From contig NZ_JBAJII010000001.1 of assembly GCF_036867195.1 (NCBI RefSeq), positions 1,488,001 through 1,552,000 on the forward strand: a stretch of 64,000 nt of DNA. The letters run 5' to 3'. The position numbers and the translations under genes were made by a program. Numbering within the stretch: the stretch's first letter is position 1; every line of letters begins with the position of its first letter. This document shows, piece after piece, positions 1 through 64,000 of this stretch. Origin of the DNA: Arthrobacter sp. Soc17.1.1.1 (GTDB lineage Bacteria > Actinomycetota > Actinomycetes > Actinomycetales > Micrococcaceae). Under the pieces are notes generated by a model that was not told where the DNA came from, searched no databases, and worked only from the letters and a program-made list of their open reading frames with translations.

Positions 1-134
1 ACGACCCGCCAGAGCGATCCCCGCCAGCGCAGGGCGAGGGGCTGCGGCCCGCTCGTGGCGGCGCCGAACGTCACGGTGACCGGTTCGTCCAGCGGCCGCC
101 AGCCGCCGGCCGTGCTCGATGGATCGATGGTCAT
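1..134 (-). CDS. DUF6504-like protein, 5' end only
   Basis: This is the first 44 codons of a gene that runs off the left edge; the ATG lies at 134-132. The visible protein contains the pattern EPVTVTFG...PLALRWRG, which resembles the short DUF6504 family. In actinobacteria that family is usually encoded beside the ImuB-type Y-family polymerase and the error-prone polymerase DnaE2. The gene reads away from the kinase gene. A LexA-type palindrome lies 38 bp upstream of the start, and a degenerate copy overlaps the ribosome-binding region, so SOS induction is likely. The family call rests on a short fragment and on context. The partner polymerase genes would lie outside the window. Confidence 0.55.
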   Translation of the reverse strand, partial: MTIDPSSTAGGWRPLDEPVTVTFGAATSGPQPLALRWRGSLWRV

Positions 135-135
135 G

Positions 136-147
136 GCACACCTGTTC
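136..147 (-). promoter_or_regulatory. Degenerate second LexA half-palindrome
   Basis: The minus strand reads GAACAGGTGTGC, which shares GAACAGGTGT with the upstream SOS box and differs by one base in the GAAC-N4-GTTC core. It lies directly in front of the DUF6504 start codon. A second, weak LexA site is possible; it may also simply be a chance direct repeat. Confidence 0.35.
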
Positions 148-171
148 CGGGGGGATCTGGGATCTTAAAAT

Positions 172-187
172 TAGAACACCTGTTCGA
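172..187 (-). promoter_or_regulatory. LexA (SOS) box upstream of the DUF6504 gene
   Basis: On the minus strand the sequence reads TCGAACAGGTGTTCTA. It matches the actinobacterial SOS consensus TCGAAC-N4-GTTCGA at every core position (GAAC-N4-GTTC), with one outer mismatch. It sits in the 137-bp divergent gap between the DUF6504 gene and the kinase gene, closer to the former's promoter region. Confidence 0.8.
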
Positions 188-259
188 GTAGCGCAAGCAG
201 ATCTCCGTCGACCACCGATCGGGGGTGTGGATAACGGCGGAGCCGCCATCCGCGTGACC

Positions 260-265
260 TAGAAC
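260..265 (+). promoter_or_regulatory. Possible -10 of a leaderless kinase mRNA
   Basis: TAGAAC(T) lies 6 nt before the ATG at 272, and no Shine-Dalgarno sequence is visible. The last base of the hexamer is imperfect, so this is a weaker example than the other leaderless starts in this window. Confidence 0.3.
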
Positions 266-271
266 TGATGC

Positions 272-2416
272 ATGAGTGAGGTTCCGCGATCAGGCCATGC
301 CGGGGAGCGGGCCATGCCCGCGGTCGCAGGAGGGTCCGCGCCCGGGCCCGCGCCGCTGCCCGAGGATCCTGCGGAGGCCGCGGACCGGCCTTCCGTCGCG
401 GGGCTGCGCGTCGGGAGGCTCCTGGGGCGCGGTGGCTCCTCCACCGTCTGGCTCGTGACCGACGACGCCGGTCGGCCTTTCGCGCTGAAGGTGGCGAGGG
501 CACGGCGGCCCGCGGACGATGTGGGCCCCGGACCGGTGCCGGACGGGCGGCGGCACGGACGGCGGGCCGCCGCTCCCGGCGGCCCTGCATCGCCACCGGG
601 CGGCCCTGCAGCGGTACCCGGGGTGCCGGAGTCCCGTCCCGTTCCCGCACGTCCCGGTGAGGGCCGGTCCGCGGCGGAGGCGCCGCAGCGAGCGGTGACG
701 TCGAGTGGCGGTGCGGGAGGCGTGGAGCAGGAGCTCCGCCTCCTGCGGCGGTTCGCGCACGAGCACCTGCTCCGGGTGCACCGGATCGTCGACACGGACC
801 GCGGGCCGGGGCTGCTGATGGATCTCGCCAAGGGAGGGTCCCTGCTGGGCCTCGTGACGAGCCGCGGTCCGCTGCCCATCCGGGAGATCGTGACGGCGCT
901 CGTGCCCGTGGCCCAGGTGCTCGACTCCCTGCACGGCGCGGGTGCGCTGCACGGCGACGTGACGCCCGCCAACATCCTCTTCACCGAGGAGGGGAAGCCG
1001 CTGCTCGGCGACCTGGGGACCGGGAGGGTCCTCGGATCGGCGTCGGGTGCCGTCGCGGGTACACCGGGTTTCCTCGATCCGGTAGGGCGGCGCTCCTTCG
1101 ACCCGGGAGCGGACGTGTTCGCCCTGGCCGCCGTGGCCTGGTTCGCGCTGACCGGGCGTGTCCCCGGTCCTACGGAGACGAGGCCGCCGCTCGCGGTCAT
1201 CGTGCCGGAGGTGCCACCCCACCTCGTGCAGCTCATCGAGGACGGGCTCGACGCCGACCGGGACCGTCGGCCGACCGCCGACCAGTTCGCGCGCACGCTG
1301 CTGGCGAGCGCCGTGCCCGCGCCGGTGGATCTGGTGTCCGCGGTCCACGCCACTGTCCTGCCCGAGCTGCTCACGCGCCGTGCCGACCTCCCGGGTGCAA
1401 GCGCTTCGCGGTGGTACCGGGTGACCCGCCGGGTGGCCTTCCCGGAGACGCGACCCGCCGGTGTCCCGTCCCCTGTGCGGCCCGGCAGGTCCCCGGGCCG
1501 CGAGGTCCCGCCCGGTCCGCAGCCGGGTAAGCAGTCGGGTCCCCGCTCCGGCCGCCGCACTGCCCGTCGCGGTGGACGGGCGCGGAGGGCGGTTCTGGAC
1601 GGACGGCGGACGCGCGGCGTGCTCGCGGTGATCGCCGGGCTGGTGGCCGTCGTGCTCCTCGTCGCGGGGATCGTGCTCACCCTCGACGCGACGGGTGCGT
1701 CGCGGGCGCTGTCCGGCAGTTCCGTGCCCGCGCGGCAGGGCGACGGCAGGGGAGCGGAGGAGCCGATGCCGGGCGGGGTGCCGGACCCGGTGCCGGACAG
1801 GGCACCCGGTGCGGGTGTCCCGCCGGTCGATGGCCCGCCCGTTGATGTCCCGCCGGTTGAGACGCCGCCCGTTATCGTCCCGCCCGTTGAAACGCCGTCG
1901 GTTGATGTCCCGCCGGTTGAAACGCCGCCGGTTGATGCCCTGCCGACCGAGGATTGGGTGGCCGACCCTGTGACTGCACTGGGCGGACTCGCCGCTCGCC
2001 GCGCGACGGCGTTCGCGACGGCCGATCCCGCGGTCCTCGCGGAAGTGGACGCCGAGGGGTCACCGGCGATGCGCGCGGATCTCGACGCCGTGGCAGCGCT
2101 CGCCGACACGGGCAGGGTGCTCCGGGACCTCTCGATCGGCATCCGGGATGCCGTGGCGCTGACCGGCGCCGATCTCGCGAGCCTCCCGGGGGTCGGATAC
2201 CTCCCGGCAGTGGCTGCGCCACCCGGCGACGCCGAGGTGGCCGTCGTCCGGGCGGCGGCGGCCCTCTCCTCGTACAGGGAGACGGCGGTGGGATCACCGC
2301 CGTCGGACACCGGATCCCTCCCGCTCACGGCCGCCGGGCAGCAGGAACTCCTCTTCGTCCTCTGGCGGACGGAGCCCGGCTGGCGGATCCACTCCGTCCT
2401 GTCACCGACCGGGTGA
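272..2416 (+). CDS. Membrane-anchored serine/threonine protein kinase
   Basis: This 714-residue protein has a eukaryotic-like kinase domain, a single transmembrane segment and a small extracellular part. The glycine-rich loop GRGGSSTV (residues 52-59) and the ALK lysine (K73) are followed by a ~75-residue Gly/Pro/Arg-rich insertion. The catalytic loop is HGDVTPAN (D229) and the metal motif is DLG (D247) instead of DFG. The essential Lys, Asp and Asn are all present, so it is probably active. The transmembrane helix is near residues 449-473. It is followed by a decapeptide Pro/Val/Glu repeat and a ~160-residue C-terminal domain rich in Ala/Asp. There are no PASTA repeats, so it is not PknB. 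Substrate and signal are unknown. Confidence 0.85.
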   Translation: MSEVPRSGHAGERAMPAVAGGSAPGPAPLPEDPAEAADRPSVAGLRVGRLLGRGGSSTVWLVTDDAGRPFALKVARARRPADDVGPGPVPDGRRHGRRAAAPGGPASPPGGPAAVPGVPESRPVPARPGEGRSAAEAPQRAVTSSGGAGGVEQELRLLRRFAHEHLLRVHRIVDTDRGPGLLMDLAKGGSLLGLVTSRGPLPIREIVTALVPVAQVLDSLHGAGALHGDVTPANILFTEEGKPLLGDLGTGRVLGSASGAVAGTPGFLDPVGRRSFDPGADVFALAAVAWFALTGRVPGPTETRPPLAVIVPEVPPHLVQLIEDGLDADRDRRPTADQFARTLLASAVPAPVDLVSAVHATVLPELLTRRADLPGASASRWYRVTRRVAFPETRPAGVPSPVRPGRSPGREVPPGPQPGKQSGPRSGRRTARRGGRARRAVLDGRRTRGVLAVIAGLVAVVLLVAGIVLTLDATGASRALSGSSVPARQGDGRGAEEPMPGGVPDPVPDRAPGAGVPPVDGPPVDVPPVETPPVIVPPVETPSVDVPPVETPPVDALPTEDWVADPVTALGGLAARRATAFATADPAVLAEVDAEGSPAMRADLDAVAALADTGRVLRDLSIGIRDAVALTGADLASLPGVGYLPAVAAPPGDAEVAVVRAAAALSSYRETAVGSPPSDTGSLPLTAAGQQELLFVLWRTEPGWRIHSVLSPTG
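1841..1940 (+). repeat. 30-bp in-frame tandem repeat in the kinase stalk
   Basis: About 3.3 copies of a 30-bp unit beginning GTTGATGTCCCGCC occur at 1841, 1871 (variant), 1901 and 1931. They encode VDVPPVETPP-type decapeptides just outside the membrane helix and probably form an extended stalk. Confidence 0.85.
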
Positions 2417-2542
2417 CCGCGCGGGCACGACGAAGGAGGTGCGCAGGAGGCTCCTGGCGGCAGCACCCCGTACCGACCGGTGGCGGTCCGGCGACGGCCC
2501 GGCGACGGGCCTACGGCGCAATGACGGGGGTGGCGCTGTCGG

Positions 2543-3451
2543 TCAGGCGCTGGCGTGCTGCGTGACCGTACGGTGCACCCAGTCGGCGAGCGCCTCGGGC
2601 GTCGGCTCGTCGAAGACGAAGCCGGCGCGCGTCAGGGCGCGCGGTTCCATGCGGGCACTCGTGAGGAGGAGCTCCTGGCCGAGCTGCCCGATCACGGCGG
2701 TGAGGACGGCACCGGGGACGCGGAACCAGACCGGTCGGTGGAAGACCCGGCCGAGCTGCAGCGTGATCGTGTCCAGGGTGGCCGGCGCCGGGGCGCTGAC
2801 GTTGACCGGACCGGACAGGGGCGCGGTGAGGAGGAACTCGAGGGCGCGTACCTCGTCGTTCAGGCTGATCCACGGCCACCACTGGCGCCCGGAGCCGAGG
2901 GCCGTCCCGGCGAAGAGACGGATGGGGATCAGCAGGTTGGGCAGGGCCCCGCCCTCCTTCGCCATCACGATGCCGGTCCGCGTCAGCACCACCCGGACGC
3001 CCTCGGGCGCGCGCAGCGCTTCTGCTTCCCAGCGCCGGCAGATGTCCGCCATGAGGGTGTCACCGGAGGACGACCCCTCGGTCAGCAGCTCGTCCCCGCG
3101 GTCCCCGTAGTAGCCGGACGCCGACTGGCTGATGAAGACGGCCGGCGGGTCCGATGCCCGGCGCATCGCCTCGACGAGTGTCCTGGTCGGCATGATGCGG
3201 GACGCGTAGAGCGTCTCCTTGTAGCTCCTGGTCCAGAGACCGCCCGCGATGCCCGCCCCCGAGAGGTTGATGACGGCGTCCGCCCAGTCGACGGCGGCGA
3301 CGTCGAGCTCGCCGGCCGAGGGATTCCAGCGGACCTGCTGGGGGCCTTTCGGTGCCCTGCGGACGAGCCGCCTGACCTCGTGGTCCTGCTCGAGGTGGCG
3401 GGTGAGGGCTGTACCGATGGTCCCGGACGCGCCGGCGAGGAGGATGCGCAT
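2543..3451 (-). CDS. TIGR01777 family NAD(P)-binding epimerase (SDR39U1-like)
   Basis: This is a 302-residue extended short-chain dehydrogenase. The N-terminal Rossmann motif is GASGTIG (residues 7-13). Further family marks are INLSGAGIAGG, the active-site region SASGYYGDRG, and a C-terminal DUF1731-like segment. The chosen ATG puts MRILLAGASG at the usual family start, and the total length is typical. It is convergent with the kinase gene and divergent from the tricorn gene. The substrate is unknown; members are annotated as nucleoside-diphosphate-sugar epimerases, or as cell division inhibitor SulA-like by old error. Confidence 0.88.
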   Translation of the reverse strand: MRILLAGASGTIGTALTRHLEQDHEVRRLVRRAPKGPQQVRWNPSAGELDVAAVDWADAVINLSGAGIAGGLWTRSYKETLYASRIMPTRTLVEAMRRASDPPAVFISQSASGYYGDRGDELLTEGSSSGDTLMADICRRWEAEALRAPEGVRVVLTRTGIVMAKEGGALPNLLIPIRLFAGTALGSGRQWWPWISLNDEVRALEFLLTAPLSGPVNVSAPAPATLDTITLQLGRVFHRPVWFRVPGAVLTAVIGQLGQELLLTSARMEPRALTRAGFVFDEPTPEALADWVHRTVTQHASA

Positions 3452-3628
3452 GGAACCATCGAACCACTTGCGACCCGCGAAGGGTACCGGACGGTGCGTC
3501 GCAGGCAGGACGACGGACCCGCCTCGCGCGAGGAGATACGCCGTCCCCCGTCCCGGGCGACGACGGGCGACGGCGCAGCCCCGCCGGCACTGGTGCGGCG
3601 CGCACCGCGCCGGCAGTGGTGCCGTGGC

Positions 3629-3634
3629 TAAGAT
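3629..3634 (+). promoter_or_regulatory. -10 box of a leaderless tricorn mRNA
   Basis: TAAGAT fits TANNNT and ends exactly 6 nt before the ATG at 3641. No Shine-Dalgarno is present, so transcription probably begins at the start codon. No clear -35 box is seen. Confidence 0.6.
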
Positions 3635-3640
3635 CGACGG

Positions 3641-6600
3641 ATGCGCTCCGATTATCTCCGCTTCCCGCACCTCCACGGCGATCGCATCGCCTTCGTCGCC
3701 GAGAACGACGTCTGGGTGGCCCCGCTCGGCGGAGGACGCGCATGGCGCATCTCCGCGCTGCAGCTCGCCGCGAGGAGCCCCCGTTTCTCGCCCGACGGGT
3801 CGACCCTCGCATGGACCGTGATCCAGGGAGGGGCGCCCGAGGTGGTGGCGGCCGACGTCGAGGGCGGCAACTTCCGCAGGCTCACGTACTGGGGCCACCA
3901 GAGCACGCGCGTGAAGGGCTTCACCGCGGCCGGCGAGGTGCTGGCCACGAGCGCCTTCCGGCACGAGGACGCGAGACTGGCATGGGCCTACCGCGTACCG
4001 CTCGACGGATCGTCGCAGGCCGTTCTTCCCTACGGTCCCGTGGACACGATCGCCGAGGGCCCTGCCGTCGGTGGTACCAGGCCGCTGGTCATCGGCAGCG
4101 TCCTCACCCGGGAGCCGGCGTGGTGGAAGCGCTATCGCGGCGGGACCGCCGGCAAGTTCTGGCTGGACGCCGACGGGAGCGGGGACTTCCGGAGGTTCCT
4201 GCCCGAACTCGACGGCAACCTGAGCGATCCGATGTGGATCGCCGACCGGGTGGCCTTCCTCTCCGACCACGAGGGCCACGGCAACCTCTACTCCGTCGAC
4301 CGCCGCGGCGGCGACCTGCGCAGGCACACGGACCACGACGACTACTACGTCCGCCATGCGAGCACCGACGGCACCGCGATCGTCTACGAGTCGGCGGGCA
4401 GCCTCTGGCACCTGCCGTCGCTCGACGAGGAGGCCGTGCGGCTGGACATCACACTCGGTTCCGCGTCGACCGCCCGCCGGCCGTTGCCCCTCCCGGTGGG
4501 CCGGCACCTCGCCGCCGCCGTGCCGACCGCCGACGGTTCCGCGTCCATCGTCGAGACGCACGGGACCCTCCACTGGCTGACCCACCGTGACGGACCGTCG
4601 CGCATCGTCGAGGCCGCGCCCGGCGTGCGGGCGCGGCTCGGCCGCCCCGTGGACGGCTCCCGCGCGGCGTACATCGCGGACCTGGACGGCGAGGAGGCCC
4701 TGTACGTCCGGGACGTCTTCGCCGACGTCCCCGGCGGAGGACGGGCGGACGCAGCGGAGCGGGACGGCGAACCCCGGCAGGGCAGCGGACACGGAGTACC
4801 GACCGGACTTGGAGTATCGACCGGACCCGAGGTGGCGGGCGGGCCCGCGGTGCCGCCCGGGTCGCAGGGCGGCCCGGAGGCGGACGGGGAGGCCGCGGTG
4901 CTCCAGGCCCAGGCATCCGGGACCGTCGCGGACCTGCAGCGCATCGGGTTCGAGGGCCGCTTCCGCGCCTCGGCGCTGGCCGTCAGCCCGGACGGGACGC
5001 GGGTCGCGGTGGCATCGGAGACAGGTGCCCTGGAGCTCGTGACCCTCGCCGGTGGCGAGCGCCGGCGGATCGCGTCCACGGACCACGGGCCGATCGACTC
5101 CGTCACCTTCTCGCACGACTCCGCCTGGCTGGCCTGGGCCGAGCCCGTGGCGCAGGAGGGGACGCGCAGCCGCATCCGCCTCGTCGACGTCACGGCGGGG
5201 GACTCCGCCGAGATCCACGCCGTGACCGACGGGCGGTTCCGCGACTGGTCGCCGGCGTTCACCCGTGACGGCAGGTACCTCGCGTTCCTCTCGGACCGCA
5301 GCTTCGACCCCGTCTACGACACCCACCGCTTCGACCTCAGTTTCCCGGCCTCGACCAAGCCCTACCTCGTGGCGCTCGCCGCCGCCACACCGTCACCCTT
5401 CGGGCCCAGCGCGGCAGGCACCCGAACCGGGGAAGCACCGCGGGACACGGCGGAGGGCGCCCCGGACGCAGGAGCACCCGCGGCCGTCGTCGTCGATCCT
5501 GCCCTCCTGATGGCCCGCACGATCGCGTTGCCGGTCGCCCAGGGCACCTACGACCACCTGCGCACGGTGGACGGCGGCCTGCTCTGGAGCGCCGGGGAGA
5601 TCGGGGGCGTCACGGGGGACGGCCGCGCGTCGTCCTCCGCCGAGGCACCGCCCCGGCGCCTGGAGCGCTTCGATGTCGCCCGCAGGACCGTGGAGGTCCT
5701 CGCGACGGAACTCGACGCCTACGAGGTCAGTGGAGACGGCGCGACGGCGGTGGTGAGGGCCGGCGGGAAGGTCACGGCGATCCCCACCGACGGCAGGACC
5801 GACGCCGACTCCCCGAAGCGCACGGAGGTGGCTCTCGAGCGCATCCGGGTGACCCTCGACCCGGTCAGCGTGTGGCGGCAGGCGTTCGAGGAGGCCTGGC
5901 GGCTGCAGCGCGACTTCTTCTGGACCGAGGACATGGCGGGCGTGGACTGGGACGGCGTGAGGGAGCGGTACCTGCCGATCGTCGACCGGCTCGGCTCGCA
6001 CGACGACCTCGCCGACCTGCTGTGGGAGCTGCACGGTGAACTCGGCACGTCCCACGCGTACGTGGCACCCGCGCTCACCACCGAGCCGGGCGGCCGCCAG
6101 GGCTTCCTCGGTGCCGACCTCGCGCCTGCGGACGACGGCTGGCGCGTCACCCGGGTCTTCGACACGGAGTCCTCCGACCCGCAGGCGGTCTCCCCCCTCA
6201 GCGCCCCGGGCGTCGGGGTGCGGGCCGGCGACGTCATCGAGGCGGTCGACGGGATCCCGGTGCCGGCCGCCTTCGGCCCGGCCGTCCTCCTGACGGGGGC
6301 GGCAGGCATCGCGGTCGAGCTCACGGTCCGCTCAGGGAGCGACACCGCCGACGGACCCGAGGGGTCCCGCCGCCGCGTCGCCGTGGTCCCGCTCCGCAGC
6401 GAGGAGCGCCTGCGCTACCAGAATTGGGTGGCGGCGAACAGGGCAGCCGTCCAGCAGGCCTCGGACGGCCGGTTCGGCTATCTCCACATCCCCGACATGG
6501 TCGCCCACGGCTGGGGGCAGCTGCACCGCGACCTCGACCGTGAGACCGCGCGGGACGCCCTCGTGGTCGACGTCCGCCGCAACCGGGGCGGTCACACCTC

Positions 6601-7114
6601 GCAGCTCGTGGCCGAGCTCATCGGCCGGCGTGTCACGGCGTGGTCCATGCCGCGCGGCGAGGCGCCCGGCACCTACCCGGCACACGCCCCCCGCGGACCG
6701 GTCGTCGTCCTCACCGACGAGTTCGCCGGGTCCGACGGCGACATCATCACGCAGGTCGCGAAGCTGCGGGGGATCGGGCCGGTCGTCGGCACCAGGACGT
6801 GGGGCGGGGTCGTGGGGATCGACGGGCGGTTCACGCTCGCGGACGGCACCGGCGTCAACCAGCCGAGGTATGGCTTTCACGTGACGGGCGGCGTCGGCTG
6901 GGGCATCGAGAACCACGGGGTGGACCCGGACATCGAGGTGCCGTTCCCGCCGCACGCCTACCGCGCCGGCGAGGACCCGCAGCTCGAGCGGGGAGTGGCG
7001 GTCCTGCGGGAGATGCTCGCCGACTTCCCCGCGGACGTGCCGCCCGCGAAGGAGGGCTACCCGTCCCGCCGGCCCGCGCCGCTGCCGCCCCGGCCGCAGG
7101 AGCTCCGGGACTGA
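3641..7114 (+). CDS. Tricorn protease (peptidase family S41)
   Basis: This 1157-residue cytoplasmic protease is expected to trim peptides released by larger proteases. The layout follows archaeal and actinobacterial tricorn: N-terminal WD40-like beta-propeller repeats (for example FSPDGSTLAW), a second propeller with ALAVSPDGTRVAV, a helical linker, a PDZ domain and a C-terminal S41 catalytic region. The catalytic His is in GTSHAY (H805) and the nucleophile is in EFAGSDGD (S1031). A ~65-residue Gly/Pro-rich insertion near residues 365-430 and an Ala/Pro-rich one near 585-620 interrupt the propellers. There is no signal peptide. It ends 104 nt before a strong hairpin terminator shared with the convergent OsmC gene. 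Confidence 0.93.
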   Translation: MRSDYLRFPHLHGDRIAFVAENDVWVAPLGGGRAWRISALQLAARSPRFSPDGSTLAWTVIQGGAPEVVAADVEGGNFRRLTYWGHQSTRVKGFTAAGEVLATSAFRHEDARLAWAYRVPLDGSSQAVLPYGPVDTIAEGPAVGGTRPLVIGSVLTREPAWWKRYRGGTAGKFWLDADGSGDFRRFLPELDGNLSDPMWIADRVAFLSDHEGHGNLYSVDRRGGDLRRHTDHDDYYVRHASTDGTAIVYESAGSLWHLPSLDEEAVRLDITLGSASTARRPLPLPVGRHLAAAVPTADGSASIVETHGTLHWLTHRDGPSRIVEAAPGVRARLGRPVDGSRAAYIADLDGEEALYVRDVFADVPGGGRADAAERDGEPRQGSGHGVPTGLGVSTGPEVAGGPAVPPGSQGGPEADGEAAVLQAQASGTVADLQRIGFEGRFRASALAVSPDGTRVAVASETGALELVTLAGGERRRIASTDHGPIDSVTFSHDSAWLAWAEPVAQEGTRSRIRLVDVTAGDSAEIHAVTDGRFRDWSPAFTRDGRYLAFLSDRSFDPVYDTHRFDLSFPASTKPYLVALAAATPSPFGPSAAGTRTGEAPRDTAEGAPDAGAPAAVVVDPALLMARTIALPVAQGTYDHLRTVDGGLLWSAGEIGGVTGDGRASSSAEAPPRRLERFDVARRTVEVLATELDAYEVSGDGATAVVRAGGKVTAIPTDGRTDADSPKRTEVALERIRVTLDPVSVWRQAFEEAWRLQRDFFWTEDMAGVDWDGVRERYLPIVDRLGSHDDLADLLWELHGELGTSHAYVAPALTTEPGGRQGFLGADLAPADDGWRVTRVFDTESSDPQAVSPLSAPGVGVRAGDVIEAVDGIPVPAAFGPAVLLTGAAGIAVELTVRSGSDTADGPEGSRRRVAVVPLRSEERLRYQNWVAANRAAVQQASDGRFGYLHIPDMVAHGWGQLHRDLDRETARDALVVDVRRNRGGHTSQLVAELIGRRVTAWSMPRGEAPGTYPAHAPRGPVVVLTDEFAGSDGDIITQVAKLRGIGPVVGTRTWGGVVGIDGRFTLADGTGVNQPRYGFHVTGGVGWGIENHGVDPDIEVPFPPHAYRAGEDPQLERGVAVLREMLADFPADVPPAKEGYPSRRPAPLPPRPQELRD

Positions 7115-7217
7115 GCCGGGTCGCACCCGGCCCATCGGCCCAGTGCCCCTCGGCACGGATCCGGCTCTGGGGGCCCGTCGGCCGGGCGACCCGGGCGAGC
7201 CTGACGAGCCTGATGCG

Positions 7218-7252
7218 ACGGAAGGCCCCGGACGATGTCCGGGGCCTTCCGT
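7218..7252. terminator. Bidirectional hairpin terminator
   Basis: A perfect 16-bp stem, ACGGAAGGCCCCGGAC, with a 3-nt loop (GAT) lies between the convergent tricorn and OsmC genes. It can serve both strands. A T-run is lacking, as is common in this group. Confidence 0.85.
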
Positions 7253-7281
7253 CCTCGCCAGCCTGTCCCGGCCGGGTCGGC

Positions 7282-7713
7282 TCAGCTATTGAGCGTCGCC
7301 GTCAGTGAGATGTCCTTGACGGCCGCGAGGGCCTGCGAGACGGGGCAGCCCTCCTTGGCGGCCTGCGCGACGCGCTGGAAGTCCTCCTCGGACAGGTCCG
7401 GGACCGTCGCGTCGAGCGTGAGCCGGATGGCGGTGATGCCCGTGCCCGGCTGGAAGTCGACCTCGGCCTTAGTCTCCACGCGCTCGGGCGTCTTGCCCTC
7501 CTCGCCGAGGGCGTGGCTGAAGGCCATGGAGAAGCATGCCGAATGGGCGGCCGCGATCAGCTCCTCGGGGCTCGTCTTGCCGCCCGACTGCTCGGCGCGC
7601 GCCTTCCAGGTGACGTCGTAGGTGCCGAGACCGGACGAATCGAGCGACACCTGGCCCGAGCCGGAGGGAAGGTCCCCACTCCAGACGGTGTGGGCTGTAC
7701 GAACGGTAGCCAT
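7282..7713 (-). CDS. OsmC family peroxiredoxin-like protein
   Basis: This 143-residue protein resembles OsmC, a thiol-dependent reductase of organic hydroperoxides. Family marks are the N-terminal A.W.G.L segment, the SPEELIAAAHSACFSMA region carrying the peroxidatic cysteine, and GCPVSQAL carrying the resolving cysteine near the C terminus. Length is normal. The ATG follows AAGGAGAACC, a good ribosome-binding site. It is a single gene, with a probable own promoter. Confidence 0.92.
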   Translation of the reverse strand: MATVRTAHTVWSGDLPSGSGQVSLDSSGLGTYDVTWKARAEQSGGKTSPEELIAAAHSACFSMAFSHALGEEGKTPERVETKAEVDFQPGTGITAIRLTLDATVPDLSEEDFQRVAQAAKEGCPVSQALAAVKDISLTATLNS

Positions 7714-7761
7714 GGTTCTCCTTGCTGTCTGACGGACGCGGCGATCGCACCCGCTGTCCCC

Positions 7762-7767
7762 ATCCTA
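7762..7767 (-). promoter_or_regulatory. Candidate -10 box for the OsmC gene
   Basis: The minus strand reads TAGGAT (TANNNT) about 49 nt upstream of the ATG, giving a leader of about 42 nt that includes the Shine-Dalgarno. No convincing -35 box is seen. Confidence 0.4.
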
Positions 7768-7854
7768 GGGAGGGCCACCGCCGAGTTCCATCGGGCCCCG
7801 AGGGGGTTGCGCACCGACGCCGGCGCGGGGCGGGATCCGATGTCCCGGACGCAC

Positions 7855-7887
7855 AGGAGCCGCGCCCCGTCATGGGGCGCGGCTCCT
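7855..7887. terminator. Hairpin terminator of the sucB transcript
   Basis: A 14-bp perfect stem, AGGAGCCGCGCCCC, with a 5-nt loop lies 35 nt downstream of the sucB stop on the minus strand. Confidence 0.8.
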
Positions 7888-7922
7888 GGTGATGCGGTGC
7901 GGTACGGGGTGCGGTACCGGTC

Positions 7923-9770
7923 CTACAGGCCGAGGTCCGCCTCGAACGCGCCGCCCTCAAGCCGCGCCTTGAGCGTCTGCAGGAAGCGGCCCGCGTCGGC
8001 GCCGTCCACGAGGCGGTGGTCGTAGGTCAGGCTGAGGTACATCATCGACCGGATGGCGATGGTGTCGTCGCCGTCGACGCCCGTGATCACCACGGGGCGC
8101 TTGACGATGATGCCCGTGCCGAGGATGCCGACCTGGGGCTGGTTGATGATCGGGGTGTCGAAGAGTGCTCCGGCGGATCCGATGTTCGTGATCGTGAACG
8201 TACCGCCCGAGAGCTCGTCAGGGCCGATCTGGCCGTTACGGGTGCGCGCACCCACGTCCGCGATCTTCTTCGCGAGGCCGCCGAGATTCAGCGTGCCGGC
8301 GTCCTTGATCACGGGGACCAGAAGCCCCTTCTCGGTGTCGACCGCGATGGCGAGGTGCTCGGCGTCGTGGTACGTGACCTCCTTCTTCTCCTCGTCGAAG
8401 GACGCGTTCAGCTTCGGGTGCTGCTTCAGCGCCTCGGTGACGGCCTTCGAGATGAAGGGGAGGAAGGTGAGCTTCGCGCCGTTCTGCGCCTGGAAGGAGT
8501 CCTTCGAGGCGGCCCGCAGCTTCGCGATGCGGGTCATGTCCACCTCGATGACCTGCGTGAGCTGCGCGGAGACCTCGAGCGACTCGCGCATGCGCTTCGC
8601 GATGGTCTGGCGGATACGCGGGGCCTTCTCGACCGTGCCGCGCAGCTTCGAGGGCTCGACCGCGGGAGCGGCGGGCCTCTGCGCAGCTGCCGGCGCTGCC
8701 GGTGCAGGGGCCGAGGGGGCCGCCTGCGGTGCGGCTGCCGGCGCTGCCTGCTCCGCCTTACGGGCCTCGGCGGCCTCGAGGACGTCCTGCTTCCGGATGC
8801 GTCCGCCGACCCCGGTGCCCTTGACGGTCGAGAGGTCGACGTCGTTCTGGTTCGCCAGGCGGCGCACGAGCGGCGTCACGTACGAGGTGTCCGAACCCGC
8901 GGATTCCTGCGGTGCCGACTCCTGGACTGCGGGCTTCTCCTGCGCCGCAGGCTTCTGCTCGGCGGTCTCGGCGGGCTCGGGGGCACCGCTGGCGTCGTCG
9001 TCGGTCTCGGACGTGCCCGAGGCGCGGCCGGCCTCCTTGTCGGCGCCGGGCTTCTCGGTCGGGGCGTCGTTGCGTTCCTCGGCGGGCGCGGCCACGAGGG
9101 GCTCGCCGGAGGCGGCTTCGACCTTCTTGGGGGCGGCCGCCCCGGATCCGATCACGGCGAGGACGGCGCCGACCTCGGCGGTCTCGTCCTCGTTCACCCG
9201 GATCTCCTGCAGCTTGCCCGCCACGGGGGAGGGGATCTCGGTGTCGACCTTGTCGGTGGAGACCTCGAGCAGGGGCTCGTCGACCTCGACGTCGTCGCCC
9301 ACGGCCTTCAGCCAGCGCGTGACGGTACCCTCGGTCACGCTCTCGCCCAGGGCGGGGAGGGTGACCTCGGTGCCCTCGCCGGACTCGCCGGAATCGTCGG
9401 AGGTCTCGCTCGCTGCGGGGGCGGCGTCCGCCTGGGGCGCTTCCTCGGAGGCGGGCTGCTCGGGCTCGGGAGCTGTCTCCTCCGCGGCGGGAGCCGCGGT
9501 GCCGGAGTCGCTGTCGTCCGAGCCGCCGCCGGAACCGTCGCCGATCCGCACGAGTGGGGCGCCGACCTCGGCGGTCTCGTCCTCGGCCACCAGGATCTCC
9601 TCGATGACCCCGGCGATGGGCGAGGGGATCTCGGTGTCGACCTTGTCGGTGGAGACCTCGAGCAGGGGCTCGTCGACCTCGACGCGGTCACCGACGGCCT
9701 TCAGCCAGCGGGTGACAGTGCCTTCGGTGACGCTTTCACCGAGAGCGGGCAAGTTCACGGATTCAGACAT
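7923..9770 (-). CDS. sucB: 2-oxoglutarate dehydrogenase E2 / dihydrolipoyl acyltransferase
   Basis: This 615-residue protein is the acyltransferase core of a 2-oxoacid dehydrogenase complex in central carbon metabolism. It has two N-terminal lipoyl domains with the lipoylated lysine in [12 protein letters not shown] (K43 and K174), each followed by an Ala/Glu/Pro-rich linker. Next come a peripheral subunit-binding domain ([16 protein letters not shown]...) and a C-terminal catalytic domain ending with the active-site motif DHRLVDGA. The next gene upstream encodes E3. In actinobacteria this E2 (SucB/DlaT) can serve both the pyruvate and 2-oxoglutarate complexes. The two lipoyl domains share a 62-bp identical DNA stretch. 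The start ATG follows AGGAGAAACGG. Confidence 0.93.
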
Positions 9771-9923
9771 AATGCGCCCGTTTCTCCTTCGTAGATCATT
9801 CCTTGGCAGCTGGTCGACGAGCCTGGCCCGCTCAGCTGGACGTGCTTTGATTTCCTGCTCCCGAGCTTAGTCCACGCCCTCATGGCATGGACCAGGCCCT
9901 TCGATGACACCCGGACCCCGGCC

Positions 9924-11306
9924 TCAGCCGTGCAGCGGCTTGCCGGCGAGGGCGAGGTGGGCCTCGCCGAGGGCCTCGTTCTGGGTCGGGTGTGCGTGGA
10001 TGAGCGGGGCGACGTCCTCGGGGTACGCCTCCCAGTTGACGATGAGCTGCGCCTCGCCGATCTGCTCGCCCATCCGGCTGCCGAGCATGTGGACGCCGAC
10101 GATGGGCCCGTCCTTCTCGCGGACGAGCTTGACGATGCCGCCCGTGCCGATGATGGAGCTCTTGCCGTTGCCGGCGAGGTTGTACTCGTGGGTCTCGACG
10201 CGGTCGTCGCCGAACTTCTCACGGGCGGCCTTCTCGGTGTACCCGACGGAGGCGATCTCGGGATCGCTGTAGGTGACCTTGGGGATGTTGATGTCGGCGA
10301 CGACGACGGGCTTGAGCCCGGCGATCTCCTCCGCCACGAAGATGCCCTGCTGGAAGCCGCGGTGGGCGAGCTGCAGGCCGGGGACGATGTCGCCGATCGC
10401 GTAGATGGTGCCGACACCGGTGTGGAGGCGCTCGTTCGTGATGACGAAGCCGCGGTCCATGGTGAGGCCCGCCTCCTCGTAGCCGAGGTTCTGCGTCACG
10501 GGCCCGCGGCCGACGGCGACGAGCATGAGGTCCGCCTCGAAGGTCTTCCCGTCCTCGAGCGTGACCACGACGCCGTCGTCGTTCTGCTGGACGGCCTTGA
10601 AGCGCGTGCCGGTGTTGAACTTGATGCCGCGCTTCTTGAACGCCCGCTCGAAGTTCTTCACGATCGAGGCGTCCTCGTTGGGGACGAGCGAGGGGAGGGC
10701 CTCGATGATGGTGACGTCCACGCCGAAGGACTTCCACACGGAGGCGAACTCGCAGCCGATGACGCCGCCGCCGAGGATGACCGCCGTCTTGGGGACGAAG
10801 TCCATCGTCAGGGCCTGGTCGGAGGTGATGACCTTGCCGCCAATCTCCAGGCCGGGGAGGCTGCGGGAGAAGGACCCGGTGGCGAGGACGATGTGCTTGC
10901 CCGTGTAGACGGTGCCGTCGACGTCGATGGTGTTCTGCGAGGCGAGCCGGCCGGCGCCCTCGATGACGGTGATGCCCTTGGACTTGATGAGGCCCTGCAG
11001 TCCGCGGTACTTGCCGGCGATGATGCCGTCCTTGTAGGCGTTGACGGCGGCCATGTCGATGGACTCGAAGCTGGCCTTCACGCCGTACTTCTCGGAGTCC
11101 CGGGCGCCGTCGGCGATCTCCGCCGAGTGCAGGAGGGCCTTGGTGGGGATGCAGCCGTTGTGGAGGCAGGTGCCGCCCAGCTTGCCCTTCTCGATGAGTC
11201 CCACCGTGAAGCCCAGCTGTACCGCGCGGAGGGCCGCAGCGTACCCGCCGCTGCCTCCACCGAGTACCAGGATGTCGAATTCTTGCGCAGTTGCCGCTTC
11301 GGCCAC
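9924..11306 (-). CDS. lpdA: Dihydrolipoamide dehydrogenase (E3)
   Basis: This 460-residue FAD enzyme reoxidises the lipoyl groups of 2-oxoacid dehydrogenase complexes, passing electrons to NAD+. The N-terminal FAD-binding motif is GGGSGGYAAA and the redox-active disulfide is in GGTCLHNGCIPTK (C47, C52). The NAD-binding region GGGVIGCEFAS follows, and the C-terminal dimer domain has the HAHPTQNEALGEA active-site histidine. It starts with GTG and lies 153 nt upstream of sucB on the same strand, so the pair probably forms an E3-E2 unit. Confidence 0.95.
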   Translation of the reverse strand: MAEAATAQEFDILVLGGGSGGYAAALRAVQLGFTVGLIEKGKLGGTCLHNGCIPTKALLHSAEIADGARDSEKYGVKASFESIDMAAVNAYKDGIIAGKYRGLQGLIKSKGITVIEGAGRLASQNTIDVDGTVYTGKHIVLATGSFSRSLPGLEIGGKVITSDQALTMDFVPKTAVILGGGVIGCEFASVWKSFGVDVTIIEALPSLVPNEDASIVKNFERAFKKRGIKFNTGTRFKAVQQNDDGVVVTLEDGKTFEADLMLVAVGRGPVTQNLGYEEAGLTMDRGFVITNERLHTGVGTIYAIGDIVPGLQLAHRGFQQGIFVAEEIAGLKPVVVADINIPKVTYSDPEIASVGYTEKAAREKFGDDRVETHEYNLAGNGKSSIIGTGGIVKLVREKDGPIVGVHMLGSRMGEQIGEAQLIVNWEAYPEDVAPLIHAHPTQNEALGEAHLALAGKPLHG

Positions 11307-11414
11307 TTGAACGCTCCCTCGCGTGGTCTGTCGACGCGCAGGGCGCGTCGATGGATGGATCGGTTGCTGATGCGGTCGCGGTGCGGCCCTCAGATGCTTG
11401 TGCTCTCGTTTTTC

Positions 11415-11420
11415 ACCCTA
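11415..11420 (-). promoter_or_regulatory. Candidate -10 box for lpdA
   Basis: The minus strand reads TAGGGT (TANNNT) in a relatively AT-richer patch (GATAGGGTGAAAAA) about 109 nt before the GTG start. No clear -35 box is visible, so this is tentative. Confidence 0.35.
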
Positions 11421-11550
11421 TCCCCACAGGGGGCCGCCATCCACCCGAACACCATGTCGTGTACGCCATAGTGTCCGGGATGTGCGCAGTGTCACGTGCC
11501 TGCTGTCGGCTGTCCCCGACGGCCGTGGACGGGGACGCGACGGGGGGAGC

Positions 11551-11579
11551 GGGGGCACCGTGCCGGGCACGGTGCCCCC
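11551..11579. terminator. Hairpin terminator of the pepA transcript
   Basis: A 12-bp stem, GGGGGCACCGTG, with loop CCGGG lies 7 nt beyond the pepA stop codon. Confidence 0.8.
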
Positions 11580-11586
11580 GATCGGG

Positions 11587-13134
11587 TCAGACGGCGCGGG
11601 CGAGGACGTCCTCGACGTAGGCGAGCAGCGTGCGCACGCCGACGCCGGTCCCGGCCTTCGGGGTGTAGCCGTAGGGCGCACCCTCGTTGAACGCGGGTCC
11701 GGCGATGTCGAGGTGCGCCCACGGGATCTTCTCGCCGTCGACCTGGCCCACGAACTCGCGGAGGAACACGGCGGCGGTCATCATGCCGCCGTTCCGCTCG
11801 CCGATGTTGGCGATGTCCGCGACCTGCGACTCGAGGCTCGGGCGCAGCTCCTCCGGCAGCGGCATGGGCCAGAACTGCTCGCCGGCGCGGTCGGCGGCGG
11901 CCTTCACGGCGTCGCGCACGCCGTCGTCGCCCATGACGCCCGACACCCGCGTGCCGAGGGCGATCATCTGCGCGCCCGTGAGCGTCGCGATGTCGATGAT
12001 CGCGTCGGGCGACTCCTCGCTCGCGGCGGCGAGGCCGTCGGCCATGACGAGGCGGCCCTCGGCGTCCGTGTTGAGGACCTCCACGGTGCGGCCGCCGTAG
12101 ATCGACAGCACGTCCTCCGGGCGCTGTGCGGATCCCGACGGCATGTTCTCGGCGAGGCAGAGCCACGCGGTGACCTTCGCGGGGAGGCCGAGTTCGGCGA
12201 CGGCGAGGAGTGTGGTCAGGACGACGGCGGCACCGGCCATGTCGAGCTTCATGGTCTGCATGCCGGCGGCGGGCTTGAGCGAGAGCCCGCCGGAGTCGAA
12301 CGTGATGCCCTTGCCCACGAGGGCGAGGTGCACGGCGGACTTCGCGGGGGAGTACTCGACCTTGACCATGCGCGGCGGGCGGGAGGATCCCTTGCCGACG
12401 CCGAGGATGCCCCCGTAGCCGTCGCGCTCGAGGCGCTTCTCGTCCATCACGGTGATCTTCACCGGGAGCCCGCGCGAGAGGTCCTTGGCGGCCTGCGCGA
12501 ACGTCTCGGGGTAGAGGTGGCTCGGCGGCTGGTTCACGAGCGAACGCGTGGCGTTGACGTTCTTGCCGAGGATCACCGAGCGCCGCAGCGCCGGGGCGAG
12601 GTCGGCGTCGTCGGCCACGCTCGTGTGCACGACGACGTTCCGGACCGCGTCCTTGTCCTTGGCGGGGGCGACGGTGCCGTCCGGCTTCAGGCCGGACTTG
12701 TGGCCCTCGTAGCTGTACGCGCCGAACGCGGCGCCCTCGGCGACGGCGGTCGCGGCGTCCACGGTCCCCGCGGGCAGGGCCAGGACGACCGTGTCGAGGC
12801 CGGTCAGCTGGCGGACGGCGGCACCCGCGGCGCGGCGCAGCGTCTCCGGGGCGAGCGCCTCTCCGGGCGTGGCGGGGCCGACGCCGGACAGCACGAGCGA
12901 ATCGGCGCCGGTCTCGGGGAGGCCGGGCAGTCGGCGCACCTCGTCGGCGGCACCGGTGATACCGAGGACCTGGAGGCTGTCGCCCAGCGCGCGTGCCGCC
13001 TTCGCCGGCAGCGGGCTCTCGAGCAGGACCGGCCCGTCCGTCCCCTTGGCCACCGCGATCACGAGGGCGTCGCTGGGGATCTTCCTGAGCTCCGCGGCGG
13101 AAGCGGTCAGGTGTAGTTCGGTCGTCTTGATCAC
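11587..13134 (-). CDS. pepA: Leucyl aminopeptidase (M17 family)
   Basis: This 515-residue cytosolic metallopeptidase removes N-terminal residues from peptides. The C-terminal catalytic domain has the metal-binding regions GKGITFDSGGLSLKP and MKLDMAGAA and the family signature NTDAEGR near residue 354. The N-terminal part is the usual M17 regulatory domain. The GTG start (13134) was chosen because GAGGAGA lies 7-8 nt upstream and VIKTTELHL begins at the normal family position. It may work with the tricorn protease of this window in peptide breakdown; that link is only by function. Confidence 0.94.
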   Translation of the reverse strand: MIKTTELHLTASAAELRKIPSDALVIAVAKGTDGPVLLESPLPAKAARALGDSLQVLGITGAADEVRRLPGLPETGADSLVLSGVGPATPGEALAPETLRRAAGAAVRQLTGLDTVVLALPAGTVDAATAVAEGAAFGAYSYEGHKSGLKPDGTVAPAKDKDAVRNVVVHTSVADDADLAPALRRSVILGKNVNATRSLVNQPPSHLYPETFAQAAKDLSRGLPVKITVMDEKRLERDGYGGILGVGKGSSRPPRMVKVEYSPAKSAVHLALVGKGITFDSGGLSLKPAAGMQTMKLDMAGAAVVLTTLLAVAELGLPAKVTAWLCLAENMPSGSAQRPEDVLSIYGGRTVEVLNTDAEGRLVMADGLAAASEESPDAIIDIATLTGAQMIALGTRVSGVMGDDGVRDAVKAAADRAGEQFWPMPLPEELRPSLESQVADIANIGERNGGMMTAAVFLREFVGQVDGEKIPWAHLDIAGPAFNEGAPYGYTPKAGTGVGVRTLLAYVEDVLARAV

Positions 13135-13221
13135 GGAATCTGTCTCCTCGTGTCCGGCTGGGTGGTCCAGATGCATTGCTCGTGGTCCCCGGGATCTGGT
13201 GGTCCGGGAACCGTCCTGACG

Positions 13222-13227
13222 ATCGTA
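13222..13227 (-). promoter_or_regulatory. Candidate -10 box for pepA
   Basis: TACGAT (TANNNT) on the minus strand lies 88 nt upstream of the GTG start, in the divergent gap with the PAC2 gene. No convincing -35 box is seen. Confidence 0.3.
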
Positions 13228-13315
13228 GTCCGTGCGCCCGGTGCATTCTTGTTCCGGAATGAAGCCGGCGCCGGCGGTGTTGAGAACAGCAGGACCCAAC
13301 CGTCAGGAGAGAGCC

Positions 13316-14419
13316 ATGCTGGATCCACGCACCCTGTACAACATCGACGCCGAGGTCTTCGAGGACCCCGCGAGCCGTGGCCTCCCCCTGCTCGTGAGCC
13401 TCACGGGCTTCATGGACGCCGGTCACGTCGTCTCGCAGGTCAGCGAGGAGCTGCTCGAGATCCTCGACCACGATCTCGTGGCCGAGTTCGACGCCGACCA
13501 GCTCATGGACTACCGCGGCCGGCGCCCGAAGATCACGTTCGCCGAGGACCACCTGACGGACTACCAGCCGCACCGCCTGGAGCTGCACCGCCTGTACGAC
13601 GGGCTGGGGGAGCCGTTCCTGTTCCTCACCGGCGTGGAGCCCGACCTGCAGTGGGAGCGGTTCGCGAGCGCCGTCGTCGGGCTCGTGGAGGAGCTGGAGG
13701 TGACGATGACCTCGTGGGTCCACGCCATCCCGATGCCCGTGCCGCACACGCGCCCGATCGGCGTGACGTTGCACGGCAACCGGTCGGACATCATCGACGG
13801 CATGAACGCGTGGCGCCCCACCGCGGAGCTGCAGGCGTCGATCGGCCACGTCCTGGAGCTGCGGCTGATCGAAGCCGGGCACGACGTCGTCGGGCACGTC
13901 ATCCACGTGCCGCACTACCTGGCCGAGGCCGAGTACCCGCCCGCCGCGGTGGCCGGGCTCGAGTACCTCGGCGCGACCGCGCGCGTGGTGCTGCCGACCG
14001 ACCGGCTGCGTGAGACGGGGCGCGACGTCGAGCGCCAGATCGCACGGCAGGTCGGCAACTCCGCGGAGGTGCAGTCCGTCGTCGCATCCCTCGAGAAGCG
14101 CTACGACGAGTACGCGGACGGCGCCGAGCGCAGGTCGCTGCTCGTGAAGGACAACAGTGAGCTGGCGAGCGCGGAGGAGCTCGGTGCCGCCGTCGAGGCG
14201 TATCTCGCGAGCCCGCAGGCCGAGGAGGAGTCGACCCTCCTGTGGGACACGGAGTTCCCCGGCACCTCTCCCATCGACTACTCGGGGCACGGCGAGGGGC
14301 ACGGCGAGGGGCACGGCGAGGGGCACGGCGAGGGGCACGGCGGAGACCATGCCGAGCCGGCCGGGCAGAACGCCCCGGACGCCCCGGACACCCGGGACGA
14401 CGGCACGTCCCGATCCTGA
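13316..14419 (+). CDS. PAC2 family protein (proteasome assembly chaperone-like)
   Basis: This 367-residue protein belongs to the actinobacterial PAC2 group (DUF75), whose fold resembles proteasome assembly chaperone 2. The N-terminal segment MLDPRTLYNIDAEVFED, the SLTGFMDAGHV region and HDLVAEFDADQLMDYR are typical. The bacterial role is not established. The C terminus ends in an unusual low-complexity His/Gly/Glu tail (five GHGE-type units) encoded by a 12-bp tandem repeat. The ATG is preceded by AGGAGAGAGCC. It is divergent from pepA. Confidence 0.88.
   Translation: MLDPRTLYNIDAEVFEDPASRGLPLLVSLTGFMDAGHVVSQVSEELLEILDHDLVAEFDADQLMDYRGRRPKITFAEDHLTDYQPHRLELHRLYDGLGEPFLFLTGVEPDLQWERFASAVVGLVEELEVTMTSWVHAIPMPVPHTRPIGVTLHGNRSDIIDGMNAWRPTAELQASIGHVLELRLIEAGHDVVGHVIHVPHYLAEAEYPPAAVAGLEYLGATARVVLPTDRLRETGRDVERQIARQVGNSAEVQSVVASLEKRYDEYADGAERRSLLVKDNSELASAEELGAAVEAYLASPQAEEESTLLWDTEFPGTSPIDYSGHGEGHGEGHGEGHGEGHGGDHAEPAGQNAPDAPDTRDDGTSRS
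14284..14343 (+). repeat. 12-bp tandem repeat (five copies) in the PAC2 tail
   Basis: Five consecutive copies of GGGGCACGGCGA (the last ends in G) occur. They encode repeating Gly-His-Gly-Glu and give a histidine-rich, potentially metal-binding tail. Identical copies suggest recent slippage. Confidence 0.92.
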
Positions 14420-14500
14420 CCCGCCCGTCCGTCCGTCTTCCACAGCCGGCCTAACGGCGGGCGGAGGATGGTCGGAGGACGGGCGGCACGCCGGCCACGC

Positions 14501-14506
14501 GATAAT
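14501..14506 (+). promoter_or_regulatory. -10 box of a leaderless MFS transporter mRNA
   Basis: GATAAT ends exactly 6 nt before the GTG at 14513, with no Shine-Dalgarno. This decides the start codon of the transporter gene. Confidence 0.6.
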
Positions 14507-14512
14507 GGACAC

Positions 14513-15865
14513 GTGAATTCTTCGAGGGCACTCCTGGTCTGGGCGGCAGGGGTGGCGGCCTACCTCGTCGCGGTGACGCAGCGCACCACCTTCGGGGTGG
14601 CAGGGCTCGAGGCGACGGACCGCTTCGATGCCTCGGCCTCGCAGCTGTCGGTCTTCACCGTGGTGCAGCTGCTCGTCTATGCGGGCCTGCAGGTCCCGGT
14701 GGGCGTGCTCGTGGACCGGTGGGGGCCGCGGAGCCTGATCGTCGCGGGCGGCATCCTGATGGCGCTCGGGCAGGCACAGCTGGCCTTCGCCGATTCGGTG
14801 GGGGCCGGCATCGTGGGGCGCCTGCTCGTGGGCGCGGGCGACGCGGCGACGTTCATCAGCGTCCTGCGGTTGCTGCCGGCATGGTTCGAGCCCCGGCGCA
14901 TCCCGGTCCTCACGCAGTGGACCGGGATCATCGGGCAGCTCGGGCAGGTGGTCTCCGTCATCCCGTTCGTGGCGCTGCTCGCGGCCTACGGGTGGCAGCC
15001 CGCGTTCCTCGCGGCCGCGGCGCTGTCGGTGCTCGCCGTCGTCCTCGCCGTGACCGCCATCAGGGACTCGCCCGTGCCCGGCAGCGGGCGTGCCGCCCAG
15101 ACGCTGAGGCAGACCGGTACGTCCCTCGCGCAGGCCTGGAAGCAGCCGGGCACGCGCCTCGGCCTCTGGTCGCACTTCACCATCCAGTTCCCGGGGACGG
15201 TCTTCGTGCTCATGTGGGGCTACCCCTACCTGGTGCGGGCCGAGAAGATCGGGGAGGGCGCCGCGTCGGCCCTCATGACCCTCTTCGTGGCCGTGGGCAT
15301 CGCGTGCGGGCCCTTCCTCGGCCGGTACGTGGGCCGGCACCCGCTGCGCCGGTCCACCATGGTCCTCGCGATCGCGGGGCTGATCACGACCGCCTGGCTC
15401 GCCGTCCTCCTCTACCCCGGGCCCGCGCCGCTGCCGCTGCTGGTCCTGCTGGTGATCGCCCTGGCCGTCGGCGGACCGGGGTCGATGATCGCGTTCGACT
15501 TCGCCCGCACCTTCAACCCCGCAGCCCGCATGGGCACCGCCACCGGCATCGTGAACATCGGCGGTTTCGTGGCCTCCCTGGTGTCGATGTTCGTCATCGG
15601 CGTGGTCCTCGACCTCCTCCTCGGCAGCGGGTTCTCGCAGGGCGAGCTCTACGCGCTCGAATCGTTCCGCCTCGCGATGGCCGCGCAACTCGTGGTCCTC
15701 GCGGCGGGGGTCGTCGCCGTCCTCATCGCGCGGCGGAGGGTCCGGCGGCGGATGGCGGAGCAGGGCGTCGTGGTGCCGCCGCTACGCGAGGCCCTGGCCC
15801 GCGAGCGGCGCCGCCGGCACGAGACGAGAGCGGACCGGAGGAGCCGGGGCGGCCAGGGCGGCTAG
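14513..15865 (+). CDS. MFS transporter
   Basis: This 450-residue inner-membrane transporter of the major facilitator superfamily has about 12 hydrophobic segments in two halves. The loop after helix 2 carries LVDRWGPRSLI, which matches the MFS GX3DRXGRR signature, and residues near FGVAGLEATDRF follow helix 1. The substrate is unknown; no drug- or sugar-specific motif stands out. The GTG at 14513 is chosen over an upstream in-frame start because a -10 box lies directly before it and helix 1 then begins within 15 residues. The C terminus is basic. Confidence 0.85.
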   Translation: MNSSRALLVWAAGVAAYLVAVTQRTTFGVAGLEATDRFDASASQLSVFTVVQLLVYAGLQVPVGVLVDRWGPRSLIVAGGILMALGQAQLAFADSVGAGIVGRLLVGAGDAATFISVLRLLPAWFEPRRIPVLTQWTGIIGQLGQVVSVIPFVALLAAYGWQPAFLAAAALSVLAVVLAVTAIRDSPVPGSGRAAQTLRQTGTSLAQAWKQPGTRLGLWSHFTIQFPGTVFVLMWGYPYLVRAEKIGEGAASALMTLFVAVGIACGPFLGRYVGRHPLRRSTMVLAIAGLITTAWLAVLLYPGPAPLPLLVLLVIALAVGGPGSMIAFDFARTFNPAARMGTATGIVNIGGFVASLVSMFVIGVVLDLLLGSGFSQGELYALESFRLAMAAQLVVLAAGVVAVLIARRRVRRRMAEQGVVVPPLREALARERRRRHETRADRRSRGGQGG

Positions 15866-15969
15866 GGACGCGGCGGCGGTGCTCCGGTTCCGGCGGCCCG
15901 GCGCTGCGGTTGTCCACATACGGCCGGTGCAGCGGGCGAGGCTGCAGCCCGGCGAGCAGGCTGGCCTGC

Positions 15970-17400
15970 ATGCCTTCCTCTTCGAGCCCCGTGCCGGGCA
16001 ACCGGCGGTCCCCGTCCTTCGCCGTCACCTCGCCGGCGGACATCCTGTCCTACGTACCCCACGCGCTCGGCTTCATGCCTGCCCGGAGCCTCGTCGTGCT
16101 GACCACCACGGGCCGGTGGCTGGGAGCCACGCTCCGGGTGGACCTGCCAGCGAGCGTCACGGATCCGCTCGGATTCGCCGAGGGGGTGCTCTCGTTCCTG
16201 CGCGACGACGCCGCCGCGGACGGGACGCTCCTGATCGTGTACGGCGCGGACTGGCCGCGCCTCGGGCCGGTACCGCACGAGGCGCTGGTGTCCGCCCTCG
16301 GCACCGTGCTCGAGGCTGCCGGTCTTCCCGTCCGTGATGGCTGGTTCGTCTCCGCGGCCGGGTGGCGGAACTACTTCTGCAGGGACGACGACTGCTGCCC
16401 CTGGCCGGGCGAGCCGCTCGATGCCGTCGCGTCCAGTGCCCTCGGCGCGGAGCTGGTGTTCGGCGGGAGCGCCTTCGACGCATCGGCGCCCGAGGCAGTG
16501 CTCCGCGCTGCTCCGGCGGTCGCAGCGGGATGCACGACGAGCGAGGGGGAGCTGCGGGCCGTCGAGGACGCCCAGGCGCACTACGCCGCGGCCTGCTCCG
16601 GTCGCTGGACGTCCGCGTCCCAGTTCCCCGCGACGTCCGCCGTCTGGGACGCCGTCCTGCTGCTGCCGCACGGGTTCGAGACCACCGCCCATCCGGACGT
16701 GGCCGGATTCCTGCTGGCGAGTATCGAGTCGCGGACGGTCCGCGACTTCCTGCTCGCCAGCGCCTGCCTCGGTTCCGCCCGGGCGCTCGACGGCGCGGCG
16801 GCCTGCGGCCTGTTCGGCAGCGGCGCGTCGGGGCGATATGCGGGCGGGATCCCGGACGGAGCGGGGGAGCCTGCGGGAGCTCTTCCCCCGGTGCTGCCCG
16901 ACGCACATGAGGCCGGAGGCCGGGATGCGGGTCCGGTGGAGGCCATGGAGGAGATCCGCACCGCCATCACCGCCATCGCCGCCATCGCCGCCATCGCCGC
17001 GACGGCCTCGCCGCCCGGCCCGCGGGGGCACCCGTCGCCGGGACGGGAGGTGGACGCCGCCGCGCTGCTGTACGCGGATGTCCTCGCCGGCCGGTTCACG
17101 GGCACGATCACCTGGCACCGCGTCGACGCGATGGCGCAGGTCCTCGCGCGGCTCGCCGCGGTGTCCGATGGTGAATCACGGGCAGCGGCCCTGACGATGT
17201 CCGCCTGGTTCGAGTACGCGCGCGGCCGCGGCTCCCGGGCGGCGGTGTTCCTCGAGGCGGCCGAGCTGACGGTGCCGGGCTACCGGCTGGCCCGGCTGCT
17301 CTCGGAACTCCTGCGCCGCGGCGGGCTGCCGGCATGGGCCCGGAGGCGCTCGACGGCGTGGACCGCCGACGCCGCGCGGACCTGCACGGGCGCAGCGTGA
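15970..17400 (+). CDS. DUF4192 domain-containing protein
   Basis: This 476-residue cytoplasmic protein opens with the family pattern TSPADILSYVPHALGFMPARSLVVL. DUF4192 proteins are widespread in actinobacteria and their function is unknown. A CRDDDCCPWPG cysteine cluster lies near residues 137-147 and is conserved in many members. The middle carries an Ala/Ile-rich linker encoded by 9-bp repeats, and the C-terminal segment is helical. The start is not certain: no strong ribosome-binding site precedes the ATG. It precedes the sigA leader. Confidence 0.82.
   Translation: MPSSSSPVPGNRRSPSFAVTSPADILSYVPHALGFMPARSLVVLTTTGRWLGATLRVDLPASVTDPLGFAEGVLSFLRDDAAADGTLLIVYGADWPRLGPVPHEALVSALGTVLEAAGLPVRDGWFVSAAGWRNYFCRDDDCCPWPGEPLDAVASSALGAELVFGGSAFDASAPEAVLRAAPAVAAGCTTSEGELRAVEDAQAHYAAACSGRWTSASQFPATSAVWDAVLLLPHGFETTAHPDVAGFLLASIESRTVRDFLLASACLGSARALDGAAACGLFGSGASGRYAGGIPDGAGEPAGALPPVLPDAHEAGGRDAGPVEAMEEIRTAITAIAAIAAIAATASPPGPRGHPSPGREVDAAALLYADVLAGRFTGTITWHRVDAMAQVLARLAAVSDGESRAAALTMSAWFEYARGRGSRAAVFLEAAELTVPGYRLARLLSELLRRGGLPAWARRRSTAWTADAARTCTGAA
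16966..17001 (+). repeat. 9-bp tandem repeat in the DUF4192 gene
   Basis: Four copies of ATCGCCGCC-type units, the first being ATCACCGCC, encode Ile-Ala/Thr-Ala repeats in a linker. Confidence 0.85.
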
Positions 17401-17479
17401 CCGTCACGCACGCGTGACGGGGGCCGGATACGGTGCAGAACGGCGCCGACCTGATTTCCGGCGCGGCTGGCAGCCGTGA

Positions 17480-17485
17480 GACAAT
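17480..17485 (+). promoter_or_regulatory. Candidate distal sigA promoter (-10 GACAAT)
   Basis: GACAAT lies 18-19 nt after TTCCGG/TTTCCG (17455-17461). A start near 17492 would give a structured leader of ~215 nt before sigA. Moderate evidence only. Confidence 0.4.
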
Positions 17486-17540
17486 GGAGGTTGAGACCCG
17501 GTTGGGTCCGTGCATCAGACAACTCCCAGCATCCCCCGAG

Positions 17541-17594
17541 CGGTCCCGCCTTCCGGCGGATCCGAGGGGAATAGCTCAGGCGGCGGGACCGTTC
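17541..17594 (+). promoter_or_regulatory. Alternative hairpins in the sigA leader
   Basis: CGGTCCCGCC (17541-17550) pairs perfectly with GGCGGGACCG (17582-17591), and the stem extends through three more pairs including one G-U. The same 5' arm can pair instead with the adjacent GGCGGATCC (17555-17563), forming a short hairpin. The two pairings exclude each other. Whether this matters for expression is unknown. Confidence 0.4.
17568..17593 (+). promoter_or_regulatory. SigR/SigH-type promoter upstream of sigA
   Basis: GGGGAAT (ending at 17572), an 18-nt spacer and GTT (17591-17593) match the oxidative-stress ECF sigma consensus GGAAT-N18-GTT. In Streptomyces the equivalent gene hrdB has a SigR-dependent second promoter, so the position is meaningful. 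The predicted leader is about 110 nt. Confidence 0.6.
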
Positions 17595-17706
17595 CACTAG
17601 GGACCTGGCCCCGCCGGACATTTCTGATAACCAGCGCGGACTTGACAGGGTCATAGTGGTGTTGTCCCTCTGATTGCACCACACACCGCCGTATGAAAGG
17701 TTTTCT

Positions 17707-18918
<1,212 letters not shown>

Positions 18919-18966
18919 TCCGCCCGGACTGATCCGCGACGCGGACCGCTCCGCGACACGACGCGT

Positions 18967-19002
18967 CAGGCAGGGCCCCTCCTTCGGGAGGGGCCCTGCC
19001 TG
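18967..19002 (+). terminator. sigA terminator with UUCG tetraloop
   Basis: A perfect 16-bp stem, CAGGCAGGGCCCCTCC, is closed by a C(UUCG)G tetraloop and lies 48 nt after the sigA stop. Confidence 0.9.
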
Positions 19003-19054
19003 CGTCTGGAGCGCGGGTCGGCGGCCATGCCGTGTCGGAGCCAGGCCCTGGACG

Positions 19055-19089
19055 CGGAAAGGCCCCCTCCGGCGGAGGGGGCCTTTCCG
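19055..19089. terminator. Hairpin terminator downstream of the DUF7455 gene
   Basis: A 16-bp perfect stem, CGGAAAGGCCCCCTCC, with loop GGC lies 53 nt past the stop of the minus-strand gene. With the previous hairpin it insulates two convergent units. Confidence 0.85.
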
Positions 19090-19142
19090 TGAGTCTCAGC
19101 GCCTGTTCACGAGGCGCCTGGAGTAGGGGGTTGCGTGCTGGA

Positions 19143-19364
19143 TCAGTCGGCGACGACGGCGGGCTTCTCGTGAAGCCGCTGCGTCTCGTCCTGCCACTCC
19201 GAGGTGAGGGGCTTCAGGTTCGCTTCGACGGCGCGCGCATGGTGGCCGCAGAACAGAAGCTCTCCACCGGATGACTGAAGGACGGCCCGCACGTAGGCCT
19301 GGGCGCCGCACCGGTCGCAGCGGTCCAGGGCAGTCAATTCGCGAGTTGCTACTGCAGTGGTCAT
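19143..19364 (-). CDS. DUF7455 small zinc-ribbon-like protein
   Basis: This 73-residue protein has a CDRCGAQAY motif near its N terminus and a CGHHAR motif 20-odd residues later. Together the two Cys pairs and His residues form a likely zinc site. It matches the short DUF7455 family, conserved in actinobacteria near sigA and the type II topoisomerase gene; its function is unknown. The ATG has the strong ribosome-binding site AGGAGGAGACCCC. It is transcribed divergently from parE. Confidence 0.85.
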   Translation of the reverse strand: MTTAVATRELTALDRCDRCGAQAYVRAVLQSSGGELLFCGHHARAVEANLKPLTSEWQDETQRLHEKPAVVAD

Positions 19365-19392
19365 GGGGTCTCCTCCTGTGGATCGTGTACTC

Positions 19393-19398
19393 ATATAA
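19393..19398 (-). promoter_or_regulatory. Candidate -10 box for the DUF7455 gene
   Basis: The minus strand reads TTATAT within TGGTTATATGAG, an AT-rich patch unusual for this genome, 29 nt before the ATG. Confidence 0.4.
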
Positions 19399-19530
19399 CC
19401 ACTATTCGTCGGCGGCCCTTCCCAGGCTGGGTCTCCTTTCGCTCCGGGCGTACCAGGGGGTATGGGGTTTCCGGGACGTCCGCCGCGGACATCGGAGCCG
19501 CGCCTGGCCGATGCTGTCGGTACCCGGCAA

Positions 19531-19536
19531 TAGACT
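19531..19536 (+). promoter_or_regulatory. Candidate -10 box for parE
   Basis: TAGACT fits TANNNT and would give a ~74-nt leader before the GTG at 19617. No good -35 box is present. Confidence 0.35.
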
Positions 19537-19616
19537 GGAGGTCCCCTTCCCTTTCGAACACACCGCCCGGCGCCCGCCCTGGTGCGTGCCTGTTCCGCCC
19601 AGGAGATCGCATCACC

Positions 19617-21725
19617 GTGACACCCCCCACCTCGGACTACACCGCCCGGCACCTCTCGGTCCTCGAAGGCCTCGAAGCGGTGCGCAAGCGTCCCGGCATG
19701 TACATCGGTTCCACCGACTCGCGCGGCCTCATGCACTGCCTCTGGGAGATCATCGACAACTCGGTGGATGAGGCGCTGGCCGGGTACGGGCAGAGCATCA
19801 CCGTCATCCTGCACGCGGACGGCTCCGTGGAGATCCACGACGACGGCCGGGGGATCCCCGTGGACATCGAACCCAAGACGGGCCTCACGGGTGTAGAGGT
19901 GGTGTTCACGAAACTGCATGCCGGCGGCAAGTTCGGCGGCGGCTCCTACACCGCCTCGGGCGGCCTGCACGGCGTCGGGGCGAGTGTCGTCAACGCCCTG
20001 TCCTCCCGGCTGGACGTGTTCGTCGACCGCGGCAGCAAGACCTACGCCATGTCGTTCCGCCGGGGCGAGCCGGGCGTGTTCAAGGACGGTACGACGCCGT
20101 CGCCCGCCTCCTCGTTCGAGCCCTTCCTCGACGGCTCCCGCCTCGAGATCGTGGGCAGGGCCAAGCGTGGCGTCACGGGGACCCGCATCAGGTACTGGGC
20201 CGACCGCCAGATCTTCACGCCCGACGCGAGCTTCTCGTACGAGGAACTGCAGACCCGCGCACGGCAGACGTCGTTCCTCGTCCCGGGCCTGCGCATCACG
20301 CTGCGGGACGAGCGGCGGCTCCCGGGCACCCCGGGGGAGTCCGGGCCCGTGGAGGAGGTCTTCCAGCACGACGGCGGCATCTCCGAGTACGCCGAGTTCC
20401 TGGCCCTCGATACCGCCGTCACGGATGTCTGGCGGTTCCAGGGGTCGGGCCGCTTCAAGGAGTCGGTACCCGTCCTCGACGAGCGCGGCCACAGCCGCAT
20501 GGCCGAGGTGGAGCGGGACTGCGACGTCGACATCGCGCTGCGCTGGGGCATCGGCTACGAGACGACGGTCCGCAGCTACGTGAACATCATCGCCACACCC
20601 AAGGGCGGGACGCACCAGACCGGCTTCGAGCAGGCCCTGCTGAAGACCTTCCGCAAGGTCATCGAAGCGAACGCCCGCAAGCTGAAGGCGGGCAGCGACA
20701 AGATCGAGAAGGACGACGTCTTCGCCGGCCTGACGGCCGTCCTCACGGTGCGCCTGGCCGAGCCGCAGTTCGAGGGGCAGACCAAGGAGGTCCTCGGCAC
20801 GTCCGCGGTGAAGGCCATCGTGGCGAAGGTCGTGGAGAAGGAGCTGCAGGCGCGCCTGTCCTCCTCGGCGCGCAACGACAAGGCCCAGTCGGCCCTGCTG
20901 CTCGAGAAGGTCGTCGCTGAGATGAAGTCGCGGATCTCGGCAAGGGTGCACAAGGAGACGCAGCGGCGCAAGAACGCCCTCGAGACCTCCACCATGCCGG
21001 CCAAGCTCGCGGACTGCCGTATCGACGATCCCGAGCGCTCCGAACTGTTCATCGTCGAGGGTGACAGCGCGCTCGGCACCGCGAAGAACGCGCGGTCCTC
21101 GGATTACCAGGCGCTCCTGCCGATCCGCGGGAAGATCCTGAACGTGCAGAAGGCCTCCGTGGGCGACATGCTGTCCAACGCGGAGTGCGCCGCCCTCATC
21201 CAGGTCATCGGGGCAGGCTCCGGGCGGAGCTTCCAGCTCGACGCGCGGCGGTACGGGAAGGTCATCCTGATGACCGACGCCGACGTCGACGGCGCCCACA
21301 TCCGCACGCTGCTCCTCACCCTGTTCTTCCGGTACATGCGCCCGCTCGTCGAGGCCGGCCGGGTCTATGCCGCCGTTCCGCCCCTGCACCGCGTCGAGGT
21401 GGTCAACGGCGGCGCGAAGGCCAACGAGATGATATACACGTACTCGGAGGCGGAACTCACGCGCCTGCTGGCCGCGCTCGAGAAGCAGGGCAAGCGGTAC
21501 AAGTCCCCCATCCAGCGCTACAAGGGCCTCGGCGAGATGGACGCGGACCAGCTGGCCGAGACCACGATGGACCCCCGGCACAGGACCCTGCGGCGCGTGC
21601 GCATCCAGGAGGCCGAGTCCGCCGAGCGGGTCTTCAATCTCCTGATGGGCAGCGACGTGGCACCGCGCAAGGACTTCATCATCGCCGGGGCGGCGTCCCT
21701 GGACCGGGACCGCATCGACGCCTGA
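19617..21725 (+). CDS. parE: DNA topoisomerase IV subunit B
   Basis: This 702-residue ATPase subunit of a type IIA topoisomerase is likely the decatenase. The GHKL ATP-binding region has EIIDNSVDEALAG, DDGRGIPVD and GGLHGVGASVVNALS. The TOPRIM domain has EGDSALGTAK (around residue 481) and the metal motif DADVDGAHIRTLL (around residue 553). The C terminus has YKGLGEMDADQLAETTMDP. The GTG start follows AGGAG by 11 nt. The catalytic partner parC lies at 31014-33689. GyrB and ParE are hard to separate by eye. The location by sigA, away from dnaA/recF, favours ParE. Confidence 0.9.
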   Translation: MTPPTSDYTARHLSVLEGLEAVRKRPGMYIGSTDSRGLMHCLWEIIDNSVDEALAGYGQSITVILHADGSVEIHDDGRGIPVDIEPKTGLTGVEVVFTKLHAGGKFGGGSYTASGGLHGVGASVVNALSSRLDVFVDRGSKTYAMSFRRGEPGVFKDGTTPSPASSFEPFLDGSRLEIVGRAKRGVTGTRIRYWADRQIFTPDASFSYEELQTRARQTSFLVPGLRITLRDERRLPGTPGESGPVEEVFQHDGGISEYAEFLALDTAVTDVWRFQGSGRFKESVPVLDERGHSRMAEVERDCDVDIALRWGIGYETTVRSYVNIIATPKGGTHQTGFEQALLKTFRKVIEANARKLKAGSDKIEKDDVFAGLTAVLTVRLAEPQFEGQTKEVLGTSAVKAIVAKVVEKELQARLSSSARNDKAQSALLLEKVVAEMKSRISARVHKETQRRKNALETSTMPAKLADCRIDDPERSELFIVEGDSALGTAKNARSSDYQALLPIRGKILNVQKASVGDMLSNAECAALIQVIGAGSGRSFQLDARRYGKVILMTDADVDGAHIRTLLLTLFFRYMRPLVEAGRVYAAVPPLHRVEVVNGGAKANEMIYTYSEAELTRLLAALEKQGKRYKSPIQRYKGLGEMDADQLAETTMDPRHRTLRRVRIQEAESAERVFNLLMGSDVAPRKDFIIAGAASLDRDRIDA

Positions 21726-21761
21726 CGGGCCGGCTGCGCCGCGCATCCGGCCCTGGCCCGC

Positions 21762-21827
21762 TGCGCCCGGTTCCCGGGAGTCCGGGTCCGCGAGTCCGGG
21801 CCCCTGGGTGCGCCCGGTTGCCGGGAG
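21762..21827 (+). repeat. 19-bp direct repeat in a convergent gap
   Basis: TGCGCCCGGTTCCCGGGAG at 21762-21780 recurs at 21809-21827 with one mismatch. The 114-bp gap between parE and the M56 gene also contains several CCGGG-rich dyads, which may act as a weak terminator. Confidence 0.5.
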
Positions 21828-21839
21828 GCCCGGACCTCG

Positions 21840-22868
21840 TTAGCCGAGCAGCTCGGGCGCCACGAGCAGCGCCGGCGGCACCACCAGGAGCATGCCCGCG
21901 GTGGACAGGGCCAGGCCCTGCTGGAAGCGGCTGAGCGGCGGCAGGGGAGTGAGCAGGCGGCGTAGCCGGTGCGCCGTGGACCGTGCGTCCCCGGTCCCAC
22001 CCGTCACGTCGGCCGCGCCGGTCGTCCCGGGCGGGCCCTGATCGGTTCGGGACCCGGCACCGGGACCGGTGAGGGGGTCGGCGAGCGGATCGTCGAGCTC
22101 GTCCCGTGAGGGCGGCAGCGCCCCGGAGCCGACGATCGCGATGGCCCGCACGAGCGTGGGCTCGTCCACGTGGCGCAGCGCCTCGTCGTCGGCCAGCATC
22201 TCGATCAGTTCGCTCACGGCGCGCTGCGCGAGCTGCGAGGTGGGGAGCCACGGCAGGGCCGCACGCCAGGCGGCGAAGGCCCACAGCAGCAGGTGGTGGC
22301 GCTGGTGCAGGTGCGCGTTCTCGTGGGTCAGGACCGCGTCGAGTTCGGCGCGGCTGAGGAGGTCCATGAGGCCGTCCGACATCACCGTCACGGAGCGGGC
22401 GCCGCCCGGGAGGCAGTAGGCCACGGGCGCGGGATGGCTGATCACGAGCGTGGCGGGCTGGTCGGCGGCAGGGGAGCTCAGCAGGTTGAGCATGTCCCGG
22501 TGGCGCCGGCGCTGCCGGCGGATGCGGACGAAGGTCAGCGCCAGGGTGAAGAGGAGGTGTGCGAACAGCAGGGTCGCGGCACTGATCGCGAAGACGTGGA
22601 TCACGCCGAGCGTCGCCGCGGAGTCGTCATCGACCAGGATGCGGAAGAACCCGACCGACGCCGAGACGAGGTTGTCGCCGAGCGGCTCGAGACCCCAGAC
22701 GAGCATCGCGCCGATCATGGACAGCCCTCCGGCGAGGGCGATCGACTGCCAGAGCACCATGGCCGTGAAGGGTGCGCGGGCGGGCCAGGAGGCCCGGGAG
22801 AGCGCGATCGGAGCGGGCCACGCGAGGATGATCGCGAGAGCCGCGAGCAGGTAGGAGGCCCAGAACAC
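21840..22868 (-). CDS. M56 family membrane metallopeptidase (BlaR1-like, no sensor domain)
   Basis: This 342-residue integral membrane protein has four predicted membrane helices (two near the N terminus, one near residues 90-115, one at the C-terminal end). A cytosolic zinc-protease domain carries the HEXXH motif as HENAH, in VLTHENAHLHQRHH. The family cleaves BlaI-type repressors. At 342 residues it lacks the extracellular penicillin-binding domain of classical BlaR1, so its signal need not be a beta-lactam. It starts with GTG 7 nt after the blaI stop codon and is certainly co-transcribed with blaI. Divergent neighbours are the cytochrome bd genes. Confidence 0.88.
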   Translation of the reverse strand: MFWASYLLAALAIILAWPAPIALSRASWPARAPFTAMVLWQSIALAGGLSMIGAMLVWGLEPLGDNLVSASVGFFRILVDDDSAATLGVIHVFAISAATLLFAHLLFTLALTFVRIRRQRRRHRDMLNLLSSPAADQPATLVISHPAPVAYCLPGGARSVTVMSDGLMDLLSRAELDAVLTHENAHLHQRHHLLLWAFAAWRAALPWLPTSQLAQRAVSELIEMLADDEALRHVDEPTLVRAIAIVGSGALPPSRDELDDPLADPLTGPGAGSRTDQGPPGTTGAADVTGGTGDARSTAHRLRRLLTPLPPLSRFQQGLALSTAGMLLVVPPALLVAPELLG

Positions 22869-22875
22869 CGAAGGG

Positions 22876-23244
22876 TCAGCTGCCGCCGAGCAGCTTGCGG
22901 AGGGTCTCGGCCTCGGCCTCGGAGACGCTGCCGATGAAGCGTGCGAGGACGGCTTCGCGGTCCGGCGCCGTCACGAGCACCTCGTGCATGAGCTCCGCGG
23001 TGTGGTCCTCACGGCTCGTCACGGACCGGTACCGGTGCGGGCGGCTGTCGCGCTCCCGCTCCACGAGGCCCTTCTTCTCGAGCCGGGACAGCACCGTCAG
23101 GACCGTCGTGACGGCGAGTTCGCGTCCCACCTGCCCCGTCGGTGCCTCGGCGATCGCGTCCCTGAGTGCATTCGCGTGCATCGCCTCCGGTGTCGCCCAC
23201 AGCAGGTCCATCACCGTGCGTTCGAGGTCTCCGAGCGTTGCCAT
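22876..23244 (-). CDS. BlaI/MecI/CopY family transcriptional repressor
   Basis: This 122-residue winged-helix repressor has an N-terminal DNA-binding domain (LGDLERTVMDLLW... TVLTVLSRLEKKGLVERERD) and a C-terminal helical dimerisation region (LARFIGSVSEAEAETLRKLL). In this family the partner M56 protease inactivates the repressor. The ATG has the ribosome-binding site GAAGGAAGAAC. Three CTAC-N5-GTAG palindromes lie 107-181 nt upstream, between this gene and cydA. These are the obvious candidate operators, so the protein probably regulates itself and the oxidase operon. Confidence 0.92.
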   Translation of the reverse strand: MATLGDLERTVMDLLWATPEAMHANALRDAIAEAPTGQVGRELAVTTVLTVLSRLEKKGLVERERDSRPHRYRSVTSREDHTAELMHEVLVTAPDREAVLARFIGSVSEAEAETLRKLLGGS

Positions 23245-23350
23245 GTTCTTCCTTCGATCAGTGCAGGACCGGATCCCGCCTGGGCTCCGGTCCGCTCCCA
23301 GGAGGGAGCGATGAGGCGTGGTGCATCTAACCTACCGCGTCGGCCCGCAC

Positions 23351-23371
23351 ATTTCTACTCCACGTAGAAAT
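23351..23371. promoter_or_regulatory. BlaI-type operator 1
   Basis: A perfect palindrome with 8-bp arms, ATTTCTAC-TCCAC-GTAGAAAT. The CTAC/GTAG half-sites resemble those bound by the BlaI/MecI family, though the 5-nt centre is specific to this array. Confidence 0.75.
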
Positions 23372-23384
23372 ACGTGGACATTTG

Positions 23385-23401
23385 TTCTACGATATGTAGA
23401 A
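23385..23401. promoter_or_regulatory. BlaI-type operator 2
   Basis: TTCTAC-GATAT-GTAGAA has 6-bp arms and the same 5-nt centre. Its centre is 32 bp from operator 1 (about three helical turns). The internal TACGAT could be a -10 box for cydA, which would put the operator over the promoter. Confidence 0.75.
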
Positions 23402-23407
23402 GAACTT

Positions 23408-23426
23408 CTTCTACAGCTTGTAGAAG
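23408..23426. promoter_or_regulatory. BlaI-type operator 3
   Basis: CTTCTAC-AGCTT-GTAGAAG has 7-bp arms and a 5-nt centre. It lies 24 bp from operator 2 and 40 bp before the cydA start codon. Confidence 0.75.
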
Positions 23427-23465
23427 TTCCGCGTCGCCGGCGTACGGCACTGCCGAAAGGGTCCG

Positions 23466-25037
23466 ATGGAAGCCTTGGAGATTGCCCGCTGGCAATTCGG
23501 GATCACGACCGTCTACCACTTCCTCATGGTCCCGCTGACCATCGGGCTCGGTCTCCTGGTCGCGACGATGCAGACCATGTGGCACCGCACGGGCAAGGAG
23601 CACTACCTCAGGATGACGAAGTTCTGGGGGAAGCTCTTCCTCATCAACTTCATCATGGGCGTGGCCACCGGCCTCGTGCAGGAGTTCCAGTTCGGCATGG
23701 CGTGGAGCGAGTACAGCCGCTTCGTGGGGGACGTCTTCGGGGCGCCGCTGGCGATGGAGGCGCTCCTCGCCTTCTTCGTCGAATCGACCTTCCTCGGCCT
23801 CTGGATCTTCGGCTGGGACCGCCTGCCCCGGCTGGTCCACCTGCTGAGCCTCTGGGCCGCCGTCCTGGCCTCCGTCTTCTCCGCCTACTTCATCCTCGTG
23901 GCCAACTCCTGGATGCAGCACCCCGTGGGCGTCGAGATGGTCGACGGCAGGCCCGTGATGGTCGACGCGTGGGCCGTCTTCACCAACAACACCGCCCTCG
24001 TCGCCTTCCCGCACACGCTCTTCGGAGCCCTCGCGGTGGCCGGGGCCTTCCTGCTCGGGATCAGCTGGTACCACCTGTGGAAGCGGCGCCACGACGGGCT
24101 CGACACCCTCACCGCGGACGGCACCCTCACCGCCGGCGACGGCGGCGGTGCCCGCGACGCCGTCGACCACCGGGTGTGGCTGCGCTCCGCGCGGGCGGGC
24201 GCCGTCGTCGCCATGATCGCGTTCGCCGGGACCGGTATCACCGGGGACCTGCAGGGCAAGCTCATGTTCGACCAGCAGCCCATGAAGATGGCCGCCGCGG
24301 AAGCCGCCTGCCATGACGGCACCGGCTTCTCGATCCTCTCCGTCGGCAACCTGGGGGCGCAGAGCTGCGATGACATCACGGCCGTCATCGAGGTGCCCGG
24401 CGTGCTCTCGTTCCTCGCCAACGGCGACTTCACCACCGAGGTCAAGGGCGTCAACACCCTCCTGCCCGAGTACCAGGAGAAGTACGGCACCACGCTGCCT
24501 GACGATCCCATGTACGGCGAGCGCGCGGGCACCGAGATCGACTACCTGCCCGTCATGGAGGTCACCTACTGGGGCTTCCGCATCATGATCGGCTTCGGCG
24601 CGATCGCTGCCGCCGCCGCGGCGGCCGCCCTGTGGGTCCTCCGCAGGGGCACCGTGCCGCAGTCCCGCTGGCTCATGCGCCTCGCGGTGTTCGGCATCCT
24701 CGCCCCGTTCGGGGCCAACGCCGCCGGCTGGATCTTCACGGAGATGGGGCGGCAGCCGTTCGTCGTCGCGCCCAACCCCGATCTCTCGGGTATCGACAGC
24801 GTGTTCATGTTCACCGCCGCGGCCGTCTCACCGGGCGTCACCGTCGCCGAGCTGGTCGCCTCGCTCGTCGCCCTGACCACCGTGTACGCCGTCCTGCTCG
24901 TGGTCGAGGTGAGGCTGCTGTTCACCTACGTGCGCGGCGGTACCGCCTCCGCCATGCCCGAGCTGGCGCACTCCGACGACGCGCCGGGCGCCACCGGCGG
25001 GAAGGACGACGGCGATGTCCTCGCCTTCGCCTACTGA
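23466..25037 (+). CDS. cydA: Cytochrome bd oxidase subunit I
   Basis: This 523-residue membrane protein carries the haems of cytochrome bd, a high-affinity quinol oxidase. The haem-ligand histidine near the N terminus is H18 (ARWQFGITTVYH). Conserved stretches include FFVESTFLGLWIFGW, SWMQHPVGVEM and FPHTLFGALAVAG. About nine membrane helices are present and the quinol-binding loop looks like the short type. The ATG follows GAAAGGG. It heads a cydA-cydB-cydDC operon divergent from the BlaI/M56 pair. Confidence 0.96.
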   Translation: MEALEIARWQFGITTVYHFLMVPLTIGLGLLVATMQTMWHRTGKEHYLRMTKFWGKLFLINFIMGVATGLVQEFQFGMAWSEYSRFVGDVFGAPLAMEALLAFFVESTFLGLWIFGWDRLPRLVHLLSLWAAVLASVFSAYFILVANSWMQHPVGVEMVDGRPVMVDAWAVFTNNTALVAFPHTLFGALAVAGAFLLGISWYHLWKRRHDGLDTLTADGTLTAGDGGGARDAVDHRVWLRSARAGAVVAMIAFAGTGITGDLQGKLMFDQQPMKMAAAEAACHDGTGFSILSVGNLGAQSCDDITAVIEVPGVLSFLANGDFTTEVKGVNTLLPEYQEKYGTTLPDDPMYGERAGTEIDYLPVMEVTYWGFRIMIGFGAIAAAAAAAALWVLRRGTVPQSRWLMRLAVFGILAPFGANAAGWIFTEMGRQPFVVAPNPDLSGIDSVFMFTAAAVSPGVTVAELVASLVALTTVYAVLLVVEVRLLFTYVRGGTASAMPELAHSDDAPGATGGKDDGDVLAFAY

Positions 25038-25115
25038 CCCGTCCGCCGGAGTGCTCCGGCCCCCGATGTGCTGTTCCCCCCGCTGCCGACCACGCCCGAC
25101 CGGAAGGACCCCCCG

Positions 25116-26138
25116 ATGACCGAGGCACTGCCCACCCTCTGGTTCGTCCTGATCGCCGTGCTCTGGTCCGGCTACCTGTTCCTCGAGGGATTCGACCTCG
25201 GGGTCGGCATGCTCATGAAGCTCATGGCCCGCAACGACACGCAGCGGCGCGTGCTGCTCAACACGGTCGGCCCCGTCTGGGACGGCAACGAGGTGTGGCT
25301 GATCACCGCCGTCGGGGCGACGTTCGCCGCCTTCCCGTCCTGGTACGCCTCGCTGCTGTCGGCGCTCTACCTGCCCTTCCTCTGCGTGCTGCTCGGCCTG
25401 ATCTTCCGGGCCGTGGCCTTCGAGTGGCGCGGCAAGCGGGACAGCGACGCGTGGCGCGGCCGCTGGGACTGGGCGATCGCCGTCGGCTCCTTCACCGCCG
25501 CGGCCGGGATCGGCGCCGCCCTGGCGCTGACGACGACGGGCCTGCCGCTCGACGCGAACGGCAACCGGGTGGGCGGCGCCTTCGCCTGGGCCACCGCACC
25601 GGCCCTCCTCGGGGCCGCCGCCGTCGTCCTGTTCTGCCTCGTCCATGCGGCCGCGTTCGTCGCGCTCAAGACCGAGGGCGGCGTGCGGGGCCAGGCCGAA
25701 CGCCTGTTCCGCCGGCTCCTGCCCGTCGCGCTGCTCCCGTTCCTGGGCTGGGCCCTGATCGTCCAGCTGGACACGGGGTCGGTGATCACCTGGCTGGCCG
25801 TGGTGCTCGCCGTCGCGGCCGTCCTCGCCGCCCACCGCTGCTCGATCGTCGGACGCGACGGGCGGGCCTTCGCGGCGCTGGGCGTCGGGATGCTCGCACT
25901 CGTCGGATCGATCTTCGGTGCCGTGTTCCCGGTCGTGCTGCCCTCGACCCTGGATGCGGCGTTCGACCTGACGGTGCAGAACGCCTCGTCATCGCCCTAC
26001 ACGCTCGGGCTGATGAGCATCGTGGCCTGCTTCGGGCTGCCGCTCGTCCTCGCCTACCAGGCCTGGACGTACTGGGTCTTCCGCCGGCGCGTGTCGGAGG
26101 AGAGCATCCCCGCGGCGCATGCCGTGGCGGCGCTGTGA
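25116..26138 (+). CDS. cydB: Cytochrome bd oxidase subunit II
   Basis: This 340-residue membrane protein has eight to nine hydrophobic helices. The N-terminal motif GYLFLEGFDLGVGML and the region GPVWDGNEVWLIT are diagnostic of CydB. The ATG at 25116 follows GGAAGGA. It lies 78 nt after cydA. Its stop codon overlaps the GTG of cydDC by 4 nt, indicating translational coupling. Confidence 0.95.
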   Translation: MTEALPTLWFVLIAVLWSGYLFLEGFDLGVGMLMKLMARNDTQRRVLLNTVGPVWDGNEVWLITAVGATFAAFPSWYASLLSALYLPFLCVLLGLIFRAVAFEWRGKRDSDAWRGRWDWAIAVGSFTAAAGIGAALALTTTGLPLDANGNRVGGAFAWATAPALLGAAAVVLFCLVHAAAFVALKTEGGVRGQAERLFRRLLPVALLPFLGWALIVQLDTGSVITWLAVVLAVAAVLAAHRCSIVGRDGRAFAALGVGMLALVGSIFGAVFPVVLPSTLDAAFDLTVQNASSSPYTLGLMSIVACFGLPLVLAYQAWTYWVFRRRVSEESIPAAHAVAAL

Positions 26139-29100
26139 GCACCACCCCAGCGGCCGGCCCCGCAGCCCGGCGCGGACCCCTGGCCGTCCTGGCGGCCGGC
26201 GGACCGGTCGGCGCGGGCCCGGCCGTGTACCTCCTCGGCGTGCTCGCCGCCGCCCGCGCCGCGGGACTGGTCCTCATGGCCCAGGCGCTCGCACTCGGCA
26301 TCGCGTCCCTCGCCGCCGGCGCGCCGGATGTCCGTGCTGTCCTCGTGCAGGGGGTGCTCGGGGCAGCGCTGCGCACCCTCGCGGCCTGGGGCCAGGACGC
26401 CACCGCCGCCCGCCTGGCCCTCGGCGCCAAGGAGGGGATGCGCGAGGCCGCCCTGCTGCGCGTGCTCGACGACGGCGGCACCACCCGCGCCGCCACCCCC
26501 GGCGGCGGCCAGGGCTCCCTCGCGGTGTTGCTGACCCGCGGTCTCGACGGACTCGACAAGTACTACACGCAGTACCTGCCCGCCCTCATCACCTGCGCCG
26601 TGGTGCCCCTGCTCATCGGCGCACGGATACTCCTCGCGGACTGGGTCAGCGCCCTCATCATCGTGCTCACGGTGCCGCTGGTGCCCGTCTTCATGGCGCT
26701 CATCGGCCTCCACACGCAGGAGCGCACCCGGCAGGCCGCCGTCGCACTGGGCCGCCTGTCCGACCACCTGCTCGAGCTCGCGCGGGGGCTCCCGGTCCTC
26801 GTGGGCCTCGGCCGTGCCGCGGAGCAGACGCGCGCCCTCCGCGAGATCGCCGGCACCTACACCTCACGCACCATGACGACGCTCCGGACGGTCTTCCTCT
26901 CCTCCCTCGCCCTCGAACTCATCAGCACCATCTCCGTCGCCGTCGTCGCCGTATTCGCGGGGGTCCGCCTCATCCACGGCGACCTCGGGCTCGAGACGGC
27001 GCTGATCGCCCTGATCCTCGCGCCCGAGTGCTACGGGCCGCTCCGCGACGTCGGCGCCGCCCACCACGCCAGCGAGGACGGCCAGGAGGCCGGCGCCCGG
27101 GTCCGCGCTGTCATCGATGCCCCCGCGCCCGAGGGTGCCGCGGTGCGCGCCGCGTCGGACCCGGACTCCACGTCGGACTTCACGTCGGACTCGGCGTCGG
27201 ACTTCACGTCGGACTCGGCGTCGGACTCCGCGTCGGACCTCCCGTCTGCGCCTTCGACGTCGTCCACGCCGAGCACCGGGCACGTGGCCCCGGTCGAGGC
27301 ACCCGGCGTCATCCGGGTCGGGAAGCTCGGCGCCCGGTACGACGGCGTCCTCGAACCGGTGCTGGAGGACGTCTCCTTCGTCGTCGCGCCCGGTTCGGTG
27401 CTGGCCCTGCGGGGTCCGAGCGGATCGGGGAAGTCGACGCTCATGCGGGTCCTGGCCGGGGGAGCGGCGCTCCCCGTGGGCCTCCGGTCGGAGGGACGCA
27501 TCGAAGGCCTGCCCGAGGACGGCATCGCCTGGGTTCCCCAGCACCCCGAGCTCCTGATGGACACGGTGCGCGCCGAACTGGCCCTCTACGCGCGGTTGCC
27601 GGACGATGCCCCCGCCATCGAGGAGCAGCTCGCGGCCGTGGGGGCCGCGGATCTGGCGGACCGGCGGACGGGGGAGCTCAGCCCCGGCGAACTGCGGCGC
27701 GTCGCCGTCGCCCGTGCCCTCCTCCGGGCACAGGACCCCGCGGTCCGGCTCCTGCTCCTCGACGAGCCGACAGCCCACGTGGACGAGGAGGCCTCCCGTG
27801 CCATCCGCGGGGCCATCGCGGTCCGCCGGCCGGGACTGGCGGTCGTCCTGATCGCACACGACGACGAGACGGCCGCCCTGGCGACGGACGAGGTGCGCCT
27901 CGACGCCCGGCGCGACCTCGTTCCGAGCCGTGCGGTATCTGCCGCCCGGTCCGCCGTCGGCCACGGCCCCGAGGCCGGTGTCCGGTCGCCGGGCTCCGCC
28001 GGTGCTGCCCGGGCCGACACGTCCACCGTGTCCGCGGCGCCCGCCGCCGTCCCTGCCGTGCCCCGATCTCTGTCGCCCGCCGCCGTGTCGCCCGCCGGCA
28101 GCGCGCGCGATCACGCAACTGCCGTCGCCGACCCGGACGCGACGGCCCCGCCGCTCCGGGGCAGGACCTCGTGGTCCCGGTCCGCGCTCGACGTGCTCGC
28201 ACTCGTGCGCCCGTGGGACCGCCGTTTCCTCGCCGCTGCGGCGCTGGGGCTCGGTGCCTCGGTCTTCGCCGTCGCCCTCACCGCACTCAGCGGCTGGCTC
28301 ATCGTCCGCGCCGCCGAGCAGCCGCCGATCCTCTACCTCCTCACCGCCATCGTCGGTGTCCGGTTCTTCGGTATCGGCCGGTCCCTGCTCCGCTACGAGG
28401 AGCGGCTGTGGCTGCACCGCGCGGTGTTCCACCGGGCCGACGACACGCGCCTCCGCCTCTGGACGGGCCTGCTGCAGGCGGGGCGCTCGTGGCGCACGAT
28501 CGCCCGGGGTTCGGGCGGCATCGAACGGCTCGTGGGGGACATCGACGAGCTACGCGACCTCTCGGCGAGGGCGCTGCTGCCCTTCGTCACCTCGGTGCTC
28601 ACGGGCGTCGCGGCCCTGGTCACCACGGCCGTGCTGCATCCCGCGGTCCTCGGCTGGCAGGCCCTCGCGGTGGGTGCGGCCGTGGTCGTCGCGCCGATGG
28701 TGGCGGTCGCGCGTGAGCGGGCCGCCGGCGCCGCCGCCGTGCAGCTGCGCGCGGACGCCCTCGAACGCGTGACCGGCCTCGTCCGGGCGGCCCCCGATCT
28801 CCGCGTGAACGGCGCCCACCGTGCGGCGCTCGGGGTGACGCGGCGCCTGGACAGCAGGGCCGCGGCCGCCTCGCGACGGTCCGCCGCCGCGGCCGGAGCG
28901 GCGACGGCGGTGATCGTCGCCGCCAGCTGCGCGGCGTCGCTCGGCATCCTCGCCTCCGGCGGACGGCCGGCAGACATCACGGCGGTGCTGGTGCTGATGC
29001 AGCTCGCCCTGATCGAGCCCTTCGTCGCGGGCGCCTCGGCCGTGCAGACCTGGGGTGCGCTCTCCGCCGTCGTGCGACGCCTCCGGCCGAGGCTCGGGCC

Positions 29101-29830
29101 GCCGCAGGACGGGGACCCTGCCGGAGCCGGCGCAGGGAGCAGCCCCGCCGCGGTCCGACGGCTGGAGCTGGAGGATGCCGCCGTAGGGTACGAGCGCGGC
29201 CGGCCGGTGGTGACCGGCGTGGACCTGCACCTCGGAACGGGCCGCTGGACGGGTCTCACCGGACCGTCCGGCAGCGGGAAGTCCACCCTGATCGGTGCCC
29301 TGCTGGGGTTCCTGCCGCTCGAGCAGGGCAGGCTGCTCGTCGACGGCGTACCGCACCACGGCGGACCCGCACCGCGGATCGCCTGGTGTCCGCAGGAGAG
29401 CCACCTGTTCACCTCGAGCATCCGATCCAACCTGCAGCTCGCGCGGTCACCCGGCGATCCGGCCACGGACGACGAGCTCCAGCGGGTCCTGGGGGCCGTG
29501 GGCCTGACGGAGTTCGTGGCCGGCCTCGAGCACGGGCTGGACGCGCAGGCCGGACCGGGCGGCTCGCGCCTGTCCGGCGGGCAGCGGCAGCGGCTCGCCG
29601 TGGCCCGCGCCCTGCTGACGCGGTCCGGCGTCGTCCTCCTCGACGAGCCCACCGCGCACCTCGACGCCGACGGCGCCCGCTCGCTGCTGGAGGATCTGCG
29701 CCGCGGGCTGCCCGACACCGCGGTGCTCCTGGTGACGCACGACCCCGACGAGGCGGCACTGTGCGACCGGACGGTGACCCTGCCGGGCCCTGCCCCCGCA
29801 GCGCGGTCGGGAGGCGACCGGCGCGTGTGA
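26135..29830 (+). CDS. cydDC: Fused CydDC thiol-reductant ABC exporter
   Basis: This 1231-residue protein joins two complete ABC exporter halves (membrane domain plus ATPase), which other bacteria make as CydD and CydC. It exports cysteine/glutathione-type thiols and is needed for cytochrome bd assembly. Walker A motifs are GPSGSGKSTLM and GPSGSGKSTLI, and both Walker B regions contain LLDEPTAH. The first ATPase has the degenerate signature LSPGE, the second a canonical LSGGQ, so the sites may be unequal. A Ser/Asp-rich linker encoded by a 12-bp repeat precedes ATPase 1, and a ~90-residue Ala/Pro-rich linker joins the halves. Fusion is common in actinobacteria. It starts at GTG overlapping cydB. 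Confidence 0.93.
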   Translation: MSTTPAAGPAARRGPLAVLAAGGPVGAGPAVYLLGVLAAARAAGLVLMAQALALGIASLAAGAPDVRAVLVQGVLGAALRTLAAWGQDATAARLALGAKEGMREAALLRVLDDGGTTRAATPGGGQGSLAVLLTRGLDGLDKYYTQYLPALITCAVVPLLIGARILLADWVSALIIVLTVPLVPVFMALIGLHTQERTRQAAVALGRLSDHLLELARGLPVLVGLGRAAEQTRALREIAGTYTSRTMTTLRTVFLSSLALELISTISVAVVAVFAGVRLIHGDLGLETALIALILAPECYGPLRDVGAAHHASEDGQEAGARVRAVIDAPAPEGAAVRAASDPDSTSDFTSDSASDFTSDSASDSASDLPSAPSTSSTPSTGHVAPVEAPGVIRVGKLGARYDGVLEPVLEDVSFVVAPGSVLALRGPSGSGKSTLMRVLAGGAALPVGLRSEGRIEGLPEDGIAWVPQHPELLMDTVRAELALYARLPDDAPAIEEQLAAVGAADLADRRTGELSPGELRRVAVARALLRAQDPAVRLLLLDEPTAHVDEEASRAIRGAIAVRRPGLAVVLIAHDDETAALATDEVRLDARRDLVPSRAVSAARSAVGHGPEAGVRSPGSAGAARADTSTVSAAPAAVPAVPRSLSPAAVSPAGSARDHATAVADPDATAPPLRGRTSWSRSALDVLALVRPWDRRFLAAAALGLGASVFAVALTALSGWLIVRAAEQPPILYLLTAIVGVRFFGIGRSLLRYEERLWLHRAVFHRADDTRLRLWTGLLQAGRSWRTIARGSGGIERLVGDIDELRDLSARALLPFVTSVLTGVAALVTTAVLHPAVLGWQALAVGAAVVVAPMVAVARERAAGAAAVQLRADALERVTGLVRAAPDLRVNGAHRAALGVTRRLDSRAAAASRRSAAAAGAATAVIVAASCAASLGILASGGRPADITAVLVLMQLALIEPFVAGASAVQTWGALSAVVRRLRPRLGPPQDGDPAGAGAGSSPAAVRRLELEDAAVGYERGRPVVTGVDLHLGTGRWTGLTGPSGSGKSTLIGALLGFLPLEQGRLLVDGVPHHGGPAPRIAWCPQESHLFTSSIRSNLQLARSPGDPATDDELQRVLGAVGLTEFVAGLEHGLDAQAGPGGSRLSGGQRQRLAVARALLTRSGVVLLDEPTAHLDADGARSLLEDLRRGLPDTAVLLVTHDPDEAALCDRTVTLPGPAPAARSGGDRRV
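27166..27240 (+). repeat. 12-bp tandem repeats in cydDC
   Basis: About six degenerate units of the form TCGGACT(T/C)CACG / TCGGACTCGGCG encode (Ser-Asp-Phe/Ser-Thr/Ala) repeats between the first membrane domain and its ATPase. Confidence 0.85.
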
Positions 29831-29881
29831 CGCCCGGCCCGGGGCCACGCGTCGCATCCGGACGAGCCGGTCGCCCTGCAA

Positions 29882-29887
29882 TACGCT
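29882..29887 (+). promoter_or_regulatory. -10 box of a leaderless GNAT mRNA
   Basis: TACGCT (TANNNT) ends exactly 6 nt before the ATG at 29894; no Shine-Dalgarno is visible. Confidence 0.55.
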
Positions 29888-29893
29888 GGCACC

Positions 29894-30955
29894 ATGAGCA
29901 CCCGCGACCAGCCCGGACAGCAGCCCGGACAGCAACCCGGCAGCAGCCCGGCCGAGACCGAGGCACCGCCACTGCCCGCCGCGCTGCGATGGCGTCCGCT
30001 CAACTACGCGGACATCGACGCGTGGCTCGCCCTGATCCGGCGCATCGCGGCCGTCGACGAGCCAGACTGGGTGGAGCAGCGCGCCGACCTCGAGCAGGCG
30101 CTCCGCGCCTCGAAGAACGATCCGCGCCGCGACACGATCGCCGGGTTCGACGACGCCGGCGTACCCCGTGCCTTCGGGCGCCTGTCCATGAACTCCGGGT
30201 CCTCCCTGATCCACGGGGCGGGCGGCGTCGATCCTCAGTGGCGCGGCCGCGGGACCGGGCGTGCGGTGCTCGCCTGGCAGGCATGGCGCGCCGCCGGACG
30301 GCTGCGCGAGACCGGCCGGGCCGAGGGCACGTTCCGCAACTACGTCGAGGAACGCAACCCCTCGCACCTGGCCCTGCTCTCCTCGAGCGGGAGCACGATC
30401 GTCCGGTACTTCACGGAGATGACGCGGCCGCTGGACCAGCCGATCCCCGAGCTGCCCTTCCCGCCCGGGCTGGAACTGGTGAGCTTCGCCGACGGCGCCG
30501 ACCGGGACATCGTCGAGCTGGTCCGCCTCGCGCACAACGACGCCTTCCAGGACCACTGGGGGAGCGAGCCGCGCGACCAGGAGTCGTGGCAGTTCACCGT
30601 CACGCACCCCGAGTTCCGCCCAGACTGGAGCCTCGCGCTCGTCGACACGGCCACGGGGGAGGTGGCCGCCTACCAGCTGGCGAGCTACGACCCCGATTCC
30701 CGCGAGCTGCTCGGGCACTCCGAGGGCTACACGGACCTGCTCGGTGTCCGGAGGTCCTGGCGTGGCCGCGGCCTGGCGCCGGCGCTCCTCGCCGAGGCGA
30801 TGAAGCGGTACCGGGCCGCCGGGATGGAGAATGCGGGGCTCGGCGTCGACACCGAGAACCCCTCGGGCGCGCTCGGGCTGTACGAACGCATGGGCTACGT
30901 GCCGACGCAGCGCGCGATCGTCTTCGACCTGCCGCTCGTCGTCCCGGCGGACTGA
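29894..30955 (+). CDS. Tandem GNAT-domain N-acetyltransferase
   Basis: This 353-residue protein contains two GNAT folds. The first has the acetyl-CoA pyrophosphate loop as PQWRGRGTGRAVL. The second has VRRSWRGRGLAPALL, followed by GLGVDTENPSGALGLYERMGY near the C terminus. Tandem GNAT architecture recalls mycothiol synthase (MshD), but the overall match looks like a generic actinobacterial GNAT protein, so mycothiol synthesis is not claimed. The N terminus has a short GQQP repeat. It follows the cyd operon by 63 nt but has its own promoter, and it is convergent with parC. Confidence 0.8.
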   Translation: MSTRDQPGQQPGQQPGSSPAETEAPPLPAALRWRPLNYADIDAWLALIRRIAAVDEPDWVEQRADLEQALRASKNDPRRDTIAGFDDAGVPRAFGRLSMNSGSSLIHGAGGVDPQWRGRGTGRAVLAWQAWRAAGRLRETGRAEGTFRNYVEERNPSHLALLSSSGSTIVRYFTEMTRPLDQPIPELPFPPGLELVSFADGADRDIVELVRLAHNDAFQDHWGSEPRDQESWQFTVTHPEFRPDWSLALVDTATGEVAAYQLASYDPDSRELLGHSEGYTDLLGVRRSWRGRGLAPALLAEAMKRYRAAGMENAGLGVDTENPSGALGLYERMGYVPTQRAIVFDLPLVVPAD

Positions 30956-31013
30956 CCACCGCGGCGCTCGGACCGACCACCGCGGCGGGCCGAGGGAGAG
31001 CAAGCCAGGGCAG

Positions 31014-33689
31014 CTAGAGCAGCGTGCCCTGACCGTCGCCGGCATCCTTCGCGCGCCTCGACGCCGCAGGCCCTGAACCGTCCACGAGCCGGACACCCGC
31101 CGTCGGTCCACCCGACCCTGCGGTACCGGATCCGGCCGGATCGGCGGGGCCCGACCCGGCGGCTCCGGACCCCGGCAGGGCCGGTGCGGCCGGACCGGAG
31201 GACTCGACGAGCCCTGTCAGCGCCGGCCCGACGGCGTCGATCTGCTGCGTCAGCGGCACACCCGAACCGTCACGCCGCCCGTGCTCCGTGGGCAGCGCCC
31301 GGGCCACGCCGTTGGCCGACGCCGCCCGCGCGGGTCCGTGACCTGCCCAGGCGAGCGACAGGGCCTCCTCCCCGCGCAGGAACCGGTGGGCGCGCACGCC
31401 CGCCGTGGCCCGGCCCTTGACGGGGTACTCCGAGAACTCGGTGATCTTCGCGGACCCTGCGGCCGTGCCGGGCAGCGCGTCCCCCGGCGCGGCGACCGTC
31501 ACCACCACGCCCTGCTCGTCGCCGTGCGCCACCGCACCGAAGTGCAGCACGGCGTCACCCGCCGCGAGCTTGATGCCGGCCATGCCGCCGGCCGTCCGGC
31601 CCTGCGGCCGCACCGCGGAGGCCGGGAAGCGGAGCAGCTGCGCCAGCCGCGTGACGAACACGAGGTCGTCGGCGTCGGCCGCGGTCGCCACGCCCACCAC
31701 CCTGTCCTTGGGCTTGAGCGTGATGACCTCCCAGTCGTCGCGGTTCAGCGGGTAGTCCGGCTGCACACGCTTCACCACGCCCTGCGCGGTCCCGAGGGCC
31801 ACGACGCCGCTCAGCGGCGCCAGCCCCACGAGGCTCTCGCCGCGCTCGAGCGTGATGAACTCCGACGACGGCACCCCTCCCGCCAGGTTGGGCACCCCGG
31901 CGGTGGGCGGCAGGGCGGGCATGTCCATGACCTGGAGGCGGATCATGCGCCCGGCCGAGGTCACGGCCCCCACCTCGCCGCGGGCGGTGGAGGGCAGGAC
32001 GGACCGGAAGGCGTCGTGCTTGATGCGCTGGCCGTCGCCGAGGGCCTGGCGGTCCGACGTGCGGGCGAGCTGCCCCGACGCCGAGAGCAGCACCCAGCAG
32101 GGGTCGTCCGCGATCTCGAGCGGCAGGACGGCCTTGACGCCCTTGCCGGCCGCCGGCGCGGGCAGGGCAGATCCCTTCAGCGGGGCGGCCGCCTCGGACT
32201 CGAGCAGGACGGTCCGGCGCGGGGTGGCGAACTGGTCGGACAGTTCGGCGAGCTCGTCGGACACGAGGGTGCGCAGGCGCTCCTCGGAGCCGAGGATCGC
32301 CTCCAGCTCGGCGATCTCGAGGCGGAGCTGCTCCTGTTCCTTCTCCAGCTCGATGCGCGAGTACCGGGTGAGCTGCCGGAGGCGCAGTTCGAGGATGTAG
32401 TTGGCCTGGATCTCGGTGAGGTCGTAGATGGACATCAGGCGCTCGCGCGCGGCGGAGGACTCGTCCGAGGAGCGGATGATCTGGATGACCTCGTCGATGT
32501 CCACGATCGCCACGAGCAGGCCCTCGACCAGGTGCAGGCGGTCCCGCTTGCGCTGCAGCCGGTAGGAGGTACGGCGGCGCACCACGAGGATCCGGTGGGT
32601 CACGTAGACCTGCAGGAGCTCGCGGAGCCCGAGCGTACGCGGCTGGCCGTCCACGAGCGCCACGTTGTTGATGCCGAACGAGTCCTCCATCGGCGTGAAG
32701 CGGTAGAGCTGCGCCAGCACGGCATTCGGGTTGAACCCGTTCTTGAGCTCGATCACCAGGCGGAGCCCGTGCGTGCGGTCCGTGAGGTCCACGATGTCCG
32801 AGATGCCCTGCAGCTTCTTCGAGGTGACGGCGTCCTTGATCCGCTCGATCACCTTCTCCGGGCCCACGGTGTACGGCAGCTCGGTGACCACGAGGCCCGT
32901 GCGCCGGGCCGAGAGCTGCTCGACCGTGACCTTCGCGCGGGTCTTGAAGGACCCGCGGCCCGTCGCGTACGCGTCACGCACGCCGTCGAGCCCCACGATC
33001 CTGCCGCCGCTCGGAAGATCCGGACCGGGCACGAAGCGCGTCAGGTCCTCGAGCGAGGCGTCCGGGTTCGCGATGAGGTGGCGTGCCGCCGCGACGACCT
33101 CCCCGAGGTTGTGGGGCGGCATGTTCGTGGCCATGCCGACGGCGATCCCGCTGGCGCCGTTGACGAGCAGGTTGGGGAACGCCGCCGGGAGGACCTCCGG
33201 CTGCGTCAGCTGGTTGTCGTAGTTCGGCACGAAGTCGACGACGTCCTCGTCGAGGTGGTTCGTGAGGGTCAGCGCGGCGGCCGCGAGGCGGGCCTCGGTG
33301 TACCGGGCGGCCGCGGGACCGTCGTCGAGCGAACCGAAGTTGCCGTGGCCGTCGATGAGGGGCAGGCGCAGGGAGAAGTCCTGGGCCATGCGCACCATGG
33401 CGTCGTAGATGGCGGTGTCGCCGTGGGGGTGCAGCTTGCCCATCACCTCGCCGACCACGCGCGCAGACTTCACGTGGCCGCGGTCCGGGCGCAGGCCCAT
33501 GTCCGTCATCATGTACAGGATGCGGCGCTGCACGGGTTTCAGGCCGTCGCGCGCATCGGGGAGGGCACGGGAGTAGATCACCGAGTACGCGTACTCGAGG
33601 AAGGAGTCCTCCATCTCGGATTCGACATCGATGTCGATGATCTTCTCGGTGAAATCCTCCGGCGGTGCGGAGTTCTGGCGCCTGGCCAC
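31014..33689 (-). CDS. parC: DNA topoisomerase IV subunit A
   Basis: This 891-residue DNA-cleaving subunit pairs with ParE. The N-terminal breakage-reunion domain has [20 protein letters not shown] and the active-site tyrosine in [10 protein letters not shown]. The coiled-coil arm includes [19 protein letters not shown]. The C-terminal beta-pinwheel is present but shows no clear GyrA box, favouring ParC. The last ~90 residues are a low-complexity Gly/Ser/Pro/Ala tail (GSGPA-type), which is unusual. The GTG at 33689 follows GAGGAAC. It is divergent from the GNAT/CoA-ligase gene. Confidence 0.9.
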
Positions 33690-33786
33690 GTGGCGGTTCC
33701 TCAACAACTCAGGGTTCGAATGGGGCGGATCGCGGGCATCCGCGCGTCCGGTCGCGGCCTCGGGCCGGGGACGGGGGGATGCCGAC

Positions 33787-33792
33787 TACCCT
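33787..33792 (+). promoter_or_regulatory. -10 box of a leaderless mRNA
   Basis: TACCCT (TANNNT) ends exactly 6 nt before the ATG at 33799 with no Shine-Dalgarno. Confidence 0.6.
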
Positions 33793-33798
33793 GAGTCT

Positions 33799-36636
33799 AT
33801 GGCGACGGACGGACAATACCCGGAATATTGGGAGGCTGATGTCGTCCTGCGCGACGGCGGGACAGGCCACTTGCGCCCCATCTCGCCCTCCGACGCCGAC
33901 GCCGTGCAGGCCTTCCACGTGAGCCAGTCGCAGAACTCCATCTACCTGCGGTTCTTCACCTACAAGGCCACCCTCAGCACCAAGGAGCTCAAGCGCTTCA
34001 CCGAGGTGGACCACCGCGACCGCGTGGCCTTCGTCATCACGCGCGGCGACGACATCATCGGGATCGGCCGCTACGACCGGCTCGACGACCCGCTCAAGGC
34101 CGAGGTCGCCTTCAACGTCTCCGACAACCACCAGGGCCGCGGCGTCGGCTCCATCCTCCTCGAGCACCTGGCGGCCGCGGCCCGCGAGAACGGCATCCGC
34201 CGCTTCTCCGCCGAGGTCCTCCCCGAGAACCGCAAGATGATCACGGTCTTCGCCGAGGCCGGCTACGAGGTGGAGCGGCACTTCGACGACGGCGTGGTGA
34301 TGCTCAGCTTCGACATCGACCCCACACGGAAGTCCCGGGCGGTGATGGAGGCCCGGGAGCACCGCGCGGAGGCCCGGAGCATGGCGGAGCTCCTCACGCC
34401 GTCGTCGGTCGCCGTGATCGGTGCGAGCCGCGAATGGGGCACCGTGGGGTACGCCCTCCTGGAGCACCTCATCGACGGCGGCTTCACGGGCCGCGTGTAC
34501 GCCGTGAACCCGGAGGCCTTCGAACTGCACGGCATGATCTCGCACGCCTCCCTGGCCGAGGTCCCCGAGCCCGTGGACCTCGCCGTGGTGGCCGTGCCCC
34601 ACGACCAGGTGGACGCCGTGGTGGACGACTGCGCCCGCGCCGGCGTGAAGGGGCTCCTCGTGGCGACGGCGGGCTACGCCGACGACGGCGACGAAGGGCT
34701 CGCGCGACAGCGCGCCCTCGTGCACAAGGCCAGGGCGCACGGCATGCGCGTGGTCGGTCCGGCGTCGCTGGGCCTCGTGAACACCGACCCGGCGGTCCGC
34801 CTCAACGCCTCCATGGCGCCCGCGCTGCCCCGCCGCGGCGCCCTGTCGCTCTTCAGCCAGTCCGCGGGCCTCGGGGTGCTCCTCTACGCGAGCGCCCACC
34901 GGCGCGGACTCGGGGTGTCGTCCGTGATCTCCGCGGGCAACCGCGCCGACGTGTCCGGGAACGACGCCATGCAGTTCTGGGAGGACGACCCCACCACCCG
35001 CGCCGTCGGGCTGTACTTCGAGTCGATCGGCAACCCGAGGAAGTTCTCGCGCATCGCCCGGCGCCTGGCCCGGACGAAGCCGGTCATCGTCGCGAAGTCC
35101 GACGTCACCGGGCTGCAGCTGCCGCCGGGCCACGCGGTGCGCACCTCCCAGGCGCCGCCCGGCGCCCTCGACTCCATGCTCCGGCAGTCGGGCGTCATGA
35201 GGGTGGAGACGACCGAGCAGCTGATGGACATCGCGCAGATCGTCGCGAGCCAGCCCCTGCCCCAGGGCCCCGGCGTCGCGGTCTTCAGCAACTCCTCCGC
35301 GCTCGGGAAGGTGGTGGCCGACGGCGTGGTCTCGCAGGGCATGACCGTCGCGCGGCTGGAGACCGGCCTGCAGCTGGACACCGGGCAGTCCGTGGCCCTG
35401 CCCGCCCTCTCCGCGGCCGTGCGGGACGCCCTGCGCGAGGAGACCGTGCACGCCGCGATCGTCACCACGCTGCCGGCCCGCGGGCTGACCGCCGACGCCG
35501 TGGCCGCGTGCCTGCAGGAGTGCGCCGAGCGCGCCGGCAAGCCGGTCATCGCCTCCTTCACCGGGATCCTCGACGCCCGCCTGCAGCTCGACGGCCTCGT
35601 GTTCTCGCCGGCGACCGGTTCCCGCGCCGACGGGACGTCCGGCGCGCGAGCCGACGGGGCGACGGACGACACGGTCGCCGCGCCGCTGGAAGGGGCCGCG
35701 GCCGGGCATGCCGGGCACCCGACCGCCGCCGGGCCGGCCGAACGCGAGACCGCCGCCGCGGTGCTGCCCCTCCAGCGCGGCCTGCCGTGCTTCCCGAGCC
35801 CGGGGGCGGCGCTCGCCGCGCTCGGCGCCGTCGTCCGGTACGCGCACTGGCGTGCCCGCGACCACGGCGAGTTCCTGGATCCCGCGGGCGTCGACGTCGA
35901 CGGGGCCGCGCGGGTCCTCGGGCAGGTCAGGGCGCGCGTCGCGGACATCGAGCTCACGCGGCTCACGTCCGAGGAGTGCGCGGCACTCATGGGCGCCTAC
36001 GGCATCCGGCTCCTGCCCTCCGCGCGTTTCACCTCCGCCGACGAGGCCGTGGAGCAGGCCGGGCGGCTGGGCTGGCCGGTCGCGCTGAAGACCATGGACG
36101 AGCACCTCCGGCACCGCCTCGACCTCGGCGGTGTGCGGCTGAACATCGACGACGCCGAGTCCCTGCGGCGCAACATCACCCGCATGGAGAAGGTGCTGGC
36201 ACCCTTCGGCCATTTCGGCATGGAGGTGCAGTCGATGGCGCCGTCGGGCCAGGCCTGCAGCATCAGCGCCATCGAGGACCCGCTCATGGGCCCCGTGGTG
36301 TCCTTCGGACTGGCCGGCGACTCCGTGAACCTCCTCGACGACTGGGCGCACGCCGTCCCGCCGCTGAGCACCGGGGACGTCGCGGACCTCGTCCGGGCGC
36401 CGCGCGCCTCCCGCAAGCTCTTCGGCTACCAGGGCCTGCCGCCGGCGGACGTCGCGGCGCTCGAGGACCTCGTGGCGCGCGTGGCCCTGCTGAAGGACAA
36501 CCACCCCGAGATCGCGCGCCTCGAGTTCAACCCGGTGCTCGTCGCGTCGTCGGGACTCGCCGTGCTCAGCGCCGTCATCGACGTCGGGAACCCGCAGCGG
36601 CGCACCGACAGCGCCCGCCGCGCCATGCGCGACTGA
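33799..36636 (+). CDS. GNAT acetyltransferase fused to ADP-forming acyl-CoA synthetase-like domains
   Basis: This 945-residue protein belongs to the Pat-like lysine acetyltransferase group. An N-terminal GNAT domain (about residues 20-175; acetyl-CoA loop NHQGRGVGSILL) comes first. It is followed by a CoA-binding Rossmann domain (PSSVAVIGASREWGTVGYALL), succinyl-CoA ligase-like domains and a C-terminal ATP-grasp region. PatZ of enterics has the opposite order (GNAT last); the GNAT-first order is known in actinobacteria. Such proteins acetylate acetyl-CoA synthetase. A ~50-residue Ala/Gly-rich insertion lies near residues 610-655. A true ligase activity is uncertain. Confidence 0.88.
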   Translation: MATDGQYPEYWEADVVLRDGGTGHLRPISPSDADAVQAFHVSQSQNSIYLRFFTYKATLSTKELKRFTEVDHRDRVAFVITRGDDIIGIGRYDRLDDPLKAEVAFNVSDNHQGRGVGSILLEHLAAAARENGIRRFSAEVLPENRKMITVFAEAGYEVERHFDDGVVMLSFDIDPTRKSRAVMEAREHRAEARSMAELLTPSSVAVIGASREWGTVGYALLEHLIDGGFTGRVYAVNPEAFELHGMISHASLAEVPEPVDLAVVAVPHDQVDAVVDDCARAGVKGLLVATAGYADDGDEGLARQRALVHKARAHGMRVVGPASLGLVNTDPAVRLNASMAPALPRRGALSLFSQSAGLGVLLYASAHRRGLGVSSVISAGNRADVSGNDAMQFWEDDPTTRAVGLYFESIGNPRKFSRIARRLARTKPVIVAKSDVTGLQLPPGHAVRTSQAPPGALDSMLRQSGVMRVETTEQLMDIAQIVASQPLPQGPGVAVFSNSSALGKVVADGVVSQGMTVARLETGLQLDTGQSVALPALSAAVRDALREETVHAAIVTTLPARGLTADAVAACLQECAERAGKPVIASFTGILDARLQLDGLVFSPATGSRADGTSGARADGATDDTVAAPLEGAAAGHAGHPTAAGPAERETAAAVLPLQRGLPCFPSPGAALAALGAVVRYAHWRARDHGEFLDPAGVDVDGAARVLGQVRARVADIELTRLTSEECAALMGAYGIRLLPSARFTSADEAVEQAGRLGWPVALKTMDEHLRHRLDLGGVRLNIDDAESLRRNITRMEKVLAPFGHFGMEVQSMAPSGQACSISAIEDPLMGPVVSFGLAGDSVNLLDDWAHAVPPLSTGDVADLVRAPRASRKLFGYQGLPPADVAALEDLVARVALLKDNHPEIARLEFNPVLVASSGLAVLSAVIDVGNPQRRTDSARRAMRD

Positions 36637-36706
36637 CGGGCGGCGGCGCGCCCGCACCGCCGCCCCGGGTTAGGCACAACACGGTCCGGTGGGGGAAACT
36701 GGGCAT

Positions 36707-37384
36707 ATGACCCCATCGCTTTCCGCCCAGTGGCGTGACCTCGATGCATCCCTCGAGCGGGCGGGCTTCTACCCGCGCCTCGTGGCCGACGTCGTCCACG
36801 ACGCGCTCGACGGGCGTGAGCCGCTCTCGCACGTCGCGCACCTCGAGACGCATTTCGAGCGCACCGAGGTACACCGGCACATCACGGTCCTCGTGCTCAC
36901 GGAGGACATGCTCGTCATCACCCACGTGGACGACCAGCAGCTCGACGACGCCGGTGAGCAGGTCATGGCGCAGATCTCGACGGAGTCCGTCCCGGTCAGC
37001 CAGATCCGTTCCGTGGTCCTCAGCTACCTCTACGCCCAGCCGCAGGACTACAAGCCCAGCGACCCGGTCCGCGAGATGACGCTCGCGATCGCCTGGTCCG
37101 GCGGCCAGCGCCTCGACATCGGCCCCGCGAGCTGCGGTGATCCCCAGTGCGACGCCGACCACGGACTCACCGGGACCATGGCACAGGAGGACATCGTCCT
37201 GCGGGTCAGCGCCGAGGCGGACGGCGCGCAGGCCGTGCAGAACGCGAAGGCGTTCGCCCGCGCACTGCGGAAGGCCAACACGGCCAGCCCCGCCGCCGGC
37301 GGACACATCGTCGCCCCGGACGTGACGGCCCGCCGTCAGCCGGGGTTCGGCGCGCGGTTCACCCGGGCGCACCACCAGCAGTAG
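36707..37384 (+). CDS. DUF5998 family protein
   Basis: This 225-residue cytoplasmic protein matches the actinobacterial DUF5998 family, whose function is unknown. It has a mixed alpha/beta layout, a conserved SCGDPQCDADHGLTGT segment with two cysteines, and no membrane helices. The ATG at 36707 follows GGGGGAAAC; an in-frame GTG 18 nt upstream is less likely. It leads a compact run with the next three genes (gaps of 2 nt or overlaps), so co-transcription is likely. Confidence 0.82.
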   Translation: MTPSLSAQWRDLDASLERAGFYPRLVADVVHDALDGREPLSHVAHLETHFERTEVHRHITVLVLTEDMLVITHVDDQQLDDAGEQVMAQISTESVPVSQIRSVVLSYLYAQPQDYKPSDPVREMTLAIAWSGGQRLDIGPASCGDPQCDADHGLTGTMAQEDIVLRVSAEADGAQAVQNAKAFARALRKANTASPAAGGHIVAPDVTARRQPGFGARFTRAHHQQ

Positions 37385-37386
37385 CG

Positions 37387-38586
37387 GTGGCCTTCTCCCA
37401 CCGGGAGCCGCTCCCGGCTCCGCCCCCCTACGGTGCCTCCACCGTGGCCGACGTGATGACGAGCGCGGCCGCGGCCCTCGGCGTCGACGGTTTCACCAAC
37501 GCCCTCGCGCTGCCGCGCGCCCGGCGGATCGCCGTCGTCATGGTGGACGGCCTCGGCATGGCGCTCCTGCGCCGCTACGCGGCGCACGCGCCCTACCTGC
37601 GCGAGAGCCTCGACGCGGCACGGGTGCTCTCCTCCGCCTTCCCGTCCACGACCGCGGCGTCGCTCGCGAGCCTCGGCACGGGGCTGGCTCCCGGGCAGCA
37701 CGGCATGGTGGGCTACGACGTCCTCGACCCCGCCCAGGACCGTGTGGTGAACATGCTGGGCCGCTGGGACACCGACGTCGACCCGCTCGCGTGGCAGCCC
37801 CACCCGACGGTCTTCGAGCGGGTCTCCGCCCACCTGCCGGTGGTCACCGTCAGCCAGCCGCGCTTCGAGGACTCGCCCATGACGCGGGCGGCACTGCGGG
37901 GCGCCACCTTCGTGGGAGCCGGCACCATCCAGGCGCGCATCGACGCCGCAGCGGTCCAGCTGGCCTCGGCACCCGCCATGCTCGTGTACTTCTACGTCAA
38001 CGACCTCGACAAGGCGGGCCACCGGTACGGCGTCGACTCCCCGGAGTGGGTGCGCGCCCTGGAGGACCTGGACGCGGCGCTGAGACTCCTGGCCCGCCGG
38101 GTGCCCTCCGACACGCTCCTGCTCCTCACCGCCGACCACGGCATGGTGGACGTCCCGCCGACCCAGCGCATCGACTACTCCGAGCGTGCGGATCTCGTGG
38201 ACGGCGTCGCCCACACCGGCGGCGAGCCGCGCATGGTCCACCTCTACCTCGAGCCGTCGCTGTCCGCGGCGGACCGGGACGCGCTGGCCCTGCGCTGGCA
38301 CGAGGCCTTCGGTGCACGCGCCTGGGTCCTGACCCGCGAGGAGGCCGTGGCCCGGGGATACTTCGGGACGGTGAGCGACGCCGTCCTCCCGCGCATCGGC
38401 GACCTGCTCGTCCTGGCGCGCGAGGGGATCGCCCTGATCGACGGGCGGCGCGCGGATCCGGCAGCCTTCGACATGGTCGGGCAGCACGGCTCCCTCACGC
38501 GCGCCGAGCGCGACATCCCGCTGCTCACCCTGACCACGCCCCGGGCTCCCACGCGGCGGGGCGGCAAGGGGGCCGGGCGTGGCTGA
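37387..38586 (+). CDS. Alkaline phosphatase superfamily nucleotide pyrophosphatase/phosphodiesterase
   Basis: This 399-residue protein has the alkaline phosphatase fold. The metal site starts in VVMVDGLGMALL, the Ser/Thr nucleophile region is FPSTTAASLASLGTG, and later metal ligands are in LTADHGMVDVP and MVGQHGS. No signal peptide is seen, so it is probably cytoplasmic. Substrates of actinobacterial members are not defined. The GTG start lies 2 nt after the previous stop codon without a ribosome-binding site, suggesting translational coupling. The 3' end overlaps the thymidine kinase gene by 8 nt. Confidence 0.82.
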   Translation: MAFSHREPLPAPPPYGASTVADVMTSAAAALGVDGFTNALALPRARRIAVVMVDGLGMALLRRYAAHAPYLRESLDAARVLSSAFPSTTAASLASLGTGLAPGQHGMVGYDVLDPAQDRVVNMLGRWDTDVDPLAWQPHPTVFERVSAHLPVVTVSQPRFEDSPMTRAALRGATFVGAGTIQARIDAAAVQLASAPAMLVYFYVNDLDKAGHRYGVDSPEWVRALEDLDAALRLLARRVPSDTLLLLTADHGMVDVPPTQRIDYSERADLVDGVAHTGGEPRMVHLYLEPSLSAADRDALALRWHEAFGARAWVLTREEAVARGYFGTVSDAVLPRIGDLLVLAREGIALIDGRRADPAAFDMVGQHGSLTRAERDIPLLTLTTPRAPTRRGGKGAGRG

Positions 38587-39325
38587 ACTGCTGTTCTTCT
38601 CCGGCACCATGGACTGCGGCAAGTCCACCCTCGCGCTGCAGATGGACCACAACCACAAGGCCCGGGGGCGCCGCGGGGTGCTCTTCAGCTCCCACGACCG
38701 CGCGGGTGAGTCCATGATCTCGAGCCGGCTCGGGCTGCAGGTCCCGGCCGTCGAGGTCTTCCCGGACACCGACTTCTGGGTGGAACTCACCGTCCGCCAG
38801 ACCATGGGGGCGCGGATCGACTACGTCATCTGCGACGAGGCCCAGTTCTACACCGTCGACCAGATCGACCAGCTGGCGCGCGTCGTGGACGAGATGGACA
38901 TCGACGTGTTCGGCTTCGGCATCACGTCGGACTTCCGCACCCGGCTGTTCCCCGGGTCGCAGCGCCTCATCGAGCTCGCCGACCGTGTGCAGGTCCTGCA
39001 GGTCGAGGCCCTCTGCTGGTGCGGGAAGCGCGCCACCCACAACGCCCGCACCGTCGACGGCGTCATGGTGGTCGAGGGCGACCAGATGGTGGTGGGCGAC
39101 GTCGACCAGCCGCTCGATCCGGACGCAGGCATGCCCGTCGGTGCGGAAGGACCGGCGGCGGGGCCCGGGACGTCGGGGGAGGGCCACGGTCCCGTGGTCG
39201 GCTACGAGACGCTGTGCCGGCGGCACCACATGCGCCGCCAGACCGCCAGGACGTCGCCGTCGCTGTACTCCAACGAGGTGCCGCTGCCCTTCGAGCCGAA
39301 ACAGCGGGAGTCTGGCAGAATCTGA
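38579..39325 (+). CDS. tdk: Thymidine kinase (type II)
   Basis: This 248-residue salvage enzyme phosphorylates thymidine to dTMP. The P-loop is GTMDCGKST (residues 9-17), the magnesium/Walker B motif is CDEAQF, and a zinc-binding set follows (CWCGKRA and, near the C terminus, CRRHH). An Ala/Gly-rich insertion separates the two parts of the zinc site. It starts at GTG within the preceding gene. The dTTP-supply gene dut lies 3 kb away. Confidence 0.9.
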   Translation: MAELLFFSGTMDCGKSTLALQMDHNHKARGRRGVLFSSHDRAGESMISSRLGLQVPAVEVFPDTDFWVELTVRQTMGARIDYVICDEAQFYTVDQIDQLARVVDEMDIDVFGFGITSDFRTRLFPGSQRLIELADRVQVLQVEALCWCGKRATHNARTVDGVMVVEGDQMVVGDVDQPLDPDAGMPVGAEGPAAGPGTSGEGHGPVVGYETLCRRHHMRRQTARTSPSLYSNEVPLPFEPKQRESGRI

Positions 39326-39327
39326 GC

Positions 39328-39537
39328 ATGCCGCACACCGGAGATCACACCGAGAACGGATCGCACGGCGACCAGGACGCCCTGCGGGTGCCGTTCTGGA
39401 TCGTGCTGGCGGGGGTCGGAGCGGGTGCCTTCTGGGCCCTGGCCGGGGTCGCCCTCGGAGCCGCGCTGACGCGCCGCCGAGGAGCGGGCGGACCGCCCCG
39501 GAGGACGGGCCCGCCCTGGAGTGCCGGGCGGCGCTAG
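39328..39537 (+). CDS. Small single-pass membrane protein, unknown
   Basis: This 69-residue protein has a polar His/Asp-rich N terminus, one hydrophobic helix (about residues 22-48, Ala/Gly/Leu-rich) and a basic Arg/Pro/Gly tail. It follows tdk by 2 nt, in line with an operon. Its stop codon overlaps the convergent sepH stop by a few bases. Family unknown. Confidence 0.6.
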   Translation: MPHTGDHTENGSHGDQDALRVPFWIVLAGVGAGAFWALAGVALGAALTRRRGAGGPPRRTGPPWSAGRR

Positions 39538-40850
39538 TCGCCCTTGCGGCCGAAGACGATATCGTCCCAGCTCGGCACGCTGGATCGTTTGGGCTTGGCA
39601 CGCCGTTCCGCGGCCGCGTCGACGGCGGGTTTCTCCGCGGCGGGCTTCCCGGCGCCGCCCCTGCCCGGGCCCGTGTCGCCGGCGGTCTCCCGCACCGGCT
39701 CGTCGGCTGCGCCGCGATCCGCCGGAGCGCGCTGCGGACGGGGAGCAGCCGGTGCGTCTGCAGGCGCACGCTGCGGCCGTGAGGGCTGCGCGAAGACGCT
39801 GATCTCGCGCGTATCGGTGCTGACGCCGTCGTACAGCCGGGGTGAGCCGTCCTCGTGGTGGGCCGGGTCCGGCGCCGCATCGAGGAGCTCGGCGTGGTCG
39901 GCCGCGCCGGGGGCGAGGGCCAGACCGGGCACCTGGACGTCCTGCTCCTCGGGCGTCCCGTCGTCGCGCGGGTGGGCGGCCGGGATGCCGCCGCGGCTGA
40001 GGAGCGCCGCGAGGGCGTCGTCGCCGTCCTCGTCCGCCCCGAGCCGCTGACCGCGCCGTGAGCGGAGCACGTCCAGCAGGCCGTCCTGCTCGGCGGACGC
40101 CTCGTCCGCCTCCTCGGCCTTCTCCGCCTCGAAGTCGAAGACGCGGTCCGCCACGGCGCTGAGCCTGCGGGACGGCAGGGGTCCGTCGAGCGGTTCCAGT
40201 TCGCTGAGCACCTGCGCCCACCGGTTGCCGTTGGTGACGGTCTTCCGGGTCGGATTGTAGGTCCACCGGGCGGGCGGCTGCTCGCCGAGATCCACCTGGG
40301 AGTCGTCGGGCAGGTCGAACGACGCCTCGACGTGCCAGGAGCCGTCCTGGCGGCGCCAGGAATCCCACTCGACCGATGCCGGGTCGATCCCGTAGCTGCG
40401 GACCCGGAACGCCACCATGTCCCCGAGGTTCGCGGGGCTGTCGCCGAACGCTGATCGGTACCCGTCGTGGCTGGGCAGGGGAGTGGCTACCTCGACGCGC
40501 TGCGCGAGGTAGGCCACGTAGTCGCGCTCGGCCCGGACCGGGCCCTCGTAGCGCTCCACGTGGGCGAGCTCGAGCCCCGACTCGGCGGACACCTGCTCGG
40601 CCGTGGCTCCGGCACGGATGCGCGCCTGGATGTCCCGCGGGGTCAGCGGGACCGGCGGCTTCGCCGGCTTCCGCCGGGGTTCCTCCCGGACCGGCGACGC
40701 CGGGGCCGACGAGGCCGTGGCCTGCGGCTCCCCGGCCCTGGTGCTCGCGGTGCGCAGCGCGTCGTCGACGGGCAGCCGGTAGGACGTGCCCTCCTCGCCG
40801 CTCAACAGCAGATGTTCGCCATCCACACCCACCAGGCGTAACTCCTGCAT
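39534..40850 (-). CDS. sepH: Septation protein SepH (DUF3071)
   Basis: This 438-residue protein matches SepH, an actinobacterial regulator that binds FtsZ and stimulates its assembly. The DUF3071 region is N-terminal: MQELRLVGVDGEHLLL, then TPRDIQARIRAGATAEQVS (helix-turn-helix-like) and ERDYVAYLAQR. The C-terminal half is a long disordered acidic/Ala/Pro region ending in VPSWDDIVFGRKGD, a conserved short tail. The start has GGAGGAATCG upstream. It is convergent with the tdk run and divergent from DUF4193. Confidence 0.92.
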   Translation of the reverse strand: MQELRLVGVDGEHLLLSGEEGTSYRLPVDDALRTASTRAGEPQATASSAPASPVREEPRRKPAKPPVPLTPRDIQARIRAGATAEQVSAESGLELAHVERYEGPVRAERDYVAYLAQRVEVATPLPSHDGYRSAFGDSPANLGDMVAFRVRSYGIDPASVEWDSWRRQDGSWHVEASFDLPDDSQVDLGEQPPARWTYNPTRKTVTNGNRWAQVLSELEPLDGPLPSRRLSAVADRVFDFEAEKAEEADEASAEQDGLLDVLRSRRGQRLGADEDGDDALAALLSRGGIPAAHPRDDGTPEEQDVQVPGLALAPGAADHAELLDAAPDPAHHEDGSPRLYDGVSTDTREISVFAQPSRPQRAPADAPAAPRPQRAPADRGAADEPVRETAGDTGPGRGGAGKPAAEKPAVDAAAERRAKPKRSSVPSWDDIVFGRKGD

Positions 40851-40915
40851 CGATTCCTCCAGCCGACAATAATTCCTAGGTGAAACTGTGCCACTGAATG
40901 GCGGCCATTCCTACT

Positions 40916-40929
40916 ACGCGGTACCGCGT
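40916..40929. promoter_or_regulatory. 14-bp perfect palindrome between sepH and the DUF4193 gene
   Basis: ACGCGGTACCGCGT is a perfect dyad in the 187-bp divergent gap. It could be an operator. No known regulator is assigned. Confidence 0.35.
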
Positions 40930-41037
40930 GGCGGACGTCGCACCGGCGTCGGGCACAAAACCCGGGTGGCCGGCGTTATGGGATGTCGATGAGGCTCGCC
41001 CGTCGGGCGGGTGGTGATGAAGGGGGAAGAGGCGGGT

Positions 41038-41376
41038 ATGACACTCGACAGTCACGCGGATGGTGTGGACACGGGCAACGACGGCGAGGCCACGGGGCTG
41101 CACGGGCTGCAGGGGGACGGCGCGGCGCGCGCCGGCATGCCGGGCGCGGCATCCGCGACCGCGCTCCTGACGCCGCTGGTCGACGACGACGAGCTCGAGG
41201 CGGCCGACTCCTTCGACCTGCCGGGCGCGGATCTCTCCAGCGAGGAGATCTCGGTGCAGATCCTGGCGGCGCAGGCCGACGAGTTCACGTGCGCCTCGTG
41301 CTTCCTGGTACGCCACCGGTCGCAGATCGCCGCCGACCGGGGTGGGCTCCTGTACTGCGTGGACTGCGAGGGCTGA
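41038..41376 (+). CDS. DUF4193 family protein
   Basis: This 112-residue protein has the hallmark C-terminal half of DUF4193: LPGADLSSEEISVQIL, then DEFTCASCFLVRHRSQIA and LYCVDC. The two CXXC pairs form a probable zinc ribbon. Function is unknown; the family is near-universal in actinobacteria and adjacent to DUF3093 and dut, as here. The ATG at 41038 is preceded by GGGGGAAGAGG; in-frame GTG/ATG codons at 41011 and 41017 are alternatives. Confidence 0.88.
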   Translation: MTLDSHADGVDTGNDGEATGLHGLQGDGAARAGMPGAASATALLTPLVDDDELEAADSFDLPGADLSSEEISVQILAAQADEFTCASCFLVRHRSQIAADRGGLLYCVDCEG

Positions 41377-41395
41377 GCCGCCCGACCGGGCGGGG

Positions 41396-41872
41396 TCAGC
41401 GGCCGAGGGCCGCCACGAGGCGCTCGGGGTTGCGCGAGGACGCGAGCCAGTAGGGGGTGCGGTCCTCGGGGTCGGTGACCTCGATGCGGACCACGGGGGA
41501 GATCCACCCGCGGATGCAGAGGTAGGCGAGGCCGTTCAGGCCCGGCCCGCGCTGGTACGTGGCGTCGTCCCCGGCGAACCACTCCACGGCACCGAGGTAG
41601 GACCGTTCGATGCTCGCGCGCCCGACGGTGAGGGTGGTCGCGGTGACGGTGATGCGCGGCGTCGAGAGGATGAGCAGCGTGAACACGATGATCGCGACGA
41701 CGACGGCGACACCGACTGCCACCTCCACGGAGATGGGCGCGAACATCACGATCGTGGCGGCCGAGAAGCCCGCCGCGATGAGCCACACCCAGGGTGTCGG
41801 CCACAGGCGCTCCTGGTAGAGGACGGCCTGGTCGGGTGTGTTCCGGGGAGCTTCCCCTGGCGCGCTGGACAT
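41396..41872 (-). CDS. DUF3093 family membrane protein
   Basis: This 158-residue protein has two adjacent membrane helices near the N terminus (about residues 28-72) followed by a soluble domain with IRGWISPVVRIEVTDPEDRTPYWLASSR, the family hallmark. Function is unknown. Gene order DUF4193-DUF3093-dut is conserved in actinobacteria. Confidence 0.88.
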   Translation of the reverse strand: MSSAPGEAPRNTPDQAVLYQERLWPTPWVWLIAAGFSAATIVMFAPISVEVAVGVAVVVAIIVFTLLILSTPRITVTATTLTVGRASIERSYLGAVEWFAGDDATYQRGPGLNGLAYLCIRGWISPVVRIEVTDPEDRTPYWLASSRNPERLVAALGR

Positions 41873-41988
41873 GACACAAGCATTCCATCATTTCTCCGGC
41901 TGCTCATCCCGGGCGCCGCCCTGCCGCCGGGCAAAGGCGCTAAAGTGGGGGGCTGGTAACCGGATAGCGTGCGTGGGAGATGCGGTCG

Positions 41989-42486
41989 ATGAGTACACAG
42001 CAGGACCTCCCGGTCCAGATCTCGATGCTCGACGACGGTCTCGAGCCTCCCGCCTACGCCACCGACGGCGACGCCGGGGCGGACCTGCGCACCGCCGTCG
42101 ACCTCGTGCTCGAGCCCGGCGAGCGTGCACTCGTCCCCACGGGAGTGGCCGTGGCCCTCCCCGCCGGCTACGTGGGCCTCGTCCACCCGCGCTCCGGTCT
42201 CGCGGCGCGGCACGGCGTGACCATCGTCAACGCCCCCGGGACCATCGACGCGGGCTACCGCGGCGAGATCAAGGTCTGCCTCCTCAACACGGACCGGACC
42301 GAGGCCGTCCGTCTCTCCCGCGGCGATCGCATCGCCCAGCTGCTCATCCAGCGCGTGGAGCACGCGGCGTTCACCGTCGTCGACGAACTGCCCGGGAGCA
42401 TCCGCGGGACAGCCGGGTTCGGCTCCACCGGCGGATTCGGCCAGGGTCCGGCCCTGGCCTCCGCGGGCACTCCCGCGGAGGGCTGA
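41989..42486 (+). CDS. dut: dUTP diphosphatase
   Basis: This 165-residue trimeric dUTPase converts dUTP to dUMP and keeps uracil out of DNA. Motifs appear in order: [46 protein letters not shown] and the C-terminal [13 protein letters not shown] arm that closes over the substrate. The ATG at 41989 has GGGAG 9 nt upstream; another in-frame ATG lies 9 nt earlier. A TAAAGT (41941-41946) may be its -10 box. Confidence 0.96.
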
Positions 42487-42573
42487 CCGCAGCGCGGTAC
42501 GCCTGCTCGTCCCGGCGGCGACCGCACCCACTCGACACCCACTCGACCACGTGATCAGGAAAGGACCCCGGAG

Positions 42574-43461
42574 ATGGCTTTTGGGCGCCTCAGGAAGAAG
42601 AAGAACGACGACGCGGCCGCGTCGCAGCAGGACGCCGCAGCGGCCGACGACGCGCCGGCGGCCACGGAGGACGCGCCCGCAGGTGCCGACACCGCCACGG
42701 ATCCCGCCGCCACGGGCAGCGGCGCCACGGGCAGCGGCGCCACGGACAGGGGCGAGGACACTGGCGGCGAGGATGCCGCCGGTGCCCCCACCGCGGCGGT
42801 CGCCCCCGCACCGGCGGGTCATGTCTCGAGTGCCGACTACGACCGGTCCGCGCTCGGCCCGTTCGACCTCTCGGAGCAGGAGACCGAGAGCGGCTACATC
42901 GACCTCGGCGCCCTCCGCATCCACGCCACCGAGGGACTGCAGCTGCGCCTCGAGGTGGAGGAGCGCAGCAAGCGCGTCATCGCCGTGACACTGGACCTCG
43001 GCGGCTCCACGCTCCAGCTGCAGGCCTTCGCGGCCCCGAAGACCGAAGGGCTGTGGGACGAGATCCGCGAGCAGATCGGCGCCTCGGTCGGCTCGCAGGG
43101 CGGCACCGTGGAGGAACGTCCCGGCCGCCTCGGCACGGAACTCCTCGCGAAGCTGCCCGCCCAGACGCCGGACGGCCAGCCGGGCTACCGCGTGGCCCGC
43201 TTCGTCGGCGTCAACGGCTCCCGCTGGTTCCTCCGCGGCGTGTTCGGCGGCCCTGCGGCGCTCGACCAGAACGCCGCAGCCCCCATGGAGAAGCTCTTCC
43301 GCAGCGTCGTGGTGGTCCGCGGCGACCACCCCCTCCCGCCGCGCGAGCTCCTGCCGCTCCGGCTGCCCAAGGACGCCGCGGCGGGCCCGCCGCCCCTCAC
43401 GCCCATCCGCCCGGACCTGAACCCGCTCGAGCGCGGTCCCGAGATCACCGAGACCCGCTGA
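42574..43461 (+). CDS. DUF3710 family protein
   Basis: This 295-residue cytoplasmic protein starts with a basic MAFGRLRKKK segment and a ~70-residue Ala/Asp/Thr-rich disordered stretch containing ATGSG repeats. The conserved DUF3710 domain follows (GYIDLGALRI, LWDEIREQIGAS, GVNGSRWFLRGVFGG). Function is unknown. It lies between dut and the OB-fold gene, a conserved order. The ribosome-binding site is GGAAAGGA. Confidence 0.88.
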   Translation: MAFGRLRKKKNDDAAASQQDAAAADDAPAATEDAPAGADTATDPAATGSGATGSGATDRGEDTGGEDAAGAPTAAVAPAPAGHVSSADYDRSALGPFDLSEQETESGYIDLGALRIHATEGLQLRLEVEERSKRVIAVTLDLGGSTLQLQAFAAPKTEGLWDEIREQIGASVGSQGGTVEERPGRLGTELLAKLPAQTPDGQPGYRVARFVGVNGSRWFLRGVFGGPAALDQNAAAPMEKLFRSVVVVRGDHPLPPRELLPLRLPKDAAAGPPPLTPIRPDLNPLERGPEITETR

Positions 43462-43466
43462 CCTCC

Positions 43467-43877
43467 GTGCCGGCTCGGCAGTACGCACCGGGTTCCGCCG
43501 ACCCCGCAGACCGGTCCGCGACCGCCGGGCATGTCGGATCGGCGGCGCTGCCCGCCCGCCCGGTCCCGCCGGGCGGCTCTGGGGAGAGCGGTTCCGGTGC
43601 CCTGCCCGGACGCGGCAGGATCAAGGCGCACGGGGTGATCGTGAGGATCACGATCGCACCGGTCACGGCGTCGCCGTCGTTCGCGGCCCTCGCGAGGCTC
43701 GACTGGAACGGGACGCAGGAGGACGTGCGGATCATCTGGATGGGCCAGCGGCGTGTCCCGGGCGTCGAGGCCGGCGTGGCCCTGCGCTTCGAGGGGATGC
43801 TGAGCCAGGTGGGCGGCGTCCCCACCGTGTACAACCCCCGCTACGAGATCATCGGCCGCCCCGAGGAGTTTGAATGA
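43467..43877 (+). CDS. OB-fold nucleic-acid-binding domain protein
   Basis: This 136-residue protein has an N-terminal Gly/Ala/Ser-rich stretch and a C-terminal OB-fold-like domain (LDWNGTQEDVRIIWMGQRRVPGVEAG). Homologues sit between DUF3710 and DUF3159 across actinobacteria; the ligand is unknown. The GTG start lies 5 nt after the previous stop with no ribosome-binding site. The true start could be later, but no in-frame ATG exists before the domain. Confidence 0.72.
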   Translation: MPARQYAPGSADPADRSATAGHVGSAALPARPVPPGGSGESGSGALPGRGRIKAHGVIVRITIAPVTASPSFAALARLDWNGTQEDVRIIWMGQRRVPGVEAGVALRFEGMLSQVGGVPTVYNPRYEIIGRPEEFE

Positions 43878-43887
43878 GGAACAGCAC

Positions 43888-44670
43888 ATGAGCCACCCGA
43901 CGAACGAGCCCGGCGCCGACCTCCCCGAGGGTGCGCGGGCGGTCCCCGGGCAGTCCGCAGCCCCGGGGACGTCTCCGGCACCCCCGGCGGGCCCGACGGC
44001 GGCCGAGCTGGCCGCGCAGTACGCGGCGAAGTCCGGGGTCCGGCGCAACCACGACGGCCAGATCGACGTGCTCTCGTCGGTCGGCGGGGTGCAGGGGCTC
44101 GCCGAGAGCGTGGCTCCCGGTCTCGTGTTCACGATCCTGTTCACCCTCACCACGGACCTCCAGGTGTCCCTCATCGCGGCACTGGCCGCCTCGGCGGTCT
44201 TCACCGCAGTCCGGCTCGTCTCGCGCACCCCGGTGACCCAGGCCCTCGCCGGGCTGGTCGGCGTCGCGTTCTGCGCCTTCGTGGCTCTGCGCACCGGCAA
44301 CGCCGAGGACTTCTTCCTGCCGGGCTTCTTCATCAACGGCGCGTACATCGTGGGGATGGCCGCCTCGGTGATCTTCCGCTGGCCGTTCGCCGGGCTCCTG
44401 TTCGGGTTCATCCGCAACGAGGGCGTCGAGTGGCGCAAGGACCCGATGCGGGTCCGCGCCTACGCCCTGGCCACCTGGATCATCGTCGCGGTGCTGGCCC
44501 TGCGGCTCGTGGTGCAGGTGCCGCTCTACCTCGTGGAGAACATCGCGGCCCTCGGCTCGACCCGGGTGGCCATGGGCCTGCCGCTGTACGCCCTCGGCCT
44601 CTGGCTGGCGTGGATGGTCTCCCGCCCGGCGCGCGCGGTGCCGGTGGCCGGCGCCGATCCGAAGGGCTGA
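43888..44670 (+). CDS. DUF3159 family membrane protein
   Basis: This 260-residue integral membrane protein has a ~45-residue polar Ala/Pro-rich N terminus followed by about six hydrophobic helices. The segment SGVRRNHDGQIDVLSSVGG before helix 1 and the FLPGFFINGAYIVG region are family features. Function is unknown. The ATG follows GAGGAACAGCAC, 10 nt after the OB-fold gene. It belongs to the dut-DUF3710-OB-DUF3159 run. Confidence 0.87.
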   Translation: MSHPTNEPGADLPEGARAVPGQSAAPGTSPAPPAGPTAAELAAQYAAKSGVRRNHDGQIDVLSSVGGVQGLAESVAPGLVFTILFTLTTDLQVSLIAALAASAVFTAVRLVSRTPVTQALAGLVGVAFCAFVALRTGNAEDFFLPGFFINGAYIVGMAASVIFRWPFAGLLFGFIRNEGVEWRKDPMRVRAYALATWIIVAVLALRLVVQVPLYLVENIAALGSTRVAMGLPLYALGLWLAWMVSRPARAVPVAGADPKG

Positions 44671-44696
44671 CCTCCCGGGTACCGAGGAGCCGACCC

Positions 44697-45383
44697 TCAG
44701 GCAGGCCGGTCTGCGCCCCGGTCGTTCCGCGCGGAGAGGGCGGCGCGCAGCTCGTCCTCCGCGGCGATCGCGGCGAGGAAGAACATCTCGTCACCGCCCT
44801 CGACGACGTCGTCCGGGCTCGGCGTGATGGGGGAGTCGTCCCGCAGGACGGCGACGACGGCGCAGTCCTCGGGCAGGCTGATCGAGCCGATGGTGCCGCC
44901 CACGAGGGGGGAGTCCGCGGGCACGGTGAACTCGACGATCGAGGACACCCCGGTCTGCAGCGTCAGCAGGCGCACCACGTCGCCCACCTCCACGGCCTCC
45001 TCGACGAGCGCCGTCATGAGGCGCGGGGTGTTGACGGCCACGTCCACGCCCCAGGAGTCGTCGAACATCCAGTCGTTCTTGGGGTTGTTCACCCGGCCCA
45101 CCGTGCGGCCCACCCCGAACTCGCTCTTGGCGAGCAGCGACACCACGAGGTTCACCTTGTCGTCGCCCGTGGCGGACACCACGACGTCGGCCTCCTCGAG
45201 GCGGGCGTCCTTCAGCGTGGTGAGCTCGCAGGCGTCGCCGATCAGCCACTTGGCCCCCTTGAGCCCGCTGCGGCCGATCACCTCCGGCTTCTCGTCGATC
45301 AGCAGGATCTCGTGGTTGTTGCCCAGCAGCTCGCGGGCGATCGAGGACCCGACGCTCCCGGCACCGGCGATGACGACCCTCAT
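44697..45383 (-). CDS. TrkA-family K+ uptake regulatory protein (second of pair)
   Basis: This 228-residue cytoplasmic protein has an N-terminal RCK Rossmann domain (MRVVIAGAGSVGSSIA, then the acidic LLIDEKPE for NAD binding) and a C-terminal RCK-C domain (VEFTVPADSPLVGGTI). Such proteins gate K+ channels or transporters in response to nucleotides. The ATG overlaps the stop of the upstream TrkA gene by 4 nt and has the ribosome-binding site GGAGGAGAACCG. The arrangement corresponds to mycobacterial CeoB/CeoC. Confidence 0.9.
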   Translation of the reverse strand: MRVVIAGAGSVGSSIARELLGNNHEILLIDEKPEVIGRSGLKGAKWLIGDACELTTLKDARLEEADVVVSATGDDKVNLVVSLLAKSEFGVGRTVGRVNNPKNDWMFDDSWGVDVAVNTPRLMTALVEEAVEVGDVVRLLTLQTGVSSIVEFTVPADSPLVGGTIGSISLPEDCAVVAVLRDDSPITPSPDDVVEGGDEMFFLAAIAAEDELRAALSARNDRGADRPA

Positions 45384-46063
45384 CGGTTCTCCTCCTTCGG
45401 GGCGGCGGCGAGGATGCGGGTGATCTCGTCCGTCGCCGTCGTCTTCATCATGGCGTGCAGGATGTCGCCCTGCTGGTAGCTCGTCTCGGCGGTCGGGAGG
45501 ATGCCCTCGCCGAAGCGCGTGAGGTAGGCGATCCGCACGCCGCTGGCGGCCTCGATGCTGCGCAGCGACCGCCCGAGCCAGGCGTCCGCGAGCGCGAGCT
45601 CGGCGAGGATCAGGCGGCCGGAGGTCTCGCGGAAGTCGCCGTTGATGGTCTGCTCGGGCAGGATCCGCCGCAGCACCTGGTCCGCGCTCCAGCGGACCGC
45701 GGCAACCGTGGGGATGCCGAGGCGCTGGTAGATCTCGGCGCGCCCCGGGTCGTAGATGCGGGCGACGACGTGCGGCACGTGGAAGGTCTCGCGGGCCACG
45801 CGCGTGGCGAGGATGTTGGAGTTGTCGCCGCTGGACACCGCCGCGAACGCGTAGGCGTCGCCGATCTCCGCGTACTTCAGGGTCTCCCGGTCGAAGCCGA
45901 CCCCGGTCACCTTGCGACCACCGAACGAGGACCGCAGCCGGCGGAACGCGCGGTCGTCCTGGTCGATGATCGCTACCGAGTGCCCGGAGTCGTCGAGCGT
46001 GTGCGCCAGACTGACGCCCACCCTGCCGCACCCCATGATCACGAAATGAGCCACCGAGGGCAC
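45380..46063 (-). CDS. TrkA-family K+ uptake regulatory protein (first of pair)
   Basis: This 227-residue RCK protein has the nucleotide motif MGCGRVGVSLAHTL followed by VAIIDQDDRAF, and a C-terminal RCK-C half. It is translationally coupled to the downstream TrkA gene. The GTG start at 46063 lies in the divergent gap with the APC transporter gene. The two regulators and that transporter may form one K+ uptake system, an inference from conserved gene order. Confidence 0.9.
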   Translation of the reverse strand: MPSVAHFVIMGCGRVGVSLAHTLDDSGHSVAIIDQDDRAFRRLRSSFGGRKVTGVGFDRETLKYAEIGDAYAFAAVSSGDNSNILATRVARETFHVPHVVARIYDPGRAEIYQRLGIPTVAAVRWSADQVLRRILPEQTINGDFRETSGRLILAELALADAWLGRSLRSIEAASGVRIAYLTRFGEGILPTAETSYQQGDILHAMMKTTATDEITRILAAAPKEENR

Positions 46064-46143
46064 CCCTGATTCTTGGTGTAGATCCTGCTGTTCCGTGCCG
46101 TACCAGCACCAAGCCTAGTGGCTGCCCGGGAGCGCGGACGCGC

Positions 46144-46149
46144 TAGTGT
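46144..46149 (+). promoter_or_regulatory. -10 box for the APC transporter gene
   Basis: TAGTGT (TANNNT) ends 7 nt before the GTG at 46157, with no Shine-Dalgarno, consistent with a leaderless mRNA. Confidence 0.5.
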
Positions 46150-46156
46150 TTGGGCT

Positions 46157-48133
46157 GTGCTGACTTTTCTCGAGGCTGTCAAGAGGGTGCTGGTGGGCAA
46201 GCCCTTCGCCAGTGACAGGTTGAGGAGCAGGACCCTGCCGAAGCGCCTCGCCATGCCCGTCTTCTCCGCGAGCGCGCTCTCGTCCGTCGCGTACGCGCCG
46301 GACGAGATCCTCCTGACCCTCGCCCTCGCGGGGGTGGCGGCGGTGGCCATCTCCCCCTGGGTGGGTGTGGCCGTGATCGCGGTGCTGCTCGTCGTCGTCG
46401 CCTCCTACCGCCAGGCGATGCGCGCCTATCCGTCCGGCGGGGGCGACTACGAGATCGCCAAGCGGAACATCGGCCCGCGGGCCGGGACCACCGTCGCGTC
46501 GGCGCTGATGATCGACTACGTCCTCACGGTCGCCGTCTCGGTCTCCGCGGCAGCCCAGTACGTCGTCTCGCTCGCCCCGGCGCTCGAGGGCGTCCGGGTG
46601 GTGCTGGCCGTCGTGGGGGTCGCCGTGCTCGTGCTGCTGAACCTGCGCGGCATCACGCGCGGCGTCCGGGCCCGCGCCGTCATCACGTACGCCTTCCTCG
46701 CCGGGATCCTCGCCCTCTGCGCCACCGGGATCGCCCAGGCCCTCTCGGGCACCCTCGCCGAGGCGCCGAGCGCACGCTTCGAGATCATGCCGGAGGCGGC
46801 CTTCGACGCCGGCCTCATGGGCCTGGCCGGCGCGCTCCTGATCCTGCGGGCCTTCTCGGCGGGCGCCGCGGCCCTGACCGGGCTCGAGGGGCCCGTGTCC
46901 AACGTGCCGCGCTTCCAGGCGCCGCAGAGCCGGAACGCCGCGACGACGATCCTCATCCTCGGGCTCGTGTCCTCGGCGATGCTCGCGGGCGTCATCTACC
47001 TCGCCAACGCCGCCCGCGTCCACGTGGTGCAGGACCCCGGCGCGCAGCTGCGCCTCGACGGCGGGCCCGTCCCGGCGGACTACATCCAGGCGCCGGTGGT
47101 CAGCCAGCTGGCCCGGACCGTGTTCGACGCCGGGTCCCCGGCCTTCTACGGCGTGGTCGCCGTGACGGCCCTGATCCTCCTGCTCGCCGCCCATGCGGCC
47201 TTCGCCGCGTTCCCCGTGCTGGCGTCCACGCTCGCCACCGACGGCTACCTGCCGCGCCAGCTGCGCACCCGCGGGGACCGGCTGACCTTCAGCAACGGCA
47301 TCCTCCTGCTCGGCCTCGGCGCCGTGGTGCTCATCGTCCTCTTCCGGGCGGACGTCACCGCGCTCGTCCAGCTGTACATCGTGGGCGTGTTCGTCTCCTT
47401 CACGGGCGGACAGCTCGGGCTGGTCCTCCACTGGACCCGTGCCCTGCGCAGCACCGTCGGCACCCAGGAGCGCTGGGCCATGCGCAAGTCGCGGGCCATC
47501 AACACGCTCGGCTTCGCGCTCACCGCGGCGGTGCTCGTCGTCGTGCTCGTCACCAAGTTCGAGTACGGGGCATGGATCGCCGTGCTCGCGATGGCCGTGC
47601 TCGTCGCCGTCATGCGCAGCATCAAGAAGCACTACGACGTGGTGGCCGCGGAGCTCGCCATCGACGACGCCGTCCACCTCCGGGCGCTCCCCTCCCGGGT
47701 GCACGCCGTGATCCTCGTCTCCCACGTCCGGAAGCCGGTGCTGCGCGCGCTGGCGTTCGCACGGGCCTCCCGGCCCTCCCGCCTCGACGCCATCACGGTG
47801 GACGTCGACCCCGAACAGACGCGCCGCACCCTCGCCGACTGGGAGCGATACGAGATCCCCGTGCCCATCACGGTCCTCGCCTCGCCCTACCGCGACACCA
47901 TCACCCCGATCCTCGAATACATCACCACGATGCGGCGGGACTCCCCGCGCGACCTCGTGGTGGTCTACATCCCCGAGTACGTGGTGGGAAGGTGGTGGGA
48001 GCAGCTCGTGCACAACCAGACGGCCCTGCGCATCAAGGCGCGCCTGCACTTCGTGCCCGGCGTGATGGTGGCCAGTGTGCCGTGGCAGCTCGCGTCCTCC
48101 GACGCGACCCGCATCTACCAGGACCTGAAGTAG
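46157..48133 (+). CDS. APC family permease (likely K+-linked)
   Basis: This 658-residue transporter has about 12 membrane helices in the first ~440 residues (for example LSSVAYAPDEILLTLALAG and PSGGGDYEIAKRNIGPRAG) and a ~200-residue cytoplasmic C-terminal domain (HAVILVSHVRKPVLRALAFARAS...) resembling a universal-stress-like fold. In actinobacteria this permease lies divergent from the TrkA pair. Related proteins (KimA type) import K+, so potassium is the leading substrate, unproven here. The GTG at 46157 was chosen from the -10 position. Confidence 0.85.
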   Translation: MLTFLEAVKRVLVGKPFASDRLRSRTLPKRLAMPVFSASALSSVAYAPDEILLTLALAGVAAVAISPWVGVAVIAVLLVVVASYRQAMRAYPSGGGDYEIAKRNIGPRAGTTVASALMIDYVLTVAVSVSAAAQYVVSLAPALEGVRVVLAVVGVAVLVLLNLRGITRGVRARAVITYAFLAGILALCATGIAQALSGTLAEAPSARFEIMPEAAFDAGLMGLAGALLILRAFSAGAAALTGLEGPVSNVPRFQAPQSRNAATTILILGLVSSAMLAGVIYLANAARVHVVQDPGAQLRLDGGPVPADYIQAPVVSQLARTVFDAGSPAFYGVVAVTALILLLAAHAAFAAFPVLASTLATDGYLPRQLRTRGDRLTFSNGILLLGLGAVVLIVLFRADVTALVQLYIVGVFVSFTGGQLGLVLHWTRALRSTVGTQERWAMRKSRAINTLGFALTAAVLVVVLVTKFEYGAWIAVLAMAVLVAVMRSIKKHYDVVAAELAIDDAVHLRALPSRVHAVILVSHVRKPVLRALAFARASRPSRLDAITVDVDPEQTRRTLADWERYEIPVPITVLASPYRDTITPILEYITTMRRDSPRDLVVVYIPEYVVGRWWEQLVHNQTALRIKARLHFVPGVMVASVPWQLASSDATRIYQDLK

Positions 48134-48138
48134 GAACA

Positions 48139-49539
48139 ATGACCGCCCCTGAGCCATCACCAGCACCCGCGACCGACGCCACCGACGTCACCGGTGAGAA
48201 CGCAACCGAACCCGCAGGACCCGCAGGACCCGCAGGACCGGCCCCGACGGCGGTGCTCACCGTCGAGCGGCCCGCGCACGGCGGCCACTTCGTGGCCCGG
48301 CACGAGGGCCGCGTGGTGTTCGTCCGGCATGCGCTCCCGGGCGAGCGCGTGCGGGTCCGCTTCACCGGCACGGACGACGACGCCAGCTTCTGGCGGGCCG
48401 ACGTCGTCGAGGTGCTCGAGGCCTCGCCGCACCGCGTCACGCATCCCTGGCCGCTCGCGGACGCCCTCTTCACCGCGGCCCGCGGGCGTGCGCCCGTCGG
48501 CGGGGCCGAGTTCGGGCACATCGCGCTCGACGAGCAGCGGCGCCTGAAGGCCGCGATCTTCGAGGAGCAGCTCACCCGCCTCGCGAGGACCGAGCGGTCG
48601 GTGACCGCGGAACCCGCGCCGGGGGAGGCCGCCGACGGGCTCGCCTGGCGCACCCGGGCGGCCTTCGCCGTCGACGCCGCCGGCCGGCTGGCCATGCACC
48701 TGCACCGCTCGCACGCCGTCGTCCCCGTCCGGGTGATGCCCCTGGCCGTCCCCGCGATCAACGCGCTGCGGCTGTGGGCCCTCGACTTCTCGGGCATCGA
48801 GCGGGTGGACGTGGCCGCACCGTCCGGTGGGGGAGAGCCGCTGGTCCTCCTCGTCCCCGCCGCCGGCACCTCCCCGCGGCGCGTCGCGGCCGTGGCGTCC
48901 TCGATCGACGGCGCCTCGGTGGGCGTCCTCGACGCCGAGTCCGGCCAGGTGCGGCGGCTCAGCGGGCGGACCTGGCTGCAGGAGAGCGTGCTGGGCGTCG
49001 ACTACCGCGTCACGGGGGCCGGTTTCTGGCAGATCCACCGCGGTGCCCCCGAGGCCCTCGTCTCGGCGGTGCTCGACGGCCTCCAGCCCGCTGCGGGCGA
49101 GCGGATCGCCGACCTCTACGCAGGGGCCGGGCTGTTCACCGTGCCGCTCGCGCGTGCCGTGGGCCCGGCCGGGGCCGTGCTGTCCGTCGAGGGATCGGCC
49201 GGGACGAGCCGCGACGCCAGGCGCAACCTCCACGGCCAGGACCAGGTGGCGATCGTGCAGGGCCGGGTGGACGCCGTGCTCGGCCGCTGGAGCGAGCCGC
49301 TCGACGCCGTGCTGCTGGACCCGCCGCGCGCGGGCGCCGGGAAGAAGGTGGTCCGGCAGATCCTCGACGCAGCCCCCCGCGTGGTCGGGTACGTGTCGTG
49401 CGACCCGGCGTCGTTCGCCCGCGACCTCGGCTACTTCCTCGCCGCCGGCTGGACGCTCGACACCCTCAGGGTGTTCGACCTCTACCCCCACACGCATCAC
49501 ATGGAATCGTTCGCGCGCCTCCTGCCACCGTCGGCCTGA
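48139..49539 (+). CDS. TrmA/RlmD-family RNA methyltransferase lacking the iron-sulfur site
   Basis: This 466-residue protein has an N-terminal TRAM-type domain ([28 protein letters not shown]). A SAM-binding domain follows ([16 protein letters not shown]), with the catalytic motif DPPRAGAG and the nucleophilic cysteine in [12 protein letters not shown]. It should form 5-methyluridine in RNA. The whole protein contains a single cysteine, so the [4Fe-4S] ligands of RlmD are absent. The ATG follows TAGGAAC, 5 nt after the permease stop, so the two genes are co-transcribed. Confidence 0.88.
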
Positions 49540-49620
49540 CGACGGGCCCGGCGACCGGCCTGACGATCGGGCGGGCGCGGATCGCCGGGTCCCATGGCAC
49601 CGGGCCGGAAGCCCGAACGT

Positions 49621-49626
49621 TAGAGT
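49621..49626 (+). promoter_or_regulatory. Candidate -10 box for dxs
   Basis: TAGAGT (TANNNT) in the AT-richer string GTTAGAGTTAAGACC lies 55 nt before the dxs ATG. No strong -35 box is seen. Confidence 0.4.
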
Positions 49627-49681
49627 TAAGACCAATCAGCGGCGATTCCTTCGCCACGCCGAACGAACCGAGGAGGCGCCG

Positions 49682-51655
49682 ATGGGACTTCTGGAGACTA
49701 TCCACGGCCCGCAGGACCTGAGCAAGCTCAGCGACACTCAGCTGACGGCTCTCGCCGGGGAGATCCGCTCCTTCCTGGTCAGCAACGTCTCGCGCACGGG
49801 CGGCCACCTGGGGCCAAACCTCGGGGTGGTGGAACTGACCCTCGGCATGCACCGTGTGTTCGACTCGCCCCGCGACAGCATCATCTTCGACACCGGGCAC
49901 CAGTCCTACGTGCACAAACTCGTGACCGGACGCCAGGACTTCAGCACCCTCCGCCAGCAGGGCGGACTGTCCGGCTACCCGTCCCGCGCCGAATCGGTGC
50001 ACGACGTCGTCGAGAGCTCGCACGCCTCGTCCTCGCTCTCGTGGGCCGACGGCATCTCCCGCGCGCGGGTCCTGAACGGCGAGGGCGACCGGTACACCGT
50101 CGTGCTCGTGGGCGACGGCGCCCTGACCGGTGGCATGGCCTGGGAGGCCCTCAACAACATCGCCGCGGACAAGCGGCGCCGCGTCGTGATCGTGGTCAAC
50201 GACAACGGCCGCTCCTACGCCCCGACCATCGGCGGCGTGGCCGACTACCTGGCGTCGCTGCGCCCCACCCTGGACTCCGTGCGGACGCACCGCGTGTACG
50301 AGCGGACCCTCGACTGGGTGAAGCAGCGCATGCAGGACGGCGGCACGATGGGCGAGTTCAGCTACAAGAGCCTGCACGCCATGAAGAAGGGCATCAAGGA
50401 CTGGTGGGCGCCCCAGGGCCTCTTCGAGGACCTCGGCATGAAGTACGTGGGTCCCGTGGACGGCCACGACCAGACCGCCGTCGAGCAGGCGCTGCACCTC
50501 GCCAAGAACTACGAGGGGCCCGTGATCGTCCACGCGATCACCGAGAAGGGCCACGGCTACGCCCCGGCCCGCGCACACGAGGCCGACCAGTTCCACGCCG
50601 TCGGCGTGATCGATCCCGAGACGGGGGAGCCCGTCGACGCGGCGGGCCAGCAGTCCTGGACCTCCGTCTTCGCGAACGAGATCGCGGACATCGCCGACGA
50701 GCGCCCCGACATCGTGGGCATCACGGGCGCCATGCTCATCCCCGTGGGCCTCCACCGCTTCGCAGCACGCCACCCCGACCGGGTGTTCGACGTCGGAATC
50801 GCCGAGCAGCACGCGCTCACGAGCGCGGCCGGCATGGCCTTCGGCGGTCTGCACCCCGTGATCGCCCTGTACGCGACGTTCCTCAACCGTGCCTTCGACC
50901 AGCTGCTCATGGACGTCGCCCTCCACAAGGCGGGCGTGACGGTGGTCCTCGACCGCTCCGGCGTCACGGGGCCCGACGGCGCGAGCCACCACGGCATGTG
51001 GGACCTCGCCCTGCTGCAGGCCGTCCCCGGCCTGCACCTCGCCGCTCCGCGCGATGCGTCCCGGCTCCGTGAGGAGCTCCGGGAGGCCGTCGCCATCAGT
51101 GACGCCCCAAGTGTGGTGCGCTACTCCAAGGGGTCCGTCGGCGCGGAGGTCGAGGCGATCGAGCGGCTCGACGACGGCGTCGACGTCCTGTCCCGCCGTC
51201 CGGCCGGGTCCCGCCACAACGACGTCCTGATCGTGAGCGTCGGTGCCATGAGCGAGCTCGCCCTGGACGTGTCCAACCGGCTCGGTGCTCAGGGGATCAG
51301 CTCGACCGTCATCGATCCGCGCTGGCTCCTGCCGGTGCGCCGGTCCGTCATCGACCTCGCCGCCGAACACCGCATCGTGATCGTCATCGAGGACGGGGTG
51401 AGGGCCGGCGGTGTCGGTTCCAGGATCCGCCAGGAGATGCGGTCCGCGGGCGTCGACACCGCGCTCAACGAGGTGGGCCTCCCGGTCGAGTTCCTCGACC
51501 ACGGGTCCCGCAACCAGGTGCTCGAGCGCGTGGGCCTCACCGCCCAGCAGATCACGCACGACGTGGTCGCGCAGGTGCTGGGCACCAAGGTGCCGGTCGC
51601 GCGGCCGCTCGCCGGGGACCACGCACCCGCGACGGGTCAGCTCCCGAAGCTCTGA
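49682..51655 (+). CDS. dxs: 1-deoxy-D-xylulose-5-phosphate synthase
   Basis: This 657-residue thiamine-diphosphate enzyme makes DXP from pyruvate and glyceraldehyde-3-phosphate, the first step of the MEP isoprenoid pathway. Marks are [17 protein letters not shown], the ThDP/Mg motif [16 protein letters not shown] (from about residue 144), and the transketolase-like [15 protein letters not shown]. The C-terminal domain is complete. The ATG follows GAGGAGGCGCC. Length is slightly above the usual ~630-640. Confidence 0.97.
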
Positions 51656-51668
51656 GGACCCCTGGGGT

Positions 51669-51692
51669 CCCGTCCGCGCCGGCGCGGACGGG
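51669..51692. terminator. Hairpin after dxs (first)
   Basis: A 24-bp perfect palindrome, CCCGTCCGCGCC/GGCGCGGACGGG, starts 13 nt after the dxs stop codon. Confidence 0.7.
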
Positions 51693-51711
51693 GTCGTCGG
51701 GGCCGCCCCGC

Positions 51712-51736
51712 CCCGGAGCGCGCTCCGCGCTCCGGG
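51712..51736. terminator. Hairpin after dxs (second)
   Basis: An 11-bp stem, CCCGGAGCGCG, with loop CTC lies downstream of the first hairpin. Together they probably end dxs transcription. Confidence 0.65.
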
Positions 51737-51779
51737 CGGGCTCGCCGTCACGGGACCCCCTCGAGGAGGTGTGGTGTGA

Positions 51780-51785
51780 GATAAT
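51780..51785 (+). promoter_or_regulatory. Candidate rne promoter (-10 GATAAT)
   Basis: GATAAT with the upstream TGTGA lies just past the dxs terminators. A start near 51792 would give a leader of ~320 nt. No -35 box is obvious. Confidence 0.5.
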
Positions 51786-52113
51786 GACGAAGGCTGGCGA
51801 GGGAACCACATTCCTCCGCCGGTCCAGTGACAGGCTTCCGTTCAGCCAGCGACGCTTCCGTCCTACCGAGTCCGCCCCGTCGGCGGAAGTAGGTGGAATC
51901 CGCTGGAGGAACCCACCGTCGACAAGGGCGGCTGAGGTGGAAAAGCGCCACTGGTCTCCGAGTGATTCCGCACCCCCAATGACGGTGTGACCTCGGACGA
52001 TATGACAACGACTTCCGGTCAGCCGCCGGGCGAAAGGCCCGCGGCCGGCCGACATACCGCCCTGGAGGGCGTTGGAATGTGGCCGACGCCGCAGGGGCTT
52101 GGAGCGAGCACCC
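51786..52113 (+). promoter_or_regulatory. Long structured 5' leader of rne
   Basis: This stretch of ~328 nt shows no convincing coding frame. CTTCCG (51855-51860) can pair with CGGAAG (51884-51889), while CCTAC (51862-51866) can pair with GTAGG (51889-51893), a crossed, pseudoknot-like arrangement. A small CGGGC-GAAAG-GCCCG hairpin lies at 52027-52041. RNase E messages are classically autoregulated through their leaders, so a control role is plausible, but no known RNA family was recognised. Confidence 0.45.
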
Positions 52114-55100
52114 ATGGATCAGTCAGAACAGCTGGGGAACGACCAGAACACAACCGCTGCACCGGAGACCGTGCAGCCACCGGAGCAGGCCGCGCCGGTG
52201 AAGGCGCCGCGCAGGCGCCGCGCGGCCAGTGCCCCCGCGGGGGCCCCGCCCGCCGTGCAGGCGCCGGCCGTCGAGGCAACCGTCGCCGTCACCTCCGTCG
52301 CCGACACCTCCGGCACCGACACGGCCGGCACCGACACGTCCGCCGGCGAAGCGCCTGCCGCGCCGGTCCGCAAGCGGGCAACGCGCGCACGCAAGCCTGC
52401 CGTCGCCCCGACGGACACCCCGACGGACACCCCGGCGGACACCCCCGCAGAAGCCGCCCCGGCCCGTGCGGCGACGGAGCCGGTGACCGCCCCGGAGGCA
52501 GATGCCGCACCCGCCGCCCCCGTGAAGGCACCGCGGACACGGCGCCGCGCGGCCACGGCCGAGGCCGGCCCCGCCCGGCCCGTCGAACAGCCCCCCGTCG
52601 AACAGCCTCCCGTCGCCGGGACCACGACCGCCACAGCACCCGCCGAGGCCACCCCGAGCGCAGCCCCGCAGGAGACTGCAGCCCCGCAGGAGGCCGCAGC
52701 GCCGGCCGCCGCCGACGACGGCACCGACACCGCTACCGGCGAGAAGCCGGCGCGGGCGCGGCGCACCACCCGGACCCGCAGCCGCCGCGCCTCCGAGCCC
52801 GTCGACACCGCGAGTGATGCCGCGAGTGACACCGCCGGCGACGACACCGCGAGCAACGGCACCGCGAGCACCAGCACCGCGAGCGACGCCGTGGCGGGTG
52901 CGTCCGCCGGCCGGCAGGCCGGGCCGACGTCCGGCACCGCCAGCCCGGACGCCGACGCCGAGCAGGACGCGGACGACGCCGCGGACCAGCGCGTCGACGG
53001 ACACCGCGGCGACCCCTTCGCCGTCCCGGAGTCGCCCCTGTCGCTCCTGTTCCACGCACCCGATCTCAGCACCGTCACCGTGCCCTCCGTCAGGGTCACC
53101 GCGCCCCGCGAGGAGGACACGGAGGACGACACCGAGGGCCCCGAGGGTTCCGAGGACTCCAACCGCCGGTCACGGCGGAGCCGCCGCACCCGCAGCCGCC
53201 GGGGCGACGCGGTGCAGGGCGGGACGGCGTCGGAGGACGCCGAGGCCTCGGACGAGCAGCCCCCCACGAACGGTCCCGACGACGGCGCGGCCGTCACGTC
53301 ACGCCGTCGCCGCCGTCGCCGGCGCGGCGACCAGGACCTCGAGCTCTCGGGCGGCGACGACGACGATCCGCCCAATACGATCACGCGCGTCCGGGCACCC
53401 CGGCAGTCCAGCGAGCCCGTCTCGGACCGCGTCACCAGCGTGCGCGGCTCCACCCGGCTCGAGGCGAAGAAGCAGCGGCGTCGCGAATCCCGCGACACCG
53501 GCCGCCGCCGCCAGGTCATCACCGAGGCCGAGTTCCTCGCCCGCCGCGAGTCCGTGGACCGGCAGATGATCGTCCGCCAGCGCGACGACAGGATCCAGAT
53601 CGGCGTACTCGAGGACGGGATCCTCGCCGAGCACTTCGTCTCCCGGACCCAGCAGGACTCCCTGATCGGCAACGTGTACCTCGGCAAGGTGCAGAACGTG
53701 CTGCCGAGCATGGAGGCCGCCTTCGTGGACATCGGGCGCGGCCGCAACGCCGTCCTGTACGCCGGCGAGGTCAACTGGGACGCCGCGGGCCTCGACGGCC
53801 AGCCGCGCCGCATCGAGCTCGCACTGAAGTCCGGCGACCCCGTGCTGGTGCAGGTCACCAAGGACCCGGTGGGCCACAAGGGCGCCCGGCTCACGAGCCA
53901 GATCTCCCTGCCCGGCCGCTACCTCGTGTACGTCCCGGGCGGTTCCATGACGGGCATCTCGCGCAAGCTGCCCGACGTCGAGCGCAACCGCCTCAAGCGG
54001 ATCCTCAAGGACCGCCTGCCCGAGAACGCGGGCGTGATCGTCCGCACCGCGGCCGAGGGCGCCAGCGAGGAGGAGCTGACCCACGACATCAACCGGCTCC
54101 GCGCGCAGTGGGAGGAGATCGAGCGCAAGTCCGGCTCGACGAAGACCCTCGCACCCGAACTCCTGTACGGCGAGCCCGACCTCACCATCAAGGTGGTCCG
54201 GGACGTCTTCAACGAGGACTTCTCGAAGCTGGTCGTCTCCGGGGAGGACGCCTGGGACACCATCGAGGCCTACGTCATGTACGTGGCACCTGATCTCGTG
54301 GGACGCCTTGAGAAGTGGACGGGCGAGGAGGACATCTTCGCGGCGTCGCGCATCGACGAGCAGATCGCGAAGGCGCTCGAGCGGAAGGTGTTCCTCCCGT
54401 CGGGTGGTTCCCTCGTGATCGACCGGACCGAGGCCATGACCGTGGTCGACGTCAACACCGGCAAGTTCACCGGTAGCGGCGGCAACCTGGAGGAGACCGT
54501 CACCAAGAACAACCTCGAGGCCGCGGAGGAGGTCGTCCGGCAACTCCGCCTGCGCGACATCGGCGGCATCATCGTGATCGACTTCATCGACATGGTGCTC
54601 GAGGCGAACCGCGACCTCGTCCTCCGGCGCCTCGTGGAGTGCCTCGGACGGGACAGGACGAAGCACCAGGTCGCGGAGGTCACCTCGCTCGGCCTCGTCC
54701 AGATGACGCGCAAGCGCATGGGCACCGGCCTGCTGGAGGTCTTCGGGGAGGACTGCGAGCACTGTGCGGGCCGTGGCGTCGTGACGCACATGGAGCCGGT
54801 CGAACACCGCCGCTCCCTGCCCCTGCCCGAGAGCCAGCCGGCGCGCCAGGACAAGCCGTCCCGGAGCGAGCGCAAGCGCAACCGGGGCCGGAGCGGACAG
54901 CCGGTGGACGAGGTGCCCGTGCAGCTTCCCGCCCCCGTGGCGGAGAGCCCGGACCGTGCGGCGAAGGCCGAGGCCGCCCGTGCCGCGCTGGCGAGCATCG
55001 CGGCGGCGACTCACCACGCGCATGAGGACCAGGCGCACGAGGACCAGGCGGACGAGACGGTCGCCGAGGCCGACATCCAGGTGACCGAGGCCGTCCTCAC

Positions 55101-55587
55101 GATCAACGGCGAGACGGTGACTCTGCCCCGCGCCGAGGGCCGGCAGCACGCCGGGCAGGAGCGTGACGCGGCTCCGTCGACCCGCCTGACGCTCGACAGC
55201 CTCAGCGAGGCCTTCAACCGGAGGCCGGCCGCCGACGAGGCGGAGGGCTCTGCCGCCTCGACGGACGACGGCGGACCCGCCGGGCGACCGGCGCCGGTGC
55301 CGGACGCACAGGGGGCGCAGGAGGCCCAGGAGGCCCCCGCGGCCCCCGCGGCCCCGGCGACGGTACCGCCCGTGGCGCCGGCTCCCCGTACCCGTCCGCG
55401 CCGCCGGGTGGCCCGCAGCGCCCAGGGCGCGGCGGACACGACGATCGAGACGCAGGGCGCCGAGACCGCCGTCGGGCAGTCCGGCACGCGGCACGTCGCC
55501 AAGGCCCCCGTGGCGGTGCGCACGCCCGCGCCCTCCGGGGCCGAGCCGCTGATCTTCGGCGTCGGCGTGCCGGCGTCGGAGCTCTAG
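52114..55587 (+). CDS. rne: Ribonuclease E/G family endoribonuclease
   Basis: This 1157-residue endonuclease acts in mRNA turnover and rRNA processing. A ~480-residue Ala/Pro/Thr/Asp-rich disordered N-terminal extension ends in basic RRSRRTR-type patches. The catalytic core runs from about residue 490: S1 RNA-binding region (SRTQQDSLIGNVYLGKVQNVL), 5' sensor, and the DNase I-like active site with Asp residues in VVDVNTGKFTG and VIDFIDM. The zinc-link CEHCAGRG lies near residue 882. The C-terminal ~260 residues are again disordered. The ATG has GGAG 9 nt upstream. Extensions on both sides of the core are typical of actinobacteria, where they anchor degradosome partners or RNA. Confidence 0.94.
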   Translation: MDQSEQLGNDQNTTAAPETVQPPEQAAPVKAPRRRRAASAPAGAPPAVQAPAVEATVAVTSVADTSGTDTAGTDTSAGEAPAAPVRKRATRARKPAVAPTDTPTDTPADTPAEAAPARAATEPVTAPEADAAPAAPVKAPRTRRRAATAEAGPARPVEQPPVEQPPVAGTTTATAPAEATPSAAPQETAAPQEAAAPAAADDGTDTATGEKPARARRTTRTRSRRASEPVDTASDAASDTAGDDTASNGTASTSTASDAVAGASAGRQAGPTSGTASPDADAEQDADDAADQRVDGHRGDPFAVPESPLSLLFHAPDLSTVTVPSVRVTAPREEDTEDDTEGPEGSEDSNRRSRRSRRTRSRRGDAVQGGTASEDAEASDEQPPTNGPDDGAAVTSRRRRRRRRGDQDLELSGGDDDDPPNTITRVRAPRQSSEPVSDRVTSVRGSTRLEAKKQRRRESRDTGRRRQVITEAEFLARRESVDRQMIVRQRDDRIQIGVLEDGILAEHFVSRTQQDSLIGNVYLGKVQNVLPSMEAAFVDIGRGRNAVLYAGEVNWDAAGLDGQPRRIELALKSGDPVLVQVTKDPVGHKGARLTSQISLPGRYLVYVPGGSMTGISRKLPDVERNRLKRILKDRLPENAGVIVRTAAEGASEEELTHDINRLRAQWEEIERKSGSTKTLAPELLYGEPDLTIKVVRDVFNEDFSKLVVSGEDAWDTIEAYVMYVAPDLVGRLEKWTGEEDIFAASRIDEQIAKALERKVFLPSGGSLVIDRTEAMTVVDVNTGKFTGSGGNLEETVTKNNLEAAEEVVRQLRLRDIGGIIVIDFIDMVLEANRDLVLRRLVECLGRDRTKHQVAEVTSLGLVQMTRKRMGTGLLEVFGEDCEHCAGRGVVTHMEPVEHRRSLPLPESQPARQDKPSRSERKRNRGRSGQPVDEVPVQLPAPVAESPDRAAKAEAARAALASIAAATHHAHEDQAHEDQADETVAEADIQVTEAVLTINGETVTLPRAEGRQHAGQERDAAPSTRLTLDSLSEAFNRRPAADEAEGSAASTDDGGPAGRPAPVPDAQGAQEAQEAPAAPAAPATVPPVAPAPRTRPRRRVARSAQGAADTTIETQGAETAVGQSGTRHVAKAPVAVRTPAPSGAEPLIFGVGVPASEL
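52408..52443 (+). repeat. 12-bp tandem repeat in the rne N-terminal extension
   Basis: Three units of CCGACGGACACC type encode Pro-Thr-Asp-Thr repeats. Further short repeats (Thr-Ala-Ser, Gly-Thr-Asp-Thr) are scattered in the same extension. Confidence 0.7.
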
Positions 55588-55621
55588 CGCCACAGCACCG
55601 CCCGGCTGCACGCTCCGTGGT

Positions 55622-55655
55622 GGGAGGCCGGGGTCCGCGAGGACCCCGGCCTCCC
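55622..55655 (+). terminator. rne terminator with GCGA tetraloop
   Basis: A perfect 15-bp stem, GGGAGGCCGGGGTCC, closed by GCGA, a GNRA-type loop, lies 34 nt after the rne stop. Confidence 0.88.
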
Positions 55656-55693
55656 GCATCCCCGGCCGGGAGGGCCGTGCACCCGCCGCTGAT

Positions 55694-55723
55694 TTGCGGG
55701 AAGGTGCCGTACTGCCGTAATCT
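55694..55723 (+). promoter_or_regulatory. Promoter of the rplU-rpmA operon
   Basis: TTGCGG (55694-55699) is followed by an 18-nt spacer and TAATCT (55718-55723), the best two-box match in this window. The leader to rplU would be ~190 nt. It holds a small AGCAACCT/AGGATTGCT hairpin and a T6 run (55875-55881), and could carry L21 autoregulation. Confidence 0.6.
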
Positions 55724-55919
55724 TGACCCTCGGTGCACTCGCCTGTTAACCGGCATGTCCGGCGCACGCAGATGTCCTCCCGACACCAGCAGCCGCAGGC
55801 AGCGGTGCCGGGGACGCGCAGCGCGGATCCGGTACGAGGAGCAACCTTCAGGATTGCTGACGAGGCGCACCCAGGTTTTTTCATCAGAAGTCAGATAGTC
55901 GAGAGAAGTGAGTTCCCAA

Positions 55920-56228
55920 GTGGTGTACGCGATTGTCCGCGCAGGCGGCCGCCAAGAAAAGGTTTCTGTAGGAGACCTCGTTACCCTTGACCGCGTCACC
56001 GGTCAGGCCGGAAGCACGTTCAAGCTTCCCGCCCTCCTTCTGGTAGACGGCGCCAAGATCACCTCCGCAGCGGAGGACCTCGCGAAGGTCACCGTCACTG
56101 CCGAGATCGTCGAGAATCTTCGTGGACCGAAGATTGTCATCCAGAAGTTCAAGAACAAGACCGGCTACAAGAAGCGCCAGGGTCACCGTTCGGAACTGAC
56201 CCGCGTCAAAATCACAGGCATCGCGTAG
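55920..56228 (+). CDS. rplU: 50S ribosomal protein L21
   Basis: This 102-residue ribosomal protein binds 23S rRNA. It matches L21 throughout ([49 protein letters not shown]). Three in-frame GTG codons (55908, 55920, 55923) are possible starts. 55920 gives the normal MVYAIV N terminus and sits 11 nt after GAGAGAAG. It forms the usual unit with rpmA and obg. Confidence 0.96.
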
Positions 56229-56284
56229 TCCCCTCGGGCTACCGTTCGGTCACGTAGACACTTCAGCGAAGGCAGGCATAACTC

Positions 56285-56545
56285 ATGGCACATAAGAAGG
56301 GCGCAAGCTCCACTCGCAACGGCCGCGACTCGAACGCGCAGTACCTCGGCGTGAAGCGCTTCGGCGGTCAGGTCGTCAAGGCCGGCGAGATCATCGTCCG
56401 CCAGCGCGGCACCCACTTCCACCCGGGCGCCAACGTCGGCCGCGGCGGGGACGACACCCTGTTCGCACTCGAGGCAGGCGCCGTCGAATTCGGCACCCGC
56501 CGCGGACGCAAGGTCGTCAACATCGTGGGAGCAGCAGCAGAGTAA
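56285..56545 (+). CDS. rpmA: 50S ribosomal protein L27
   Basis: This 86-residue protein matches L27, whose N terminus reaches the peptidyl-transferase centre. [32 protein letters not shown] and the [13 protein letters not shown] block are invariant features. The N terminus has no cleavable Firmicute-type extension. It lies 56 nt after rplU. Confidence 0.97.
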
Positions 56546-56576
56546 TTCTGCCTGTACACGGTGCGAGAAGCATTCG

Positions 56577-56614
56577 GGTGGGGTGAGCCTCTACGGCTCG
56601 CCCCACCTTCTTTT
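56577..56614 (+). terminator. Intrinsic terminator/attenuator between rpmA and obg
   Basis: A 13-bp stem with one T-G pair (GGTGGGGTGAGCC with GGCTCGCCCCACC) and loop TCTAC is followed by TTCTTTT. It is the only hairpin in this window with a proper U-tract. It separates ribosomal protein genes from obg. Confidence 0.88.
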
Positions 56615-56622
56615 AAGCCGAT

Positions 56623-56628
56623 TAGACT
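56623..56628 (+). promoter_or_regulatory. Candidate -10 box for obg
   Basis: TAGACT (TANNNT) lies directly after the attenuator, with a ~28-nt leader before the obg GTG. This supports separate obg transcription. Confidence 0.5.
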
Positions 56629-56662
56629 CGGCACAGCGAGAGATTTGTAGAAGGAGACCACC

Positions 56663-58246
56663 GTGGCGAGCTTCGTTGACCGCGTAGTCCTGCACGTATC
56701 CGGAGGCACCGGTGGCCATGGCTGCGTCTCCGTCCACCGGGAGAAGTTCAAGCCCCTGGGCGGGCCCGACGGCGGCAACGGCGGCGACGGCGGCGACGTC
56801 ATCCTCCGCGTCGACCACCAGACCACCACCCTCCTCGACTACCACCACGCCCCCCACCGGCACGCCACGAACGGCGGCAACGGCATGGGCGACTGGCGCG
56901 GCGGCAAGAACGGGGAGACCCTCATCCTGCCCGTCCCGGACGGCACCGTCGTCAAGACGAAGGACGGCCAGGTCCTCGCCGACCTCGTGGGCGAGGGCAC
57001 GGAGTTCGTCGCCGCGGCCGGCGGTCAGGGCGGGCTCGGCAATGCCGCGCTGTCCTCCCAGAAGCGCAAGGCACCCGGCTTCGCGCTCCTCGGCATCCCC
57101 GGCGACGAACGGGACGTCGTGCTCGAGCTCAAGTCCATCGCGGACATCGCCCTCGTGGGCTTCCCGTCCGCGGGCAAGTCCAGCCTCATCGCCGCGATGT
57201 CCGCGGCCCGCCCGAAGATCGCCGACTACCCCTTCACCACGCTGGTGCCGAACCTCGGCGTCGTCGAGGCCGGCTCCACGCGCTTCACCATCGCCGACGT
57301 CCCCGGTCTCATCGAGGGCGCGAGCGAGGGCAAGGGCCTCGGCCACCACTTCCTGCGCCACGTCGAGCGGTGCGCCGCCCTGGTGCACGTCCTGGACTGC
57401 GCCGCGCTCGAGACCGACCGCGATCCGCTGGCCGACCTCGAGATCATCGAGCGTGAGCTCGAGAAGTACTCGGTGGACATGAGTTTCGCGGGTCCCGACG
57501 GCGACGTCGTCCCGCTCAACGAGCGCCCCCGGCTGATCGCACTCAACAAGGTGGACGTGCCGGACGGGCGCGACATGGCCGACTTCGTCCGCCCGGACCT
57601 GGAGGCCCGCGGCTACCGCGTCTTCGAGGTGTCCGCCTCGAGCCACGAGGGCCTCCGCCAGCTCGGCTTCGCCATGGCGGAGATCGTCGAGAACGCGCGT
57701 AAGGCCGTGGCCGCGGCGCCGCCGAAGGTCGCCCCGCCCGTGCTGCGCCCGCGCGGCGTCAACGCCGCCTCGTTCAGGATCCGGCACGAGGAGAAGGACG
57801 CCCTGCCGCTCTTCCGCGTGCTCGGCGAGAAGCCCGAGCGCTGGGTCATGCAGACGGACTTCACGAACGACGAGGCCGTCGGCTACCTCGCCGACCGGCT
57901 CGCCAAGCTCGGCGTGGAGGAGCAGCTGTTCAAGACCGGCGCCAAGCCCGGCGACACCGTGGTGATCGGCGAGGGCGACGGCGTCGTCTTCGACTGGGAG
58001 CCGACCATGATGGGCGGCGCGGAACTGCTCGCCGGCCCCCGCGGCTCCGACCTCCGCCTCGCCGAGTACGTGCGGCCCACGCGCGAGCAGAAGCGCGAGG
58101 AGTACCAGGAGCGCAAGGAGGCGAAGGCCGCGGCCCGCGCCGACCTCGAGGCCGACCGCAAGGCCGGTATCTGGACCGAGTCCGTGCAGAACCGCGCGCG
58201 TCCTGCCGGTGCCCAGCGGGACACGGACGGCGAGACCGGGGACTGA
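56663..58246 (+). CDS. obg: GTPase Obg (CgtA)
   Basis: This 527-residue essential GTPase works in 50S assembly and stress signalling. The N-terminal glycine-rich Obg fold ([32 protein letters not shown]) is followed by the G domain with P-loop GFPSAGKSS near residues 168-176, DVPGLIEGA and NKVDV. An OCT domain and a C-terminal Lys/Arg/Glu-rich extension of actinobacterial type complete it. The GTG start has AAGGAGA. It lies 3 nt upstream of proB, so the two are co-transcribed. Confidence 0.96.
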
Positions 58247-58249
58247 CGC

Positions 58250-59407
58250 GTGGCGCTGGAGCGGGCCGGTCAGCCCTCCGTGTCCCGGGCGGGGCTCGCC
58301 GCTGCCGGGCGGATCGTCGTGAAGGTCGGGTCGTCGTCGCTCACGTCCGTGTCCGGCGGCATCTCCGGTGAGGCCCTCACGGGCCTCGCCGACGTCCTCG
58401 CGGCACGGCGGACGGCGGGCACCGAGATCATCCTGGTGTCCTCCGGGGCGATCGCCGCGGGGCTCGCGCCCCTCGGCCTCGCCCGCCGGCCGTCCCAGCT
58501 GTCCACCCAGCAGGCCGCCGCGAGCGTGGGACAGAGCCTCCTGATGGCGCAGTACGCGCAGGCCTTCGCCGCCCACGGCGTCACCGTGAGCCAGATCCTG
58601 CTCACCGCCGACGACCTCGTCCGCCGCTCCCACTACGCCAACGCGCACCGCGCGATGGAACGGCTCCTGAACTTCGGCGTCGTGCCCATCGTCAACGAGA
58701 ACGACACCGTCGCGAGCCACGAGATCCGCTTCGGCGACAACGACCGCCTCGCCGCGCTCGTGGCGCACCTCGTCAAGGCGGAGGCGCTCGTGCTCCTGTC
58801 CGACGTCGACTCCCTCTACGACGGCCCGCCCGCCGACGGTGCGCGCCGCATCCCGCTCGTCGGGTCGCCGGCGGACCTCGACGGCGTCACGATCGGCCGT
58901 GCCGGCAAGGCCGGCGTGGGGACGGGCGGCATGGTCACCAAGGTCGAGGCCGCGACCATCGCCGCCTCCTCCGGCATCCCCGCCCTCGTCACCTCCACCG
59001 CCAACGCCGCCGCAGCACTGCGCGGCAAGGACGTGGGCACCTGGTTCACGCCGACCGGCAAACGCCAGCCCATCCGCCTGCTCTGGCTGGCGCACCTCGC
59101 CCGTGTCCTCGGCACCCTCGTGCTCGACGACGGCGCGGTGCGCGCCGTGGGGGAGCGGCGCCGGTCCCTGCTGCCCGCCGGGGTGGTCGACGTGTCGGGT
59201 GTCTTCGAGGCCGGCGATCCCGTGCAGCTCGTGAGCGGCGACGGGACCGTGGTGGCGCGAGGCCTCGTGAACTACAGCTCGGCCGAGCTGCCGCGGATGC
59301 TCGGGCGGTCCACCCACGACCTCGCCGACGACCTCGGCGCCGAGTACGAGCGTTCGATCGTGCACGTCAACGATCTGGTGGTGCTGCGGACCGCCGCGGC
59401 GTCATGA
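58250..59407 (+). CDS. proB: Glutamate 5-kinase
   Basis: This 385-residue enzyme phosphorylates glutamate in the first step of proline synthesis. The N-terminal amino-acid-kinase domain has RIVVKVGSSSLTS, SSGAIAAG, VPIVNENDTVA and GTGGMVTKVEAA. A C-terminal PUA domain (about residues 285-370) follows. The GTG start is 3 nt after obg without a good ribosome-binding site, pointing to coupling. Confidence 0.96.
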   Translation: MALERAGQPSVSRAGLAAAGRIVVKVGSSSLTSVSGGISGEALTGLADVLAARRTAGTEIILVSSGAIAAGLAPLGLARRPSQLSTQQAAASVGQSLLMAQYAQAFAAHGVTVSQILLTADDLVRRSHYANAHRAMERLLNFGVVPIVNENDTVASHEIRFGDNDRLAALVAHLVKAEALVLLSDVDSLYDGPPADGARRIPLVGSPADLDGVTIGRAGKAGVGTGGMVTKVEAATIAASSGIPALVTSTANAAAALRGKDVGTWFTPTGKRQPIRLLWLAHLARVLGTLVLDDGAVRAVGERRRSLLPAGVVDVSGVFEAGDPVQLVSGDGTVVARGLVNYSSAELPRMLGRSTHDLADDLGAEYERSIVHVNDLVVLRTAAAS

Positions 59408-59442
59408 ACGGCATCGCACACCCCGGGCGGGCGGCTCCTCGC

Positions 59443-59448
59443 TAGACT
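59443..59448 (+). promoter_or_regulatory. -10 box of a leaderless proA mRNA
   Basis: TAGACT (TANNNT) ends exactly 6 nt before the ATG at 59455; no Shine-Dalgarno is present. proA may therefore be transcribed separately from proB despite the 47-nt gap. Confidence 0.62.
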
Positions 59449-59454
59449 GCTGGG

Positions 59455-60774
59455 ATGACCGATCTGCAGGCCGAGACGACCCCCCGGACCGACGACGCCG
59501 ACGTGCTGTCCCCGGACCAGCTCACCGCGGCAGTCCACTCCATCGCCGACCGGTCCCGTGTCGCGTCCCGGACGCTCGGGCGCGCCAACCGCGCCCGCAA
59601 GGACCGTGTACTCCTCGCCGTCGCCGACGCCCTCGTCGCCCGGCGCGACACCGTCCTCGCGGCCAACCGGTCCGACGTCGAGCGCGGCCGTGCCTCCGGC
59701 ACCTCCGCCTACCTGCTGGACCGGCTCACCCTCGATGCCGCGCGCATCGACGGCCTCGCCGACGCCCTGAGGGAGCTCGCAGCGCTCCCGGACCCCGTCG
59801 GGACGGCGGTCCGTGCCGAGACCCTGCCCAACGGGCTGAGGCTGCGGCAGGTCCGCGTGCCCCTCGGCGTCGTCGCGGCCATCTACGAGGCGCGCCCCAA
59901 TGTCACCGTCGACATCGCGGGCCTCGCCCTCAAGAGCGGCAACGCCGTCATCCTGCGCGGCGGCAGCGCGGCGGCCACCACGAACGCCGCGCTGGTCGGC
60001 ATCATCCGCGACACCCTCGAGGACCAGGGGCTGCCGGACGACGCCGTCCTCACCATCGACGAGTTCGGCCGCGAAGGAGCCCGCGTGCTCATGGAGGCCC
60101 GCGGACGCGTGGACGTCCTCATCCCGCGCGGCGGCCGGGACCTCATCCAGTCGGTCGTGACCTCGGCGCGGGTCCCGGTGATCGAGACGGGGGAGGGGAA
60201 CGTGCACATCCTCCTCGACGAGAGCGCGGACGAGGAGATGGCGATCGACATCCTCCTCAACGCCAAGACGCAGCGCCCCAGCGTCTGCAACACCGTGGAG
60301 ACGCTTCTCGTCCACAGCCGTTCCCGCGCCGCTGCAGGCGTCCTCGCGGCGCTCGTGCGCGCCGGGGTGGCCCTGCACGTCGACGACCGCTCACGCGTAC
60401 TGCTCCCCGCAGGCACCGACGCCCAGCCGGCCACGGAGGAGGACTGGGGCCGTGAATACATGCAGCTCGATCTGGCGGTGCGCACCGTGGACAGCGTCGA
60501 CGAGGCGCTGCAGCACATCCGGCGGTGGAGCACGGGGCACAGCGAGGCGATCATCACGAACAACCTGGCGTCCTCGGAGGAGTTCGTCGCCGGGGTGGAC
60601 TCGGCCGCAGTGCTGGTCAACGCCTCCACCCGGTTCGTCGACGGCGGCGAGCTCGGCCTCGGCGCCGAGGTGGGGATCTCCACCCAGAAGATGCATGCCC
60701 GCGGACCCATGGGCCTGGCCGAACTGACGACGACCAAGTGGATCGTGCAGGGCGAGGGGCAGATCCGCCGTTGA
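59455..60774 (+). CDS. proA: Glutamate-5-semialdehyde dehydrogenase
   Basis: This 439-residue NADPH enzyme reduces glutamyl phosphate in proline synthesis. The conserved block IYEARPNVTVDIAGL, the LKSGNAVILRGGSAA cofactor region and the catalytic cysteine in RPSVCNTVET (C278) are present. The C-terminal EVGISTQKMHARGPMGL is typical. Full length. Confidence 0.96.
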   Translation: MTDLQAETTPRTDDADVLSPDQLTAAVHSIADRSRVASRTLGRANRARKDRVLLAVADALVARRDTVLAANRSDVERGRASGTSAYLLDRLTLDAARIDGLADALRELAALPDPVGTAVRAETLPNGLRLRQVRVPLGVVAAIYEARPNVTVDIAGLALKSGNAVILRGGSAAATTNAALVGIIRDTLEDQGLPDDAVLTIDEFGREGARVLMEARGRVDVLIPRGGRDLIQSVVTSARVPVIETGEGNVHILLDESADEEMAIDILLNAKTQRPSVCNTVETLLVHSRSRAAAGVLAALVRAGVALHVDDRSRVLLPAGTDAQPATEEDWGREYMQLDLAVRTVDSVDEALQHIRRWSTGHSEAIITNNLASSEEFVAGVDSAAVLVNASTRFVDGGELGLGAEVGISTQKMHARGPMGLAELTTTKWIVQGEGQIRR

Positions 60775-60815
60775 CGGCAGGTCGTGACGGGCCGGGCGCA
60801 GGGGGTCCGGCCCAC

Positions 60816-60829
60816 GGTACGCGTACCAT
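60816..60829 (+). promoter_or_regulatory. Palindrome and -10 box before the small membrane protein gene
   Basis: GGTACGCGTACC (60816-60827) is a 12-bp perfect dyad, flanked by CCCA and TGGG arms one base further out. It overlaps TACCAT (60824-60829), a TANNNT -10 candidate. The overlap is suggestive of an operator. Confidence 0.4.
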
Positions 60830-60888
60830 GGGAGAAACGACCGCGCCGGACCGGACGGACCGGCAGACCCAGACCCAGAGGAACCACG

Positions 60889-61125
60889 ATGCTCTATTCC
60901 CTCGGCAGCACACTGCTGGCGACCGAAGCCATGGAACACCATACGGAGCTGCCGATGCCCGCTCTGGCCTACGGGCTGATCGTCATGGGCATCCTGCTCA
61001 CCCTGATGATCATCGCCGTCTCGTTCTCGAACGTGCGGAACCGCCACGAGGCCGTCGAGGAGCACATCGACCCGCACAAGCAGCACGCCAACAACCACGA
61101 CCACGGTGAAGCGAACCGGCACTAG
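60889..61125 (+). CDS. Small membrane protein with His-rich tail, unknown
   Basis: This 78-residue protein has an N-terminal polar segment, one strong hydrophobic helix (about residues 25-45) and a cytosolic-type C-terminal tail rich in His, Asn and Glu ([20 protein letters not shown]). The ATG follows AGAGGAACC. Context is proA upstream and nadD 8 nt downstream, so it is probably co-transcribed with nadD. The family was not recognised; similar small proteins occur at this position in relatives of Arthrobacter, from memory. Confidence 0.65.
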
Positions 61126-61133
61126 CGGTCCAG

Positions 61134-61874
61134 GTGGCGACTGACAGCATCGCGCGGGACGTCATGGGCGGCCGGCGGCATCGCGACGGCTCACCATGGC
61201 GCCTCGGCGTCATGGGTGGCACCTTCGATCCGATCCACCACGGCCACCTCGTCGCTGCGAGCGAGGTGGCCTCGGTGTTCGACCTCGACGAGGTGGTGTT
61301 CGTCCCCACGGGCCAGCCCTGGCAGAAGGCCGACAAGGACGTGACCGCGGGGGAGCACCGTTACCTCATGACCGTCATTGCGACGGCGTCCAATCCCAGC
61401 TTCACGGTGAGCCGCGTGGACATCGAGCGCCCCGGGCCCACCTTCACGATCGACACCCTGCGCGACCTGAAGGCACAGCGGCCCGACGCGCAGCTGTTCT
61501 TCATCACCGGTGCCGACGCGATGGCCCAGATCCTCACCTGGAAGGACGCGGAGGAACTGTGGTCGCTCGCGCACTTCATCGGGGTCACCCGGCCCGGCCA
61601 CGAGCTGAACGGGCGTGGGCGCGACGTCAGCCTGCTGGAGGTGCCCGCCATGGCCATCTCGAGCACCGACTGCCGCCGCCGTGTGGGTGAGGGCAAGCCG
61701 GTCTGGTACCTGGTGCCGGACGGCGTCGTCCAGTACATCGCCAAGCACCGGCTCTACCGGAGCGAGGCACCGCCCGAGGACGGACTCACCACGGGCGCCG
61801 ACGACGAGGAAGTCCTTCCCGCAGAAGGGAAGCACGCGGGCAATCCCCGCTCCGTACAACAACCAACTGGGTGA
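61134..61874 (+). CDS. nadD: Nicotinate-nucleotide adenylyltransferase
   Basis: This 246-residue enzyme adenylates nicotinate mononucleotide in NAD synthesis. The nucleotidyltransferase motif [21 protein letters not shown] and the C-terminal [13 protein letters not shown] (ISSTxxR) are diagnostic. The GTG start gives a ~24-residue extension before the core; a start at the ATG at 61164 is possible, since no ribosome-binding site decides. The C-terminal ~35 residues are acidic and variable. Confidence 0.94.
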
Positions 61875-61881
61875 ACACGCG

Positions 61882-63057
61882 ATGGGCAAGGCAGAGGACG
61901 ACGCACGGAGGACCGGGTCTCAGGAAGCGGACCGTGCCGAGTCGGGGGGACTCGGGATGACAGGCAGCGACAGGTCCGGATCCGTCGTGGGCGGAGCGGA
62001 CACGACCACGAGCAGCACGGACAGCACGGATGGCACGGATGGCACCGACGGCGGAGCACGGCGGAGCAGGAGGGCCGCCGAAGCTCCGCTCGACGCGGTC
62101 CCCGAGCAACGGCAGGAACGGGAGTCGCAGGCGCGCGCCCGGAACCGGGAGGCGCTGAGGACGTACCGGGCCCTCGCCGACGGTCACGGGGCGCCGGAGG
62201 AGGCAGGGACCCGCGTGGAGACACCCACCCGCCGGCAGCTGCGGTTGCAGCAGGTCGACGGCAGGGCGGTGCCCCCCGCCGTCGGTACCGCACGGACGCC
62301 GGTCCCCGGAGGACGCCGCGACCGCCGTCGGCACGCCGGCTCGACGGCGGATGCTCCGGCGACCGCCGTCGACACCCCACCGGTCCACGGCACTCCTGCC
62401 GACCGCCCGTCCACCGACGCAGGCGAGGGACGACGCCCGGAAGGCATGACCGTCGAGGAGGCCCTCTCCGCACGGAATGCGATCGCCGCGGAGGCGGGGG
62501 AGCACGTCCTCACCCTCCAGGCGTCGGGCACCGATGATCCGTTCACGGTGGACCTCGAGGTACTGGCGCAGCAGAAGGCCCTCGCCGAGCGCGCGGCGGT
62601 CCTCAACTCGCGTGCCCGCCGGATGCAGGAGCTCTCGGAGCAGAACCGCCAGCCGTCGGCTGAGCCGAGCGACCCGACCACGGCGCACAACCTCTCGATC
62701 ATCGCCCCGCAGGAGTTCGTCATCGCGCCGGGAGGCTCCCGGGCCGTCCTGCAGGCGCCCTCCACCTCCCTCGTGCCGGTGGTCCTGCCTCGGCCCGCAG
62801 CAGTACCGGCCGATGCGCCCGCTGCACCCGCCATCGGCGGGGACCGCATCGACGCCGCGGCGCCCCAGCACCCCGGCGCACACGAGACCGAGCCGATCCG
62901 GGCCCGCAGCGCCTTCGGGCTCGACCCGCTCGATGCGATGACCGCAGGCCTGGGGCGCCTGCGCCGGGTGCGCTACCTGCAGTATTCGTTGCTCGGCGTG
63001 GGCGCGGCGGCACTCTCAACCGGAATAGTATTGACAGTCAGCTCCCTCAATGGGTGA
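61882..63057 (+). CDS. Tail-anchored hypothetical protein
   Basis: This 391-residue protein has no recognised domain. The first ~190 residues are low-complexity (Thr/Asp/Gly/Ser repeats, then Arg/Ala/Pro-rich) with a basic RRSRRAAEAP patch. A central helical block (residues ~190-260, EEALSARNAIAAEAG ... LAERAAVLNSRARRMQEL) may form a coiled coil. A single hydrophobic helix occupies the last ~22 residues, leaving almost nothing outside, so the protein is probably membrane-tethered by its tail and faces the cytosol. It starts 7 nt after nadD, so it is in the nadD-rsfS unit. Many actinobacteria carry a LytR-type gene at this spot; this is not one. Confidence 0.7.
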   Translation: MGKAEDDARRTGSQEADRAESGGLGMTGSDRSGSVVGGADTTTSSTDSTDGTDGTDGGARRSRRAAEAPLDAVPEQRQERESQARARNREALRTYRALADGHGAPEEAGTRVETPTRRQLRLQQVDGRAVPPAVGTARTPVPGGRRDRRRHAGSTADAPATAVDTPPVHGTPADRPSTDAGEGRRPEGMTVEEALSARNAIAAEAGEHVLTLQASGTDDPFTVDLEVLAQQKALAERAAVLNSRARRMQELSEQNRQPSAEPSDPTTAHNLSIIAPQEFVIAPGGSRAVLQAPSTSLVPVVLPRPAAVPADAPAAPAIGGDRIDAAAPQHPGAHETEPIRARSAFGLDPLDAMTAGLGRLRRVRYLQYSLLGVGAAALSTGIVLTVSSLNG

Positions 63058-63084
63058 AACCGCTGGCACCACACAAGGAGATCA

Positions 63085-63492
63085 GTGAGCGCTACCGAAG
63101 AGTCCATCAGCATCGCCCGCACGGCGGCCCACGCCGCAGCGGACAAGATCGCACAGGACATCACCGCCATCGACGTCAGCGACCGGCTCGCCATCACCGA
63201 CGTCTTCCTGATCGCATCGGCGCCGAGCGAGCGCCAGGTCAACGCGATCGTCGACGGCATCGAGGAGGAACTCTCGAAGCAGGGCCTCAAGCCGGTCCGG
63301 CGTGAAGGGCGCAGCGAGGGCCGCTGGGTCCTGCTCGACTACGCCCAGGTGGTCGTCCACGTACAGCACGAGGAGGACCGCGTCTTCTACGCCCTCGACC
63401 GGCTCTGGAAGGACTGCCCGTCCGTCGACCTCCAGCTCGAGGGTGCGCTGCAGAGCTCGCCCCAGGTCGCGGCGTCCGACGACGCCGAGTGA
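63085..63492 (+). CDS. rsfS: Ribosomal silencing factor RsfS
   Basis: This 135-residue protein binds L14 and blocks subunit joining when nutrients are short. Marks are VSDRLAITDVFLIASAPSERQVNAI, GRSEGRWVLLDYAQVVVHV and FYALDRLWKDCP. The GTG start follows AAGGAG. The stop overlaps the next GTG by 4 nt. Gene order nadD-(x)-rsfS-phosphatase is the normal actinobacterial one. Confidence 0.95.
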   Translation: MSATEESISIARTAAHAAADKIAQDITAIDVSDRLAITDVFLIASAPSERQVNAIVDGIEEELSKQGLKPVRREGRSEGRWVLLDYAQVVVHVQHEEDRVFYALDRLWKDCPSVDLQLEGALQSSPQVAASDDAE

Positions 63493-64000
63493 CGCGGTAC
63501 CCCCACGCCGACCCCGCCGCCCGCCGCATCATCTTCTGGCGGCACGGCCGCACGGAGTGGAATCGCTCCGGCCTGTTCCAGGGCCAGGAGGACATCGACC
63601 TGGACGAGACGGGCCGGGAGCAGGCGGCGCGGGCGGCCGAGGTGCTGGTCACCCGGCAGCCCGCCCTGATCGTCTCGTCCGACCTGCGGCGCGCGGCTGA
63701 CACCGCTGCCGCGCTCGCGGAGCTCAGCGGCGTGGCCGTGTCCTTCGACGAGCGTCTCCGCGAGACGGACGCCGGGCAGTGGCAGGGCCTGTCCTTCGCC
63801 GAGATCGACGAGAGGTTCGCCGAGGACAACGCGGCCTGGCGCGGGGGCGACCCCGACGTGCGTGCAGGCGGCGCGGAGAACCGGATGGACGTCGGGGATC
63901 GCATGCTCGCCGCGGTGACCGATGCGGTCGCCCGCATCGAACCCGCGGAGACACTCGTGGTGGTCAGCCACGGTGGGTCGATCAGGGCCGCCCTGGCGGC
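63489..64000 (+). CDS. Histidine phosphatase family protein (GpgP-like), 3' end cut off
   Basis: The first 170 codons run off the right edge. The phosphoglycerate-mutase signature is FWRHGRTEWN (H19 nucleophile) and the second catalytic histidine is in VVVSHGGS near residue 163. The acid is in ERLRETDAGQWQGL. The homologous position after rsfS in M. tuberculosis holds Rv2419c, a glucosyl-3-phosphoglycerate phosphatase, so a similar role is plausible but not shown. The GTG start overlaps the rsfS stop (GTGA). Confidence 0.88.
   Translation, partial: MTRYPHADPAARRIIFWRHGRTEWNRSGLFQGQEDIDLDETGREQAARAAEVLVTRQPALIVSSDLRRAADTAAALAELSGVAVSFDERLRETDAGQWQGLSFAEIDERFAEDNAAWRGGDPDVRAGGAENRMDVGDRMLAAVTDAVARIEPAETLVVVSHGGSIRAALA

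What the first reader, a model, noticed from the sequence alone, without database searches (positions are those of the whole stretch)
22876..23490. BlaI/M56 protease pair sharing a three-operator array with a cytochrome bd operon
Three palindromes with the same build (TTCTAC-N5-GTAGAA; arms of 8, 6 and 7 bp; centres at 23361, 23393, 23417) fill the gap between the minus-strand blaI-M56 unit and the plus-strand cydA-cydB-cydDC unit. The half-sites resemble BlaI-family sites. The M56 protein keeps its HENAH zinc motif but has no penicillin-binding sensor. No Rex-type TTGTGAA dyad, the usual cyd control in actinobacteria, was seen. The simplest reading is that a membrane protease sensing redox, quinone or envelope state cleaves BlaI and releases the alternative oxidase and its thiol exporter. 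This would be a respiratory use of a module known from beta-lactam resistance.
Basis: partly seen in the sequence, partly recalled or inferred. Interest (0 to 1): 0.8.

Follow-up and report, generated by a model that had tools for sequence, protein, structure and literature searches.

The report
BlaI switch wired to bacterial respiration
In this soil bacterium and its relatives, a gene switch best known for turning on penicillin resistance appears instead to control the enzymes the cell uses to breathe oxygen.

Summary
Three exact TTCTAC-N5-GTAGAA dyads fill the gap between a minus-strand blaI/BlaR-like protease pair and a plus-strand cydA-cydB-cydDC operon in an Arthrobacter-like genome. They are the only exact copies in the window. 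In 80 related loci the arms stay fixed while spacers vary. Where cydA is not adjacent, blaI keeps a dyad; cydA genes found elsewhere keep two.

The array is one node of a larger regulon. Exact or one-mismatch dyads also precede qcrC, ctaE, chdC/hemQ, ctaB, an ABC operon near ctaA, cytochrome c maturation genes, flavohemoglobin and sucC, and in relatives VKOR/CtaG, YcnI-type and rhodopsin genes.

Over 159 genomes of the order, all 29 motif-positive genomes have a BlaI (E <= 1e-5); none of 91 without one has the motif. Divergent blaI|cydA pairs recur across the class with a related operator, and operator type follows the BlaI clade.

Best reading: BlaI represses a respiratory regulon and the sensor-less protease relieves it; binding, cleavage and signal are inferred. 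A BlaI link to respiration and the sensor-less BlaR are already in print for M. tuberculosis, so this is a new, much broader variant of a known kind.

The parts
22876..23244 (-). blaI: 122-aa BlaI/MecI-family winged-helix repressor
   Evidence: Pfam PF03965 74.3 bits; best solved relative 2g9w (E 1.5e-17; that this entry is M. tuberculosis BlaI Rv1846c is recalled)
21840..22868 (-). BlaR-like membrane metalloprotease without C-terminal sensor (342 aa), M48/M56-type, HENAH at residues 182-186, E223, conserved C152
   Evidence: zinc-ligand roles inferred
23351..23371 (.). operator 1 (ATTTCTAC-N5-GTAGAAAT), blaI-side; covers the expected -35 position of a conserved blaI -10-like element
   Evidence: promoter role inferred
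23385..23401 (.). operator 2 (TTCTAC-N5-GTAGAA), cydA-side pair
23408..23426 (.). operator 3 (CTTCTACA-N3-TGTAGAAG), cydA-side pair, 24 bp from operator 2
23329..23334 (-). -10-like hexamer of blaI (TAGGTT), 16 bp from the outer edge of operator 1
   Evidence: position conserved in an alignment of 81 gaps incl. the window; promoter role inferred
23466..25037 (+). cydA, cytochrome bd subunit I
   Evidence: PF01654 498 bits
25116..26138 (+). cydB, cytochrome bd subunit II
   Evidence: PF02322 326 bits; start
26135..29830 (+). cydDC-type fused ABC exporter, one 1231-aa reading frame overlapping the cydB stop
   Evidence: ABC_tran (2 stretches) and ABC_membrane; the name cydDC by position and recall

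Best explanation
BlaI is a dimeric repressor of respiratory genes. It binds TTCTAC-N5-GTAGAA dyads: one at its own promoter, two at cydA, and single ones at promoters of the bcc-aa3 chain, heme synthesis, cytochrome c maturation and NO-detoxifying genes. The neighbouring sensor-less BlaR-like metalloprotease responds to a membrane-borne respiratory or redox cue and inactivates BlaI by cleavage. That releases the regulon and blaI-protease itself. Shown by sequence: the array, its conservation, the dyads at the other promoters, the link of motif to BlaI presence and clade. Inferred: binding, repression (from position), cleavage, the nature of the signal.
For: 72 of 80 related loci keep divergent blaI|cydA, with 209 exact dyads and 86 different spacers; 65 loci have three exact and 7 have two. 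In the other 8 the gene next to blaI is the relative of the window's GNAT gene beyond cydDC, and all 8 keep 1-2 exact dyads by blaI. Five cydA genes with no blaI in the fetched 3.7 kb have two exact dyads. 15 of 15 same-genus genomes (own included): 102 exact sites against 4 for the control pattern. 18 of 18 same-genus genomes (own included): a 1-mismatch dyad upstream of ctaE and an exact one in the ctaE-qcrC gap. Motif over 159 genomes: 29 of 68 with BlaI, 0 of 91 without. In 49 further blaI loci, 25 have a cydA relative within 2.5 kb, 24 of them divergent; 21 of those 24 gaps hold T[TA]C[TG]AC-N5-GT[AC]G[AT]A, shuffle mean 0.04 sites over all gaps. Operator type changes once on a BlaI tree, with residues 49, 53, 56, 70 among those that differ.
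Against: No binding, expression or cleavage data were produced. With up to 2 mismatches the pattern is rarer in the genome than its control (99 against 184), so only exact and few near sites are informative; of 14 one-mismatch sites in the genome 5 precede respiratory or TCA genes and 9 do not. G019 has divergent blaI|cydA but no exact dyad. Three of the 24 class-level gaps (L271, L274, L279) lack the general motif, though each has a TTCTAC-N5-GTAGGA variant near blaI. 24 of 49 further blaI loci have no cydA nearby. 6 of 39 fetched relative sites precede a small membrane protein of unknown function. The cross-tabulation is not corrected for relatedness, and 39 of 68 BlaI-bearing genomes lack the exact motif. 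The protease model was poor (pLDDT 56.6).
Confidence: 0.8

Rival explanations
1. BlaI does read the dyads and represses the respiratory genes, but the protease is not the sensor: BlaI itself or a partner (for instance a WhiB-type protein acting on blaI expression) senses the state, and the protease only sets BlaI turnover or has another substrate.
For: The protease has no recognisable sensor domain. In M. tuberculosis WhiB4 is reported to control blaR-blaI in response to redox (PMC5473688 passages).
Against: A relative of the protease gene lies beside blaI in 80 of 80 near loci and in 48 of 49 further ones, and HExxH is kept, which suggests that it acts on BlaI.
Confidence: 0.25
2. The system is chiefly a cell-envelope or beta-lactam stress switch that adjusts respiration as a side effect.
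For: BlaI/BlaR kin respond to beta-lactams, and beta-lactam exposure raises blaR-blaI and cydAB in M. tuberculosis (PMC5473688 passages).
Against: No beta-lactamase or PBP gene was among the dyad neighbours annotated here (the genome was not searched for them); most annotated neighbours concern respiration, heme, copper, thiol or NO.
Confidence: 0.12
3. The dyads belong to a different regulator and sit beside blaI only because blaI is one of its targets.
For: No direct binding data exist here; operators next to a regulator gene need not be its own.
Against: The 29 motif-positive genomes of 159 all carry BlaI, and the BlaI-less members of families f1, f6 and f19 in that draw have none; operator type follows the BlaI clade rather than the species' order.
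Confidence: 0.05

Closest known systems
M. tuberculosis BlaI-BlaR (Rv1846c-Rv1845c; Sala et al. 2009, not held, known here through citing papers)
   Same: BlaI relative (2g9w, E 1.5e-17; identity of the entry recalled), sensor-less BlaR, link to ATP synthase and, as cited in PMC5473688, to cytochrome bd (passages)
   Different: Here blaI-protease lies divergent from cydA-cydB-cydDC with a shared operator array, no site with up to 1 mismatch was found in the atpI-atpB stretch read, and dyads precede oxidase, heme, cytochrome c and NO genes, and copper-related genes in relatives
Staphylococcal BlaI/MecI with BlaR1/MecR1
   Same: Repressor plus membrane metalloprotease pair; dyad operators with TAC/GTA half-sites (recalled)
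   Different: No penicillin-binding sensor domain; half-site spacing of 5, not 4 (staphylococcal spacing recalled); neighbours respiratory
Rex control of cyd operons in actinobacteria (recalled)
   Same: Respiratory gene repression by a redox-linked regulator
   Different: No Rex-like dyad in the gap
CopY/TcrY copper repressors
   Same: Same winged-helix superfamily (TIGR02698 26.7 bits, below its 121.95 cut-off)
   Different: Fails that family's cut-off; copper genes are only one group among the neighbours

Membership tests
BlaI/MecI (Penicillinase_R) repressors | Penicillinase_R profile over its cut-off | tested here: met
   74.3 bits, cut-off 22.6
BlaI/MecI (Penicillinase_R) repressors | Operator-like dyad upstream of its own gene | tested here: met
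   window, and 80 of 80 near relatives
BlaI/MecI (Penicillinase_R) repressors | DNA binding and repression | not testable with these tools
   Inferred from conservation and promoter position only
BlaR1/M56 peptidases | HExxH zinc motif in a multi-pass membrane protein beside blaI | tested here: met
   HENAH 182-186; four hydrophobic stretches
BlaR1/M56 peptidases | Pfam Peptidase_M56 over its cut-off | tested here: not met
   20.6 bits, cut-off 31; M48 scores 41.4. So: BlaR-like by neighbourhood, not filed as M56 by profile
BlaR1/M56 peptidases | Extracellular penicillin-binding sensor domain | tested here: not met
   342 aa, no such domain in Pfam; ends in a hydrophobic stretch 318-342
Cytochrome bd operon | cydA, cydB and the exporter cydDC together | tested here: met
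   the exporter is an ABC fusion by profile, its name rests on position and recall
CopY/TcrY | NCBIfam equivalog cut-off | tested here: not met
   26.7 against 121.95 bits
Rex-controlled cyd operon | Rex-type dyad in the promoter gap | tested here: not met
   TTGTG-N6-CACAA, up to 2 mismatches, none in the gap

The most novel reading that the evidence does not exclude
BlaI with a sensor-less BlaR-like protease is an old respiratory-state switch of the Actinomycetes: it coordinates both terminal oxidases with heme, cytochrome c, copper and NO functions. The protease may sense redox through an almost invariant cysteine (AYC-PG, C152) about 30 residues before its zinc motif. The beta-lactam response of mycobacteria would be a later or indirect use of that switch.
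Probability: 0.35. Interest if true: 0.85.

Novelty: new variant of a known kind. Interest (0 to 1): 0.66.

Why it matters
What the sensor-less BlaR of actinobacteria responds to is open. A whole respiratory regulon under BlaI, with a related operator across the class, points to a concrete class of signals and gives a harmless soil genus in which to test it. It would also recast a textbook antibiotic-resistance module as a regulator of aerobic respiration, with resistance as one offshoot, and it offers an operator code with regulator residues that change with it.

Tried and rejected
Chance origin of the dyads: rejected. Rex or CRP as the gap's regulator: no such dyad with up to 2 mismatches in the gap. 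A loose motif (up to 2 mismatches) for a regulon search: dropped, no enrichment over the control. ATP synthase as a target here: no site with up to 1 mismatch in the atpI-atpB stretch read (L026). Structure of the protease: model too poor, no fold search made. Solved relatives of the protease by sequence: none up to E 1. A 20-bp inverted repeat at 23359-23378 overlapping operator 1 looked like a further site but is not in the five relatives printed beside it. Plain loss of cyd in the 8 loci without adjacent cydA: not supported for at least two, because by equal contig lengths and equal dyads L038 and L046 are the contigs of G001 and G005 (L156, L164), and those genomes have cydA with two dyads on another contig (L184, L185).

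Literature: searches on BlaI with cytochrome bd, cyd genes, respiration, Rv1456c or Arthrobacter listed no paper whose title or abstract start describes a blaI|cyd array or a BlaI respiratory regulon outside mycobacteria. I looked for terms inside eleven papers and saw passages of ten; the eleventh, PMC8265638, gave no match for the terms asked. The library holds open-licence PubMed Central papers only. Sala et al. 2009 is not held, so its regulon is known to me only from citing papers and recall.

Full report
1. The array. The gap 23245-23465 holds three exact TTCTAC-N5-GTAGAA dyads, the only exact ones in the window. On the minus strand lie blaI (PF03965, 74.3 bits) and a 342-aa membrane protein with HENAH; on the plus strand cydA, cydB and a fused 1231-aa ABC exporter frame taken as cydDC. 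The protein beside blaI passes Pfam's M48 cut-off but not M56's, so I call it BlaR-like.

2. Conservation. In 72 of 80 cydA is divergent from blaI with a gap of 154-321 bp. These hold 209 exact dyads with 86 distinct spacers: 65 loci with three and 7 with two; two of the seven (L034, L101) have a third with one mismatch. In the 71 gaps (window included) with two exact dyads 20-27 bp apart, my filter, the spacing is 24 bp in 54, 23 in 11 and 25 in 6. The blaI-side dyad, where there is a third, stays near blaI while its distance to the pair varies. Over 81 sequences aligned at that dyad the arms are conserved and a -10-like element lies where the dyad would cover the -35 (promoter roles inferred).

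3. Natural separation of the parts. In 8 of 80 loci the gene next to blaI is the relative (56-82% identity) of the GNAT gene that in the window lies beyond cydDC; all 8 keep 1-2 exact dyads by blaI. Among 39 regions fetched from relatives, five have cydA with two exact dyads and no blaI in the 3.7 kb, and three have blaI with its dyad and no cydA. Contig lengths and dyads show that two of these three are loci L038 and L046, so in those genomes cyd stands elsewhere with its own dyads. I did not search the other six genomes for cyd.

4. Own genome. The 7 exact sites are the three above plus one each before qcrC, chdC/hemQ (between hemY and hemQ), a flavohemoglobin and a DsbA-like gene beside ccdA and resB genes; the last two are on contig C2. 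Of 14 one-mismatch sites five precede respiratory or TCA genes: ctaE, ctaB, sucC, a thioredoxin-ccdA set, and an ABC ATPase gene on the same strand upstream of ctaA (about 0.8 kb apart; one operon not shown; a divergent HTH gene is an alternative target). The other nine: one before a plasmid MpaB-like gene, one intergenic near uppS, seven inside frames that I judged coding, some by base composition only.

5. Relatives. Exact sites: 5-11 in each of 15 same-genus genomes (own included), 102 in all, against 4 for the control; 0 in 7 genomes of other families. All 18 same-genus genomes of another draw have the ctaE and qcrC sites; of 8 genomes of other families with ctaE none has an exact one in the stretches looked at, one has a 1-mismatch site. 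The 39 regions were picked from a truncated listing, leaving out most sites already seen as blaI|cydA arrays or in the ctaE-qcrC gap. Their neighbours: hemY-hemQ 11, cydA 5, hmp 4, blaI 3, cytochrome c maturation 2, rhodopsin 3, VKOR (two with CtaG-CopD opposite) 3, YcnI-type operon 1, an unknown small membrane protein 6, no known relative 1.

6. Motif follows BlaI. In 159 genomes of the order 68 have BlaI (E <= 1e-5) and 29 the motif; all 29 are among the 68, none among the 91 others (Fisher p 2.7e-13, not corrected for relatedness; 71 BlaI-less genomes are unlisted and taken as the rest of the same draw). Of 25 genomes with BlaI at E < 1e-30, 24 have the motif; G019 is the exception.

7. Wider class. 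Of 148 genomes of the class 72 have BlaI at E <= 1e-12. I fetched 49 blaI loci, 39 outside the order and 10 in-order without the motif. In 25 of 49 a cydA relative lies within 2.5 kb (tblastn E <= 1e-5; only 26-28% identity in f36), 24 of them divergent. 21 of these 24 gaps (at most 300 bp read) hold the general dyad with spacer 5, 38 sites; shuffles gave a mean of 0.04. Spacers 2-4, 6, 7 and 9 gave none, spacer 8 gave 8 sites, probably through overlapping half-sites. The general motif was written after seeing these gaps, so its count is descriptive.

8. Operator code. On a BlaI tree of 54 rows that I selected, TTC-type and TAC-type operators need one change (support 99/94). In-order families f14, f7 and f13 have TAC type while f36, outside the order, has TTC type, so the operator follows the regulator rather than the species. 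Among the residues that differ are 49, 53, 56 and 70, in the presumed recognition helix and wing (E56 and H70: 28 of 28 against 0 of 18); with one change on the tree this is an association, not repeated co-evolution.

9. Mechanism. Position over promoter elements argues for repression; the zinc motif and adjacency argue for proteolytic relief. An AYC-PG cysteine is in at least 97% of 121 near proteases, some of them near-copies, and, by my count of the listing, in 50 of 53 more distant loci; a redox role is speculation.

10. Known work. PMC5473688 (passages read) says M. tuberculosis BlaI binds cytochrome bd and ATP synthase promoters, citing Sala 2009, and that mycobacterial BlaR lacks the sensor. 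PMC12565901 (passages) reports BlaI binding to and repressing Rv1303, co-transcribed with ATP synthase genes, mostly by overexpression; PMC5874750 (passages) names BlaI as regulator of the atp operon. So the principle is known; the shared array, the wide regulon and the class-wide operator were not found in my searches.

Noticed in passing
L148 1823-2812, L166, L181: A bacteriorhodopsin-like gene (PF01036) has an exact BlaI-type dyad upstream in three relatives; light-driven pumping may share the respiratory control.
   Followed up: partly
L151, L158, L163, L173, L176, L179: A small membrane protein of unknown function (about 112-124 aa; no Pfam or NCBIfam match for L151's) has an exact dyad upstream in six regions.
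   Followed up: partly
L023, L024 (contig C2 of the own genome): A 180-kb contig carries a flavohemoglobin and a DsbA-like/ccdA/resB set with exact dyads, so candidate targets also sit on a second, plasmid-like contig.
   Followed up: partly
window 21840-22868, residue C152: An almost invariant cysteine (AYC-PG) about 30 residues before HExxH marks the sensor-less proteases.
   Followed up: partly
L251-L254: More distant BlaI/protease pairs in family f15 have the same dyad near other membrane genes: PepSY_TM (L252) and FecCD (L251) by Pfam.
   Followed up: partly
G088 (L267, L320): This same-family genome has 15 exact dyads, the most seen, with blaI but no cydA hit in the 5.9 kb around it.
   Followed up: no
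window 23359-23378: TCCACGTA-GAAA-TACGTGGA inverted repeat overlaps operator 1; not in the five relatives printed.
   Followed up: partly
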